A stretch of 55,264 nucleotides of DNA. Origin: Candidatus Competibacter sp. Lineage in GTDB: Bacteria > Pseudomonadota > Gammaproteobacteria > Competibacterales > Competibacteraceae. The notes beneath the pieces are model-generated. The model was not told where the DNA came from. It was given only the letters and a program-made list of their open reading frames with translations, and searched no databases. Shown here one piece after another: positions 1-55,264 of the stretch; positions within the stretch are counted from its first letter, which is position 1; each line of letters starts with the position of its first letter. The stretch is from NCBI GenBank assembly GCA_029624815.1, contig JARSSH010000024.1:63142-118405 (forward strand), in the 5' to 3' direction. The translations under genes were made by a program, and so were the position numbers.

Positions 1-2
1 CG

Positions 3-88
3 CCCCCAACCCCTCTCCCTCAGGGAGCGGGGAGTTTAATAAGGCCCTCACCCCCAACCCCTCTCCCTGAGGGAGAGGGGGGTTTAAG
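3..88. repeat. Tandem REP-like hairpin pair upstream of livM
   Basis: Two near-identical units (about 3-38 and 51-86), each beginning CCCCCAACCCCTCTCCCT. The second forms a perfect hairpin at 58-80 with 11-bp arms CCCCTCTCCCT and AGGGAGAGGGG around one G. The same CCCTCTCCC/GGGAGAGGG core recurs at 2549-2632, 3600-3625, 11060-11085 and 51685-51707, always between genes, so this is a dispersed REP/BIME-type family. There is no T-run, so a terminator role is not supported. Confidence 0.75.
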
Positions 89-99
89 GAGAAAAATCC

Positions 100-1176
100 A
101 TGCTGTACCGCGAAGCCGGTCAATTCAAGACCAGTTACGCCGCCGACCAGCAACTGTTCCCCATTCGCCAGGATCGCATGGGCATCCTGATCCTGCTTGC
201 GGTGGTTTTTCTGGTCATTCCGGCGACAGCCAGCGAGTACTGGTTCTCGGCCATTCTGATCCCCTTCCTGATTTTTTCCCTTGCCGCTCTCGGCTTGAAC
301 ATTCTGACGGGCTACGCCGGCCAGTTGTCCCTGGGCTCGGCCGCTTTCATGGCGGTGGGAGCCTACGCCGCCTACAACTTCCAGTTACGGATCGACGGCA
401 TCCCGATTCTGGTGAGCTTCGTTTGCGCCGGGCTAACCGCGGCTGGGGTCGGCATTCTGTTTGGACTGCCGAGCTTGTGGATCAAGGGGTTTTATCTGGC
501 GGTGGCGACGCTGGCGGCCCAATTCTTCATCGTTTGGTGCTTGACCAAGTTTCCCTGGTTTTCCAATTACTCCTCGTCCGGGGTGATTTCCGCCCAGCAA
601 CTCATCATCTTCGGTCACGAACTCACCTCTCCCCAGGAAAAATACTGGCTGGTGCTAAGCATTGTGACCGTCATGGCCCTGGCCGCCAAAAATATGGCGC
701 GCTCATCCACCGGCCGTGCCTGGATGGCGGTGCGCGATATGGATGTAGCTGCTTCGGTCATCGGCATCCGCCTGATGCCGACCAAACTGCTGGCTTTTGC
801 CATTAGCTCGTTCTACTGCGGCGTGGCGGGCGCGCTCTATGCGTTCTGCTATCTCGGTTCGGTCGAGCCGGATGGTTTTTCGCTGGATATGTCGTTCCGC
901 ATCCTGTTCATGATCATCATCGGCGGAGTCGGCTCGATCCTGGGTAGCTTCCTTGGCGCCGCCTTCATTCTGTTGCTGCCGATCTTTCTCGATATTGCCT
1001 TTCCTTGGGTAGCCGGCTTACTCGGTCTGCCTTTTTCCAGCGCCACGGTCTCGCATATCCAGGTTCTGGTGTTCGGGACGCTGATCATGTTCTTTCTAAT
1101 CGTCGAGCCACACGGTTTGGCCCGCTTGTGGCAAATCACCAAGGAGAAGTTGCGTCTGTGGCCATTTCCCCACTAG
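100..1176 (+). CDS. livM: Branched-chain amino acid-type ABC transporter permease (LivM family)
   Basis: 358-aa integral membrane permease of the LivH/LivM family, which forms the inner-membrane channel of importers for branched-chain amino acids and also for urea, amides or aromatic acids. The sequence shows a hydrophobic start and the family stretch LNILTGYAGQLSLGSAAFMA near residue 65, followed by many membrane segments and the loop VRDMDVAASVIGI typical of the ATPase contact region. An AAGGAGA Shine-Dalgarno sits just before the ATG. It lies 43 bp before the binding protein and in the same direction as the ATPase. LivH and LivG partners are not in the window and presumably lie to the left. 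Substrate is not readable from sequence; the BadI-like gene at 9.5 kb suggests an organic or aromatic acid. Confidence 0.9.
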   Translation: MLYREAGQFKTSYAADQQLFPIRQDRMGILILLAVVFLVIPATASEYWFSAILIPFLIFSLAALGLNILTGYAGQLSLGSAAFMAVGAYAAYNFQLRIDGIPILVSFVCAGLTAAGVGILFGLPSLWIKGFYLAVATLAAQFFIVWCLTKFPWFSNYSSSGVISAQQLIIFGHELTSPQEKYWLVLSIVTVMALAAKNMARSSTGRAWMAVRDMDVAASVIGIRLMPTKLLAFAISSFYCGVAGALYAFCYLGSVEPDGFSLDMSFRILFMIIIGGVGSILGSFLGAAFILLLPIFLDIAFPWVAGLLGLPFSSATVSHIQVLVFGTLIMFFLIVEPHGLARLWQITKEKLRLWPFPH

Positions 1177-1219
1177 GGGGTGATTTTTTGAATAGAACTA
1201 CATTGGAGGAGACAACAGC

Positions 1220-2539
1220 ATGTTCAAGTATCGCAAGTCCGTACTGACGGCCGCCGTTTCTATCGCCCTGTTATCGCCAGCCGCGCTGGCCGCCGGGGAA
1301 CAGTATTTCCCCATCACCTCGTATCGCGTCGGTCCCTACGGCGCCAACGGCCAGTCGTTCTTCGGCGGTTTCGTCGATTACCTCAATTACGTCAATATCA
1401 AGGAAGGCGGCGTCAACGGCGTCAAGATCGCCTGGGAGGAGTGCGAAACCGAATACAACAACGCCAAGGGCATCGAGTGCTACGAACGCATGAAGGACCG
1501 GGCCAAAATCTCCACCGGCCCGATCCACCCGATGTCCACCGGTATTTCCTATGCCCTGATCGACAAAACGGCGACCGACAAGATTCCCATGGCCATGGTG
1601 GGCTATGGCCGCACCGACGCGGTGGACGGCTCGGTGTTCCCCTACGCCTTTCCGCTGGTCACGACCTACCAGATGCAGGCGTCCGCCATCATTAAGTTCC
1701 TCAAGGAAAAGGAAAAGGGCAGTCTGGCGGGCAAGAAAATCGTTTTTCTCTACCACGATTCCGCCTATGGCAAGGAACCCATCGTCGCCCTGCAAGAGGA
1801 GGCCAAGCTGAACAAGTTCGAGCTGACGGTGATTCCGGTGGCGCATCCGGGCAACGAGCAAGGCGCGCAGTGGCTGAAGATTCGCCAGGAAAACCCGGAC
1901 TACGTGATTTTCTGGGGCTGGGGCGTCATGAACCAGACCGCCATCAAGGCCGCTCAGAAGATCGGTTTCTCGCGGGACAAGATGATCGGCTCCTGGTGGG
2001 CCGGCTCCGAGGAAGACACCGTGCCGGCCGGCGACGCCGCCAAGGGCTACATGTCCGCGACCTGGAACGTGGCTGGGAAGGACGTGCCGCTCATCGCCGA
2101 TATCGAAAAGGTGGTCTACGGCGCTGGCCAGGGCAATCTGGGGGACATCTCCAAGATCGGCACCATTCTGTATAACCGGGGCGTTTCCGCCGCCGTGCTG
2201 TCGGTCGAGGCGATCCGCAAGGCGCAGGAAAAATACGGCGAGGGCAAGGCCATGACCGGCGAGCAGGTGCGCTGGGCCATGGAAAACCTGAACATCACCG
2301 ATGCCCGTCTGAAAGAGATCGGGGCCACCGACCTACTGCCGGAAATCAAGACGTCCTGCGATAACCACGAAGGTTCGGGCAAGATCAAGATCCAGCAATG
2401 GGACGGTGAAAAGTGGGTGGTGGTGTCCGACTGGATCGAAGGCAACAAGACCCTGATCCATCCGCTGTTCAAGGCGTCGGCCCAGCAGTACGCCAAGGAA
2501 AAGGGCATTACCCCGCGCGATTGCTCGAAGGAATCCTGA
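1220..2539 (+). CDS. ABC transporter periplasmic substrate-binding protein (LivK-like)
   Basis: 439-aa secreted binding protein of the type I periplasmic-binding fold (Peripla_BP_6 family). Residues 1-24 are a classic signal peptide (positive start, hydrophobic core, cleavage near ALAAGE). The mature part has the family pattern with GANGQSFFGGFVDYLNYVN near the start, a ligand-binding cleft around PMSTGISYALIDK, and the domain-crossing HDSAYGKEPIVALQEEA. It is longer than E. coli LivJ/LivK (about 365 aa), as in homologues linked to aromatic-acid importers. A strong GGAGGAG ribosome site precedes the ATG. It sits between the permease and the ATPase, so the three are very likely co-transcribed. 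Ligand unknown. Confidence 0.9.
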   Translation: MFKYRKSVLTAAVSIALLSPAALAAGEQYFPITSYRVGPYGANGQSFFGGFVDYLNYVNIKEGGVNGVKIAWEECETEYNNAKGIECYERMKDRAKISTGPIHPMSTGISYALIDKTATDKIPMAMVGYGRTDAVDGSVFPYAFPLVTTYQMQASAIIKFLKEKEKGSLAGKKIVFLYHDSAYGKEPIVALQEEAKLNKFELTVIPVAHPGNEQGAQWLKIRQENPDYVIFWGWGVMNQTAIKAAQKIGFSRDKMIGSWWAGSEEDTVPAGDAAKGYMSATWNVAGKDVPLIADIEKVVYGAGQGNLGDISKIGTILYNRGVSAAVLSVEAIRKAQEKYGEGKAMTGEQVRWAMENLNITDARLKEIGATDLLPEIKTSCDNHEGSGKIKIQQWDGEKWVVVSDWIEGNKTLIHPLFKASAQQYAKEKGITPRDCSKES

Positions 2540-2548
2540 CTTGTAAAT

Positions 2549-2632
2549 ACCCTCTCCTCCTGGGGAGGGTAAGGGTGAGGGCGCTTTCGGAAACCCTCAC
2601 TCCTGGCCCCTCTCCCAGAGGGTAGAGGGGAA
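2549..2632. repeat. REP-like hairpin cluster between binding protein and ATPase genes
   Basis: Three nested or adjacent dyads fill this gap: ACCCTCTCC...GGGAGGGT near 2549, GTGAGGG...CCCTCAC (7-bp arms) near 2575-2600, and CCCCTCTCCC...GGGTAGAGGGG near 2608-2632. They belong to the same family as the hairpins at 3-88. Inside an operon they could stabilise upstream mRNA or dampen ATPase expression; that is inference. Confidence 0.65.
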
Positions 2633-2660
2633 TTTTCGTATCCGTTTTGAGTTCGCGCCC

Positions 2661-3503
2661 ATGACCGCAGCGACTGCACCGACCGAAGCCACTCCGGCGA
2701 CTGAGCATTATTTGACCGTCAACAACATCGAGGTCATTTACGACCATGTAATCCTGGTGTTGAAGGGGGTGTCCCTCAACGTACCCAAGGGCAAGATTGT
2801 CGCCTTGTTGGGAGCCAATGGGGCCGGGAAAACGACGACCCTGAAGGCCATTTCCAATCTGTTGCACGCCGAGCGCGGCGATGTCACCAAAGGGTCGGTC
2901 GAATTCAAGGGCCGCCGGGTCGATCGGTTGTCCCCCAACGAACTGGTCAAGCGCGGCGTCATTCAGGTCATGGAGGGGCGTCACTGTTTCGGCCATCTGA
3001 CCATCGAGGAAAATCTGCTGACTGGCGCCTACACCCGCTCGATTTCCCGGAGTGAGTTGAAGGAAAGTCTGGAAAAGGTTTATCACTACTTCCCGCGTCT
3101 CAAGACCCGGCGCGCTTCCCAAGCTGGCTACACCTCGGGCGGGGAACAGCAGATGTGCGTGATTGGCCGCGCGTTGATGGCCAAGCCGGAAATGATCCTG
3201 CTCGACGAACCGTCCATGGGGCTAGCGCCGCAAATCGTCGAGGAAATTTTCGGGATCGTAAAAAACCTGAACGGTCGGGAAAACGTCAGCTTCCTCCTGG
3301 CCGAGCAGAACACCATGATGGCGCTGCGCTACGCTAATTTTGGCTACATCCTGGAAAACGGCCGGGTGGTGATGGAAGGCGACGCCGAGGATCTGCGCAC
3401 CAATGAGGACGTTAAGGAATTCTATTTGGGCATTTCTTCCTCCGGGCGCAAATCCTTCAAGGACATCAAACACTACCGCCGTCGCAAACGCTGGCTTTCC
3501 TGA
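2661..3503 (+). CDS. livF: ABC transporter ATP-binding protein (LivF family)
   Basis: 280-aa cytoplasmic ATPase that powers the importer made with LivM and its partners. Walker A is GANGAGKTTTLKAISNLL (about residues 51-68), the ABC signature is TSGGEQQM, Walker B is MILLDEPSMGLAP and the switch histidine region is here LLAEQN, as in LivF. It is longer than E. coli LivF (237 aa) because of about 20 extra N-terminal residues and a basic C-terminal tail (KHYRRRKRW). The ATG has only a weak ribosome site, and a hairpin cluster separates it from the binding-protein gene 121 bp upstream. Confidence 0.92.
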   Translation: MTAATAPTEATPATEHYLTVNNIEVIYDHVILVLKGVSLNVPKGKIVALLGANGAGKTTTLKAISNLLHAERGDVTKGSVEFKGRRVDRLSPNELVKRGVIQVMEGRHCFGHLTIEENLLTGAYTRSISRSELKESLEKVYHYFPRLKTRRASQAGYTSGGEQQMCVIGRALMAKPEMILLDEPSMGLAPQIVEEIFGIVKNLNGRENVSFLLAEQNTMMALRYANFGYILENGRVVMEGDAEDLRTNEDVKEFYLGISSSGRKSFKDIKHYRRRKRWLS

Positions 3504-3540
3504 GAGCGTTCAAGGCGGTCACGAACGACTGCCAGATTCT

Positions 3541-3627
3541 TATAGCGATCCTGAATCAATGGTGGTTGCCGCTCGCCGCGCCCTCGCCCCGCGCTGACGC
3601 GCTCCCCTCTCCCAGCGGGAGACTTGT
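3541..3627 (+). repeat. Dispersed intergenic repeat, copy 1
   Basis: This ~85-bp stretch (starting TATAGCGATCCTGAATCAAT) matches the reverse complement of about 11060-11145 with few mismatches, including the shared GGTTGCCGCTCGCCGCGCCC. Both copies end in the C/G hairpin core seen elsewhere in the window. No coding potential is evident; it lies in the gap between livF and the broken sensor kinase. Confidence 0.7.
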
Positions 3628-3681
3628 GCCGGATGTCCGCTTAGTAAACAGTAACCGGCGGTCGTCTAACGAGTTCATGCG

Positions 3682-4797
3682 ATGTATCAGAATTTTTCTC
3701 GGATCGTTGCCATAGTCCGGTCAATCTCGGTACCTATCCCTTCCAGGAAGGATTTTCTTTATCTGGGGTGCGTTGCGATGATTTATTTTTTCGTAGCGCG
3801 CCTCAGTCTGTCGCTTGTGCTGGAATCCGAGGGGATCGCGGCGATCTGGCCGCCGAGCGGTATTTTTCTCGCGTCGCTTCTTCTTTGTCGCCACGAGCTG
3901 CGACCCTGGCTGGTCGGCGTTCTTTTTGTCATCAATCTGGTTGCGGAACTACTCGCCGGCACGCCGTTGCATGTGGGCTTCATCTATGCGCTGGCGCTGA
4001 CCGGTGACGCGGTTCTCGGCGCTTGGCTGCTGCTGCGTTTCGTGGGCGAACCGATCACCTTTACCCAGGTCAGGGATGTGTTCGGATTTCTGATTTTGGC
4101 CGTCATTTGCAGCAATGCGATCATGTCATTGCTGGCCGCCACCGGTTCAATGCTGCTGCCCGAAACCGATTTTTGGAACTCCTTCCGCTGGTGGATGATC
4201 TCGGCGGGCATCGGCAACCTTCTGCTGACGCCTTTCATCATCGGCTGGTTTTGTCAGGCGAAGACCGGGTTGAATGACTGGAAACCGAAACGTTTTGCCG
4301 AAGGCGCGTTACTGGGTTTTGTCCTGGTTTTTGCGAGCTACATTTCCTTCAGTCATATCCCGGAAAATGGCCAATTTTCATTGCTGGCCACCTATTTCTT
4401 CCTGCCCCCCCTGATGTGGGCGGCATTGCGGTTCGGACTGTGCGGGGCAACGCTGGCCCTGCTTACCTTGGCGGTTTTTGCGGTGAGATACGCGGTTTCT
4501 GCACGGGGCATAGTCGTGCAGTTTTACGATGTCCAGTTGGATGCACTCATCGTCACGCAGCTCTACCTGGCGGTTATGGCAGTCCCCACGCTGTTCCTTA
4601 CCGCCGTGATGAGCGAGTACCAGCGGGAGGAGCGTGCGGCGCGTGAAAACGAGGCGCGCTTACGGTTAGCGGTGTCAGCATCTGATATGGGTTTATGGGA
4701 TTGGGATCTGCGCACCAATACCGTCTATTTCTCTCCTGAATGGAAAAGTCAGATCGGTTACCGCGACGATGAAATCAGCAATCACTTCGATGAGTAG
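3682..4797 (+). pseudogene. MASE1-PAS sensor kinase, N-terminal part, ended by an in-frame TAG
   Basis: 371 codons encoding a MASE1 membrane sensor (about residues 25-310, roughly eight hydrophobic segments, with the family signature AIWPPSGIFLASLL) followed by the start of a PAS domain (LRLAVSASDMGLWDWDLRTN). Translation stops at TAG 4795-4797 in the middle of the PAS fold. The same frame continues without a gap at 4798 with QSRVHPDDLEPTL, the natural continuation of this PAS domain. At the stop position PAS homologues commonly have Trp (EW.SRVHPDD), so TGG to TAG is the simplest explanation. The intact gene would span 3682-7851 (about 1,389 aa). A true mutation and an assembly error cannot be told apart from sequence alone. 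Confidence 0.85.
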
Positions 4798-4842
4798 CAG
4801 AGCCGGGTACACCCCGATGATCTTGAACCGACGCTGCGAAAA

Positions 4843-7800
4843 GTGCGCGAATTCCTCGCCAACCCGCAGGGCCGTCACGAAGTCGAGTTTCGCTTTCGCC
4901 ACAAGGATGGCGGTTACCGGCGGATCTACACACAGGCCGACCTGTTGCTCGACAAGGCCGGCCGGCCGGCGCACATGCTCGGCTGTCACATCGACATCAC
5001 GGAGCGCGCGCGGGCGGAAGCCACCCTGTTGGATGCAAAGGAATTTGCGGAAAACCTGATCCGCACGGCCAACGTGATTTTCGTGCGTCTGGACCACAGC
5101 GGTAATGTGATGCAGATGAACGAGGTGGCTGAAAGGATCACGGGTTACCGCCAGGCCGAGATACTGGGCAAAAACTGGTTCGAAACGCTGGCGCCAAAGC
5201 GGCGTTATCCCTATGTATGGGACGAGTTTGAACAGATTATAGCCAGCGGCAATGTGCCGGATGTTTTTGAAAACCCCATCCTCACCCGCAATGGCGAGGA
5301 ACGCCAGATTATCTGGAAAAACAATACCGTGTCGGAAGGCGGTAAAGTAATCGGAACGATCTCCTTCGGTATGGATATCACCGAGCGCAAGCAGGCGGAG
5401 GACGAGCGGAAAAAATTCGTCATGCTGGCCGACAGCAGCGGTGAATTCATCGGTATGTGCGACCTTGATTTGCAGCCGCTCTATGTAAACCCCGCCGGGG
5501 TGCGCATGGTCGGGCTTCCCGATAGGGAAGCCGCCTGCCGCGTCAAGGTGCAGGACTACTTCTTCCCGGAGGACCAAGCGTTTATCCAGGATGAATTCTT
5601 CCCGCGCGTGCTGCGCGAGGGCCAGGGCACGGTGGAAATCCGCTTGCGACACTTCCAGACCGGCGAACCCATTTGGATGTCCTACTACCTCTTCCATGTG
5701 CGCGACGCCAGCGGGGCGGTCATCGGCTGGGCCACCGTCAGCCACGACATCACCGAGCGCCGACGTGCGGAAGCGGCGCTGCGGGAGAGTGAGGAAATGT
5801 TTGCGACCGCGTTCCGCTCCAGCCCGACTGGGATCGTGCTCGTGACCTTGAGCGGCCAGTATGTACAAGCCAACCCAATGTTTAGCTCAATGTTGGGCTA
5901 TGCGCCCGAGGAAATCATCGGACAGACGTCCGTCAGTCTCGGTCTTACTACCGCGGCGGAGCGGGAACGGATGCTGTCGGAATTCGAGCGCTCAAGGAAA
6001 CCTCTCGAAATGAAGCTTCGCTGCCGCGATGGCAATTTTCTGGATGTGCTATTTACGAGTGCGGTCATAACGCTACATGGTGTCCCGCACCGGCTCGGCA
6101 CGCTCATCAACATCACCGAACGCAAGCAGGCGGAAACAGCGCTGATCGAATCAGAGCGGAGATACCGGGCGCTGTTTGAAAACATGAGTTCCGGCTTCGT
6201 ACTGTACGAGGTCATCCAGGATGATCAAGACGTTCCAGTGGATCTCCTCATTCTCGCGGGCAATGCCATATTTGAACAGGCTACGGGGTTGAAAATCCAG
6301 GAAGTCATCGGCAAACCCCTGACCCATGTACTGCCCGGCATAGAAAAGGATTCCGCGGACTGGATAGGCACGTTCGGTCGCGTGGCTCTGACCGGAGAGG
6401 CACAACAGTTTGAGCAGGAATCCCAAAAGCTCGAAACCTACTACGCAGTCACTGCCTACAGGGCCGGCCCAAAACTGTGCGCCGTTACTTTTATTGACAT
6501 CACCAAGCGTAAACGGGCGGAAATACAGTTACGGCGGATGAACCGGTTCTACACGGCCCTGAGTGAAACCAATCAGATGATCGTGCGGGTCAGCGATGTC
6601 GAAACCCTATTGCAGCGGACATGCGAGATTGCGGCCGAGCATATTGGCTTCCGGCTGGCCTGGATCGGTATGCCCGATGGCGACTGGTTCCGGGTCATGG
6701 CGGCGGCAGGGGCGGCAACGGAATACCTGGACAGCATCCGTATCTCGCCGAAAGCCGACGTACCGGAAGGCGGTGGGCCATCGGGCCGGGTGTTTCGCTC
6801 CGGTCAGCATGATGTCTGCAATGATTTCCTGCACGAGCATAGAACCCGGCTGTGGGCCGACCAGGCCGCGCGCTTCGGCATCCAGGCTTCGGCGGTGTTC
6901 CCGCTGCGCAAAGCAGGAGCGATCATCGGGGTGCTGAACGTCTATGCCGATGAAGCGGATGCATTCCGTGAACAGGAAATCCATCTGCTGGATGAGATGG
7001 CCACCGATATCTCGTTCGCACTCGATTTTCTGCAACAACGGGAGGATTTGCAGGCAAACATTGAAGCCTTGCGCCGGATCAGGGATGAACTGGAATTGCG
7101 TGTGCAGGAGCGCACGGCCCAGCTTGAACAGGCCAAAAATCGGGCCGAGGCGGCCGATCGAGTGAAATCGGCTTTTCTGGCCACCATGTCGCACGAGCTT
7201 CGCACGCCGCTGAACTCCATCATCGGCTTTACCGGTCTCCTGTTGCAGCGCTTGACGGGGCCGCTGAGTGAAGACCAAGCCAAGCAGCTCACTATTGTCA
7301 AACATGCGGGTCAGCACCTGCTCAGTCTGATCAACGATGTGCTCGATATCTCCAAAATCGAAGCCGGCGAATTGCGTATCGACATCGAGTCGGTTGATCT
7401 ACCGAGATTGTTGCAACGGACAGCGGATAAATTCAGAGTGGAGGCGACCATGCAGGGTCTGGAATTCGCCCTTGATGTGGAACCGGGCATCGGCATGGTC
7501 AACAGCAACGAGCGGCGGCTCGAACAAGTGCTGAACAACTTCATCGCCAATGCGCTGAAGTTTACCGATCGTGGCGAAATCCGGCTGATCTGCCATCGGG
7601 AAGGAGAGAATGTGCGAATCGAGGTCAGGGATACCGGCATCGGCATTGCCGGCGACGACCTCGCAAAACTGTTCAAGCCCTTCTCACAACTCGACGTCCG
7701 GCCAGCGCGGGTCGCCAAGGGCACCGGCCTTGGCCTGGCGATCAGCCGCCGTATCGTCGAGGCATTGGGGGGGGAAATCGGAGTGACAAGTACGCTTGGC

Positions 7801-7851
7801 GCGGGCAGTTGCTTTTACTGCATCCTGCCAACTCATGGGAAGCCATCATGA
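4843..7851 (+). pseudogene. Multi-PAS/GAF sensor histidine kinase, C-terminal part of the interrupted MASE1 kinase
   Basis: Continuation of the frame opened at 3682, free of stops from 4798 to 7851. From 4843 (a GTG without a ribosome site) it covers 1,002 residues: the rest of the first PAS, then about five more PAS/PAC repeats (each ending in DITERK/RRAE-type linkers), a GAF domain (about 600-740), a coiled coil, HisKA with FLATMSHELRTPLNSIIGF (phospho-acceptor His) and HATPase_c with N-box NALKFTDRGE, G1 DTGIGIAG and G2 GTGLGLAISRR. All kinase motifs are intact, suggesting a recent lesion. Without readthrough the kinase lacks its membrane sensor and may not be made. Its TGA overlaps the ATG of the following response regulator (ATGA). 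Confidence 0.82.
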
Positions 7852-8225
7852 ACATTCTGGTGATTGAAGACAACAGTGACAACTTATATCTGGCGCAATG
7901 TCTGTTGCAGGCGCATGGTCATACCTTCACCAGCGCTTGCGATGGCGCGTCCGGTATCGCCATGGCGCAAGCGCAGGCGTTTGACGCCATCCTGCTGGAT
8001 ATTCAATTGCCGGATCTGGATGGCTACGAGGTGGCCCGTCGTCTGGTCCGACTTCCAGACTGGGCGCGCACTCCCATCATCGCGGTTACCTCCTTTGCCA
8101 TGGAGGGAGACCGGCAGAAAGCCTTGGCCGCGGGCTGCAAGGGTTATATTGAGAAGCCCATCAATCCGGACACCTTTGTGACGCAGATCGAAAGCTTCGC
8201 GAGAGAAAAGAATGCCGCGTCATGA
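7848..8225 (+). CDS. Single-domain response regulator (CheY-like)
   Basis: 125-aa receiver with no output domain. Acidic pair ED in LVIEDNSDN, phospho-acceptor Asp in ILLDIQLPDLDG, Thr in IIAVTSFAM and Lys in GYIEKPINP are all present. The start chosen is the ATG overlapping the kinase stop by four bases, which gives the canonical receiver N-terminus MNILVIED. Translational coupling to the kinase implies that it receives phosphate from it. DivK/CheY-like regulators of this type act by protein contact; the target is unknown. The upstream kinase carries a nonsense codon, so this receiver may be orphaned or phosphorylated by another kinase. Confidence 0.9.
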   Translation: MNILVIEDNSDNLYLAQCLLQAHGHTFTSACDGASGIAMAQAQAFDAILLDIQLPDLDGYEVARRLVRLPDWARTPIIAVTSFAMEGDRQKALAAGCKGYIEKPINPDTFVTQIESFAREKNAAS

Positions 8226-8246
8226 GCAAGATACCGAACGCCGACG

Positions 8247-9011
8247 ATGATGCTTGAGTACCTCCGCCTGTCCTCGATCCGCCGACGCGCGGGAGCGCCG
8301 GCCATCGTCTTCCTGCACGAAGGACTGGGTTCGGTTTCGATGTGGCGCGACTTCCCGCAACAGGTGGCCGACGCCACGGGTTGCGAAGCCATCGTCTTTT
8401 CGCGCGAAGGCTATGGCAAATCCGACCCGGAGCCAGCGCCGCGCACGCCGCGCTACCTGCATCGCCAGGGCATCGAGGTGCTGCCAGCCCTAATCGACGC
8501 GCTGGAACTCGACCAGCCATTGCTCCTGGGCCATTCGGATGGCGGCTCGATTGCCTTGCTGTGCGCGGGCGAGACGCAAACGCCCCTGTCGGGGTTGATC
8601 GTGATCGCGCCCCATGTCATGGTCGAGGATGTCACCCTTGCCGGTATCCGTGAAGCCGCCAAGTTGGCGGATGCGACCGATCTACGGCAGCGATTGACCC
8701 GTTACCATTCGGAAAGGAATGCAGCCACCGTGTTTGCCGCTTGGCGGGACATCTGGCTCGATCCCGCCTTTCGCGACTGGAACATTGAATCCTGCCTGCC
8801 GATGATCCGCTGTCCAATCCTTGCGATTCAGGGCGAGGACGACGAATACGCCACCATGGAGCAGATCGAGCGCATCGCCGCCCAAGCGCCACAAGTGGAT
8901 CTCGTCAAGCTTGCCGATTGCCGGCACTCGCCACACCGGGAGCAACCGCAAGCGGTGATCGACGCCATCGTCGCTTTCATCGACAAAGTGCTCGACGATC
9001 CGTTGCGCTGA
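8247..9011 (+). CDS. Alpha/beta-fold hydrolase
   Basis: 254-aa cytoplasmic alpha/beta hydrolase. Oxyanion region HEGLGSVSMW, nucleophile elbow GHSDGG (Ser about residue 95), acid residue in IQGEDDEYAT and catalytic His in CRHSPHREQP are all visible. No signal peptide. It follows the response regulator by 21 bp, faces the thioesterase genes tail to tail, and may take part in ester or thioester cleavage linked to the neighbouring CoA-type genes. The reaction cannot be assigned from sequence. ATG at 8247 and 8250 are both possible. Confidence 0.85.
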   Translation: MMLEYLRLSSIRRRAGAPAIVFLHEGLGSVSMWRDFPQQVADATGCEAIVFSREGYGKSDPEPAPRTPRYLHRQGIEVLPALIDALELDQPLLLGHSDGGSIALLCAGETQTPLSGLIVIAPHVMVEDVTLAGIREAAKLADATDLRQRLTRYHSERNAATVFAAWRDIWLDPAFRDWNIESCLPMIRCPILAIQGEDDEYATMEQIERIAAQAPQVDLVKLADCRHSPHREQPQAVIDAIVAFIDKVLDDPLR

Positions 9012-9056
9012 CCCGCGCGCACGCTCTCAGAAATTGGGAGCGAAGACCGATCGAGT

Positions 9057-9530
9057 TTACCGCCCCTCCTCAGCGAGCGCGGGCAAAGACGACATGGCAA
9101 CCGGCTCCCGAGCCGTTGGCGGGATTGAATAGGTGCAGGTCACATGGGCCACGGGTTCCGGCTCGCCTTCCGAGTACAGCAACACTTCGCCGACCGCCAA
9201 ACGCTTGCCCATCTTGAGAATTTGACCTCGACCGATTAAATCAACCGGCTTGGGGCGGCGCAGGAAATTGCAGGTCAGATTGGTCGTGACGGCCAATTCC
9301 ACCCGCCCGATCAGGCTGAGCACCACCGCGTACATCACGATGTCGGCCAGCGCCATCTGCACCGGACCCGACACCGTGCCGCCAGGCCGGATGAAATCCT
9401 CGCGAAAGGGGATGCGGATGCTGGCCCGGCCGGCTTCCAGGCTTTCCACCTGAATGCCCAGCATCCCCACGAAGGGGACGTGCTCGTAAGCCAGTTGTTC
9501 GAATTCCGCCTGGGAGATGCGCGCCATCAT
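9057..9530 (-). CDS. PaaI-like hotdog-fold thioesterase
   Basis: 157-aa hotdog-fold protein of the PaaI/YdiI acyl-CoA thioesterase group. The central helix region PGGTVSGPVQMALADIVMYA corresponds to the family's catalytic helix with the conserved Asp, followed by the beta-strand VTTNLTCNFLRRPK. A GAGG site lies four bases before the ATG. It is the last gene of a minus-strand run (10813, 10327, 9530), 17 bp behind the BadI-like gene, so it probably hydrolyses a CoA thioester in the same pathway, for example to free CoA when intermediates stall. Substrate inferred only from context. Confidence 0.85.
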   Translation of the reverse strand: MMARISQAEFEQLAYEHVPFVGMLGIQVESLEAGRASIRIPFREDFIRPGGTVSGPVQMALADIVMYAVVLSLIGRVELAVTTNLTCNFLRRPKPVDLIGRGQILKMGKRLAVGEVLLYSEGEPEPVAHVTCTYSIPPTAREPVAMSSLPALAEEGR

Positions 9531-9547
9531 TCACCTCGATTACAAAA

Positions 9548-10327
9548 TCAGCCGCGGAATTTCGGCTTGCGTTTTTCCTGAAACGCCCGCACGCCTTCCT
9601 GGGATTCCTCGGTGCCGTAAAACAGGCTGACCGCCTTCAGCCCCAATGAGGAGATGCCGGCGATATGGGCGGTATCGGCATTGAAGGAACGCTTGGCCAA
9701 CTCCAGCGCGGTCGGGCTTTTCTCCAGGATTTCCGCGCACCAGCGCTCCACCTCGGCATCCAGTTCGTCATCGGGAACCGCTTTATTCGCCAAGCCCATT
9801 TGCACTGCTTCGGCCGCCGTGTATTGCCGGCACAGATACCACACCTCCCGCGCCTTCTTCTCGCCGATCACCCGCGCCATGTAGGCGGTGCCGAATCCGG
9901 GGTCCACGGAGCCGACCTTGGGGCCGACTTGGCCGAACTTGGCCGATTCGGCGGCGAGGGTCAAATCGCACAGCAGCGCCAGTACATGGCCGCCGCCGAT
10001 GGCGTAACCACGCACCTTGGCGATCACCGGCTTGGGCGCGTCGCGAATCGCGCTTTGCAATTCCTCCAGCGGCAGGCCGATTACCCCCCGCCCGTCGTAG
10101 TGTCCGGCGTGGGCCGATTGGTCGCCGCCGGTGCAGAACGCCTTGTCGCCGGCGCCGGTCAGCACAATGACCCCGACCGAGCGATCCCAACCGGCCTTCT
10201 GAAAGGCATGAATCATTTCCTCGCAGGTTTGGCCGCGAAAGGCGTTGTATTTGTCGGGACGATTGATCGTGATGGTGGCGACGCCGTTCTTGATCTCGTA
10301 CAGAATGTCTTCGTAGTCGGCGATCAT
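9548..10327 (-). CDS. badI: Enoyl-CoA hydratase family, 2-ketocyclohexanecarboxyl-CoA hydrolase-like (BadI)
   Basis: 259-aa crotonase-fold enzyme. The oxyanion-hole motifs are AFCTGGDQSAHAG and GYAIGGGHVLALLCDLT, and the segment FGQVGPKVGSVDPGFGTAYM with the C-terminal EEGVRAFQEKRKP pattern matches the BadI/MenB branch rather than ordinary enoyl-CoA hydratases. BadI of Rhodopseudomonas palustris (about 260 aa) opens the ring of 2-ketocyclohexanecarboxyl-CoA to pimelyl-CoA. MenB (naphthoate synthase) is the main alternative; the GGDQS motif is shared, but no men gene is nearby. An AAGGAACC ribosome site precedes the ATG. Two thioesterase genes flank it and a Liv-type importer lies 6 kb away, consistent with alicyclic or aromatic acid use. 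Confidence 0.75.
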   Translation of the reverse strand: MIADYEDILYEIKNGVATITINRPDKYNAFRGQTCEEMIHAFQKAGWDRSVGVIVLTGAGDKAFCTGGDQSAHAGHYDGRGVIGLPLEELQSAIRDAPKPVIAKVRGYAIGGGHVLALLCDLTLAAESAKFGQVGPKVGSVDPGFGTAYMARVIGEKKAREVWYLCRQYTAAEAVQMGLANKAVPDDELDAEVERWCAEILEKSPTALELAKRSFNADTAHIAGISSLGLKAVSLFYGTEESQEGVRAFQEKRKPKFRG

Positions 10328-10378
10328 GGTGGTTCCTTGGCGGGTTGAAAATTTCAGGCGATAGCCTTGTCGATTTTT

Positions 10379-10813
10379 CTACCCAGCCTGCGCAATCATC
10401 GTGGCAAGCAGGGTGGCGATGAGAACCGGAACCTCGTCGGTATAGGCGAAAACATCGGCGCGTGAAACCGTGATCGTTTTGCCGGGTTTGACGACGCGAC
10501 CTTCGGCGACAAAACGGGTTCCGGCGGCCGGCCTGAGCAGATTGACTTTAAATTCGATGGTGAGAACTTCGCTCCCGGCTGGCATCAATGATAAGGCAGC
10601 GTAGCCGCACGCGGAATCGGCGATTGCGGTGATGGCCGCCGCATGCAGGAAACCCTGTTGTTGGGTGAGGTTGTCCCTATGGGGCGCCGAGATATCGACT
10701 GCTCCAGGCTCAATGCGATCCAGCGTCGCGCCAATCGTCTTCATCAGCCCCTGCTGCTCGAAACTTGCTTGCACGATTGAAGCGAACTCAGGATTGCACG
10801 GAATGAAGTTCAT
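10379..10813 (-). CDS. PaaI-family hotdog thioesterase
   Basis: 144-aa hotdog-fold protein. Motif GFLHAAAITAIADSACGYAA (helix with the catalytic Asp) followed by VLTIEFKVNLLRPA and the strand RVVKPGKTITVSRADVFA is typical of PaaI-like thioesterases of phenylacetate and related CoA pathways. The start used is the ATG at 10813; a GTG eight codons upstream (10837) is possible, and neither has a good ribosome site. It lies 51 bp upstream of the BadI-like gene and probably heads that three-gene unit. Substrate not determinable. Confidence 0.82.
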   Translation of the reverse strand: MNFIPCNPEFASIVQASFEQQGLMKTIGATLDRIEPGAVDISAPHRDNLTQQQGFLHAAAITAIADSACGYAALSLMPAGSEVLTIEFKVNLLRPAAGTRFVAEGRVVKPGKTITVSRADVFAYTDEVPVLIATLLATMIAQAG

Positions 10814-11318
10814 GGTTGAGAGGGGCGGTAGTGTCACGAAAACCGCAGGCCGGGCAGGCCCGCATCGTCGGTGTCTTTATCGTTTTTGAGAGATGGCGAT
10901 CACCCAAGAATAGGATCAGGAAGCTGGTTGTTGAGTGTGCATGAGGATATTAAACACGCAAATGCCTCCGGCGGGAAGTTGTCCGGACAGGGTTCGATCC
11001 CAGTGTTCCACCTGTTTGGATTGCGGATGCCCGGACGATTCAAACTCCCTCACCTCCGACCCCTTTCCCGCCGGGAGAAGGGAGCGCGTCGGTGTGGGGC
11101 GAGGGCGCGGCGAGCGGCAACCACAATTGATCCAGGATCGCTATAGTTGTCGATAGCGCCTGAAAAACCGGATGCGGGGACTTGCCGGATCGATCGTCTC
11201 CGCCCGACCATATCGTGCGACGGCTGGAACCCGTGTGGGTCGAGATCCCGCCGGGGTCGATGTCCATCCATGTCGCCGAAATCCGATCCGACCGTTCGAC
11301 TTTGGAGAACCCCGCCGC
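10814..11318. other. Intergenic region without a supported gene (about 500 bp)
   Basis: Separates the minus-strand thioesterase from the plus-strand transporter/acyltransferase gene. It must hold both divergent promoters, but no convincing pair of -35/-10 boxes stands out. The only structure seen is the dispersed repeat at about 11060-11145. Open frames here have no recognisable protein features. The TTCGATC near 11000 resembles a tRNA T-loop, but the flanking arms do not pair. Confidence 0.6.
11060..11146 (-). repeat. Dispersed intergenic repeat, copy 2 (inverted relative to 3541-3627)
   Basis: Read on the minus strand from about 11146 it begins CTATAGCGATCCTGGATCAA and continues GGTTGCCGCTCGCCGCGCCC, matching the copy at 3541-3627 for roughly 85 bp, and ends in a CCC/GGG hairpin. 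The two copies face each other across 7.5 kb. Confidence 0.7.
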
Positions 11319-13202
11319 ATGGCCAACGGGAATGAGTTCACCCTGCTGAGGGAGCGGCGGTTCCTGCCGTTCTTCATCACCCAATTTTTGGGCGCGTTCA
11401 ACGACAACGTGTTCAAGAACGCGCTGATTATCCTAATCGCCTTTCAAGCGGCCGATCCCGCCCGGGCCAACACGCTGATCAACCTCAGCGCTGGCTTGTT
11501 CGTGCTGCCGTTCTTCCTGTTCTCGGCCACCGCCGGCCAACTGGCGGACAAATACGAGAAGTCGCATCTGATGCGCTGGATCAAGCTGTTGGAGATTGCC
11601 ATCATGCTCGGCGCGGCGGCGGGGTTCATCGTGGGCAACATGCCGCTGCTGATCGGCTTGCTGTTCCTGATGGGCTGGCAATCGACCCTGTTCGGCCCGG
11701 TGAAGTACAGCATCCTGCCCCAGCATCTGCGCCCCGAGGAGTTGGTCGGCGGCAACGGCTGGGTGGAGATGGGCACCTTCCTCGCCATCCTGATCGGCAC
11801 TCTGCTCGGCGGCGTGCTGATCGCCATTCCGGACAGCGGCCCCTGGCTGGTGGCCGGCGCGGTGGTTGTGCTGGCCGTGCTGGGTTTTCTGTCCAGCCTG
11901 TTCATTCCCAAGGCTACGCCGGACGCGCCCGACCTGCGCATCAACTGGAACCCGGTCACCGAAACCTGGCGCAACATCGACATCACCCGCCGCAACCGCA
12001 CCGTGTTCCTGTCGGTGCTGGGGATTTCCTGGTTCTGGTTTCTTGGCGCGACCTATCTGGCGCAACTGCCCAATTATTCCAAGTTGACCCTGGGTGGCGA
12101 CGAGCATGTGGTGACGCTGCTGCTGACCACCTTCGCCCTGGGCATCGGCATCGGTTCGCTGCTGTGCGAGCGGCTGTCGGGGCGGCGGGTGGAACTCGGT
12201 CTGGTGCCGTTCGGTTCGATCGGCTTGACGCTGTTCGGCGTCGATCTGTTTTTCGCGGTATCGCCGGTGGCGGCAGGCGCGCCGCTGGTGGGAGCCATGG
12301 AGTTTTTACGCAGCGCTCCCAACTGGCGGGCGTTGATCGACATCCTGCTGATGGGGATGTTCGGCGGCTTCTACATCGTACCGCTGTACGCGCTGGTGCA
12401 GCAGCGCAGCGAACCGGGCTTCCGCTCCCGGGTCATCGCCGGCAACAACATCATCAACGCCCTGTTCATGGTGCTGTCGGCGGCGCTGGCGATTTTTTTC
12501 CTTGACCTGGCGAATCTGAGCATCCCGCAGTTTTTGCTGCTGACGGCGCTTTTCAACGCGGCGGTGGCGGTCTACATCTTTACCCTGGTGCCGGAATTCC
12601 TGATGCGCTTCATCGTCTGGATTCTAGTGAACATCGTTTACCGGCTGCGAGCGCAAGGATTGGAGCAGATCCCCGACGAGGGGCCGATGGTGGTGGTTTG
12701 CAACCACGTCAGCTACATGGATGCGCTGGTGGTGATCGGCTCCTGCCGGCGCCCGATCCGGTTTGTGATGGACCATCAAATCTTCAAGATACCGCTGCTC
12801 AGTTTCGTGTTTCGCACCGCCGGCGCCGTACCGATCGCCCCAGCGCGGGAAGACCCGGAAATTCTGGAACAAGCCTACGACCGGGTCGCCCACTATCTGG
12901 AGGAGGGCGAAGTGGTGGGGATCTTCCCGGAAGGGCAGTTGACCGAGGACGGCGAGATCGGCCCGTTCAAGAGCGGCATCGAACAGATCGTCCAGCGCAC
13001 GCCGGTCCCGGTGGCGCCGATGGCGCTGCGCGGACTGTGGGGCAGCTTCTTCAGCCGCCGCCACGGCAAGGCCATGAGCCATTTCCCCCGGCGATTCTGG
13101 TCGCGGATCGAACTGACGGTGGGTGAGCTGGTTCCGCCCGAACAGGCGACCTCGGCGCTGCTGCGCGAACGGGTGGCGGCCTTGCGGGGCGACTGGCAAT
13201 GA
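11319..13202 (+). CDS. LplT-like MFS transporter fused to PlsC-type 1-acylglycerol-3-phosphate acyltransferase
   Basis: 627-aa two-domain inner-membrane protein. Residues 1-410 are a 12-helix major facilitator domain of the lysophospholipid transporter type (start FITQFLGAFNDNVFKNALII). Residues 430-625 are a PlsC acyltransferase with the HX4D motif in NHVSYMD, the FPEGQLT motif and AMALRGLWGSFF. Together they would flip lysophospholipid inward and re-acylate it. The E. coli counterparts are LplT and the bifunctional Aas; here the AMP-binding acyl-ACP synthetase of Aas is missing. The start chosen is the ATG at 11319, which gives the conserved N-terminus and has GGAG about 11 bp upstream; earlier in-frame starts would add an unrelated leader. 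Confidence 0.88.
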   Translation: MANGNEFTLLRERRFLPFFITQFLGAFNDNVFKNALIILIAFQAADPARANTLINLSAGLFVLPFFLFSATAGQLADKYEKSHLMRWIKLLEIAIMLGAAAGFIVGNMPLLIGLLFLMGWQSTLFGPVKYSILPQHLRPEELVGGNGWVEMGTFLAILIGTLLGGVLIAIPDSGPWLVAGAVVVLAVLGFLSSLFIPKATPDAPDLRINWNPVTETWRNIDITRRNRTVFLSVLGISWFWFLGATYLAQLPNYSKLTLGGDEHVVTLLLTTFALGIGIGSLLCERLSGRRVELGLVPFGSIGLTLFGVDLFFAVSPVAAGAPLVGAMEFLRSAPNWRALIDILLMGMFGGFYIVPLYALVQQRSEPGFRSRVIAGNNIINALFMVLSAALAIFFLDLANLSIPQFLLLTALFNAAVAVYIFTLVPEFLMRFIVWILVNIVYRLRAQGLEQIPDEGPMVVVCNHVSYMDALVVIGSCRRPIRFVMDHQIFKIPLLSFVFRTAGAVPIAPAREDPEILEQAYDRVAHYLEEGEVVGIFPEGQLTEDGEIGPFKSGIEQIVQRTPVPVAPMALRGLWGSFFSRRHGKAMSHFPRRFWSRIELTVGELVPPEQATSALLRERVAALRGDWQ

Positions 13203-13211
13203 GGAGGGCTT

Positions 13212-13562
13212 ATGTGGGGTGATCGTGGATGGGAAAATACCGCCGCCGGTGGGTTGCCGGCGGGATCTCGGTGGCGGCGGCGTCAGCGGGGCGCCTTGCC
13301 GATGTGGTTGCTGATCGTGCTGGGGGGGCTGCTGGGCGGCTTGGTGCTCTACTGGTACGCGACGCCACGGGAGGCGCCGTCCTGGGTGCGTGGCTGGCTG
13401 CCCGGCCTGCCGGAATACACCGGGCCGCTCTATCGCTGGCGCGACGATCAGGGACGCGAGCAGATCACCGACCAACCACCCAAAGGTCGGCCCTACGACA
13501 CGGTCCGCTATCGCGGCGATACCAATGTAGTGCCGCCTTGGGGCCAGCAGTCCCGTCCATGA
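13212..13562 (+). CDS. Small membrane-anchored DUF4124-like protein
   Basis: 116 aa. A basic N-terminus precedes one hydrophobic helix (about residues 31-52, LLIVLGGLLGGLVLYWY), then a short soluble tail with YRWRDDQGREQITDQPP, the pattern of DUF4124 domains found in envelope proteins of Gammaproteobacteria. An AGGAGGG site five bases before the ATG supports the start; an internal ATG at 13302 is the alternative. It begins 9 bp after the acyltransferase and is probably co-transcribed. Function unknown; an envelope role is inferred from topology and neighbour. Confidence 0.72.
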   Translation: MWGDRGWENTAAGGLPAGSRWRRRQRGALPMWLLIVLGGLLGGLVLYWYATPREAPSWVRGWLPGLPEYTGPLYRWRDDQGREQITDQPPKGRPYDTVRYRGDTNVVPPWGQQSRP

Positions 13563-13595
13563 AAAAACCGCCGCCGGCCTGAGAGCCGGCGGCGG
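13562..13595 (-). terminator. Rho-independent terminator after the satP-Cache unit
   Basis: On the minus strand an 11-bp perfect stem (CCGCCGCCGGC / GCCGGCGGCGG, loop of six) is followed directly by TTTTTT at 13567-13562. It lies 31 bp past the stop of the Cache protein gene. On the plus strand the stem is followed by CTGGGTT, so it is directional for the minus strand, although its stem may also slow plus-strand transcription from 13562. Confidence 0.85.
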
Positions 13596-13625
13596 CTGGG
13601 TTATTCCCAGGCTCCAGAATTCGAC

Positions 13626-14174
13626 TTAGGGTGAGTCCTTCTTGGGTTCAATGGCTTGTTGCGCGAGTTTATTCAGTTCCTCGACGCTCATGGTGTCGTC
13701 GTAGATCCCCGCGCCGACCCTGACATCCGGTTGAAAGGACACTTCGGTCCTTTGGGTATAGGAGATCTTGCGGGAGGCTTTGGCTTCGCCCGGTTTTGGC
13801 CACCAGTATTCGACCCAGCCGCCGTTGGCTTTGTTGCCGGCCTCGCACAGTTTTTGAAACAGCAGGTTGCCCTTGTCGTCTTCCATTTGCAGGATGGGTT
13901 TGCCGACCAGATCGGGGCGCAGGGGGTGAGCGATCACCTTGTTGTCCCGGCAACTGAAGACGAATACATAGCTGTCTTTCCACACCCAGCGGGCATTGTT
14001 GTTGAAGTCCGGGAAACCGGCCTGACCCTTATCGTGCAGGTATTTGGCCGCTTCGTGCACCTTGGCGATCACTTCCTCGGCGCTGGCGGCGTTGGGATCG
14101 GCGGCGCCAACCCACGCCGGCGCGGCGCCCAGGATCAGGGCCAGGCTAGCAAAACCAAACATTGCTTTTCGCAT
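13626..14174 (-). CDS. Secreted single-Cache-domain protein
   Basis: 182 aa. Residues 1-24 form a signal peptide (MRKAMFGFASLALILGAAPA, cleavage near VGAAD). The rest is a Cache_2-type ligand-binding domain: HDKGQAGFPDFNN, VFVFSCRDNKVIAHPLRPDL, GKPILQMEDDKGN and GGWVEYWWPKPGE are the usual elements seen in the sensory part of chemoreceptors. Here it stands alone with no membrane or signalling module. A GGAGG site supports the ATG at 14174; longer frames would run into the upstream gene. It follows satP by 47 bp in the same direction and is closed by the terminator at 13562-13595, so it may bind a small carboxylate for uptake or sensing (inference). Confidence 0.85.
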   Translation of the reverse strand: MRKAMFGFASLALILGAAPAWVGAADPNAASAEEVIAKVHEAAKYLHDKGQAGFPDFNNNARWVWKDSYVFVFSCRDNKVIAHPLRPDLVGKPILQMEDDKGNLLFQKLCEAGNKANGGWVEYWWPKPGEAKASRKISYTQRTEVSFQPDVRVGAGIYDDTMSVEELNKLAQQAIEPKKDSP

Positions 14175-14221
14175 CTTGAAAGTCCTCCAGAAATTTGGGG
14201 CTGAGGGCAATAACCGGGGCT

Positions 14222-14797
14222 TCAGGCCACCCAGGGCTTGCCCGCCGGCAAAAGTTCCTTGCCGTAAATTTCGTTCAGGATAACCCGCGCCATCATGTAC
14301 CAGGCGGCCAGTGCGCAGATCATCAGCTCGTAGCCGGCCACCACCGTTAGACCCGGATAGCCGAAGTGGGCCAGATCGAGCAGGATGAAGCCGATCAGCA
14401 GCGTGGTGAAGGTGAAAGCCATCGCGCCATGAATGCGCAGCGAACCGACCCACAAGATCGCGGTGAACAACGTCCAGGCCACCAGAAACCAGCCCACATC
14501 GGTGGTGCTGGCCTTGAATAGATCGAATTTGTTGCCAAGCAACATCAGGCACAGGGCGATCCAGAACGCGCCGTAGGAGGTGAAGGCGCAGTAGCCAAAG
14601 TTGTTGCCCGTCTTCATTTCCTGAAGGCCGGCAATCAGTTGTGCCGTTCCGCCAAACATCAGCCCCAGCCAGACCACCGGGCCGATGCTGGGCATCCAGC
14701 CGACGTTGTGAAACTGTAAGACCAGGGTGGTCAGACCGAAGCCCGCTAGGCCGACGACCGCTGGATTACCAAGTTTTTGTTCTGCCATATCGTTCAT
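14222..14797 (-). CDS. satP: Acetate/succinate uptake transporter, SatP (GPR1/FUN34/YaaH) family
   Basis: 191-aa inner-membrane protein with six hydrophobic segments. The family hallmark NPAVVGLAGFGLTTLVLQFH is at the N-terminus, and the second signature region includes GGTAQLIAGLQEMKTGNNFG and TSYGAFWIAL. E. coli SatP (188 aa) is a proton-coupled acetate-succinate transporter. The start at 14797 (MNDMAEQ) has GGAG four bases upstream; 14788 is an alternative. It is the first gene of a two-gene unit with the Cache protein. Acetate uptake suits the glycogen-metabolism genes further along. Confidence 0.92.
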   Translation of the reverse strand: MNDMAEQKLGNPAVVGLAGFGLTTLVLQFHNVGWMPSIGPVVWLGLMFGGTAQLIAGLQEMKTGNNFGYCAFTSYGAFWIALCLMLLGNKFDLFKASTTDVGWFLVAWTLFTAILWVGSLRIHGAMAFTFTTLLIGFILLDLAHFGYPGLTVVAGYELMICALAAWYMMARVILNEIYGKELLPAGKPWVA

Positions 14798-14935
14798 CTC
14801 TCTCCAGTAGTAAAGATATCGAGCCGTGGATCGCCTGTTTCCCATCCAGGAAAAGACGATGCCGCAAACGGCCCCGACCACTATAGGAAAGATTTTTGCC
14901 ATTGGAAGAAGGCAGACCCGGTTTTGAAAAAAAAC

Positions 14936-16771
14936 TCAGCCGGTCTCCTTGCGCGAGGCCCGCTTGCGTTCGTGCTCCAGCAGCAGCTTCTTGCGCACGC
15001 GGATGGATTTCGGGGTGACCTCGACCAGTTCGTCGTCGTCGATGAACTCCAGCGCCTGCTCCAGACTCATGCGCACCGCCGGGGTGAGCAGGATATTCTC
15101 GTCGGAACCGGCGGCGCGGATGTTGGTGAGTTGCTTGGCCTTGAGCGGGTTGACCACCAGGTCGTTGTCGCGGGAGTGAATGCCGACGATCATGCCCTCG
15201 TAGACCTCGTCGCCGGGGCCGACCATCATCCGCCCGCGTTCCTGGAGATTGAACAGGGCGTAGGCCAGCGCCTTGCCGGTGGCGTTGGCGATCAGCACGC
15301 CGCTGGCGCGTGCGCCGATGGGGCCTTTTTTCTGCGGGCCGTAGCGGTCGAACACATGGTAGAGCAGGCCGGTGCCGGAGGTGGCGGTCAGGAATTCGGT
15401 CTGAAAACCGATCAGGCCGCGGGCCGGGATCAGGTAATCCAGCCGCACCCGGCCCTTGCCGTCGGGCTGCATGTCCAGCAGCTCGCCGCGCCGTTCGCCG
15501 AGCTTTTCCATGATCGCGCCCTGGTGTTGCTCCTCGACATCGACCGTCAACTGTTCGTAGGGCTCGCAGAGTTCGCCGTCGATGTCGCGCACGATCACTT
15601 CCGGGCGCGACACGGCCAGTTCGTAGCCCTCGCGGCGCATGTTCTCGATCAGGATCGACAGGTGCAGCTCGCCGCGCCCGGACACCTTGAATTTGTCCGG
15701 GTCGTCGCTGTCCTCGATGCGCAACGCGACGTTGTGAATCAGCTCGCGGTACAGCCGCTCGCGCACTTGGCGGCTGGTGACGTACTTGCCCTCGCGCCCG
15801 GCGAAGGGCGAGGTGTTGACCTGGAAGGTCATGCTCATGGTCGGCTCGTCCACCTTCAACGGCGGCAACGGCTCGACGGCGCCGGGGTCGCAGATCACGT
15901 CGGAAATGCCCAGCCCGTCGATGCCGGTGAAGGCGATGATGTCGCCGGCCGACGCCTCGGGGAATTCGATCCGTTCCAGGCCCTGAAAGCCGAGGATTTG
16001 CAGCACCCGGCCGTTGCGGCGGTTGCCGTCCCGGTCGAGGACGATCACCGGTGTGTTGGTCTTGACCTTGCCGCGGCGGATGCGGCCGATGCCGATCACG
16101 CCGACGTAGCTGTTGTAATCCAGCGAGCTGACCTGCAACTGGAACGGTCCCGTCGGGTCCACCGCCGGCGGCGGAACGTGGGCGACGATGGTTTCGAACA
16201 GCGGGTCCATGTCGCCGTCGCGCACGCTTTCGTCGAGTCCGGCGTAGCCGTGCAGCGCCGAGGCGTAGATCACCGGGAAGTCCAGTTGCTCGTCGGTCGC
16301 GCCCAAGCGATCGAACAGATCGAAGGTGCGGTCCAGTACCCAGTGCGGGCGGGAGCCGGGCCGGTCGATCTTGTTGATCACCACGATGGGTTTGAAACCC
16401 ATGGCGAAGGCTTTTTGCGTCACGAAGCGCGTCTGCGGCATCGGGCCATCCACCGCGTCCACCAGCAGCAGCACCGAATCGACCATCGACAGCACCCGCT
16501 CGACTTCGCCGCCGAAATCGGCGTGGCCGGGCGTATCGACGATGTTGATATGGTGGTTCCGCCAGTACAGAGCCGTGTTTTTGGCCAGGATGGTGATGCC
16601 GCGCTCTCGCTCCAGCGCGTTGGAGTCCATCACCCGTTCCGGCGGCGCGGCGCGGTCCCCCAATGTGCCGGACTGCTGTAGCAGTTTATCCACCAGCGTG
16701 GTCTTGCCGTGATCCACATGGGCGATGATGGCGATGTTGCGCAGGGCCGCTATATCCTGTTGATTTGACAA
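14936..16771 (-). CDS. typA: Ribosome-associated GTPase TypA/BipA
   Basis: About 611 aa, matching BipA (607 aa in E. coli), a translational GTPase that helps 50S assembly and stress adaptation. G1 [15 protein letters not shown], switch region with RGITI, G3 [12 protein letters not shown] and G4 [10 protein letters not shown] are intact, followed by EF-G-like domains and the BipA C-terminal domain ([19 protein letters not shown]). The start is uncertain: no ATG precedes the conserved [17 protein letters not shown] at 16771 has a weak GGAAT site, and TTG at 16792 is also open. A run of eight T follows the stop on the minus strand (14934-14927), perhaps part of a weak terminator. Confidence 0.95.
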
Positions 16772-16894
16772 TTTTATATTCCGAGTGTCCAAGCAGTGTC
16801 AGGTTTTTGCCAACATGGTCGGCAAAGCCGGCGAATCATACACCCATATCGTTCGGCGCCGCCTCAATGCGATCGCCCTGGCGGCAAGCTCCGC

Positions 16895-19426
16895 CTAATC
16901 GTTTTTCCTGGAAAACAGGGCTTCGATTTCCTCCGCGTCGATGGGTCGGCTGTACAAATACCCCTGTGCTTCCTGGCACCCGGCTTTCTTGAGGAAATCG
17001 GCCTGTTCCTGGGTTTCCACGCCTTCCGCGATGACCAATAGATTCATGCTCTTGCCCAGGGCGATCACCGCGTTGGCGATCGCCGCGTCGTTTGGATCGG
17101 CGGGTAAATCGCGCACGAAGGACTGGTCAATTTTGATCTTCTGGATCGGCAGCCGCTTCAGGTAACTCAGCGAGGAATAGCCGGTGCCGAAGTCGTCGAT
17201 GGCCAGGGTCGCTCCCAGGCGGCGGATGCTCTCCAGCTCGCGGATGCCGGCTTCGGCCTGCCGCATGATGAAGCCTTCCGTGACCTCCAGCTCCAGCCGG
17301 GCGGCGGGAAATCCGGTGTCGGTCAGCACGGTTTCCAGGGTATCGGCCAGCCCGCCGCGCTGGATTTGGGGACCGGCCAGATTGACGGCGATCTGCCCGA
17401 ATTCGATGCTCCGCTCCAGCCACGCCTTACCCTGAAGACACGCGGTGCGCAGCACCCAGTCGCCGATGGGATGGATCAGACCGCATTCTTCGGCCAAAGG
17501 GATGAATTTGATGGGGGAGACCATGCCAAGTTGTGGGTGCCGCCAGCGAATCAGGGCTTCGACGCCAATGATCCGCTGGCTGTGCAGATCGATCTGGGGT
17601 TGGTAAAACAGCAGCAATTCGTTCCCGGCGATCGCTTGGCGCAGGTCGTTTTCCAGCGACACCCGTTCGAAGGCATTGCGGGTGAGTTCCTCGGTATAAA
17701 AGCGGTAGGTATTGCGCCCTTCCTCCTTGGCGCGGTACATGGCGGCATCGGCGTTGCGCAGCAGCGTGGCGGGGTCCGTGCCGTCCTGCGGGTAGAGCGC
17801 GATGCCCACGCTGGCGGAAATCGCGATTCGCCGGTTCTCCAGATCGAAAGGATCGGTCAAGGACGCTATGAGTTTCCGCGCCGCGACGGCGGCTTTTTCC
17901 GGCTCTCCCACGTCCTCCAGCAGCAAAACGAATTCATCCCCACCGGCGCGGGCCACGGTATCCTCCCTGCGGAGGCTGTCCGATAAGCGTTCCGCCACGT
18001 TTTTCAGCAGCCGGTCTCCGGCCGGATGGCCGAGGCTGTCGTTGATATGCTTGAAGTAGTCGAGGTCGAGAAAGAATACCGCTAGATGGGTGGCATGGCG
18101 TTCGGCGCGTTTGATGGCTTGTTCCAGTCGTTCGTTCAGAAGCAGCCGGTTGGGCAGGTCGGTCAGAGCGTCGTGGTGGGCCAGGTGGTGCAACTGTTCC
18201 TGGGAGTGCTTGATCCCGCTGATGTCGGAGAACACGCCCACGTAGTGGGTCAGACAGCCGTTGCCGTCGGTGACGGCGCTGATGGCCAGCCATTCCGGAA
18301 ACACGGAACCGTCCTTGCGCCGGTTCCAGATCTCGCCCCGCCACTGGCCGGTTTCCGCGAGAGACCGCCACAGATCGCGGTAAAAGCTGGCTTCGTGATG
18401 TCCGGACTTCCACAGTTTGGGGATGCGCCCGATCGCGTCTTCTCGTGTGTAACCCAGGATTTCGGTGAAGGCGCGGTTGACCTCGACGACCGTGCCGCTT
18501 GCATCGGTGATGACAATGCCTTCGGCGGTGTTGTCGAACACGCTGGTGGCAAGGCGCTGCCGCTCCTTGGCCTGCTGGCGCTCGGTAATGTCCCGGAACA
18601 TCACCACCACGCCTCTGACGGCGCCGTTTTCCAGCAGCGGGCTACTGGAATACTCCACGGGGAGACCGCCGCCATCCTTGCGCCAGAACACTTCTTCCAT
18701 TTGATGCCGGGTCTGGCCGTCGCGCATGCAGGCGTGGATCGGACAATCCTCCACCGGAAAGGGACTGCCGTCCGCATGGGAATGATGCCATAGCGAATGG
18801 CTGTGCCTGCCGATCATTTCCTCGATCTCGTAACCCAACATGCGTGCGGCGGCGGCGTTGACGACCGTATGCTTTCCTTCCAGATTCATACCCACGATGC
18901 CCTCGCTCGCCGAGGCCAGAATCAGGGCTTGTTCCCGGCGCAGCCGTTCCACATCCTGGGATTTTTTGTCCAGTTTCTCGGTGAGACGGTCTCGATACAT
19001 CGCCTCCAGCACGGTTTCGAAGCCCTTGGGCGGTTGTCGAACGGGCAGGGCGCCGTCGCGGGACTCGGCGATCACCCGATCGATCGTTTCCAGGAGTTGC
19101 TTCGGTTCCTGCGGCTTGCGGATATAGCGGCAAGCTCCCAGCCACAGGCCCAGCTCCTCGTCATGCTGATTCAGGTAAGTGGCCGTATAAAACACGAAGG
19201 GTATGTGTTTCAGCTTTTCGATGCTCTTGATGATTCGGCACAGGGCGAATCCGTCCATTTCCGGCATCAGAATATCGGAAACGATCAATTCCGGCGGTTC
19301 GGCGCGTACCCTGTCGAACGCTTGAAGCCCGTTGGCGGCCTCCTCCACCCGGTAGCCTCGGCTCTCCAGCAGACCGCGTAGCAGCACCCGGCCGTCCTGG
19401 TTGTCGTCGACGATCAAGACATTCAT
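16895..19426 (-). CDS. Response regulator with PAS-PAS-GGDEF-EAL output (cyclic-di-GMP turnover)
   Basis: 843 aa. Receiver (1-125, acidic DD, phospho-Asp in LIVSDILMPEMDG, Lys in RYIRKPQEP), two PAS domains (about 180-300 and 305-425), GGDEF domain with an intact ARAGGDEFVLL active site, then EAL domain with GVEALIRWRHPQ, EVTEG, DDFGTGYSSLSYL, IKIDQSFV and AEGVET. Both the cyclase and phosphodiesterase signatures look catalytic. The ATG at 19426 has GGAGG upstream and overlaps the stop of the preceding response regulator (ATGA). As the last gene of the cassette it would convert the kinase signal into a change of c-di-GMP. Net direction of activity cannot be read. Confidence 0.93.
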   Translation of the reverse strand: MNVLIVDDNQDGRVLLRGLLESRGYRVEEAANGLQAFDRVRAEPPELIVSDILMPEMDGFALCRIIKSIEKLKHIPFVFYTATYLNQHDEELGLWLGACRYIRKPQEPKQLLETIDRVIAESRDGALPVRQPPKGFETVLEAMYRDRLTEKLDKKSQDVERLRREQALILASASEGIVGMNLEGKHTVVNAAAARMLGYEIEEMIGRHSHSLWHHSHADGSPFPVEDCPIHACMRDGQTRHQMEEVFWRKDGGGLPVEYSSSPLLENGAVRGVVVMFRDITERQQAKERQRLATSVFDNTAEGIVITDASGTVVEVNRAFTEILGYTREDAIGRIPKLWKSGHHEASFYRDLWRSLAETGQWRGEIWNRRKDGSVFPEWLAISAVTDGNGCLTHYVGVFSDISGIKHSQEQLHHLAHHDALTDLPNRLLLNERLEQAIKRAERHATHLAVFFLDLDYFKHINDSLGHPAGDRLLKNVAERLSDSLRREDTVARAGGDEFVLLLEDVGEPEKAAVAARKLIASLTDPFDLENRRIAISASVGIALYPQDGTDPATLLRNADAAMYRAKEEGRNTYRFYTEELTRNAFERVSLENDLRQAIAGNELLLFYQPQIDLHSQRIIGVEALIRWRHPQLGMVSPIKFIPLAEECGLIHPIGDWVLRTACLQGKAWLERSIEFGQIAVNLAGPQIQRGGLADTLETVLTDTGFPAARLELEVTEGFIMRQAEAGIRELESIRRLGATLAIDDFGTGYSSLSYLKRLPIQKIKIDQSFVRDLPADPNDAAIANAVIALGKSMNLLVIAEGVETQEQADFLKKAGCQEAQGYLYSRPIDAEEIEALFSRKND

Positions 19427-19821
19427 CCTGTTCCTCCGAGTATTTCCCGAATCTGATCGAGCACACGGGTCGGCTCGATGGGCTTTTCGATGTAACCGGT
19501 GCATCCGGCGGCCATCAGCCGCTCCCGGTCTCCCGCCATCGCGTACGAAGTCATGGCGATGATGGGGATGGCGCCGTTGATCCTCGAAGCGCGGATCCGG
19601 CGCAGCACCTCGATCCCGTTGATGTCCGGCAGTTGAATATCCAGCAAGATCAGATCCGGGCGTTCCCCTAAAGCCGCTTCATAGCCGGACTGTCCGGTCG
19701 CGCGCGCGATGGTGCGATAGCCACCCCATTGCAGCAGACTGACGATCAACACCCGGTTGTCTTCGTTGTCCTCGATGATCAGAGCCGTGCGCCGGTCTTC
19801 TTCTTGTCCATCAACGATCAT
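19423..19821 (-). CDS. Single-domain response regulator
   Basis: 132-aa receiver: acidic pair in LIIEDNEDN, phospho-Asp in ILLDIQLPDING, Thr in IIAMTSYAM, Lys in GYIEKPIEP. It closely resembles the receiver at 7848-8225 (both LLDIQLPD and GYIEKPI). The start at 19821 (MIVDGQEED) overlaps the kinase stop by 11 bases and has a GAGGAAG site about 13 bp upstream; its TGA overlaps the next ATG by four bases. The middle position in a kinase - receiver - receiver/GGDEF/EAL cassette suggests a phosphorelay or a phosphate sink. Confidence 0.92.
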   Translation of the reverse strand: MIVDGQEEDRRTALIIEDNEDNRVLIVSLLQWGGYRTIARATGQSGYEAALGERPDLILLDIQLPDINGIEVLRRIRASRINGAIPIIAMTSYAMAGDRERLMAAGCTGYIEKPIEPTRVLDQIREILGGTG

Positions 19822-21973
19822 TGTGTGTCTCGCTTCCTCTATTGTGGTCGTTTTTCCGCGGCATTTGACGGGCGATATGTAATAAAAAGGTGCTGCCTTC
19901 ACCCGGGTGGCTGCTGACCGTGACGTCCCCGCCCAGAATCTCCCGGGCCAGCTTGCGGGTCAGGTACAGCCCAAGCCCGGTTCCGGAGGTGTGGTTTTTC
20001 AATTTCGAATCGAGGCGCACGAAAGGTTGGAAGAGTTGGTTTCGAGCGGATTCGGGGATGCCGATCCCGGTGTCGCTCACCGCGATCTCGATATGGGTGT
20101 CATGGCATTGGGCCATCATCCGCACCTTGCCGCGCTCGGTGTATTTTACGGCGTTGTTCAACAGATTGAGCACGCATTGCAGCAGGCGTTTGCGGTCGGT
20201 GTGCAGGGTAATGCCTTCCGGCATTTCCAACGTCAACTCCAACCCCTTTTCCCGCGCCCCTGCCTCCACCGAGGCCATGGCGTCGGCCATTGCCTTGTCG
20301 AGAGCGAAGGGGCTGTATTCGATGGCAAGCTTGCCGGCCTCGATCTTGGAAATATCGATGATGTCCGTGATCAACCCCAACAAGTGTTTGCCGGCGCGAT
20401 AGGCGCGCTGTAGATAATCCCGCTGCCGCTCGCTGATCGGGCCGGCCATGTCGCCGACGATCATGCCGGTGAAGCCGATGATGGAGTTGAGCGGCGTGCG
20501 CAGCTCGTGGGACATGGAGGCGATGAACAGCGACTTGAGGCGATCCAGTTCCTGCAAACGCTCGTTGGCGGCGGTAAGCTCGGCGGTGCGGATGCGCACC
20601 CGTTCTTCCAATTCCAGGTTGATTTGCCGAATTTTTCTTTCAGCCGCTTTTTGAATCGAGAGGTCGCGGGTGATGCCCAGAATCTCCCGAACATTCCCTT
20701 GTTCGTCCTGCAGGGGAACGCAGGTGATGTGGAGACTGCGTACCTGTCCGTTCGTTAGGGTGAGGTCCGATTCCAGGGATTCCACGGCGCCCTCGGCCAG
20801 CGCCTTTTTAAGTGCGGGTAAATAGGTATTGTATATTTCCGGTGGCCAGACCTCGTCGTCCCGGTGGCCGATGAAGTCGGTGGTCGGGCGCCCGGTAATG
20901 GCGCGGGTAGCCGCGTTGATATATTGGATACGCAAATCGCGGTCGTAAATGACGACCACGTCCGGTATGTTTTCCAGAGCCCGAAATAACCGCTGACGGC
21001 TTTCCTGCAACGCCTGCTCGACCTGCCTGTGCTCGGTCATGTCCTCGGTGAAAATGACGATGCCGCCAACGGATCCGTCGTCCGTGCGCCAGGGCCGCAC
21101 GACCCAATGCAACCACTGCACCGAGCCGTCCAATCGTTCAAAACGATCCTGGTCGGCTTGCACAACCTCGCCCGCCATTCCACGCCGATGCACGCCTTTC
21201 CAGTAATCCGGAATTTCCGGGAAGATAGCGTAATGGGATTGACCAAGGATATTCCGGCCTTCCAGACCGTAGTCGATCATCCAGCGGCGACTGACGGCGA
21301 GATAGCGCATTTGGCGATCGAACATGGCGAGGGCGGCGGGAGCATGTTCGACAAAGAGCCGCAATCTTTCCTCGCTCTCATGCAGGGCCATCTCCGCCCG
21401 CTTTTTCTCGGTGACGTCCAGGCCAAAGGATTGATAGGCCATGGTGCGTCCCGCTGTATCGATCAGCAATCGGTTGGTCCAGCGCTGCCAGCGGATCTCG
21501 CCACTCGCGCCGATCACCGGGTGTTCGTGAGTCATCACCGGCGATTCGGGTGTCAGTGCCTCGATGCCCGCCTTGACCGCCGCTCGCCCTTCCTCTGGAA
21601 TAAGCGAAAGGAAGGATCGGCCTACCAGGGCCTCCGGCTCTTGGCCAAAGGCGCGGGCATAGGCTTCGTTGACGTACTCAATGATTCCGCCAGCTTGAAA
21701 GCGGCACAGCAGGCCCGGCATATCTTCCACCACCGAGCGATAACGGGCTTCGCTGTCCGCAAGTCGGCGATAACTGATTCGAAGCAGCCCGTAAAGCCCG
21801 ATGCTGGTCACTACGATGAACAACCCGCCCTTGACGGTTTGCAGCGCCGACAAGGTTTCCGCGCGGGCGCTGACGGCTTCTATAAACCGGTCGGAGAGCA
21901 GAATCCAAAGCAGGCTGAAGACGAAATAAATGAGTGCGATCCGCAGCGCGGCGTTCCGGGTGAAGGCGATCAT
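19811..21973 (-). CDS. Membrane-bound PAS sensor histidine kinase
   Basis: 720 aa. Two N-terminal membrane helices (about 10-27 and 48-68) with the pattern FSLLWILLSDRFIE between them, then three PAS/PAC units (about 80-195, 205-320, 330-445), a coiled coil, HisKA (FIASMSHELRTPLNSIIGFT) and HATPase_c (NAVKYTERGK, DTGIGIPE, GTGLGLYLTRK). It has only a very short extracytoplasmic loop, so sensing is probably membrane-linked or through the PAS domains. GAGG lies eight bases before the ATG. It is the first gene of the overlapping three-gene cassette ending at 16895. Confidence 0.93.
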   Translation of the reverse strand: MIAFTRNAALRIALIYFVFSLLWILLSDRFIEAVSARAETLSALQTVKGGLFIVVTSIGLYGLLRISYRRLADSEARYRSVVEDMPGLLCRFQAGGIIEYVNEAYARAFGQEPEALVGRSFLSLIPEEGRAAVKAGIEALTPESPVMTHEHPVIGASGEIRWQRWTNRLLIDTAGRTMAYQSFGLDVTEKKRAEMALHESEERLRLFVEHAPAALAMFDRQMRYLAVSRRWMIDYGLEGRNILGQSHYAIFPEIPDYWKGVHRRGMAGEVVQADQDRFERLDGSVQWLHWVVRPWRTDDGSVGGIVIFTEDMTEHRQVEQALQESRQRLFRALENIPDVVVIYDRDLRIQYINAATRAITGRPTTDFIGHRDDEVWPPEIYNTYLPALKKALAEGAVESLESDLTLTNGQVRSLHITCVPLQDEQGNVREILGITRDLSIQKAAERKIRQINLELEERVRIRTAELTAANERLQELDRLKSLFIASMSHELRTPLNSIIGFTGMIVGDMAGPISERQRDYLQRAYRAGKHLLGLITDIIDISKIEAGKLAIEYSPFALDKAMADAMASVEAGAREKGLELTLEMPEGITLHTDRKRLLQCVLNLLNNAVKYTERGKVRMMAQCHDTHIEIAVSDTGIGIPESARNQLFQPFVRLDSKLKNHTSGTGLGLYLTRKLAREILGGDVTVSSHPGEGSTFLLHIARQMPRKNDHNRGSETHNDR

Positions 21974-22100
21974 GCTGGTATCCTCGGCAAGACGGCGAAC
22001 GGGATGGAGGCTAACCGCGCTGGGTTTTTAAAGAGCCGCAAGCCCCGATCCCGATGAGGAGCGCTTCCAGTGCTGATGGACGCGACAAACGAGTGTCTTA

Positions 22101-22248
22101 TACCGTTTCTCAATAGATTTTATGATTCAGAGGGGTAGGGCGGGTTAGGGCGTCGGCCCGTAACCCGCCGATTTGATTGTGACTTCGGCGGGTTACGCTG
22201 CGCTAACCCGCCCTACGCGGGAAATATAAAACTTACCGGGAATTGGTA
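22101..22248 (+). mobile_element. MITE-like element, copy A (148 bp)
   Basis: Starts TACCGTTTCTC and ends GGGAATTGGTA, flanked on both sides by TTA (22098-22100 and 22249-22251), which looks like a 3-bp target duplication. The ends match as imperfect terminal inverted repeats for about 28 bp (19 of 28). Inside are nested dyads: GTAGGGCGGGTTAG...CTAACCCGCCCTAC and TAACCCGCCGA...TCGGCGGGTTA. No coding capacity. An inverted copy differing by one inserted base lies at 26734-26880. Confidence 0.82.
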
Positions 22249-22297
22249 TTATCCACGATCGTTATAGCAGTTTGCGTCTTGGCGGAATATGGCGAGG

Positions 22298-22334
22298 AAA
22301 AACGACGAAGCCCCGCGCGAGGCGGGGCTTCGTC
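22298..22334 (-). terminator. Rho-independent terminator of the cold-shock gene
   Basis: On the minus strand a perfect 13-bp stem (GACGAAGCCCCGC / GCGGGGCTTCGTC, loop of five) is followed after GTCG by TTTTT (22302-22298). It lies 23 bp after the stop of the cold-shock gene. Confidence 0.88.
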
Positions 22335-22356
22335 TGGAGAGGGTTGGTGGTGGGTG

Positions 22357-22572
22357 TTATTTTTCCGCCGCGATTTTTTTGACCATCGTGGCTTGCGGAC
22401 CCTTGGGGCCGACCTTGACTTCGAACTCGACTTTCTGGTTTTCCGCCAGGGTTCGGAACCCCTTGCCCTCGATGACCGAGTAGTGAACGAACACGTCGCT
22501 GCCGCCATCCTCGGGGGCGATGAAGCCGAAACCCTTGGCTTCGTCAAACCATTTCACAGTACCGGTACGCAT
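22357..22572 (-). CDS. Cold-shock protein, CspA family
   Basis: 71-aa single cold-shock domain that binds single-stranded RNA/DNA. RNP1 is KGFGFIAP and RNP2 is DVFVHYSVI; the N-terminus [13 protein letters not shown] is canonical, and the length matches E. coli CspA (70 aa). Such proteins melt mRNA structure at low temperature or act as general RNA chaperones. The ATG at 22572 has GAGG 11 bases upstream. It is divergent from hrpA, an RNA helicase, and ends at a strong terminator. A TATAAAAT box on the minus strand at 22751-22744 would give a leader of about 165 nt, like the long cspA leader (inference). Confidence 0.95.
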
Positions 22573-22743
22573 TGAATGCAAAACCTCAAAGCCAGATATT
22601 TCTTTTCTGTCGGGCCGCTTGAGGCGCCGAATCCTCGGCGCTTGGAGGGTCTGGGTTCAAGGGGTCCAACTCCAGGCATTGGGAGATTTTCGATCTTTAC
22701 CCCCCGCGAAAAACTACGTTAACGCCCTGTATTCCGCAAGCAA

Positions 22744-22751
22744 ATTTTATA
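22744..22751 (-). promoter_or_regulatory. Possible -10 box for the cold-shock gene
   Basis: TATAAAAT on the minus strand, about 170 bp before the cold-shock ATG. No good -35 hexamer is seen at the right distance. Between it and the gene lies a 7-bp hairpin (GCGCCGA/TCGGCGC, 22624-22641) that would fall in the leader RNA. Confidence 0.3.
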
Positions 22752-22841
22752 TGCGCTCGCACAAGGCTGGCGCGGGAACACCCGCCGCTTTCAAGGTCCG
22801 GCAGGGTTAATCCCGACTAAACAAAATCTCTGGAAATCGTT

Positions 22842-25800
22842 GTGGAAAAGCAATTTGCCGCACTGGACCGCCGCTTGTCCGAGTGTCCGACCCGCGACCG
22901 CGCTTCGTTGGCCCGCCGCCTGCGGGACTTGCGCCGCCGCTTGCGCGAAGGCAAGCCGGTGGAGCGCGGTCTGGAACAGTGGCTGACCGATTTCGAAACC
23001 GCCGCCGTCCGTCTACGCGAGCGCCGCGCCGTGCTGCCGGAGCCGAGTTTCGACGACGGTTTGCCAATCAACGCCCAGCGCGAACGGATCGCCGCCGCCG
23101 TGCGCGCCCATCAGGTGGTGGTGGTTTGCGGCGAGACCGGTTCGGGCAAGACCACCCAGTTGCCGAAAATCTGCCTCTCGCTTGGATTGGGCGCGGCCGG
23201 GTTGATCGGGCACACCCAGCCGCGCCGGATCGCCGCCCGTTCGGTGGCGGGGCGGATCGCCGCCGAACTGGGTGGTTCGGTCGGCGGCCAGGTCGGTTAC
23301 AAGGTGCGTTTTTCCGATCGGACCGGGCCGGACGCGCTGATCAAACTGATGACTGACGGCATTCTGCTGGCGGAAACCCAAAGCGACCGACGGCTCGACC
23401 AATACGAAGTCCTCATCATCGACGAGGCCCACGAGCGCAGTCTGAACATCGATTTCCTGCTGGGCTATCTCAAGCGATTATTGCCGCGCCGGCCGGATTT
23501 GAAGCTGATCATCACCTCGGCGACCATCGATCCCGAACGCTTCTCCCGCCATTTCGGCGACGCGCCGATTATTGAAGTCTCCGGGCGCGCTTATCCGGTG
23601 GAGCTGCGTTATCGACCCTTGTCGGCGACCGACGAGGACGAGCGCGACCGCGATTTGCAGCAGGCGATCCTGGACGCGGTGGACGAGGTTTGGCAACAGG
23701 GGCCGGGCGATATCCTGGTGTTCCTGTCCGGCGAACGGGAAATCCGCGAGACCGCCGAGAGCCTGCGCAAACACCATCCGCCGAATACCGAGATTCTGCC
23801 GCTGTACGCCCGGTTGTCCGCCGCCGAACAGAACCGGGTGTTCCAGCCGCACGGCCGGCCGCGCATCGTGCTGGCCACCAATGTCGCCGAAACCTCGCTG
23901 ACCGTGCCCGGCATCCGTTACGTGATCGATCCCGGCACGGCGCGCATCAGCCGGTATAGCCCGCGCAGCCGGATTCAGCGGTTGCCGGTGGAAAAGATTT
24001 CCCAGGCCAGCGCCAATCAGCGCGCCGGCCGTTGCGGGCGGGTGATGGCGGGCGTCTGCGTCCGGCTGTACGCGGAGGAGGATTTTCAGAGCCGTCCGCC
24101 CTTCACCGATCCAGAAATTCTGCGCACTCATTTGGCGGCGGTCATTTTGCAGATGAGCGCGCTGCATCTGGGGCGGCCGGAGGATTTTCCGTTCGTGGAG
24201 CCGCCGGATTCGCGCCAGATCAGCGACGGTTTTCGGCTGCTGTTCGAACTGGGGGCGGTGGACGAGCAGCGCGATATCGCCGAGCTGGGCCGGCGACTGG
24301 CGAAACTGCCGGTCGATCCCCGTTTGGGGCGGATGCTGCTGGCGGCGCAAGGCGAGAGTTGCCTGCGCGAGGTGTTGGTGATCGTCGCGGCGCTGGCGAT
24401 TCAGGATCCGCGCGAGCGGCCGCTGGAAAAGCAGCAAGCGGCGGACGAGAAGCATCGCCGCTTTCGCGACGAGCAGTCCGATTTTCTGTCCCTGCTCAAG
24501 CTGTGGGAGTACTACCACGAACAGGCCCGGCAACTCTCCAGAAACCAGTTGCGCAATCTTTGTCAAGCCGAGTTTCTGTCCTTCGTGCGGATGCGGGAGT
24601 GGGACGATCTGCACCGGGAATTGTTGGGGCGGGTCACCGAAATGGGGATGCGGCTCAACAGCGAACCGGCATCCTATGACGGCCTGCATCGCGCCTTGTT
24701 GACCGGCCTGCTCGGCCATCTCGGTTTGAAGCAGGAGGAACATGCCTACCTCGGTGCGCGCGGTCGCAATTTTTACCTGTTCCCCGGTTCCGGGCTGTTC
24801 AAAAAACGACCGCGCTGGGTGATGGCGGCGGAGGTGGTGGAAACCAGTCGGCTGTTTGCCCGCACCGTGGCGCGCATCGAGCCCGAATGGGTGGAACGTT
24901 TGGCTGGGCCGTTGCTGAAACACAGCTACGCTGAGCCACACTGGGAGAAGCGTTCCGCGCAGGTGAGCGCCACCGAGCGGGTCACGCTGTATGGCCTGCC
25001 CGTGGTCGCCGGCCGGCGCGTCAATTACGGGCCGCTCGATCCGGTGCTGGCCCGCGAAATTTTCATCCGCCACGCCTTGGTCGAGGGCGAGTTTCACTGC
25101 AAGGCGCCTTTCTTCCAGCACAATCGGCAATTGCTGGCGGAATTGGAGGAATTGGAAGTCCGTGCCCGTCGCGATCTGACGGCCGACGAGGAAACTTTGT
25201 ACCGTTTCTACGACGAGCGCGTTCCCGAAGGCATTTACAGCGGTCCATCGTTCGAGACTTGGCGCAAGCGAACCGAGCGAGACCAGCCCCGATTGCTGTT
25301 TCTCGACCGGGCGGTTTTGTTGGCGGAAGCAGGGCCGGTGGTGGACGGCGAGCGCTTTCCCGACCATCTCGATCTCGACGGGCTGAAACTGCCGTTGACT
25401 TATCGTTTTACGCCCGGCACGGACGACGATGGCGTGACCCTGACCGTGCCGTTGGCGGCGGTCAATCAGGTGGACCCCAAACGGCTGGACTGGCTGGTGC
25501 CGGGTTTGCGGGCCGAACGGATGGCGGCGCTGCTGAAATCCTTGCCCAAGGCGTTGCGGCGTAATTTCGTGCCCGTGCCCAACTACGCGCGGGCGCTGCT
25601 GGAGGTGATCGAGCCGGGCACGCGGTCGCTGGTCGAAGCCATGACCGAGCAGTTGCAGCGCATGACCGGGGTGCGGGTTCCAGCGGAGGCGTGGAATCCG
25701 GAGGCCGTTCCCGGCCATCTGCGGATGCGGTTTCGCGTGGTGGACGCCGAAGGTTTGGAACTGGCGGTCGGGCGCGACTGGGAAGCGATTCAGCGGCAAT

Positions 25801-26717
25801 TGCGCGGCGAGGCGTGCGCCGGATTCGCGGCCCTGCCCACCCCGGAGTTCGAGCGCGAGCGGCTGCGCGACTGGGATTTCGGCGAATTGCCGGCGGAAGT
25901 GAGCTTTGTCCGCAACGGCGTTCAGCTACGCGGCTATCCGGCGCTGATCGCGGAACCGGACGGCACGCTGGCGTTGCGGCTGCTGGATTCGCTGGCGCGG
26001 GCCGAGATGGCGACGCGGGGCGGTTTGCGGCGATTGATCAGTTGGCGGCTGGGGACTGTGTTCAGGACGTTGGCGCGCGATCTGCCGCAGTTTCAGCGCA
26101 TGACCTTGCATTTCGTTGGCTTGGGCACGCAGGAGACGCTGCGCGAGGATCTGTTGAACGCCATCCTCGACCGGGCTTTTCTGAGCGATGAGCCGTTGCC
26201 ACGCGACCGGGCGGCGTTCGAGGCATTGCTGGCGCGCGGTAAGACCCGGCTGAGCGCGGTGAGAGGGGAGATGGGCGACACGGCCGCCGCGATTCTGGCC
26301 ACCTATCACGAAGTCCGGCGGACGCTGAGCGACGAGCCGGCCTGGGCCGAAGCGATGGCCGATATCCGCGATCAACTGGCGCATTTGATTTATCCCGGTT
26401 TTCTCGGCCAGACCCCGCCGGAGTGGTTGCCGCATCTGCCGCGCTATCTACGCGCCGTCGCGCTGCGCCTGCAAAAGCTACGACAGGCCCCGGACAAGGA
26501 TCGTCAGCGACGTGGCGACATCGTGCGCTTATGGGAGGGCTGCAAGCGGCAACTGGAACGGGACGCGGAACGGGAGCGGCACGATGCGGAACTGATCCGC
26601 TTGCGCTGGCTGCTGGAGGAGTTGCGGGTGTCGCAGTTCGCCCAGGAGTTGAAGACGGTCGCGCCGGTGTCGGTCAAGCGACTGGAGGAGCAGTGGGGCA
26701 GGGTGCGGCGGGGGTGA
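22842..26717 (+). CDS. hrpA: ATP-dependent RNA helicase HrpA
   Basis: 1,291-aa DEAH-box helicase, the same size as E. coli HrpA (1,300 aa), which is known to rescue stalled ribosomes and act in mRNA processing. Walker A is GETGSGKTTQLPK (about residue 97), the DEAH box is LIIDEAHERSLNIDFL (about 193), motif III is SATID, motif V/VI is TNVAETSLTVPG and QRAGRCGR. The HA2, OB-fold and DUF3418 C-terminal domains follow. The start is GTG (MEKQFAALD) with a weak TGGAAA site. The final 27 codons are repeated with a stop at 32882-32961, and a MITE-like element lies 17 bp past the stop. Confidence 0.96.
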   Translation: MEKQFAALDRRLSECPTRDRASLARRLRDLRRRLREGKPVERGLEQWLTDFETAAVRLRERRAVLPEPSFDDGLPINAQRERIAAAVRAHQVVVVCGETGSGKTTQLPKICLSLGLGAAGLIGHTQPRRIAARSVAGRIAAELGGSVGGQVGYKVRFSDRTGPDALIKLMTDGILLAETQSDRRLDQYEVLIIDEAHERSLNIDFLLGYLKRLLPRRPDLKLIITSATIDPERFSRHFGDAPIIEVSGRAYPVELRYRPLSATDEDERDRDLQQAILDAVDEVWQQGPGDILVFLSGEREIRETAESLRKHHPPNTEILPLYARLSAAEQNRVFQPHGRPRIVLATNVAETSLTVPGIRYVIDPGTARISRYSPRSRIQRLPVEKISQASANQRAGRCGRVMAGVCVRLYAEEDFQSRPPFTDPEILRTHLAAVILQMSALHLGRPEDFPFVEPPDSRQISDGFRLLFELGAVDEQRDIAELGRRLAKLPVDPRLGRMLLAAQGESCLREVLVIVAALAIQDPRERPLEKQQAADEKHRRFRDEQSDFLSLLKLWEYYHEQARQLSRNQLRNLCQAEFLSFVRMREWDDLHRELLGRVTEMGMRLNSEPASYDGLHRALLTGLLGHLGLKQEEHAYLGARGRNFYLFPGSGLFKKRPRWVMAAEVVETSRLFARTVARIEPEWVERLAGPLLKHSYAEPHWEKRSAQVSATERVTLYGLPVVAGRRVNYGPLDPVLAREIFIRHALVEGEFHCKAPFFQHNRQLLAELEELEVRARRDLTADEETLYRFYDERVPEGIYSGPSFETWRKRTERDQPRLLFLDRAVLLAEAGPVVDGERFPDHLDLDGLKLPLTYRFTPGTDDDGVTLTVPLAAVNQVDPKRLDWLVPGLRAERMAALLKSLPKALRRNFVPVPNYARALLEVIEPGTRSLVEAMTEQLQRMTGVRVPAEAWNPEAVPGHLRMRFRVVDAEGLELAVGRDWEAIQRQLRGEACAGFAALPTPEFERERLRDWDFGELPAEVSFVRNGVQLRGYPALIAEPDGTLALRLLDSLARAEMATRGGLRRLISWRLGTVFRTLARDLPQFQRMTLHFVGLGTQETLREDLLNAILDRAFLSDEPLPRDRAAFEALLARGKTRLSAVRGEMGDTAAAILATYHEVRRTLSDEPAWAEAMADIRDQLAHLIYPGFLGQTPPEWLPHLPRYLRAVALRLQKLRQAPDKDRQRRGDIVRLWEGCKRQLERDAERERHDAELIRLRWLLEELRVSQFAQELKTVAPVSVKRLEEQWGRVRRG

Positions 26718-26733
26718 GGAATGGCGGTGCTTA

Positions 26734-26880
26734 TACCAATTCCCGGTAAGTTTTATATTCCCGCGTAGGGCGGGTTAGCGCAGCGTAACCCGCCGAAGTC
26801 ACAATCAAATCGGCGGGTTACGGGCCGACGCCCTAACCCGCCCTACCCCTCTGAATCATAAAATCTATTGAGAAACGGTA
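26734..26880 (-). mobile_element. MITE-like element, copy B (147 bp)
   Basis: Reverse complement of copy A (22101-22248), identical except for one missing A in the GGGAAATATAAAA segment. Flanked by TTA at 26731-26733 and 26881-26883. The right-hand TTA is also the stop codon (TAA on the minus strand) of the AAA ATPase gene, so the insertion landed exactly at that gene's stop. The two copies bracket the cold-shock gene and hrpA. Confidence 0.82.
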
Positions 26881-28473
26881 TTACATGCCCCATACCCGAA
26901 TTCGGTAAGGACCGTGGATTTCCTCGCGCTGGAAGATTTTTTGTTCCCACGCGATGCCGGGGCGGCGGTCGAAGATCAGCAGATGGCCTTCGCTCGCGCT
27001 GGTGCGATCCAGATAGTCGGCGGTTTGCGCCAGTCCTTCCCGCAGGGTGGCGTCGAGCGACTTGTGTAGCAGTTTTAGCTCGATCACCACGCGCTGTACC
27101 GGGCCGAGAAAGCCTTGGGTTGTGTCCAATGGCCATTGCACCAACAAGTCCGTCCGCTTCCGCCCCAAGCCATATTCCCGGTCGATGCGCCCGCCGCCGT
27201 TGACGATCCGTTGCAGGAAGGCTTGCAGCAGCAATTGCGGTCCAGCTTCCTTGTAGTCGAACCGTTCCAGCCAACTGTCGGCGTGCTCGCGGAAAAATTG
27301 CTGGAAAGCCGCAAGCAGTTTGGGTAGATCCAGGTCACCGTCGGGGCGGATGTACCAGATGGAGTTCTGCGCGATCGTGACTTGGGTCGACCAAGTCAAT
27401 TCGCGGGGGATGATTTCCTGATAAAGCGCGTTGGCGATGGCCATTTGCGGTGTCAGCGTCACCAAACCCAGATCCTGAACGTAGAGCAGGTCGTCGGTCG
27501 GGAGGGTATCGTCCGATATATCGCCGCCGATCAGGCGAGTGATGACTCGATGGACTCGCGGTTCCCGCAGCTTATCCGCCAGTTGGTCGAGATGGGTTTC
27601 CCGACGCTGGATCAGGCTTTCCTTGGCCTGTTCGATCATCTCGACCGTGATCGCTTGGGCGCGGTCCCGACCTGCTTTCAGCTTGAAACAGGTTTCGTAG
27701 GCCAGAGCATTGACCAGCCAGGGCTGGCCGCGCGTCAAGCCCCAGACCCGATGCAGGACGCCGTCGGCGAATACCTGTCCGGTTTCCGCCGTGTGTTGTT
27801 GGTAGAGCGCGCTGACTTCCTCGCGGCTGAAGTTACCCAGGCGCAGCGATTCGGCTTTGATGTTGAAGGCGGAACCGCCGGTGATGACTTCCTGGTCGGC
27901 GCTGTGGATGCGGTAGTCGCGCATGTCGCGCACGCCGCATAGGACAATGGTTTGCGGGAACGCATGTGGGCGTTGGGTGTAACCGGCGCGGATTTGCCGC
28001 AGCAGCGAGATCAGGGCATCGCCTACCAGCGCGTCTACTTCGTCCAGCAGCAGCACGATGGGTAAATCACTTTCCAGGGACCAGCGGGTCAGGGTCGCGG
28101 CCAACATGCCGCCGCCGCTCTGTTCGCGCACGGCTTCCAATGCCCAGTCCTTGACTCTCCGGTCGCCCAGATACACCTCGGCGGCGGTTGCCAGTTGCAT
28201 GACCACGGTGCGCAGCGCGGCGTCCACGTTGCCGCGATACGCCTGTGCGCCCTCGATGTTGGCGTACAGGCAGCGATAGCGTTCTCCGCGATTGAGCAGT
28301 GCCATCAGCGCCAGCAGCACCGAGGTTTTGCCGGTTTGGCGAGGGGCGTGCAGGACGAAGTATTTCTGCTGCTCGATCAGTTGCAGCACATCGTCCAGAT
28401 CGATGCGGGATAAGGGTGGCAGAGTGTAATGCCGAGCTGCGTCGACCGGTCCGGCAGTGTTGAAAAAGCGCAT
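26881..28473 (-). CDS. AAA ATPase with C-terminal PD-(D/E)XK-like domain
   Basis: 530 aa. The N-terminal P-loop ATPase has Walker A in HAPRQTGKTSVLLALMALL (about 38-56) and Walker B in LPIVLLLDEVDAL; the middle part is helical (winged-helix-like). The C-terminus contains GLGRKRTDLLVQW ... RVVIELKLL (D then ExK), the layout of a restriction-endonuclease-like fold as in DUF1703/AAA-like ATPases. GGAG lies eight bases before the ATG. These proteins are frequent in accessory regions and may be selfish or defence-related, but their role is not established. It is the first gene of the island next to hrpA; its stop codon is formed by the TTA flanking MITE copy B. Confidence 0.82.
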   Translation of the reverse strand: MRFFNTAGPVDAARHYTLPPLSRIDLDDVLQLIEQQKYFVLHAPRQTGKTSVLLALMALLNRGERYRCLYANIEGAQAYRGNVDAALRTVVMQLATAAEVYLGDRRVKDWALEAVREQSGGGMLAATLTRWSLESDLPIVLLLDEVDALVGDALISLLRQIRAGYTQRPHAFPQTIVLCGVRDMRDYRIHSADQEVITGGSAFNIKAESLRLGNFSREEVSALYQQHTAETGQVFADGVLHRVWGLTRGQPWLVNALAYETCFKLKAGRDRAQAITVEMIEQAKESLIQRRETHLDQLADKLREPRVHRVITRLIGGDISDDTLPTDDLLYVQDLGLVTLTPQMAIANALYQEIIPRELTWSTQVTIAQNSIWYIRPDGDLDLPKLLAAFQQFFREHADSWLERFDYKEAGPQLLLQAFLQRIVNGGGRIDREYGLGRKRTDLLVQWPLDTTQGFLGPVQRVVIELKLLHKSLDATLREGLAQTADYLDRTSASEGHLLIFDRRPGIAWEQKIFQREEIHGPYRIRVWGM

Positions 28474-28559
28474 GGCGCGGCTCCGGGGTGGTGCTATGGC
28501 TTTTCTATACGGATTGTGTGAATGATCAGGTACGTCTCCTGTCTTGTTAAGTCAAGGAC

Positions 28560-28811
28560 CTATTTATTAAAGAGAGAATTCTCTATATTCGGGTCAAAAT
28601 GATAAATCTCAACATCGAAATTAGGGTAGTGGCTCCAAAAATCGATACATGATGTCTTTGACTTGATTCCATTGCAGTCCTCCAGAACTTGTGCCAAGTT
28701 CCGGGAAGGGGATTGAAGTGATGCCTTTCCTGTATAAGTAGCTGAAAAATTGGGTAAACCATCGACTCTGCCAGGGATATTTAATTTTTCGGAGGTTAGC
28801 TTTCTTCCCAT
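28560..28811 (-). CDS. Small hypothetical protein, AT-rich, overlaps upstream gene
   Basis: 83 aa from an ATG at 28811 (MGRKLTSEKLNIPG); the frame is open from 28874. No recognised domain, signal peptide or membrane segment. The ATG lies 16 bp inside the end of the preceding gene, so it may be translationally coupled to it. Base composition is clearly more AT-rich than the surrounding genes, which suggests transfer. A frameshifted tail of the upstream gene is an alternative, but that gene ends with a plausible terminus of its own. No clear ribosome site. Confidence 0.45.
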   Translation of the reverse strand: MGRKLTSEKLNIPGRVDGLPNFSATYTGKASLQSPSRNLAQVLEDCNGIKSKTSCIDFWSHYPNFDVEIYHFDPNIENSLFNK

Positions 28812-29506
28812 AGGCTGTTGATTGTGTGACAGGAATAAGAATTTAATGTAAACTCCCAAAAAGTTTTTGGGCATTCAATAAATATTTTATCAAACGGTAG
28901 CGCCCCACTTAGATTAACAAGCTTTTGGTGGAATAAACTAGCCGCTTTATCTTCTTCTACTGTGGGAAGTGGCCAATTCTCGTAGATAACAAGCCAGTTC
29001 CTTTGGGATTTTCGAAAATCGGGATTTGCATAATTTTTTATTTTTTTCAAAGAGAAATAGATCATTACTTCAGCCCATTCTCTTTCGGAAGAATCACCAA
29101 CCCATATACTCCCTCTGGATTGACCAAGAGCGAGTCGATTAATTTCATCGCTTGACCGGAGAGGTTCTCCAGGCCGAAATCGTTCCATATGCCGCAGGTT
29201 ATCGTACCCCTTATGCTGCGCAAAAGCATCAGTCCGTGCCCAATTTTCAGGTACGGCCTCAGTAATCTCAATACCTATACAAACGGTTGGCATGGATAGA
29301 ACAAAATCCGGGCGATCCTCGTGTTTAACTTGTAAGGGGTAGTCTAATAAGCTGGTTTCAGAATAGGTAGCAAGCAAGCGGCAAATTGACCATCGTTCAC
29401 ATTGCTTGGTTGTTCTACCCTCTGTACGTAGGGGAACCGATATGTCAATAGTGCGTAATTGTTGTAATAAATCGATAGGTGAAGAAGCAGTCACTAAATC
29501 AATCAT
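28796..29506 (-). CDS. Hypothetical protein with possible PD-(D/E)XK nuclease-like core
   Basis: 236 aa. The segment HEDRPDFVLSMP...CIGIEITEA (about residues 62-84) resembles the Asp ... Glu-x-(Lys/Thr) core strand pair of restriction-like nucleases, preceded by a conserved-looking KQCERWSICRLLATYSE region; the assignment is tentative. No membrane segments. The ATG at 29506 overlaps the stop of the W-repeat gene (ATGA), implying coupled translation. The gene is AT-rich, in contrast with the GC-rich genes upstream, so the operon is mosaic. Function unknown. Confidence 0.6.
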   Translation of the reverse strand: MIDLVTASSPIDLLQQLRTIDISVPLRTEGRTTKQCERWSICRLLATYSETSLLDYPLQVKHEDRPDFVLSMPTVCIGIEITEAVPENWARTDAFAQHKGYDNLRHMERFRPGEPLRSSDEINRLALGQSRGSIWVGDSSEREWAEVMIYFSLKKIKNYANPDFRKSQRNWLVIYENWPLPTVEEDKAASLFHQKLVNLSGALPFDKIFIECPKTFWEFTLNSYSCHTINSLWEES

Positions 29507-30678
29507 TTTGGAAGGCTCAGAAAATCAAATTCGCCAATCAACCGATCAACCTGATCCGGTGTCAGGGACCGGACATTACCGTCATAGCGCCAGACAACTA
29601 ACACTACGTCCCAGCGATCAGCGAAGCGTTCATAAAATGTGTGTGACCAAGGCAGCGCCTCGTTCTCGCTCAATCCTATTTCCCCCCAGTCCCAGCGCTC
29701 GGCGTAGCGATCAATCAACGTCTCTGTCCAAGGCAATGCCTCATTCATACTCAAATGCCCCCAGCTCCAGCGCTCAGCGTAGCGGTCAATGAACGCCTCG
29801 TTCCAAGGCAGTCCCGAATTCGTACTCAAAAAACCCCAGTCCCAGCGTTCGGCGTAGCGGTCGATCAACGCCTCGCTCCAGGGCAGCCCCGGATTCATGC
29901 TAAACCCCCAATCCCCCCAGCTCCAGCGCTCGGCATAGCGATCGATGAACGTCTCGCTCCAAGGCAACCCCGAGTTCGTACTCAAAAACCCCCAGCTCCA
30001 GCGCTCGGCGTAGCGATCGATGAACGCCTCGCTCCAAGGCAGCGCACTGTTCCTGCTCAACCACTCCTTCCAATCCCACCGTTCGGCGTAGCGATCGATC
30101 AACGCCTCGCTCCAAGGCAACACCTCGTTCGTGCTTAAGTTGTACCAGTCCCAGCGCTCGGCATAGCGCTCGATGAATGCTTCGCTCCAGGGCAGCGCCT
30201 TGTTACAGCTCAATGAGTGCCAGTTCCAGCGCTCGGCGTAGCGGTCGATGAACGCCTCGCTCCAAGGCAGCGCCTCGTTCCCGCTCAATGAACACCAGCT
30301 CCAGCGTTCGGCGTAGCGGTCGATGAACGCCTCCGTCCAAGGCAGCGCTTCGTTGTGGCTCAATACTCCCCATCCTGACCATCCCCAGCGCTCGGCATGG
30401 CGGTTGATCAGCGCCTCGCTCCAGGGTAGCGCTGTATTCCAGATCAAAAACCCCCAGTCCCAGCATTCGGCGTGGCGGTCGATGAGCGATACATCCATCG
30501 GATAGTACCGCGACACCACCCACCGAAAGAACGCCGGATGCCGCCGAAAGAACGCCTCGGTATCCCGCCGCTCCAACTCACCCAACACCCGGTTAGCGAT
30601 GCGGGTGCGTTGCTCGATGTGCGCGGGCAAGCCATTGCTGGAACCGGGCACCAGCGCCTGTTCAGAATTCGTCATCAT
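29503..30678 (-). CDS. Tandem W-rich repeat protein (about twelve 25-residue units)
   Basis: 391 aa. After a 60-residue N-terminus (ending in FFRRHPAFFRWVVSRYYP) come eleven clear repeats plus a degenerate first one, each 25-28 residues with the consensus LPWSEAFIDRYAERWDW followed by a variable LSxN-type linker. Each unit has at least three Trp; the pattern suggests a short helix pair per unit stacked into a solenoid. A C-terminal cap (SLTPDQVDRLIGEFDFLSL) ends the protein. The DNA repeats at 75-84 bp spacing. GGAGG lies six bases before the first ATG, which is 17 bp inside the end of the PLD/J-domain gene; its stop overlaps the next ATG. Similar repeats are known to me only in uncharacterised proteins. 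A binding scaffold role is inferred. Confidence 0.8.
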   Translation of the reverse strand: MMTNSEQALVPGSSNGLPAHIEQRTRIANRVLGELERRDTEAFFRRHPAFFRWVVSRYYPMDVSLIDRHAECWDWGFLIWNTALPWSEALINRHAERWGWSGWGVLSHNEALPWTEAFIDRYAERWSWCSLSGNEALPWSEAFIDRYAERWNWHSLSCNKALPWSEAFIERYAERWDWYNLSTNEVLPWSEALIDRYAERWDWKEWLSRNSALPWSEAFIDRYAERWSWGFLSTNSGLPWSETFIDRYAERWSWGDWGFSMNPGLPWSEALIDRYAERWDWGFLSTNSGLPWNEAFIDRYAERWSWGHLSMNEALPWTETLIDRYAERWDWGEIGLSENEALPWSHTFYERFADRWDVVLVVWRYDGNVRSLTPDQVDRLIGEFDFLSLPK

Positions 30679-32077
30679 TCTCTTCCTCCAATTGCGCTCG
30701 CAACCGTCCGATGTCGCCGGCCAAGCGCTGGCGGGCCTCGGCAAAATATCGCTCCCAATCGGCGATACCGGTCAGCGTGCGATAAGTCTCGTGAGCGCGC
30801 AGGCTCTTGAGAACGGCCAGCAAGCGCTCCACCTCCAACCGCAACTGCGCCACCCGCCGGCGGAGTTGATCGCCCTCGGTCAGCATCGTGGCCGGATCGG
30901 CGAAGGGCCGCCCGCTCTTGAGTTGCCGATGCAGCCGGCGCAGGGTGTCCAGATCGCCCTGCTGGTATGCCGCTCGCACCTGAACAAACAACGCTTCGGC
31001 CTGCGCCTTGTCCGCCTCCGTTACCCGATCTGGATGGCACTGCATACAGGCTTCCCGGAACAGCCGCTTGAGTTCCGCCTGCTGGTCGGGATTGAGCCGG
31101 GGCGCTTCGGGCATCTGTTCGACTTCTTCCCGGCTCTGTCGGTAGTCGGCGTAGTCCTCGCGAGCCTGGGCGTGGGCTTCCCGATCCGCTTCCGTCGCGT
31201 CGCCCCGTTCGGCTCGTCGCTGCCAGTAAAGCCGCCGCAAGCGCAGCGATTCTTCCAGCAGATCGCCTAGCGCCTCCTGCTGGCGGCGCGCGAATTCCTG
31301 AATCAACCGCTCCGTTTCCGCCTGCTCTTGGCTCAAGGCCACCACCTGCGCCTCTAGCGTGCGTAGTTCCAATCGCAGCGCCGCCAGTTCGGGATCTTCA
31401 TACGGCATCAGCGCCAAACCCCGCGCCAGCAATGCCGCCAAACTGGCCTGTGCCGCCGCCCAATCTCGCCGCTGCAACTGATCCAGCAATTCGGCAATCG
31501 CCGGCAACGACCGGGCTGTTTCCAGGCGCGACACCTGCGCCGCCAGCATCTCAAAATCATCCAACAACAGCAGGTTATGGATGATCTCCAGCCGGCGCAG
31601 CAATTGTCGGCTGTCCAGCGCCGGTTCGCGCGGCCGCAAGCAGTGCTTGTCCAACAATTGCGCGAATGCCTCGGAATATCCAGCCGCCAGCGCCGCATCG
31701 CCCCGCACCCGCAAAATGTTTTCGTCAGCCCGGCTGGCGCGGCGGGTCCAGTTGTAGGAACCGGTGATTACCCCATCTTCGTCGATGACGCAGAACTTGT
31801 GATGTAGCGAACCTTGCCCGCTCTCGCCTTCGGGAATCCAGAATACCTCGCCGCCCGCTGCCCGTAGCCGCTCCAGGTTCAGGCCGGATCGGCGGTTGAT
31901 CGCGTCGTCCAGTAACGCCAGCCGGACCCGGCAGCCGCGCCGAGCAGCCTTGAGCAGCGCCTCGAATAGGGTCGGATCGGTCAGCCAAGCCACCGCCGCT
32001 TCGATGGACCGCCGGGCGCTATCCAGTTCGGCGACGATGACAGTCTGAATGTCGGTGAAATGCGCTTGAATTTCCAA
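30662..32077 (-). CDS. PLD-type phosphodiesterase/nuclease with coiled coil and J-domain
   Basis: 471 aa. Residues 1-160 are a phospholipase D/Nuc-like domain with one HKD motif, LHHKFCVIDEDGVITGSYNW (His, Lys, Asp and the GSxN), so it should act as a dimer on phosphodiesters, most likely nucleic acid. Residues 170-330 are alpha-helical with Glu/Arg/Leu-rich coiled coil. Around residue 335-395 is a DnaJ-like segment, LKRLFREACMQCHPDRV, with the HPD tripeptide that stimulates Hsp70 ATPase. A second coiled coil closes the protein. The start is TTG at 32077; no ATG is available before the PLD fold. It heads the overlapping run down to 28560. Confidence 0.8.
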   Translation of the reverse strand: MEIQAHFTDIQTVIVAELDSARRSIEAAVAWLTDPTLFEALLKAARRGCRVRLALLDDAINRRSGLNLERLRAAGGEVFWIPEGESGQGSLHHKFCVIDEDGVITGSYNWTRRASRADENILRVRGDAALAAGYSEAFAQLLDKHCLRPREPALDSRQLLRRLEIIHNLLLLDDFEMLAAQVSRLETARSLPAIAELLDQLQRRDWAAAQASLAALLARGLALMPYEDPELAALRLELRTLEAQVVALSQEQAETERLIQEFARRQQEALGDLLEESLRLRRLYWQRRAERGDATEADREAHAQAREDYADYRQSREEVEQMPEAPRLNPDQQAELKRLFREACMQCHPDRVTEADKAQAEALFVQVRAAYQQGDLDTLRRLHRQLKSGRPFADPATMLTEGDQLRRRVAQLRLEVERLLAVLKSLRAHETYRTLTGIADWERYFAEARQRLAGDIGRLRAQLEEENDDEF

Positions 32078-32166
32078 GGGGTTATCCCTGACAGAATCGG
32101 GGCGGTGGTTTTCGGAAACAGGCTGCTTGTCTGAGAAGCGTCAAAGAGTGGCCTGATTTTCAAGGA

Positions 32167-32493
32167 TCACGAGCGCGATGGTTCCATGCCTGGGTTAGGG
32201 TTTTCTCCACTCGGCGTGAGTCTCTTGACGTGAAATGTGGGTTGGCGCTGTTCGACTTGCCAAAGATCGAATATGGATTGCTGGTTTAGCCAACTTTCCG
32301 CCGACGTCCCGAAGGCCATGGATAGCCGGATTGCCATCTCTGGGCTAATACCGGCGCGGCCATTCAAGATGCTGGAGAGGGTTTTTCGACTCACGCCCAG
32401 CGCCTCGGCCGCCTCGGTCACGCTGAGTCCAAGCGGCTCAAGACAAAGTTCCTTGAGAACTTCGCCGGGATGGGGGGGATTGTGCATGCGCAT
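32167..32493 (-). CDS. higA: HigA-type antitoxin (XRE helix-turn-helix)
   Basis: 108 aa. The N-terminus [20 protein letters not shown] followed by the helix-turn-helix [20 protein letters not shown] is the HigA/VapI family hallmark. It binds and neutralises the toxin and represses its own promoter. The start at 32493 has GAGG about seven bases upstream. It follows the toxin gene by 9 bp, the toxin-first order typical of higBA. The C-terminal tail (about 25 residues, Pro/Ser-rich) is longer than the usual ~95-100 aa. Confidence 0.93.
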
Positions 32494-32502
32494 AGCCTGG
32501 CC

Positions 32503-32781
32503 TCAGTGATAATCCTCGTAATCGACCACATGGGCATCGCCAGCCTCAAACACGAAGGTGACGCGCCAGTTCCCGCTGACACGAACCGACCAGGTGCGCT
32601 TGCGGTCACCGCTCAAGGGGTGCAGGAATAAGCCGGGCAGGTTCATGTCTTCCGGCGTGGCCGCGGCATGAAGACGCGCCAGAATCAGGCGCAGTCGCCC
32701 GGCGTGTTTCGCTTGGATACCCGCTTTGCTGCCGGTCAGAAAGAAGCGTTCCAGCCCCTTGTGTTGGAAGCCCTTGATCAT
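32503..32781 (-). CDS. higB: HigB-type mRNA-interferase toxin (RelE superfamily)
   Basis: 92 aa. IKGFQHKGLERFF at the start, the central HPLSGDRKRTWSVRV and the C-terminal NWRVTFVFEAGDAHVVDYED are the standard HigB elements; the Arg and Asp/His residues expected for ribosome-dependent mRNA cleavage are present. ATG at 32781. A GTAACC-N5-GGTTAC palindrome lies 11 bp upstream over a probable promoter, fitting HigA autoregulation. The pair sits at the distal end of the island and may stabilise it. Confidence 0.93.
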   Translation of the reverse strand: MIKGFQHKGLERFFLTGSKAGIQAKHAGRLRLILARLHAAATPEDMNLPGLFLHPLSGDRKRTWSVRVSGNWRVTFVFEAGDAHVVDYEDYH

Positions 32782-32789
32782 GGGCCGGA

Positions 32790-32817
32790 TCGTAACCTGA
32801 GCGGTTACAGGGTACAA
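32790..32817 (-). promoter_or_regulatory. higBA promoter with operator palindrome
   Basis: Minus strand: TTGTAC (32817-32812), 16-bp spacer, TTACGA (32795-32790). The perfect dyad GTAACC TGAGC GGTTAC (32792-32808) lies across the spacer and -10 box, a good site for HigA repression. The assignment is from sequence pattern only. Confidence 0.6.
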
Positions 32818-32881
32818 GCCAAATCCATCGCATCATCCACCGGCACGATTGATCGCTCGCTCGCGCAGCGAATGCATCGAA

Positions 32882-32971
32882 TTCGCCCAGGAGTTGAAAA
32901 CGGTCGCGCCGGTGTCGGTCAAGCGGCTGGAGGAGCAGTGGAGCCGGGTGCGGCGGGAGTGAGGCGTGGCG
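32882..32971 (+). pseudogene. Duplicated 3' end of hrpA
   Basis: 90 bp matching the end of hrpA at 26637-26726 with seven differences, in the same orientation. It encodes FAQELKTVAPVSVKRLEEQW and the final codons plus a TGA, as in HrpA. Nothing upstream of it resembles the rest of hrpA. The two copies flank about 6.2 kb holding the AAA ATPase, the PLD/W-repeat run and higBA, so they look like the ends of an inserted segment. Confidence 0.88.
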
Positions 32972-33009
32972 TTTACGCATCCCACGCCCGGATTCGGGTG
33001 GGATCGTGG

Positions 33010-33450
33010 TTAAGGCGTCGGTGGCGGTTCGTTGGTGGCCAGCCAGTACACCCCCAGGCGTGCCACGGTTTCGGCGAATTCGGCGAAATTCACCGGCTTG
33101 CGCACGAAGCTGTTGGCGCCGTTCGCGTAGCTTTGCAGGCGGTCGCGCTCGTCGTCCGAGGAGGTGAGGATCACCACCGGCAGCAGCGCGGTGCGGATAT
33201 CGGCGCGCATGTGTTCCAGCACCTCCAAACCGGACAGGCGCGGCAGGCCGATGTCGAGCACCACCACCGTGGGCAAATCCGGGCCTTCCCGGTTGGCGAA
33301 CGCGCCCGCGCGGAACAGGTAATCCAGCGCCTGCTGGCCGTCCCGCGCCACGTCAATCCGATTGGCCAGGTTGGCGCGGCGCAGAGCGCGCAAGGTCAGC
33401 ATTTCGTCTTGGGGATTGTCTTCCACCAGCAAAATGGTTTTGGTGGTCAT
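33010..33450 (-). CDS. Response regulator, Rcp1-like receiver
   Basis: 146-aa single receiver. LLVEDNPQDEMLTLRAL at the start, phospho-Asp in VVVLDIGLPRLSG, Ser/Thr in VVILTSSDDERD and Lys in SFVRKPVNF are typical of the Rcp1 subgroup that pairs with phytochrome-like kinases. The ATG at 33450 overlaps the kinase stop by four bases (ATGA) and has a GAGG site. It should be phosphorylated by the kinase at 33447-36065; no output domain, so it works through a protein partner. Confidence 0.92.
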   Translation of the reverse strand: MTTKTILLVEDNPQDEMLTLRALRRANLANRIDVARDGQQALDYLFRAGAFANREGPDLPTVVVLDIGLPRLSGLEVLEHMRADIRTALLPVVILTSSDDERDRLQSYANGANSFVRKPVNFAEFAETVARLGVYWLATNEPPPTP

Positions 33451-36065
33451 CCTGTCCTCTCTTCTTCGCTTGGCATCGAATCCGCGGGCGCTTCTGGCAA
33501 TGTAAAACAGAACGTCGCGCCCTTGCCGGGTGCTCCCCACGCTTCGATGACGCCGCCATGCCGATGCACGATGCGTTGCACCGTGGCCAGGCCGATGCCG
33601 ATGCCGGGAAATTCCTCTTGGCGATGCAGACGCTGAAAGGGCTGAAACAGCCGGTTGGCGTAGGCCATGTCGAAGCCGGCGCCGTTGTCGGCCACGCAGA
33701 GGCGGCGCTGGCCGTCGCGGTCCTCGGCGTAGACGCGGATGTGAGCCTTCGCGGCGTGCGCGCTGTATTTCCAGGCGTTGCCGAGCAGATTACGCAGCAC
33801 CACCTGCATCATGCCGGCGTCGCCGCGCGCCCGGAGTCCGGCTTCCACGTCCACCGTCACCCGCCGTTCCGGCTCGCTTTGCGCCAACTCGGCGAGCAGG
33901 AGCTTGGCCAGGGTGGAGAGGTCCACCGCATCGCGACGCAATCCACCGCGCGTGCTGCGCGATAGGGCGAGCAGACCATCGATCAATTCGTTCATTCTGC
34001 GGCTGGCCAGGCCGATTTGTGCCAGGTAGCCCTTGGCCTCGTCTGGCAGGCGATCGCCGTAGTCCTCGGCCAGCGCTTGACCGAACCCGCTCATGGCGCG
34101 CAGCGGCGCGCGCAGATCGTGAGACACGGCATAGGCGAAGCTGTCCAGTTCCCGATTGGCGGCGCTCAGCTCGGCGGTGCGCTCGACCACGCGCCGCTCC
34201 AGGTCGGCGTTGAGGCGGTGGATTTCCTCCTCGGCCTGTTTGTGATCGCTGATGTCCTCGGAAAAAATGACGATGCCGCCCACGCCGCCGTCGCCCGAGT
34301 GCCAGGGCCGCATTTCCCAGCGCAGCCACTGGACGTGGCCGTCCGCCCTGACGAAGCGATCGTCGTCGGCCCGCATCACCTCGCCCGCCAGTCCGCGTTG
34401 ATGCACGGCTTTCAAGTCATCCGAAATCTCCGGGAAGATTTCGTAGTGGAAGCGGCCGATGATGTCCGCGTTACCGAGGGAATAGTCATCCATCCAGCGG
34501 CGGCTGACGACGAGGTAGCGCATCTCGCGGTCGAACATGGCCAGGGCGGCCGGCGCGTGTTCGATGAACAGGTGCAGCCGCTCCTCGCTTTCGCGCAATG
34601 CGGCCGCGGTCTGCTTGCGCGCCTGGATGTCCTCGATGACGGAGATGAAGTAATCGGGAGTGGCGTCCGGCTTCCATACCAAGGAGACGGTGAGGTTGAT
34701 CCAGACGATGCCGCCCTCCTTGCGCCGGTAGCGCTTTTCCATGGAATAGGTCTGGATCTCGCTGGCCAGCATGCGACGCACAAAGTCCAGATCGGCATCC
34801 AGATCGTCTGGATGGGTAATGTCCTGGAAGGTCAGCGCGAGCATTTCCTCCGGGCTGTAGCCGACGATCTGGCACAGCTTGCGGTTGACCCGCAGCCAGC
34901 GACCGTCCGGCGCGACCATGGCGATGCCCATCGCCGCCTGCTCGAACGTGGCCTCGAAGCGTTGCTCGCTCTCGATCGAAGCCGCTTCCGCGACTTTGCG
35001 GCGTCTGATTTCATGGGACAACTTGCGATTCCAGAGCATCAACCCCAGGATGATCGCGGTGAATAGGGCGAATACCTGCCAGAACCGGGTGTAGTTGAAT
35101 CCCTGTTCATAGCGGATGGGCAGCCATTTCCGGTAAATGGCATCGCGTTCGGTTTCGGAAATCGAATCCAGGGTCTTGTCGAGGATGCTGGCCAGGATCG
35201 GCCAGTCCTTGCGCACCGCCATGGATTGAACGTTCACATACGGGGTTTGCCCGACGATCTTGAGCGCCTCCAGCCCCAGTTTGGCCTTGTAATAGTCGAC
35301 GGCCAGCATGGTTTCGATGTAGGCGAAGACCTTGCCCTGTTGGAGCGCTTCCAGTCCGTCCCGCACCGTCTTGACTCGATGCAGGCGGACTTTGGGAAAG
35401 TCGCGCGGTATCCAGTCGTTGACCGCGTAGCCCTCCACGATGGCGACTGTTTTCCCCGCGAGTTCCCGCATGCTGCCGATATACGTGATATCCGGTTGGG
35501 CGACGATGACGACGGGTACTCTCATGTAAGGCTTGGTGAAAGCCCAGAATTCGGTGCGTTCGGGCGTCACGGTCACGGAGGTGGTCATGTCGATGTCCCA
35601 GCGTTTCAGCCGGGCATAGGCTTCCTGCCAGCTCAGGTTCCGCACCCGTTCGAACTTTACGCCCAAGCGCTGTTCGATGAGCTTCAGATAATCCTCGACG
35701 ATGCCGGACGGCTCTCCGCGCTCGTCGGCGAATTCGACCGGTGGCCAACCCGGATCTTGGACCACGCGGATGACGGGATGCGCGCGCAGCCAGGCGCGTT
35801 CGTCTTCGGTCAGGGATGGCGGTCCGAGGCTTGGACTTGGCGTTGCCGGGGCGCGGTCGTCTTGACCGCCCGCCGCCACCGTCGCCAACAGCAGCAAGAG
35901 CAGCACGCCCCGCCGCGGCAGCCGGGTCAACAAGGGTTGCGGCGGTATGCCCCGTCGGCGCTCCGCCGGCGCTGGCGGAGTGGGAATCGCCTCGCTCATG
36001 GAGCGCCCCACTTCGGCGAATGGGTTTGGCCCATCGAGGGAAGGGAGGGGGATGCGCGACTTCAT
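33447..36065 (-). CDS. Sensor histidine kinase with periplasmic amino-acid-binding (SBP_bac_3) domain
   Basis: 872 aa. A hydrophobic stretch near residues 53-66 exports a periplasmic SBP_bac_3 domain (about 80-310: WLRAHPVIRVVQDPGWPPVE, SVTVTPERTEFWAFTKPYM, VAIVEGYAVNDWIP). A membrane helix follows (about 325-343), then two PAS/PAC domains, a phytochrome-like HisKA with YAVSHDLRAPLRAMSGFG and HATPase_c (NAWKYSAH, DNGAGFDM, GIGLATVQRI). It probably senses a small amino-acid-like ligand outside the cell. The start at 36065 or at 35999 (MSEAIPTPP) is undecided; neither has a strong ribosome site. Confidence 0.9.
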   Translation of the reverse strand: MKSRIPLPSLDGPNPFAEVGRSMSEAIPTPPAPAERRRGIPPQPLLTRLPRRGVLLLLLLATVAAGGQDDRAPATPSPSLGPPSLTEDERAWLRAHPVIRVVQDPGWPPVEFADERGEPSGIVEDYLKLIEQRLGVKFERVRNLSWQEAYARLKRWDIDMTTSVTVTPERTEFWAFTKPYMRVPVVIVAQPDITYIGSMRELAGKTVAIVEGYAVNDWIPRDFPKVRLHRVKTVRDGLEALQQGKVFAYIETMLAVDYYKAKLGLEALKIVGQTPYVNVQSMAVRKDWPILASILDKTLDSISETERDAIYRKWLPIRYEQGFNYTRFWQVFALFTAIILGLMLWNRKLSHEIRRRKVAEAASIESEQRFEATFEQAAMGIAMVAPDGRWLRVNRKLCQIVGYSPEEMLALTFQDITHPDDLDADLDFVRRMLASEIQTYSMEKRYRRKEGGIVWINLTVSLVWKPDATPDYFISVIEDIQARKQTAAALRESEERLHLFIEHAPAALAMFDREMRYLVVSRRWMDDYSLGNADIIGRFHYEIFPEISDDLKAVHQRGLAGEVMRADDDRFVRADGHVQWLRWEMRPWHSGDGGVGGIVIFSEDISDHKQAEEEIHRLNADLERRVVERTAELSAANRELDSFAYAVSHDLRAPLRAMSGFGQALAEDYGDRLPDEAKGYLAQIGLASRRMNELIDGLLALSRSTRGGLRRDAVDLSTLAKLLLAELAQSEPERRVTVDVEAGLRARGDAGMMQVVLRNLLGNAWKYSAHAAKAHIRVYAEDRDGQRRLCVADNGAGFDMAYANRLFQPFQRLHRQEEFPGIGIGLATVQRIVHRHGGVIEAWGAPGKGATFCFTLPEAPADSMPSEEERTG

Positions 36066-36204
36066 GGCTGTGGCCTTGCGGTTGGAACCGCGCTTTCAAA
36101 GCGTAATGGCTTGGAGACATTTTATACGGTTTCTTGGGATGCAAGCCATTGTGGAAGCAGCGCTCGCCCCCGCCCTTTTCCCTTGAAGAGAGAAGCGACG
36201 GTCC

Positions 36205-36969
36205 TCAACCCGCCAGCAGCAAGCGTCCCGCCATCAGCGCCACCACCAGCAGGAACACCGGGCGGATGAACGGCGCGCCGTAGCGGATGGCGCTGTGGGC
36301 GCCGACGAACGCCCCGAGCATGAGGGTCGTGCCCATGGTCAGGCCGACGGTGTAATCGATGTTGCCGAGGATGACGAAGGTCAGCAGCGCGGTGAGGTTG
36401 CTGACGAAGTTCATGAAGCGCGCCACGCCGGCGGCCGCCACCAGATCCAGATGAAACAGCCTCATCGCCGCCGCCATCCAAAACGCGCCGGTGCCGGGAC
36501 CGATGAAACCGTCGTAGAAGCCGATCAGCCCGCCGGTCAGCAGCTTGACGCCGCGCCGGTTCGAAGGCGTTGCCGGCGCGGCTGGAAAGGGGGCGCGGAC
36601 TGGCGATGTTCGCCGTGGCCAGATCAGATAGCCCGACGCCAGCAGGATCGCCAGCGGCAGCAGCGTCTTCAGCGTTCCGGCGCTCAACAGATAAATCAGC
36701 ACCGCGCCGATCAGCGCCCCGACGAAGGTGCCAAAACTCATCGCCCACCACAGCGCCGGCTGGAACAGGCCCTTGCGGATGAAAGTCAGCGAGGCGCTGA
36801 AAGTGCCGAAGGTGCCGACCAGCTTGTTGGTGCCGACCACCAGATGCGGCGGCATTCCGATGCTCAGTAGCGCCGGCATGACCAGCATCCCGCCGCCGCC
36901 GGCGATGGCGTCGATGAAACCCGCCAGCAGCGCAACGATGCCCAACAGCAGGATGGTGGTGGGTTCCAT
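36205..36969 (-). CDS. TSUP family membrane transporter (TauE/SafE-like)
   Basis: 254 aa, about eight hydrophobic segments. The duplicated family motif appears as AGFIDAIAGGGGMLVMPALL near the N-terminus and GFYDGFIGPGTGAFWMAAAM in the second half. TSUP proteins export or import sulfite, sulfoacetate or related anions; the substrate is not clear here. It starts 15 bp after otsB, so it is probably the last gene of the otsA-otsB unit, although a functional link with trehalose is not obvious. Confidence 0.88.
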   Translation of the reverse strand: MEPTTILLLGIVALLAGFIDAIAGGGGMLVMPALLSIGMPPHLVVGTNKLVGTFGTFSASLTFIRKGLFQPALWWAMSFGTFVGALIGAVLIYLLSAGTLKTLLPLAILLASGYLIWPRRTSPVRAPFPAAPATPSNRRGVKLLTGGLIGFYDGFIGPGTGAFWMAAAMRLFHLDLVAAAGVARFMNFVSNLTALLTFVILGNIDYTVGLTMGTTLMLGAFVGAHSAIRYGAPFIRPVFLLVVALMAGRLLLAG

Positions 36970-36984
36970 GGCGGCGGAGTCGAT

Positions 36985-37788
36985 TCAGGAAACGGCGACG
37001 GTTTCGGCCAGGGTTTCGGCCAGCGCCGCCAGCAAGGCCATCAGAGCGGCCGGATCGGGTAGGTACTCGACGGCTTCGGCCGGCGGTTCCGGGCCGATGC
37101 CCAGGGCGATGCCACCCAGGGCGCGCGCCGCCGCCAGCGCCGGCGCGTCGTTGACGGCGTCGCCGGCGTACAGCGCCAGCGCCGGTTCCGCGCCGCCCTG
37201 GGCGACGATGGTCCGCAGCGCCGTGCCTTTATCGTGTGCGATGGCCGGCAGTATTTCGATCGCCAGCGGCCCGTTCAAGACATGCAGGGCGGTGGCGTGC
37301 GGCGCCAGCAAAGCCGTGGTTTCGGCGCACAGCGCTTCGATCCGATTCGACGCCAGTTGCCGGTAGTGGACGGTAAAACCGAACGGTTTCTTTTCCACCC
37401 AGGCGCCGGGATAGGCAGCCAGTCGGGTCTCGATGGCGGCGCTCAGGGGATCGAGCCGGGCGCGGCTGGCCAGCGCCCCGGCGGGAATCCGGCGCTTCCC
37501 GGCCAGTTCCAATTCCAGCCCGGTGGAACCGCCGTAACTCAGTCCGGCCAGACCGACCATGCCGATCAGGTCGTCGAGCCCTCGGCCGCTGACCACGCCG
37601 ACCGTCACTCGGGGAGTTGCCGCCAGCCGAGCCAGGACAGCCCGCGGCGCGGGGTCGAGCACCGCCAGGCGGGGATGCGCGACCAGCGGAGTCAGCGTGC
37701 CATCGTAATCGAAAACCAGAACCAGACGCTGGCCCCGGCGGTGGGCGGCGGTCAGCGTGTCCAGAAGGTCTTGACTGGCGGGAAGCAT
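36985..37788 (-). CDS. otsB: Trehalose-6-phosphate phosphatase
   Basis: 267-aa HAD-superfamily enzyme that removes phosphate from trehalose-6-phosphate. Motif I is VFDYDGTLTPLV (nucleophile and acid Asp), motif II is VGVVSGRGLDDL, and motif IV is LYAGDAVNDAPAL (the Mg-binding Asp pair). The length matches E. coli OtsB (266 aa). The ATG at 37788 shares one base with the otsA stop (TGATG), implying coupled translation and balanced amounts. Trehalose produced here could feed the TreS-GlgE genes 5 kb away. Confidence 0.93.
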   Translation of the reverse strand: MLPASQDLLDTLTAAHRRGQRLVLVFDYDGTLTPLVAHPRLAVLDPAPRAVLARLAATPRVTVGVVSGRGLDDLIGMVGLAGLSYGGSTGLELELAGKRRIPAGALASRARLDPLSAAIETRLAAYPGAWVEKKPFGFTVHYRQLASNRIEALCAETTALLAPHATALHVLNGPLAIEILPAIAHDKGTALRTIVAQGGAEPALALYAGDAVNDAPALAAARALGGIALGIGPEPPAEAVEYLPDPAALMALLAALAETLAETVAVS

Positions 37789-40064
37789 CAGGTTGCTTCC
37801 TGGGTGGATGAAGTGGACGTCGGATCGGCGGTCAGGGTGTCCAGGAAATCGGCGGCCCAACGATAGATATTGTGTTCCTCCACATGCCGCCGCATTTGCG
37901 TCATGCGTTCCCGCCGTTCGTCCGAAGGCATCTCCAATGCCCGCTGGATCGTTTCGGCGAACTGCTCGACGTCGTAGGGGTTGACGATCAGCGCGTCGCT
38001 CAACTCGCGGGCCGCGCCGGTGAATTCCGAAAGGATCAATACCCCGTCCAGGTCGGAGCGGGCCGCCACGAATTCCTTGGCCACCAGGTTCATGCCGTCG
38101 TGCAGCGAGCTGACGATGTTGATCTCGGCCAACCGCATGAAGGCGTGAATGGTGGCCGTGTCCTGGTCGCCGACCAGAAAGCGGATCGGTTTCCAGGCGG
38201 CGGTCTGAAAGCGCCAGTTGATCGTGTCGGCCAGCGATTCCAGCTCGTTGAGGTGGTCCCGATAGCGGCGGAGATAGGTGCGGCTGGGGGTGCTCAACTG
38301 CACCAGGGTGAACTGACCCCGGTAGCGGGGGTAGCGCTCCAGAAAGCGGGCGACGGCGCGGAACCGCTCCGGCAGCCCCTTGGTATAGTCGATCCGGTCG
38401 ATCCCAACCGCGACTCGCACATGATCCAGCGAGTAGCGGTCGCGCAGTTCGTCGATTTGACGGGCCAAATGAATGCCGCTGGGCGTCCGACGCTCGCTCC
38501 AGGGTTGGACGCCGATGGGAAACGGCCGGACCCGCGAAACATGATCGTGCGACTCCACGGTAAACCGGTTCCAATCCAGCCGGGCTTCGATCATCCGATC
38601 GGCGGTATCGAGGAAATTGTTGCAATGCTGCTGGAGGTGGAAACCGATCAGATCCGCGCCGAGCAGACCGCGCAGCAATTCAGCCCGCCATGGGCAGATG
38701 CGGAACGCTTCCGGGTTGGGCCAGGGGATGTGCCAGAACATACCCACCGTCAGATCCGGACGGGCGTCCTTTAACAGGCGCGGCGCCAGCGCCAGGTGGT
38801 AATCCTGCACCAGCACCACTGCTGGATCGGCGCCGACCTCTTCCAGGGCGATCGCGGCGAAGCGCTGGTTAGCGCGCAGGTAGTGTTCCCAATTGCTGGC
38901 CCGGAATACCGGCCGTTCGTGCGCCAGATGGCAGAGCGGCCACAGTCCTTCGTTGGCGAAGCCATGGTAATAACCGTGCTCCTCTTCCCGGCTCAGCCAC
39001 ACCCGCCGCAGGGTATAGGCGGGATCGTCCGGCGGCACCGCCAGTCGGCCCCGCTCGTCGGCGGTCATGCGGTCGGCGTTGCCGGCGCCATGGGCGATCC
39101 ACACGCCGCCGCTGGCCCGCAGCACCGGATCGAGAGCGGTGACCAGTCCGCCGGCGGGGGTGCGGAGGCGGGTTTTGCCGTCCTGCAATTCGTGCAGGTA
39201 GGGCTCCCGGTTGCTGAGCACCAGCAGACGGCGACCGCGCAGGCGATCGATCATATAGGCGTGCAGCCGCTCACGGGTCCAGATCTGGCCGGTTTGCGCC
39301 ACCGCCCGCGCTTGCGCCCGCTGCGCCGAACGCGCGGTCCGCAGCGAGTCGGCCAGCCGGCCGTTCTCGTTGGCCAACCGCGCGGCCGGCGGTTCGAGCG
39401 GCGGCGGTTCGGCATCGTCGCCGCCGCGCAGTTGCCGCATCCATTCCATCATCCGCTTGAGCGGGCGGTCGTACAGCAGCCAGGCGCCCGCCACCACCAG
39501 GGTCAGCAGCAGCAGGGTGACGACGCCCACCCAGAACCCGAATCGAACCCGCCGGCTGACGACGAGCTTGTCCACCTGGGACATATCCTGGACCACCACC
39601 AGCACGCCTTGCGGTTGACCGTCCGGCGCGCGGATCGCCGAGGCGAGGATATAGACGCGGCCCTGGTCGGTGCGGATGGATTCGATGATGTCTTTCTGTT
39701 CCTTGAGCGCTCGGGCAACGACTTTATTGAGGTCGGCGGCGAATTCCTGCACGTCCTTGCCGGCGGCGAGCAGGCGGCCATCCGGCCGATAGACCGCCAA
39801 TCCGATCAGCGGCGGGTAACCTTCCAGGCTGGAACTGAGCGCCGCCGCCGCCTCGCGATCCGGCAGTTGCAGCGCGGCCTGGACCGAATAGACCATCTGA
39901 TGGGAAAGCACGTAGGCACGCCGGTCCATTTCTTCCAGGTCGGCCGCGCGTTCCCGTTCGACCTGTAACCAGGCCAGGACGCCCATCAACAGGCCGACCA
40001 GCCCGGCGACCAGCAAGCCCATCCGCAGCGAGTTGGGCAGGCGGTATTGGGTGTTCGTTGGCAT
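37788..40064 (-). CDS. otsA: Trehalose-6-phosphate synthase with N-terminal membrane sensor-like region
   Basis: 758 aa against about 470 for E. coli OtsA. Residues 14-35 and about 173-198 are membrane helices enclosing a ~135-residue extracytoplasmic domain, followed by a HAMP-like linker ([15 protein letters not shown]) and an Ala/Arg-rich helix. The GT20 catalytic domain starts near residue 280 with [14 protein letters not shown] and includes [61 protein letters not shown] and [20 protein letters not shown]. It makes trehalose-6-phosphate from a nucleotide-glucose and glucose-6-phosphate. The layout suggests that synthesis is tied to the membrane and perhaps to an outside signal such as osmotic strength. 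Confidence 0.9.
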
Positions 40065-40123
40065 GAAGATTTCTCGGACAGGATTCCGCCAACGAGGGAC
40101 GGATTCGGCTCGTGGGGGTTCGC

Positions 40124-41281
40124 TCAGGCCAGCAGCCGGCGCAGAATATCCTGGTAGATCCGGCTGAGTCGTTCCAAATCGGCGACGGGCAGCCGCTCGT
40201 CGATCTGGTGGATGGTGGCGTTGGATGGCCCGAGTTCGATCACCTGCGCGCCGGTGGGGGCGATGAAGCGCCCATCGGAGGTGCCGCCGGCGGTGGACAG
40301 TTCCGGCTCCAGGCCGGTTTCGGCGCGGATCGCGGCGGCGGCGGCGGCCACCAGTTCGCCGGGCGGCGTAAAGAACGGCGAGCCCGACAGGCTCCAGTTC
40401 AGCTCATACTGGAACACTTGGCCAGTCTTGACTTCCTCGTTCAACAGGCCAGTTTCGACGATCAGGCGGGTGCGTTCCTCAAGCTGCTCGACGGTGACCG
40501 CCGGCGAAAAGCGGAAATTGAACAACAGCTCCAGATCGCCGGGCACGACATTGACCGCGCCGGCGCCGGCATGCAGGTTGGAAATCTGCAAGGAGGTCGG
40601 CGGAAAGCACTCATGACCCCGATCCCAGATTTCGTCCGCCAGCGCCCCGAGAATCGGCCCGATCGCGTGGATCGGGTTCTGGGCCAGGTGAGGGTAGGCG
40701 ACATGGCCCTGCCTGCCGCGCAGCCGCAGTCGGCCGTTCAGCGAGCCACGCCGGCCGTTTTTGATCGTATCGCCCAGTTGGGTCGAACTGGACGGTTCGC
40801 CCACCAGGCACCAGCGGATTTTCTCGCCGCGCGCCTCCAGCCGCTCCACCACCTTGACCGTGCCGTCCACCGCCGCGCCTTCTTCGTCGCTGGTGACGAG
40901 AAAGGCGATGGAGCCGCGCGGGCGCGGGCAGGCGGCGAGGAAGCGCTCGCAGGCGGTGACCATCGCCGCCAGGCTGCTTTTCATGTCGGCCGCGCCGCGC
41001 CCGTACAGCCAGTCCTCGCGGATTTGCGGAGCGAACGGCGGCGATTGCCACTGATCCAGCGGGCCGGGCGGCACCACGTCGGTGTGGCCGGCAAAGGCGA
41101 ACAGCGGCCCGTCGTCGCCATGCCGCGCCCAGAAGTTGTCCACCTGGCCGCGGCGCAGCCGCTCCACTCGGAAGCCGAGCGCCGTCAGCCGGGCGATCAT
41201 GACCTCCTGGCAGCCGGCGTCCTCGGGGGTAATCGAGGGCCGGCGGATCAGGTCGAGGGCGAGGTCCAGGGTGGAGGGCAT
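40124..41281 (-). CDS. dapE: Succinyl-diaminopimelate desuccinylase
   Basis: 385-aa zinc peptidase-family enzyme (M20) that cleaves N-succinyl-LL-diaminopimelate to succinate and LL-DAP on the way to lysine and peptidoglycan. Metal-binding motifs: [13 protein letters not shown] (His, then Asp), [14 protein letters not shown] (Asp), TSDEEG (catalytic and metal Glu) and GTSDGRFI; substrate region [10 protein letters not shown]. Length matches E. coli DapE (375 aa). It lies 306 bp from dapD in the same direction and 59 bp before otsA. Confidence 0.95.
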
Positions 41282-41587
41282 GGTCGGAAGGGTTCGAGGT
41301 CGGTCGGGAAACGGCGATTCATGTTTCGAAGTCTATCTTACTCCGGCGAAAAGTCGGAAGCGCCATGGGCGGTCCAGCGTTTGTGGCCGGTTCGACTCAG
41401 CGCGGTCGGTCGCGCTGCTTGGGAGAAGTCCGAATGGTTCCGGGCGTACCGTTGGGCGACGAAAGCCGTTAATTTTTTGAATTGGGTCGGTGCGATGAAG
41501 CGCGGCGCGGCTGGGTCTTCGCGGCATCAACCCAGCCCGCCAATCTCAGAAAGCCGATTTCAGAAAAGCCGGTCGGGAAACGGCCTG
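41282..41587. other. dapD-dapE gap with a 15-bp direct repeat
   Basis: 306 bp without a supported gene. The 15-mer CGGTCGGGAAACGGC occurs at 41301-41315 and again at 41570-41584, just after the dapD stop, bracketing about 254 bp. Short frames inside have no recognisable features. The gap may be a scar of an inserted or lost segment; many Gammaproteobacteria have an arsC-like gene between dapD and dapE. Confidence 0.5.
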
Positions 41588-42406
41588 TCAGTCGCGCAAC
41601 AATTCGTTCAGACTGACCCGACCACGCGTTTTCTCGTCCACCTGCTTGATGATGATCGCGCAGTACAGGCTATGGCTGCCATCGGGCGCGGGCAGGGCGC
41701 CGGACACCACCACCGATCCGGCCGGTATCCGACCGTAGCCGATCTCGCCGGTGAGCCGGTTGTAGATCTTGGTGCTTTGGCCGATGTAGACCCCCATCGA
41801 AATGACCGAACCGCGTTCGACGATCACGCCCTCGACCACTTCGGAACGCGCACCGATGAAACAATCGTCCTCGATGATGGTGGGGCTGGATTGCAGCGGC
41901 TCCAGTACGCCGCCGATGCCGACCCCGCCGGATAGGTGGACGTTTTTGCCGATCTGGGCGCAGGAACCGACCGTGGACCAGGTATCCACCATGGTTCCGG
42001 AGTCCACATACGCGCCGATGTTGACGTAGGACGGCATCAGCACCACGCCGGGCGCGATGTAGGAGCCGCGGCGGGCGGCGGCCGGCGGCACCACCCGCAC
42101 GCCGGCGGCCAGAAAATCGTTTTCGCCGTATTCGGCGTACTTGGGCGCTACCTTGTCGAAATAATTCGTGTAACCGTCGCGGATGATGGCGCTGTCGTTC
42201 AGGCGGAAACTGAGCAGCACCGCCTTTTTCAGCCAGGCGTTGACCGTCCAGGCGCCGTTGCGCGGTTCGGCGACCCGCGCCCGACCCAGCTCCAGCAGCC
42301 CCAGCGCTTCCTCGACCGCCTCGCGCAAATCGGTCGACGCGGTGGCGGCGTCGATCTCGCCGCGACGCTCGAAAGCATCATCGATAATCCGCTGTATTTT
42401 ATTCAT
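41588..42406 (-). CDS. dapD: Tetrahydrodipicolinate N-succinyltransferase
   Basis: 272 aa (E. coli DapD 274). It transfers succinyl from succinyl-CoA to tetrahydrodipicolinate in lysine/DAP synthesis. The C-terminal two thirds is a left-handed beta-helix of hexapeptide repeats ([32 protein letters not shown]), with the substrate region [23 protein letters not shown] lies ten bases before the ATG at 42406, which gives the usual N-terminus [13 protein letters not shown]. Divergent from glgE. Confidence 0.96.
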
Positions 42407-42648
42407 CGGGGAACATCCTCGGCAGGGCGGCATCCCAACAGCGAGTTTGGGCACAGCCGCAAAAACCGTCATAATAGGAAGGAATAAAACAGACAAGGAT
42501 GATGGATCGCCGCACGGACGACCCGTATCCGGGCGGCAACTTTATCACCTTACGTTTCCGAACGGCAGCATGTCGGCCACCGCCAGGCGCGGGGTATCGG
42601 CGCGCGCTGCCGATACCCGTACAAGCACAGCGAAAGAGGATCATCGGT

Positions 42649-44856
42649 ATGGCAAAGAAGGGCTCGGATGACAAAAAGTGGGCGCCGGTCAAGCCGACTT
42701 CCCCCACCGACCGGCACCCAGCCGCGCCGGCCGAACCTGAACCGACCCCAGCAGTCGGCAAGGTCCAGCCGGCGGTCGCCAAGCCAACCTCACCCGTTGC
42801 CGAGAACAAGATCGCGGTGGTCGAGGCGAATCCAGCGCGGGATTCCAGCTCGCAAACGCTGGAGACCGACGGCCGCATGCGGGTGATCATCGAAGGGGTG
42901 AGCCCGGAAGTCGATGCGGGCCGGTTTTCCATCAAGCGGGTGGTGGGCGAAACCGTGGTGGTGGAGGCCGATGTTTTCACCGATGGCCACGACTCCTTGT
43001 CTTGCGTGTTGCAATACCGCCGGCAAGGCGAGATCGAATGGCGGGAAGCGCCGATGCTCCCTCTGGTCAACGACCGCTGGCGGGGTGAGTTTCAGGTGCT
43101 GGAAATAGGGCTTTTCGAGTACACCCTTTGCGCCTGGGTGGACGCCTTCAAGTCCTGGCGGCACGATCTGCCCCGCTGGGAACAGGCCGAGGACATCGCT
43201 CTTTCCCTGCGGGTCGGCGCGGAACTGACGGAGAAGGCCAGCCAGCGCGCGACCGGCGCGGACGCTCAGTGGTTGGCCAAGCGCGCCGCGGCGCTGGCCG
43301 GCGATCAGGATCTGGACTATCGCCGCCAGTTGGGCCTGGACGATGAACTGGCCAGGCTGATGCATCGTCACGCCGACCGCCAGTTGGCGATCCAGTACGA
43401 AAAGATCCTGGGATTGATGGCTGAAGACGAACGCGCCCGCTTCAGCACCTGGTACGAGCTGTTCCCGCGTTCCAGCGGTTCCGCGCCCGGCAAGCACGGC
43501 ACTTTCAGGGATTGCGAAACCTGGTTGCCCCGGCTCGCCGCCATGGGTTTCGACGTGCTGTACTTCCCACCGATTCATCCCATCGGCCGGGTCAATCGCA
43601 AGGGCAAGAACAACACGCTCACGCCCGGACCGGACGATGTCGGCAGCCCTTGGGCCATCGGCGCCGAGGAAGGCGGCCACAAGGACATTTTGCCGGCGCT
43701 CGGCACGCTGGGGGATTTTCACCATCTGGTGCGCAAGGCCCGGGAGCACGGCATCGAGATCGCCCTGGACATCGCCCTGCAATGCGCGCCGGACCATCCT
43801 TACGTCAAGCGACATCCGGACTGGTTCCGCTGGCGGCCGGACGGTACGGTGCAGTACGCCGAAAATCCGCCCAAGAAGTATCAGGATATCTATCCGTTCA
43901 ACTTCGAAACCGGCGACTGGAAGGCGCTGTGGGAGGAGATCAAGAGCATTTTCGAGTTCTGGGTCGCGCAAGGCGTGCGCATCTTCCGGGTGGACAACCC
44001 GCACACCAAACCCTTCGCGATGTGGGAGTGGCTGATCGCCGAGATCAAGAAGACCACGCCGAACGCCATTTTTCTGGCCGAGGCTTTCACCCGGCCCAAG
44101 GTGATGCACCGTCTGGCCAAGCTGGGCTACACCCAGTCCTACACTTACTACGCGTGGCGCAACACCAAATGGGAGCTGATCGAGTATCTGACCGAACTGA
44201 CCCAGGGACCGGGCCGCGACTACTTCCGGCCGAACTTCTGGCCCAACACCCCGGATATCCTGACCGCCGCCCTGCAGTACGGCGGCCGTCCGATGTTCAT
44301 GTCCCGGCTGGTGCTGGCGGCGACCATGACCGCCAACTACGGCATTTACGGCCCGGCCTTCGAAATGATGGAGCACCTCGCCGTCAAGCCGGGTAGCGAG
44401 GAGTATCTGGATTCGGAGAAATACCAGATCCGCTATCGCGGCTTCCAGGAATTGGACGGGCCGAACAGCCTGCGCGACTTCATCGCCCTGGTAAACCGCA
44501 TCCGCAAGCGCAACCCGGCGCTGCAAGCCGACCGGAGCCTGCGGTTCCACGAGGTCGATAACGAGCAGATCGTCTGCTACAGCAAAACCACGGATAAGCA
44601 CGCCAACACCGTTCTGGTGTTGGTGAACCTGGATCCCAACTATACCCAGTCCGGTTGGACCGGTCTGGATCTGGCGGCGCTGGGCGTGGATCCGAACCAG
44701 CCTTACCAGGTGCACGATCTGCTGACCGGCGCTCATTACATCTGGAACGGACCGCGCAACTACGTCGAGCTGAACCCGCACCGTATGCCGGCGCATGTGT
44801 TCCGCGTCCGCAGCAGCCTGCAGACGGAACACGATTTCGATACGTTCAGCGGTTGA
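42649..44856 (+). CDS. glgE: Alpha-1,4-glucan:maltose-1-phosphate maltosyltransferase
   Basis: 735-aa GH13_3 enzyme that lengthens alpha-1,4-glucan using maltose-1-phosphate. After a ~70-residue Pro/Ala-rich, probably disordered leader comes the GlgE N-terminal domain (MRVIIEGVSPEVDAGRF, DUF3416), then the barrel with FDVLYFPPIHPIGRVNRKGK, the nucleophile Asp in RIFRVDNPHTKPFAMWEW, the acid Glu in AIFLAEAFTRPKVMHRL and YGIYGPAFEMMEH. The ATG at 42649 has GAGG 11 bases upstream; earlier starts would add an unlikely leader. It is first in the glgE - treS/mak - glgC - glgX run, and the substrate comes from the next gene. Confidence 0.95.
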   Translation: MAKKGSDDKKWAPVKPTSPTDRHPAAPAEPEPTPAVGKVQPAVAKPTSPVAENKIAVVEANPARDSSSQTLETDGRMRVIIEGVSPEVDAGRFSIKRVVGETVVVEADVFTDGHDSLSCVLQYRRQGEIEWREAPMLPLVNDRWRGEFQVLEIGLFEYTLCAWVDAFKSWRHDLPRWEQAEDIALSLRVGAELTEKASQRATGADAQWLAKRAAALAGDQDLDYRRQLGLDDELARLMHRHADRQLAIQYEKILGLMAEDERARFSTWYELFPRSSGSAPGKHGTFRDCETWLPRLAAMGFDVLYFPPIHPIGRVNRKGKNNTLTPGPDDVGSPWAIGAEEGGHKDILPALGTLGDFHHLVRKAREHGIEIALDIALQCAPDHPYVKRHPDWFRWRPDGTVQYAENPPKKYQDIYPFNFETGDWKALWEEIKSIFEFWVAQGVRIFRVDNPHTKPFAMWEWLIAEIKKTTPNAIFLAEAFTRPKVMHRLAKLGYTQSYTYYAWRNTKWELIEYLTELTQGPGRDYFRPNFWPNTPDILTAALQYGGRPMFMSRLVLAATMTANYGIYGPAFEMMEHLAVKPGSEEYLDSEKYQIRYRGFQELDGPNSLRDFIALVNRIRKRNPALQADRSLRFHEVDNEQIVCYSKTTDKHANTVLVLVNLDPNYTQSGWTGLDLAALGVDPNQPYQVHDLLTGAHYIWNGPRNYVELNPHRMPAHVFRVRSSLQTEHDFDTFSG

Positions 44857-44869
44857 GGAGAAGACATAG

Positions 44870-47800
44870 ATGGTTCAAAAATCGAAGGGCTGGAGCGGTG
44901 TTGAAGATCCATTATGGTACAAGGATGCGCTGATTTATCAGTTGCACGTCAAGGCCTTTGGCGATAGCGACAACGACGGGATCGGCGATTTCCGCGGCTT
45001 GGTCCAGCGCCTGGATTATCTCCAGGATCTGGGTGTGGATACGTTGTGGCTGCTGCCGTTCTACCCCTCGCCAATGCGGGACGACGGCTACGACATTTCC
45101 GATTACCAGAACGTTCATCCCCAGTATGGCACCCTGGCCGATTTCCGCGCCTTCGTCCGCGAGGCGCACGCGCGGGGTCTGAAGATCGTCACCGAGTTGG
45201 TCATCAACCATACCTCCGACCAGCATCCCTGGTTTCAGGCCGCGCGCCGCGCCCCGCGCGGTTCGCCGGAGCGGAATTTCTACGTCTGGAACGACGACGA
45301 CGATAAATTTCCGGAAACCCGCATCATCTTCACCGATACCGAGACCTCCAACTGGGCTTGGGATCCGGTGGCGGAACAATACTATTGGCACCGCTTCTTT
45401 TCGCACCAGCCGGATTTGAACCATAACAATCCGGCGGTGGTGAAAGCCGTGACCAAGATCATGCGATTCTGGCTGGACCAGGGCGTGGACGGGTTGCGGT
45501 TGGACGCCATCCCTTATCTGTGCGTGCGCGAGGGCACCTACAACGAAAACCTGCCGGAAACCCATGCGGTGATCAAGCAGATGCGAGCGGTGGTGGATCG
45601 CCACTACCGCAGTCGCATGTTTCTGGCCGAGGCCAATCAATGGCCGGAGGACGTGCGCGATTACTTCGGCGACGGCGACGAGTGCCAAATGGCCTATCAC
45701 TTTCCGTTGATGCCGCGCATGTACATGGCCGTCGCCCAGGAGGATCGTTATCCCATCGTCGAAATCCTCGAACAGACCCCGGACATTCCCGACAACTGCC
45801 AGTGGGCGATTTTCCTGCGCAACCACGACGAACTGACGCTGGAGATGGTCACCGACCGGGAGCGGGACTACATGTACCGCACCTATGCGGCCGATCCGCG
45901 CAGTCGGGTCAACGTCGGCATCCGCCGCCGGCTGGCCCCGCTGATGGACAACGATTACAGCAAGATCAAGCTGATGAACAGCCTGCTGCTGTCGATGCCG
46001 GGCACGCCCATCGTGTACTACGGCGACGAAATCGGCATGGGCGACAATTTTTATCTGGGCGACCGCAACGGGGTGCGCACCCCGATGCAGTGGAGCCCCG
46101 ATCGCAACGCCGGTTTCTCCAAGGCCGACCCCCAGCGCTTGTACCTGCCGCCGATCATGGACCCGATCTACGGTTACGAAGCGGTCAACGTGGAAGCGCA
46201 GCATCGCGCGCCGGCCTCGCTGTTGAACTGGATGAAGCGGATGATCGCCGTGCGCCGGACCTGCCAGGCCTTCGGCCGCGGCCGGCTGGAGATGCTGCGG
46301 CCCGGCAACCGCAAGATTCTGGCCTACGTCCGCGCTCACGCCGACGAGGTGGTGCTATGCGTGGCCAATCTGTCGCGCTCCGCCCAGCCGGTGGAGCTCG
46401 ATCTGAGCAAATACAAGGGCATGGTGCCGATGGAAATGCTGGGCCAGAACCCGTTCCCGCCGATCGGCGAATTGCCCTATCTGTTGACCCTGCCCCGCTA
46501 CGGGGTCTACTGGTTCCGGCTGAGCTACGCCGCGCCGCCGGTCTGGCACGAAGACCGGCTGCCCGGTGGCGACCTGCGGATTCTGGTGCTGTTCCAGGGC
46601 TGGAAGAGCTTCTTCGTCGATCAGGTCGAGCCCAGTCGGCGGGAAATGGCCATGAACCTGCACGAACGGCTGACCCGGCAGGTGCTGCCGGAGTTCCTGC
46701 CCACCCAGCGCTGGTTCGCCGGCAAGAGCGGGCGCATCGAATCGGTCGAATTCGACAACTACGACGTCTGGGTCGATCAGACCGAATGGGTGCTGGCCCG
46801 AATTCGGGTCTGGCTGGCCGAGCGGCCCGAGCCGCAGGATTACGGTTTGCCGATGGCGCTGGCCTGGGAGGACGACGGCGAGGAGAAACTGCGCCCGCTG
46901 TGGCCCTATGCCTTGGCGCGCGTCCGGGTTCGCGCCCGGATAGGCCTGCTGTACGATGCCTACGCCAATGAGAAATTCACCCAGTCGATGCTGAAGATGA
47001 TGGCGCGCAATACCCGGATACCGCTGGGTGGGGGGTGGCTGAAATTCTCTTCGACCCGTATCTTCCATAGCCTGGCCGGCGACCTGCCGGAGATGCTGCC
47101 GGTCAAGCGGCTGGCGCTGGACAGCAGCAATACCACGCTCAATGTCGGCAACCGGATGCTGCTCAAGGGCTATCGACGGTTGCGGCCCGGCATCAATCCC
47201 GAGTTGGAGATGGGTCGATTCCTGACCGACGTCGCCGACTTCGGCAACGCCGCGCCGTTGGCCGGCGCCCTGGAGTACGAAGACAAAGACGGCCACGTCA
47301 TCGCGTTGGCGATGCTGCAGGGCTTTGTCGGCAACCAGGGCGACGCCTGGACCTACACCCAGGATTACCTGAAACGGTTCCTGGACGATTGCGTGCAGCA
47401 ACCGGAAACGGTGCGGGAAGTCGGCGATGGCGTGCATGCGCTCTATCTGTTATTCGCCACGACCCTGGGCCGGCGCACGGGCGAATTGCATCGGGCGCTG
47501 GCCCTGATCACCGGCGATTCCGCCTTCGACCCCGAACCGATCGCGCCGACCGATCTGAGCGGCTGGGTCGAGCAGATTCGGCGGGAGGCGACCACCACGC
47601 TGGAACAATTGGAGCAGGCGCAGTGGCGGCTGGCGGAGCCGGCGCGCTCCCTGGCCGGCTGTTTGCTGGCCGCGCGCGAGACCATGATGGCCCGGCTGGA
47701 CCAACTGGAGATCGCGGACTCGCTGCCGACGAAGACCCGTTTCCACGGCGATTACCATCTCGGCCAAGTGCTGGTGGCCAAGGACGATGTCGTCATCATC

Positions 47801-48208
47801 GATTTCGAGGGCGAGCCGTCGCGGTCAATGGAAGAACGGCGCCACAAGAATTCGCCCTTGCGGGATGTGGTCGGCATGTTGCGCTCGCTCAATTACGCCG
47901 CGCACGCCGCCTTGCGGCAGACCACCGCCGACGGCACCACCAACCGGGAAGAACTGGCATCCTACGTCGGCGATTGGGAACGGCTGGCCCGGGCCGCTTT
48001 CCTGGAGGCTTACACCGAAGTCGTGCGGGATTGTCCGAGCTATCCGGCCGATCCCGAGCAGGCCAAAGCCTTGCTGGATCTGTTTACGCTGGAGAAAGCC
48101 TGCTACGAACTGCGTTACGAATTGGATAACCGCCCCGACTGGATTGCCATCCCACTCGGGGGTTTGTGCGAACTACTCTCACTAGAAACGAAGGATGTGC
48201 CGCGATGA
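44870..48208 (+). CDS. treS: Trehalose synthase-maltokinase fusion (TreS-Mak/Pep2)
   Basis: 1,112 aa. Residues 1-545 are TreS (GH13_16), which interconverts trehalose and maltose: FGDSDNDGIGDFRGLVQRLD, nucleophile in GLRLDAIPYL, acid Glu in MFLAEANQWPEDV and the LRNHDELTLEMV motif. Residues about 600-1110 are a maltokinase (LPTQRWFAGKSG at the start, FHGDYHLGQVL and VIIDFEGEPSRSMEER as kinase catalytic and metal sites), which phosphorylates maltose with ATP to maltose-1-phosphate for GlgE. The fusion is known in several bacteria and channels trehalose into glucan. It starts 13 bp after glgE, and its stop overlaps glgC. Confidence 0.96.
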   Translation: MVQKSKGWSGVEDPLWYKDALIYQLHVKAFGDSDNDGIGDFRGLVQRLDYLQDLGVDTLWLLPFYPSPMRDDGYDISDYQNVHPQYGTLADFRAFVREAHARGLKIVTELVINHTSDQHPWFQAARRAPRGSPERNFYVWNDDDDKFPETRIIFTDTETSNWAWDPVAEQYYWHRFFSHQPDLNHNNPAVVKAVTKIMRFWLDQGVDGLRLDAIPYLCVREGTYNENLPETHAVIKQMRAVVDRHYRSRMFLAEANQWPEDVRDYFGDGDECQMAYHFPLMPRMYMAVAQEDRYPIVEILEQTPDIPDNCQWAIFLRNHDELTLEMVTDRERDYMYRTYAADPRSRVNVGIRRRLAPLMDNDYSKIKLMNSLLLSMPGTPIVYYGDEIGMGDNFYLGDRNGVRTPMQWSPDRNAGFSKADPQRLYLPPIMDPIYGYEAVNVEAQHRAPASLLNWMKRMIAVRRTCQAFGRGRLEMLRPGNRKILAYVRAHADEVVLCVANLSRSAQPVELDLSKYKGMVPMEMLGQNPFPPIGELPYLLTLPRYGVYWFRLSYAAPPVWHEDRLPGGDLRILVLFQGWKSFFVDQVEPSRREMAMNLHERLTRQVLPEFLPTQRWFAGKSGRIESVEFDNYDVWVDQTEWVLARIRVWLAERPEPQDYGLPMALAWEDDGEEKLRPLWPYALARVRVRARIGLLYDAYANEKFTQSMLKMMARNTRIPLGGGWLKFSSTRIFHSLAGDLPEMLPVKRLALDSSNTTLNVGNRMLLKGYRRLRPGINPELEMGRFLTDVADFGNAAPLAGALEYEDKDGHVIALAMLQGFVGNQGDAWTYTQDYLKRFLDDCVQQPETVREVGDGVHALYLLFATTLGRRTGELHRALALITGDSAFDPEPIAPTDLSGWVEQIRREATTTLEQLEQAQWRLAEPARSLAGCLLAARETMMARLDQLEIADSLPTKTRFHGDYHLGQVLVAKDDVVIIDFEGEPSRSMEERRHKNSPLRDVVGMLRSLNYAAHAALRQTTADGTTNREELASYVGDWERLARAAFLEAYTEVVRDCPSYPADPEQAKALLDLFTLEKACYELRYELDNRPDWIAIPLGGLCELLSLETKDVPR

Positions 48209-49437
48209 AACAACCGAAAATCCTGGCTTTTGTCATGGCGGGCGGCGAAGGCGCCCGCCTGAGTCCCCTGACGGCCTACAATTCCAAGCCGTCGCTGCCG
48301 TTCGGCAGCCGCTACCGCATCGTGGATTTCGTGTTGAGCAATCTGCTCAATTCGGGCATTCAGTCGATCTACATGCTGGTGCAGTACAAATCCCAGTCGC
48401 TGATCGAGCACGTCCGCAAGGCGTGGGTGGTGTCGCCGATGCGGAACGAGGAGTTCGTGACGGTGGTGCCGCCGCAGATGATGCGCGGCGGCGACTGGTT
48501 CCAGGGCACCGCCGACGCCGTGTATCAAAATCTTAATCTGATTCAATTGCACAATCCCGATCTGGTGGTGGTGTTCGGCGCTGATCATGTGTACCGCATG
48601 GACCTTCAGCAGATGGTGGATTTCCACCTCGAACGGGAGGCCGACGCGACCGTCGCCGCCTTGCCGGTGCCGATCGCCGAGGCCAGTTCGTTCGGTGTCA
48701 TCCACGCCGATCACGCCGGTCGGGTCAGCGACTTCCAGGAGAAGCCGGCCAACCCGCCGCCCATGCCCTCCGATCCCACCCGCTCCTATGCCTCGATGGG
48801 CAACTATCTGTTCGATACCAAGGTGTTGGTGCAGGCCCTCAAGGAAGCCAACGAGCGTGGCGAACACGATTTCGGCCACCATGTATTGCCGAAGCTGAAG
48901 GATACCCATCGGGTGTTCGCCTACGACTTCGCCACCAACAAGGTGCCGGGAACCAAGCCCTACGAGGAGCAAGCCTATTGGCGCGATGTCGGCACGCGGG
49001 ACGCTTATTTCAACGCCCATCAGGATCTGCTGGGCGAGAAGCCGCGTTTCGATATGTTCAACCCGCAATGGCGGATCTTTTCCAGTAACTATCAAGGGCC
49101 GGTGGCGCGTCTACTCGATGCCAGGGTCAAGAATAGTGTGGTGGCCGCCGGTTCGATGGTGCGGCAGGCCACCATCACCAACACCATCATCCGCCGCGAA
49201 GTCATTATCGAGGACGATGTGGAGATCGAGGATTGCCTGATTCAGGAGTACGTCCACATCAAGCGCGGCGCCCGACTGCGGCGCGCCATCATCGGTGGTT
49301 ACAATGTGATCGAGGCCGGCACTCGGATCGGCTACGATCTCGAACAGGATCGCAAGCTCTACCAAGTGACCCAGGGCGGCATTACGGTGGTTGGGCCGCG
49401 CGAGGTTACCGCGACCATGCAAGCGTTTAGCGAATGA
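48205..49437 (+). CDS. glgC: Glucose-1-phosphate adenylyltransferase
   Basis: 410 aa. It makes ADP-glucose, the committed step of bacterial glycogen synthesis. N-terminal nucleotidyltransferase: VMAGGEGARLSPLTAYNSKP, SRYRIVDFVLSNLLNSGI, QGTADAVYQN, VVVFGADHVYRMD and FQEKP; the C-terminal beta-helix domain begins near residue 300. The ATG at 48205 overlaps the treS stop (ATGA), giving the usual start and implying coupling. ADP-glucose may also feed OtsA or a glycogen synthase not in the window. Confidence 0.96.
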   Translation: MKQPKILAFVMAGGEGARLSPLTAYNSKPSLPFGSRYRIVDFVLSNLLNSGIQSIYMLVQYKSQSLIEHVRKAWVVSPMRNEEFVTVVPPQMMRGGDWFQGTADAVYQNLNLIQLHNPDLVVVFGADHVYRMDLQQMVDFHLEREADATVAALPVPIAEASSFGVIHADHAGRVSDFQEKPANPPPMPSDPTRSYASMGNYLFDTKVLVQALKEANERGEHDFGHHVLPKLKDTHRVFAYDFATNKVPGTKPYEEQAYWRDVGTRDAYFNAHQDLLGEKPRFDMFNPQWRIFSSNYQGPVARLLDARVKNSVVAAGSMVRQATITNTIIRREVIIEDDVEIEDCLIQEYVHIKRGARLRRAIIGGYNVIEAGTRIGYDLEQDRKLYQVTQGGITVVGPREVTATMQAFSE

Positions 49438-49524
49438 GGGCAGGGGGTGGGGTTCGGGGTTCGGGCTTTTGTCCGTCTCCCGTCGCCTGCCCCCTATTCC
49501 TTGTCCCCTTACGGATTGGAGCCG

Positions 49525-51675
<2,151 letters not shown>

Positions 51676-51684
51676 TTCCGACAA

Positions 51685-51707
51685 CTCCTCTCCCGGTGGG
51701 AGAGGGG
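51685..51707. repeat. REP-like hairpin after glgX
   Basis: CCTCTCCC GGT GGGAGAGG (8-bp arms, 51687-51705) ten bases after the glgX stop, with the same core as the repeats at 3-88. It may protect the 3' end of the glg transcript. No T-run follows. Confidence 0.65.
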
Positions 51708-51839
51708 CAGGAGTGAGTGGTGCAACGGATAGCGTGGCCCGTTCATAGCCGGCTGTCGTCTAGTGCTGGCAGTCCCGCATCCGCGTCGGGAAAGGCGTCC
51801 GCGATCGGTTCCAGCGTCGCTAGCGGTTCCAGGAGGCGA

Positions 51840-51895
51840 GTCGGTTGAAAACCGACGTCTAGCCTTGCAATTTTGCATTTGAAATGCAAAATTGC
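51840..51895. promoter_or_regulatory. Two tandem perfect palindromes before the DUF4143 ATPase gene
   Basis: First a hairpin GTCGGTT GAA AACCGAC (51840-51856), then a 29-bp perfect palindrome with 14-bp arms GCAATTTTGCATTT / AAATGCAAAATTGC around one G (51867-51895), ending six bases before the ATG. The second is AT-rich in a GC-rich setting. It could be a protein-binding operator or an RNA hairpin that hides the ribosome site. No ribosome site is visible between it and the ATG. Confidence 0.7.
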
Positions 51896-51901
51896 TAAGC
51901 C

Positions 51902-53125
51902 ATGATTCCACAATACATTCGTCGTGCCTTGGAGCCGGTCGTGCAACGGGCGGCGCGGGAATTTCCGGCCGTGGTGCTGACTGGTCCGCGCCAGTCGGGC
52001 AAGACCACGCTGCTCAAAACTCTGTTTGAGGGTTCGCACGGTTACGTTTCGTTGGAACCGCCGGATGTTCGAGCGGCGGCGTCGAGCGATCCGCGCGGTT
52101 TTCTGGCGTTGTATTCGCCTCCGGTGATCTTCGACGAGGTTCAGTACGCGCCTGATTTGCTGCCCTATATCAAGGAATGGATCGACGCCCATCGCGACCG
52201 GCGCGGGCAGTATCTGTTAACCGGTTCGCAGAATCTGTTGATGTTGGAACGGGTTACCGAATCCTTGGCCGGCCGGGCGGCCATTCTGCGACTTCTGCCG
52301 CTGTCTTGGCGCGAGTGCTTGGGACAACCGGATGCACCCTTGCCCTGGGAGCGAGAGGACAAGCATTTGTCCCGCCCGGAGGTTTCCTGTTCGGTGTTGT
52401 GGCAGGGCCTTCTACGTGGTGGCTATCCGGAACTGGTCGCGGAGCCGGAACGGGATGGGGTGCTCTGGCACGGCAGCTATCTTCAAACTTATCTGGAGCG
52501 GGACGTGCGTTCCCTGCGCCAGATCGGCGATTTAACGCTGTTTCAGAATTTTCTGCGCGCGCTAGCGGCCCGGAGCGGACAGTTGCTGAATCTGACCGAT
52601 CTGGCGCGTGATCTGGGCGCGGCGGTGAATACGATTAAGGTGTGGCTGTCGGTACTGGAAGCGACGTTTCAGGTCATCGTGTTGCGGCCGTATTTCGCCA
52701 ATATCGGCAGGCGGCTGGTGAAAACGCCCAAGGTCTATTTCACCGACACCGGCACGCTTTGTTATCTGGCGGGGTTGCGCGATCCCGAACACGCCGCCGC
52801 CGGCCCGTTGGGCGGGGCGATTTTTGAAACCGCCGTGCTGGCGGAGATCGTCAAAACATTTTGGCATCGTGGCGAAGAGCCACAGGTGTATTTTTGGCGA
52901 ACCGCGACCGGCGTGGAGGTGGATATCGTGGTGGAGGTGGGCGGGCGGATCGTGCCCGTCGAAGTCAAGCTTTCAGCGACGCCAAGGCCGGCCATGGCCA
53001 GCGGGATTCTGGCTTTGCGCCAGGATTTGGGCGATAAAGTTGAAGCGGGTTATGTCATCCATCCCGGTGAAATTGAATTGCCGTTGGCGCCGGGCGTGCG
53101 GGCGTTGCCGTTTGCGGAATTGTAA
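51902..53125 (+). CDS. AAA_14/DUF4143 family ATPase
   Basis: 407 aa. P-loop AAA_14 domain with Walker A in TGPRQSGKTTLLKTLF (about 28-43), Walker B in PPVIFDEVQYAPDLL and sensor region YLLTGSQNLLML. A winged-helix region (LTDLARDLGAAVNTIKVWLS) and the DUF4143 C-terminal domain with VYFTDTGTLCYLAGL, a nuclease-like core (ATGVEVDIVVEVGGRIVPVE, then VK) complete it. The family is abundant in accessory DNA; its role is unsettled. It sits just behind two palindromes and 17 bp before the type III mod gene. Confidence 0.88.
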   Translation: MIPQYIRRALEPVVQRAAREFPAVVLTGPRQSGKTTLLKTLFEGSHGYVSLEPPDVRAAASSDPRGFLALYSPPVIFDEVQYAPDLLPYIKEWIDAHRDRRGQYLLTGSQNLLMLERVTESLAGRAAILRLLPLSWRECLGQPDAPLPWEREDKHLSRPEVSCSVLWQGLLRGGYPELVAEPERDGVLWHGSYLQTYLERDVRSLRQIGDLTLFQNFLRALAARSGQLLNLTDLARDLGAAVNTIKVWLSVLEATFQVIVLRPYFANIGRRLVKTPKVYFTDTGTLCYLAGLRDPEHAAAGPLGGAIFETAVLAEIVKTFWHRGEEPQVYFWRTATGVEVDIVVEVGGRIVPVEVKLSATPRPAMASGILALRQDLGDKVEAGYVIHPGEIELPLAPGVRALPFAEL

Positions 53126-53142
53126 GGTGTTCGGAAAAGCGC

Positions 53143-54795
53143 ATGGCTGACCATTACGACGATTACACCCGCGAGGAATTGATCCGCCTGCTGCGCGAAC
53201 GCGACCGCAAGCCTAAATTCGGCTTGGTGTGGGAGCGCGATGAAATCGAGCACGAAAAGTCCATCAACGAGGATTTCGTGACGCTGGATTTCGATGCGGG
53301 TCTATCCTGTGGGGAAGCGCCGTTTCGTAATCTCATCATCGAGGGCGACAATTTCGATGCCCTGCGTTTTCTGCGCATGACGCACGCTGGCAAGGTGAAG
53401 TGCATTTATATTGACCCGCCGTACAATACCGGCAATCGGGATTTTATCTACAACGACCGCTTTATCGACAAGGAAGACGCCTACAAACATTCCAAGTGGC
53501 TGGAATTCATGTATCGGCGGCTGGAATTGGCGAAGGAGTTGTTGGCCGAGGATGGAGTGATTTTTGTTTCTATCGATGATAATGAAGTAAATCATCTTGG
53601 AATGTTGATGGAACAGATATTTGGGCAAGTAAATAAGGTAGGCACTTTGATTTGGAAACGTCGAGCGTCGCCCGATAGTCGAAATCTAAATGGTGTATCA
53701 TCTGATCATGAATATATTTTTTGTTATGGAGTATCACGAAAATTTAGATTTAAGGGACAGAAAAAAGATCTCACGAAATATCAAAATCCCGATAATGATC
53801 CGCGTGGATTATGGATGAGTGACAACTTAACTGGGCTTGCTGGCCCCCTGGAGCGACCTAATCTTCATTATGATTTAATTGATCCAAAGTCTGGTCGAAA
53901 ATATCCACCTCATCCAACTAGAGGCTGGATTTATAGTAAAGAAAGACTAGATAGTTTGATTAATGAAAATAAGATTATTTGGCCGAAAACTCTAACTGGT
54001 CGTCCACGTCTAAAACGCTTTATTTCAGATATGAAGAGTGAGACAACAGGATATTCAACGCTACTAACTGCTCCTGCAAACATTGATGGAACTAAAGAAC
54101 TGAATGAAATTCTTGAGGAAAAGGCTTTTTCTTTTCCTAAACCATCTGACTTTATTTATGAGTTAATAAATCAATGTATAAATGAAGATTCAATCGTTTT
54201 AGATTTCTTCGCCGGTTCCGGCACGACTGCTCATGCCGTGCTGAAGCTGAACCAAGAAGACGGCGGCAACCGGCGTTTCATTCTGATATCGAATACCGAA
54301 GCGACCGCCGACGCGCCGGATAAAAACCTGTGCCGCGATGTCTGCGCCGAGCGGGTGCGACGGGTGATTACCGGCTATCGCAATAAAAAAGGCGAATGGG
54401 TGGAGGGTTTAAGCAGCGATCTGTTGGCGACGCACGGCGCGGGTTTCGCCTATCTCCGCGCCCGCCGCATTCCCGCCGAAAGGATTTTGAGCGCAATCGA
54501 ACACGAACAAGTCTGGACGGCCCTGCAACTGATCCACACCGAGAGGCTGTCGCCTTTCGACTCAACGGCGCTCATCCAGCACGCCGAAACCGAAAACGGC
54601 GCCATGCTTTACGTTCCCAAAGTCTCCGAGGCGATCGTCAAAGCCGTGGAGCAAGTGATTCATGATGCCGGAACCGCCGTGGTTTATTCCTGGCAACCGG
54701 GCTGGCTGAATCAGCATATCGAGGATGAGCGAGCCACTTTCCAGGCGATTCCTCAATTCCTGGTCCATCGTTTTGGCTTGGGAGCGCGGACATGA
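53143..54795 (+). CDS. mod: Type III restriction-modification methyltransferase (Mod)
   Basis: 550 aa, beta-class adenine methyltransferase. Catalytic motif IV is CIYIDPPYNTGNRDF (about residues 86-100); the AdoMet motif I is IVLDFFAGSGTTAHAVL (about residue 352). Between them lies the target-recognition region. The DNA from about 53560 to 54210 is strikingly AT-rich while both ends are GC-rich, as expected after exchange of the recognition region. The stop overlaps the ATG of res (ATGA). Mod determines the site and pairs with Res to cut unmodified DNA. Confidence 0.92.
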   Translation: MADHYDDYTREELIRLLRERDRKPKFGLVWERDEIEHEKSINEDFVTLDFDAGLSCGEAPFRNLIIEGDNFDALRFLRMTHAGKVKCIYIDPPYNTGNRDFIYNDRFIDKEDAYKHSKWLEFMYRRLELAKELLAEDGVIFVSIDDNEVNHLGMLMEQIFGQVNKVGTLIWKRRASPDSRNLNGVSSDHEYIFCYGVSRKFRFKGQKKDLTKYQNPDNDPRGLWMSDNLTGLAGPLERPNLHYDLIDPKSGRKYPPHPTRGWIYSKERLDSLINENKIIWPKTLTGRPRLKRFISDMKSETTGYSTLLTAPANIDGTKELNEILEEKAFSFPKPSDFIYELINQCINEDSIVLDFFAGSGTTAHAVLKLNQEDGGNRRFILISNTEATADAPDKNLCRDVCAERVRRVITGYRNKKGEWVEGLSSDLLATHGAGFAYLRARRIPAERILSAIEHEQVWTALQLIHTERLSPFDSTALIQHAETENGAMLYVPKVSEAIVKAVEQVIHDAGTAVVYSWQPGWLNQHIEDERATFQAIPQFLVHRFGLGART

Positions 54796-55235
54796 GCGCC
54801 CCAACTCCGAAAAAATACCAGCGGGATGCGGTCAACAATGCCCTGGATATCTTCCGCTACGCCGAAAGCCAGATTCAGGCAGCGGCGGACGAGGACAGCC
54901 GCCGCGCCGCCAGCGCCTTCAACGGCTGCGTGCTGCTGGAAGCGCCCACCGGGGCCGGCAAGACCCTGATGGCGGGCCTCATCGCCGAAGCGTTCGCTGG
55001 TCCCGATCATCGCCATAACGCCCGGATCGTCTGGTTCTGGTTCACGCCCTTCGCCACTCTGGTGGAACAGGCCAAAGGCGCGTTAAAGCGGGATTTTCCC
55101 GGCTTGCGGGTGCGCGATTTGGCCAGCGAACGCATGGCCTATTCCGCCCAAAGCGGCGATGTCTTCGTCACGACCTGGGCCTCGGTGGCGGCGCGCAACG
55201 CCGAGACTCGTAAGAGCCTGTTTACGATCTCCTAA
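54792..55235 (+). pseudogene. res: Type III restriction endonuclease subunit (Res), 5' fragment
   Basis: 147 codons of the helicase/nuclease subunit, normally about 900-1,000 aa. It starts with the family N-terminus (KYQRDAVNNALDIFRYAESQ) and has Walker A VLLEAPTGAGKTLMAGLIAE, motif Ia WFWFTPFATLVEQAKG and GDVFVTTWASVAARNAETRK. After AETRK the sequence changes abruptly to SLFTIS and a stop at 55233. The DNA from 55214 (GAGCCTGTTTACGATCTC) looks like a transposon end, so the gene is probably interrupted; the rest may lie beyond the window. Confidence 0.8.
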
Positions 55236-55264
55236 TTAAGAGTGCGAGGAAGGCGAGAACGACC
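55214..55264. mobile_element. Possible end of an insertion sequence, cut by the window edge
   Basis: The junction in res is at GTAA / GAGCCTGTTTACGATCTC. The form GAGCCTGTT resembles the left inverted repeat of some IS5-type elements, and TAA would fit a TNA target. Only 51 bp is visible, with no transposase, so this is tentative. Confidence 0.35.

Follow-up and report, generated by a model that had tools for sequence, protein, structure and literature searches.

A predicted Cache-type membrane receptor fused to trehalose-6-phosphate synthase in Candidatus Competibacter and its relatives

Here we describe a trehalose-6-phosphate synthase of Candidatus Competibacter, a glycogen-accumulating wastewater bacterium, which is predicted to be tethered to the membrane by a receptor-type N-terminus. 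The gene occupies positions 37788..40064 on the minus strand of the window, the whole stretch of 55,264 nucleotides of contig JARSSH010000024.1 that was analysed. We suggest that its 758-residue product is probably a receptor enzyme, which sets the output of trehalose-6-phosphate. The initial annotation had proposed such a receptor front end on an OtsA-type enzyme, and the proposal is supported by the single-Cache (PDC) fold predicted for the N-terminal domain and by the kept catalytic positions of the glycosyltransferase family 20 (GT20) domain. Direct control of the synthase by an outside cue would be the best-supported mechanism.

Results

Layout of the fusion protein

The gene is a single open reading frame of 758 codons with an ATG start. 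Hydropathy gives exactly two transmembrane (TM) windows ahead of the GT20 domain, at residues 15-33 and 179-197, and together with the AlphaFold model it places TM1 at residues ~11-33 (39966..40034, minus strand, as are all coordinates in this paragraph) and TM2 at residues ~173-197 (39474..39548). TM1 starts a long helix (residues 11-65), which enters the putative extracytoplasmic single-Cache/PDC domain, residues ~34-172 (39549..39965), delineated by AlphaFold, the fold search and subthreshold dCache_1 and CHASE8 matches. A HAMP-like segment with a helical linker, recognised by its conservation pattern, follows at residues 198-261 (39282..39473) and is divided, in the residue numbering of the fusion protein, into AS1 (198-214), a connector and AS2 (230-247). 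The GT20 trehalose-6-phosphate synthase domain (Pfam PF00982 and solved synthase structures) spans residues 279-745 (37830..39230). Hence, the order of helix, outside domain, helix, HAMP-like linker and OtsA claimed initially is confirmed, with an outside part of ~139 residues in place of ~135.

The AlphaFold2 model of the whole protein, computed from a 23-row alignment, has a mean pLDDT of 82 and a pTM of 0.63. Ahead of GT20 it contains the long helix 11-65, an alpha/beta domain (69-160), a second long helix (162-212) and a weak helix (227-255). In the linker, residues 211-230 and 250-258 have pLDDT below 50, so that the geometry of the coupling between sensor and enzyme is not predicted.

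Exactly two TM windows are present in 28/28 aligned PDC-type members, the fusion protein of this genome counted. Composition shuffles of its own segment gave at least two TM windows in 175 of 2000 cases; the shared placement across the family is therefore the stronger evidence for the helices. Two membrane helices are predicted to flank the sensor, which is the layout of a transmembrane receptor.

The HAMP-like linker of the initial annotation stands as a conserved pattern, with P201 in 27/28, R213 in 26/28 and E233 in 28/28 members, and not as a Pfam assignment: Pfam HAMP (PF00672) has no match in the fusion protein at E <= 5, and it matches 4/28 members at E <= 0.1 (best 5.3e-4). Since the assignment is by pattern only, we call the segment HAMP-like.

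Fold of the extracytoplasmic domain

The sensor modeled alone (residues 34-176, 28 rows) has a pLDDT of 91.6 and a pTM of 0.85. Its elements follow in the order long helix, short helix, two strands, helix, three strands and exit helix, and the predicted model has the hallmarks of a PDC domain, namely the long N-terminal helix, the central antiparallel sheet and the exit helix into TM2. The best fold match in VIA-align is WalK (Z 15.0, 132 residues aligned, 2.7 A), followed by DcuS (Z 13.2), CitA (12.3), DctB (11.6) and PhoQ (10.1); Foldseek also has WalK, KinD and CitA among its top rows. Sequence identity to the WalK, DcuS, CitA and PhoQ domains is 13-17%. We suggest with confidence, on the strength of the model, that the outside domain has a single Cache/PDC fold. 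As to the initial question of Cache or dCache, the first is borne out by the predicted model and the fold search, and the second is ruled out, as the model holds one PDC module only.

The Pfam Cache scores of the fusion protein stay below their cut-offs (dCache_1 26.1 vs 45 bits, CHASE8 21.1 vs 27). Among members, dCache_1 matches 13/28 and SMP_2 14/28 at E <= 0.1, and Cache_WalK matches 5/28, with a best E of 4.9e-7 in one. A sequence search of solved structures with the N-terminus returns chance matches only (best E 0.67). A comparison of the sensor with other receptors of this genome gives one further match, which is weak (E 0.0066, residues 164-260).

Distribution and input types

The same fusion is found well beyond this genome. 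Among 37 Competibacteraceae genomes, its own included and several of them incomplete MAGs, 14 carry the PDC type (three fragmented), 6 a second, cysteine type, 1 a classical OtsA only, and 16 have no match. In a class sample of 369 genomes, 45 have a match at E <= 1e-60, and on the receptor-type profile 14 of them, with 15 genes, reach 755-1298 bits, while all other hits stay at or below 404.5. In a phylum sample of 249 genomes, 58 have a match; 11 score at least 713 bits and all others at most 342.3. The genome studied here is present in both samples. A pattern search of 84,980 species, one genome per species, finds 26 loci, fragments and soluble forms among them; as it depends on shared peptides, it is no census. 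It reveals the full-length layout in Elusimicrobia- and Patescibacteria-type MAGs at 38-43% identity; one Patescibacteria MAG protein aligns over residues 7-744 at 38% identity. In a tblastn search, 10/12 plasmid records are haloarchaeal, with the match starting only at residue 274-280, and were left out of the tree. One contig titled 'Phycisphaerales' (L031) is identical, judged by length and match, to a contig of a Competibacter-genus genome, and its title may be wrong.

The cysteine type has two TM windows in 14/14 members and two invariant cysteines outside, C84 and C103 (L064 numbering), in 14/14 N-termini, which hhalign shows to be homologous to those of the PDC type (probability 99.2, E 1.7e-19). 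A third type, confined here to one genus of this phylum, lacks the sensor and has only one TM window at 7/7 loci; two of the seven windows are marginal (1.66 and 1.71). This genus is probably an alphaproteobacterium, judging from a plasmid gene of Aminobacter that has about 605 codons. No split-off sensor gene is seen upstream at the three of its seven loci that were inspected (L118-L120). The upstream frame at these loci resembles a debranching-type enzyme, as is annotated upstream of the Aminobacter plasmid gene. Finally, a few members of the clade have no TM helix.

The cysteine type bears on what the receptor might report. A sub-reading of the receptor model, which we consider somewhat unlikely, is that the sensor reports a state of the envelope, such as membrane tension, redox, pH or a metal, instead of a small ligand; the switch in the cysteine-type clade would be a disulphide that links the two invariant cysteines. 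The homology of this N-terminus to that of the PDC type is in line with such an input, as is the best fold match, for WalK is a cell-envelope regulator. A double Cache domain also occurs in the osmosensing kinase Sln1, according to a passage of Upadhyay et al. 2016 (PMC4822843). Against it, the sensor of the fusion protein (residues 34-172) contains 0 cysteines, so that a disulphide switch is inapplicable to this protein and is ruled out there, and the present data single out no signal. The osmolarity given as an example in the initial annotation is a guess, as nothing singles it out.

Phylogeny of the catalytic domain

A tree of 77 catalytic domains separates a clade of 53 rows (100/99), some of them soluble, from classical OtsA. 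The first to branch off in this clade are the two soluble Roizman/Levy rows, which are long-branched; support for the union of the remaining 51 is 99/96. The soluble rows of Gemmata fall with the PDC rows of gammaproteobacteria (89/72). The PDC rows from Elusimicrobia and Patescibacteria do not fall with the gammaproteobacterial ones but cluster with the cysteine and one-TM types (94/81). The label 'PDC type' needs three changes on this tree and so is not a single clade. The one-TM rows (100/100) are nested among the cysteine-type rows, six of which join them at 100/99. Two MAG contigs titled 'Acidobacteria' (L040, L041) group with gammaproteobacteria, and their record titles may be wrong. No TM window precedes GT20 in the 24 classical OtsA rows or in the 4 sensor-less clade rows. 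From the nested sensor-less clade and the TM-less members it follows that sensing is not essential to the enzyme. A simple account of this tree would be one early gain of the membrane sensor, which later changed and was lost from Gemmata and from the one-TM genus.

Conservation along the protein

In 22 gammaproteobacterial-type rows, two of them from MAGs labelled Acidobacteria, the mean column identity is 0.71 in AS1, 0.66 in AS2, 0.41 in the connector and 0.31 in the central sensor (residues 102-148); it is 0.74 in GT20 (17 of the 22 rows). The HAMP-like helices are thus nearly as conserved as the enzyme, and the middle of the sensor is poorly conserved, with none of positions 99-148 attaining 86% identity. 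A kept relay with a variable input side would suit a receptor. Cache ligands usually bind mid-sensor, and its poor conservation means that no shared ligand is readable from sequence.

The N-terminal part is under purifying selection. In comparisons with three congeners, two at 88% identity and one at 75%, dN/dS of the extracytoplasmic part is 0.29, 0.22 and 0.15 vs 0.15, 0.15 and 0.11 for GT20. Residues 198-261 have the highest value of five regions in each comparison (0.35, 0.44 and 0.38); the relay region as a whole is therefore not specially constrained in recent evolution.

The main rival to the receptor reading holds that the N-terminus is a plain membrane anchor and dimerisation scaffold, whose PDC domain no longer senses: the synthase would be paired and kept at the inner membrane, close to OtsB, an exporter or the enzymes of glucan synthesis. 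The genus that dispenses with the sensor at all seven loci and keeps one TM window, the nesting of its rows among the cysteine type, the poorly conserved mid-sensor and the high dN/dS of residues 198-261 among close relatives all speak for such an anchor. The first and third of these, the sensor-less genus with its TM anchor and the variability of residues 102-148, also weigh against a simple ligand-sensor story. A bare anchor, however, has no need for two TM helices, a PDC fold and a HAMP-like relay, and it leaves aside the near-enzyme conservation of the HAMP-like helices and the retention of sensor and helices as far off as the Patescibacteria MAG. We regard the anchor as unlikely and prefer the receptor enzyme.

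Catalytic domain and gene neighbourhood

The GT20 domain scores 414.6 bits (E 6.9e-124; gathering cut-off 32.5) and matches solved trehalose-6-phosphate synthases (1uqt, 5jij and others) over its full length. Positions which we take to have catalytic or substrate-contact roles are conserved: R557, K562, R595, D656, E664, D421, Y366 and W375 in 23/23 members, R286 in 22/23 and H445 in 21/23. The fusion protein keeps all checked OtsA positions except 325, where it has His for Trp. This position is His in 26/28 PDC-type and 14/14 cysteine-type members and Tyr in 7/7 one-TM members, unlike classical OtsA, where it is Trp in 21/24, and the clade has the signature [E/Q]-P-Y-x-H after the first conserved Arg.

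The gene otsB (36985..37788, minus strand; 267 aa, Trehalose_PPase), for a trehalose-6-phosphate phosphatase, adjoins the fusion gene so closely that its ATG overlaps the otsA stop (TGATG). Among 44 loci, two of which (L037 and L105) are the same gene and some of whose flanks end at contig ends, 32 have a trehalose-phosphatase-like gene in the fetched flank, one of them weak (L118, 7.7e-8). The HMM used was built from 24 of the flank matches and the own otsB. Pfam Trehalose_PPase is present in 10/10 scanned phosphatase genes, the own otsB counted. No phosphatase-like gene is seen in the flank at 12/44 loci, the 4 sensor-less ones included.

On the plus strand lie genes for GlgE, maltose-1-phosphate maltosyltransferase (42499..44856), and for TreS with a long C-terminal part read as maltokinase (44870..48208), the Pfam match covering the amylase-type part only. 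They are followed by a putative GlgC-like nucleotidyltransferase (48166..49437) and a putative GlgB-like branching enzyme with CBM48 and alpha-amylase domains (49447..51675). The own genome has no second GT20 gene. It also has TreY and GlgA, and the fusion route is therefore one of several to trehalose and glucan.

We suggest, from homology and the adjoining OtsB, that the product of the GT20 domain is likely trehalose-6-phosphate. Another product, for example a different glucosyl phosphate, is improbable. It would fit the NCBIfam scores below cut-off (OtsA equivalog TIGR02400, 437.1 vs 564.85 bits; bifunctional synthase/phosphatase model, 493 vs 634), the His or Tyr at 325 and the loci with no phosphatase gene seen nearby. 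Yet the glucosylglycerol-phosphate synthase model scores lower, at 305 bits, few or no members deviate at the remaining checked positions, 32/44 loci have a trehalose-phosphatase gene overlapping or beside the synthase gene, and TreS and GlgE adjoin as well.

Integrity of the fusion

A frame fusion or assembly artefact is ruled out, because independent genomes share this architecture. The refuting case of the initial annotation, a soluble OtsA made as main product from an internal start around residue 270, is hardly credible: codon 271 is indeed ATG, but Met271 is common to 3/23 members and any Met within 262-283 to 4/23, ATG-271 has no evident Shine-Dalgarno (a weak test, as ATG-1 has no strong one either), and the sequence ahead of it evolves under purifying selection at the protein level and is retained in MAGs that carry assignments to other phyla.

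Discussion

Proposed mechanism

We propose that the single-Cache (PDC) domain, facing outside between the two membrane helices, would undergo a conformational change. This change would pass via TM2, the HAMP-like two-helix segment and the helical linker to the cytoplasmic GT20 domain, presumably within a dimer, and alter its output. The GT20 domain would make trehalose-6-phosphate from UDP-glucose and glucose-6-phosphate, and the coupled OtsB would strip the phosphate. Trehalose is a stress protectant and, via TreS-Mak-GlgE, a possible glucan precursor. Thus formed, it might serve as a protectant and/or feed the neighbouring TreS-Mak/GlgE/GlgB-type glucan route.

Comparison with known systems

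The fusion protein shares with classical OtsA the full-length catalytic domain, the conserved catalytic positions and the OtsB partner; however, the 24 classical OtsA rows examined carry no TM window ahead of GT20, and classical OtsA lies outside the clade of the fusion protein and differs at position 325 and in the signature. WalK, DcuS, CitA and PhoQ have their sensor domain flanked by two TM helices. The fusion protein resembles them in its predicted extracytoplasmic single PDC/Cache domain between two such helices, with fold Z scores of 10-15, but their output is a histidine kinase, and that of the fusion protein would be an enzyme making a sugar phosphate. Cache cyclases, c-di-GMP enzymes and chemoreceptors likewise have Cache outside and an enzyme or adaptor inside, and the outputs named in a passage of Upadhyay et al. 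2016 (PMC4822843) are kinases, cyclases, c-di-GMP enzymes, chemotaxis transducers, 'etc.'; a word search of its main text does not return 'trehalose'.

A 2014 genome paper on Competibacter by McIlroy et al. is cited in passages of PMC9041414. The GlgE-type route (TreS-Mak-GlgE-GlgB) has its candidate parts adjoining the fusion gene, and the same route is described for Defluviicoccus in passages of PMC9041414, which report galU-otsA-otsB from one genome only and do not mention a membrane-bound OtsA. The passages of PMC3518184 on R. etli discuss two OtsA proteins and use 'transmembrane' 0 times. No membrane-receptor OtsA fusion is described in the titles and opening lines of abstracts among the literature matches listed, most subscription papers lying outside that search.

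Significance

Bacterial transmembrane receptors normally act via kinases, second messengers or chemotaxis. In lineages that include Ca. Competibacter, other proteobacteria and Patescibacteria MAGs, a receptor-type front end is fused straight to the enzyme that begins trehalose synthesis. We tentatively put forward, as a reading that falls somewhat short of even chances, that these proteins form an undescribed class of transmembrane Cache receptors with metabolite synthesis (trehalose-6-phosphate) as output. The envelope would then set trehalose and glucan synthesis post-translationally, and an ancient clade of enzymes would carry exchangeable inputs: PDC-HAMP-like, cysteine-pair PDC, or none. 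Since the clade supplies natural versions with a full sensor, with an altered one and with none, the idea can be tested directly. Should the sensor control the enzyme, an outside cue would set trehalose in one step, without gene regulation.

Genomic context

The window carries a compact trehalose/alpha-glucan cluster (36985-51675), found here in a glycogen-accumulating lineage and organized as two gene sets in divergent orientation: otsA-otsB on the minus strand, and glgE, treS-mak and the glgC-like and glgB-like genes on the plus strand. Between the two sets lie putative dapE and dapD genes, named from their open reading frames. Close to the trehalose genes, 33447-36065 encodes a histidine kinase that combines SBP_bac_3 and PAS domains, accompanied by a response regulator (33010-33540).

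Distribution and variants of the tethered OtsA

G001, a 97% complete genome of the window's own genus, has no match to the window's OtsA protein at E <= 0.001. Three homologous loci are placed in conflict with their taxon labels: L031 is labelled Phycisphaerales, yet its protein falls with the window's genus, and L040 and L041 are labelled Acidobacteria, yet their proteins fall among gammaproteobacteria. Mislabelled MAGs or transfer are the likely reasons.

Residue 325 (39090-39092) is mostly Trp in classical OtsA; His at this position is specific to the GT20 clade of the window's protein, with Tyr as the variant in the one-TM type. In the one-TM type (L089-L095, one genus of the window's phylum) a single TM anchor replaces the sensor, a sensor deletion made by nature.

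Comparison of the cysteine-type N-termini (L015-L020, L063-L065, L068, L069 and L086-L088) reveals two invariant cysteines in the sensor domain, spaced by 19 residues (L064 numbering). Both are predicted to be outside the membrane, and the pair suggests a disulphide or redox role in this sensor.
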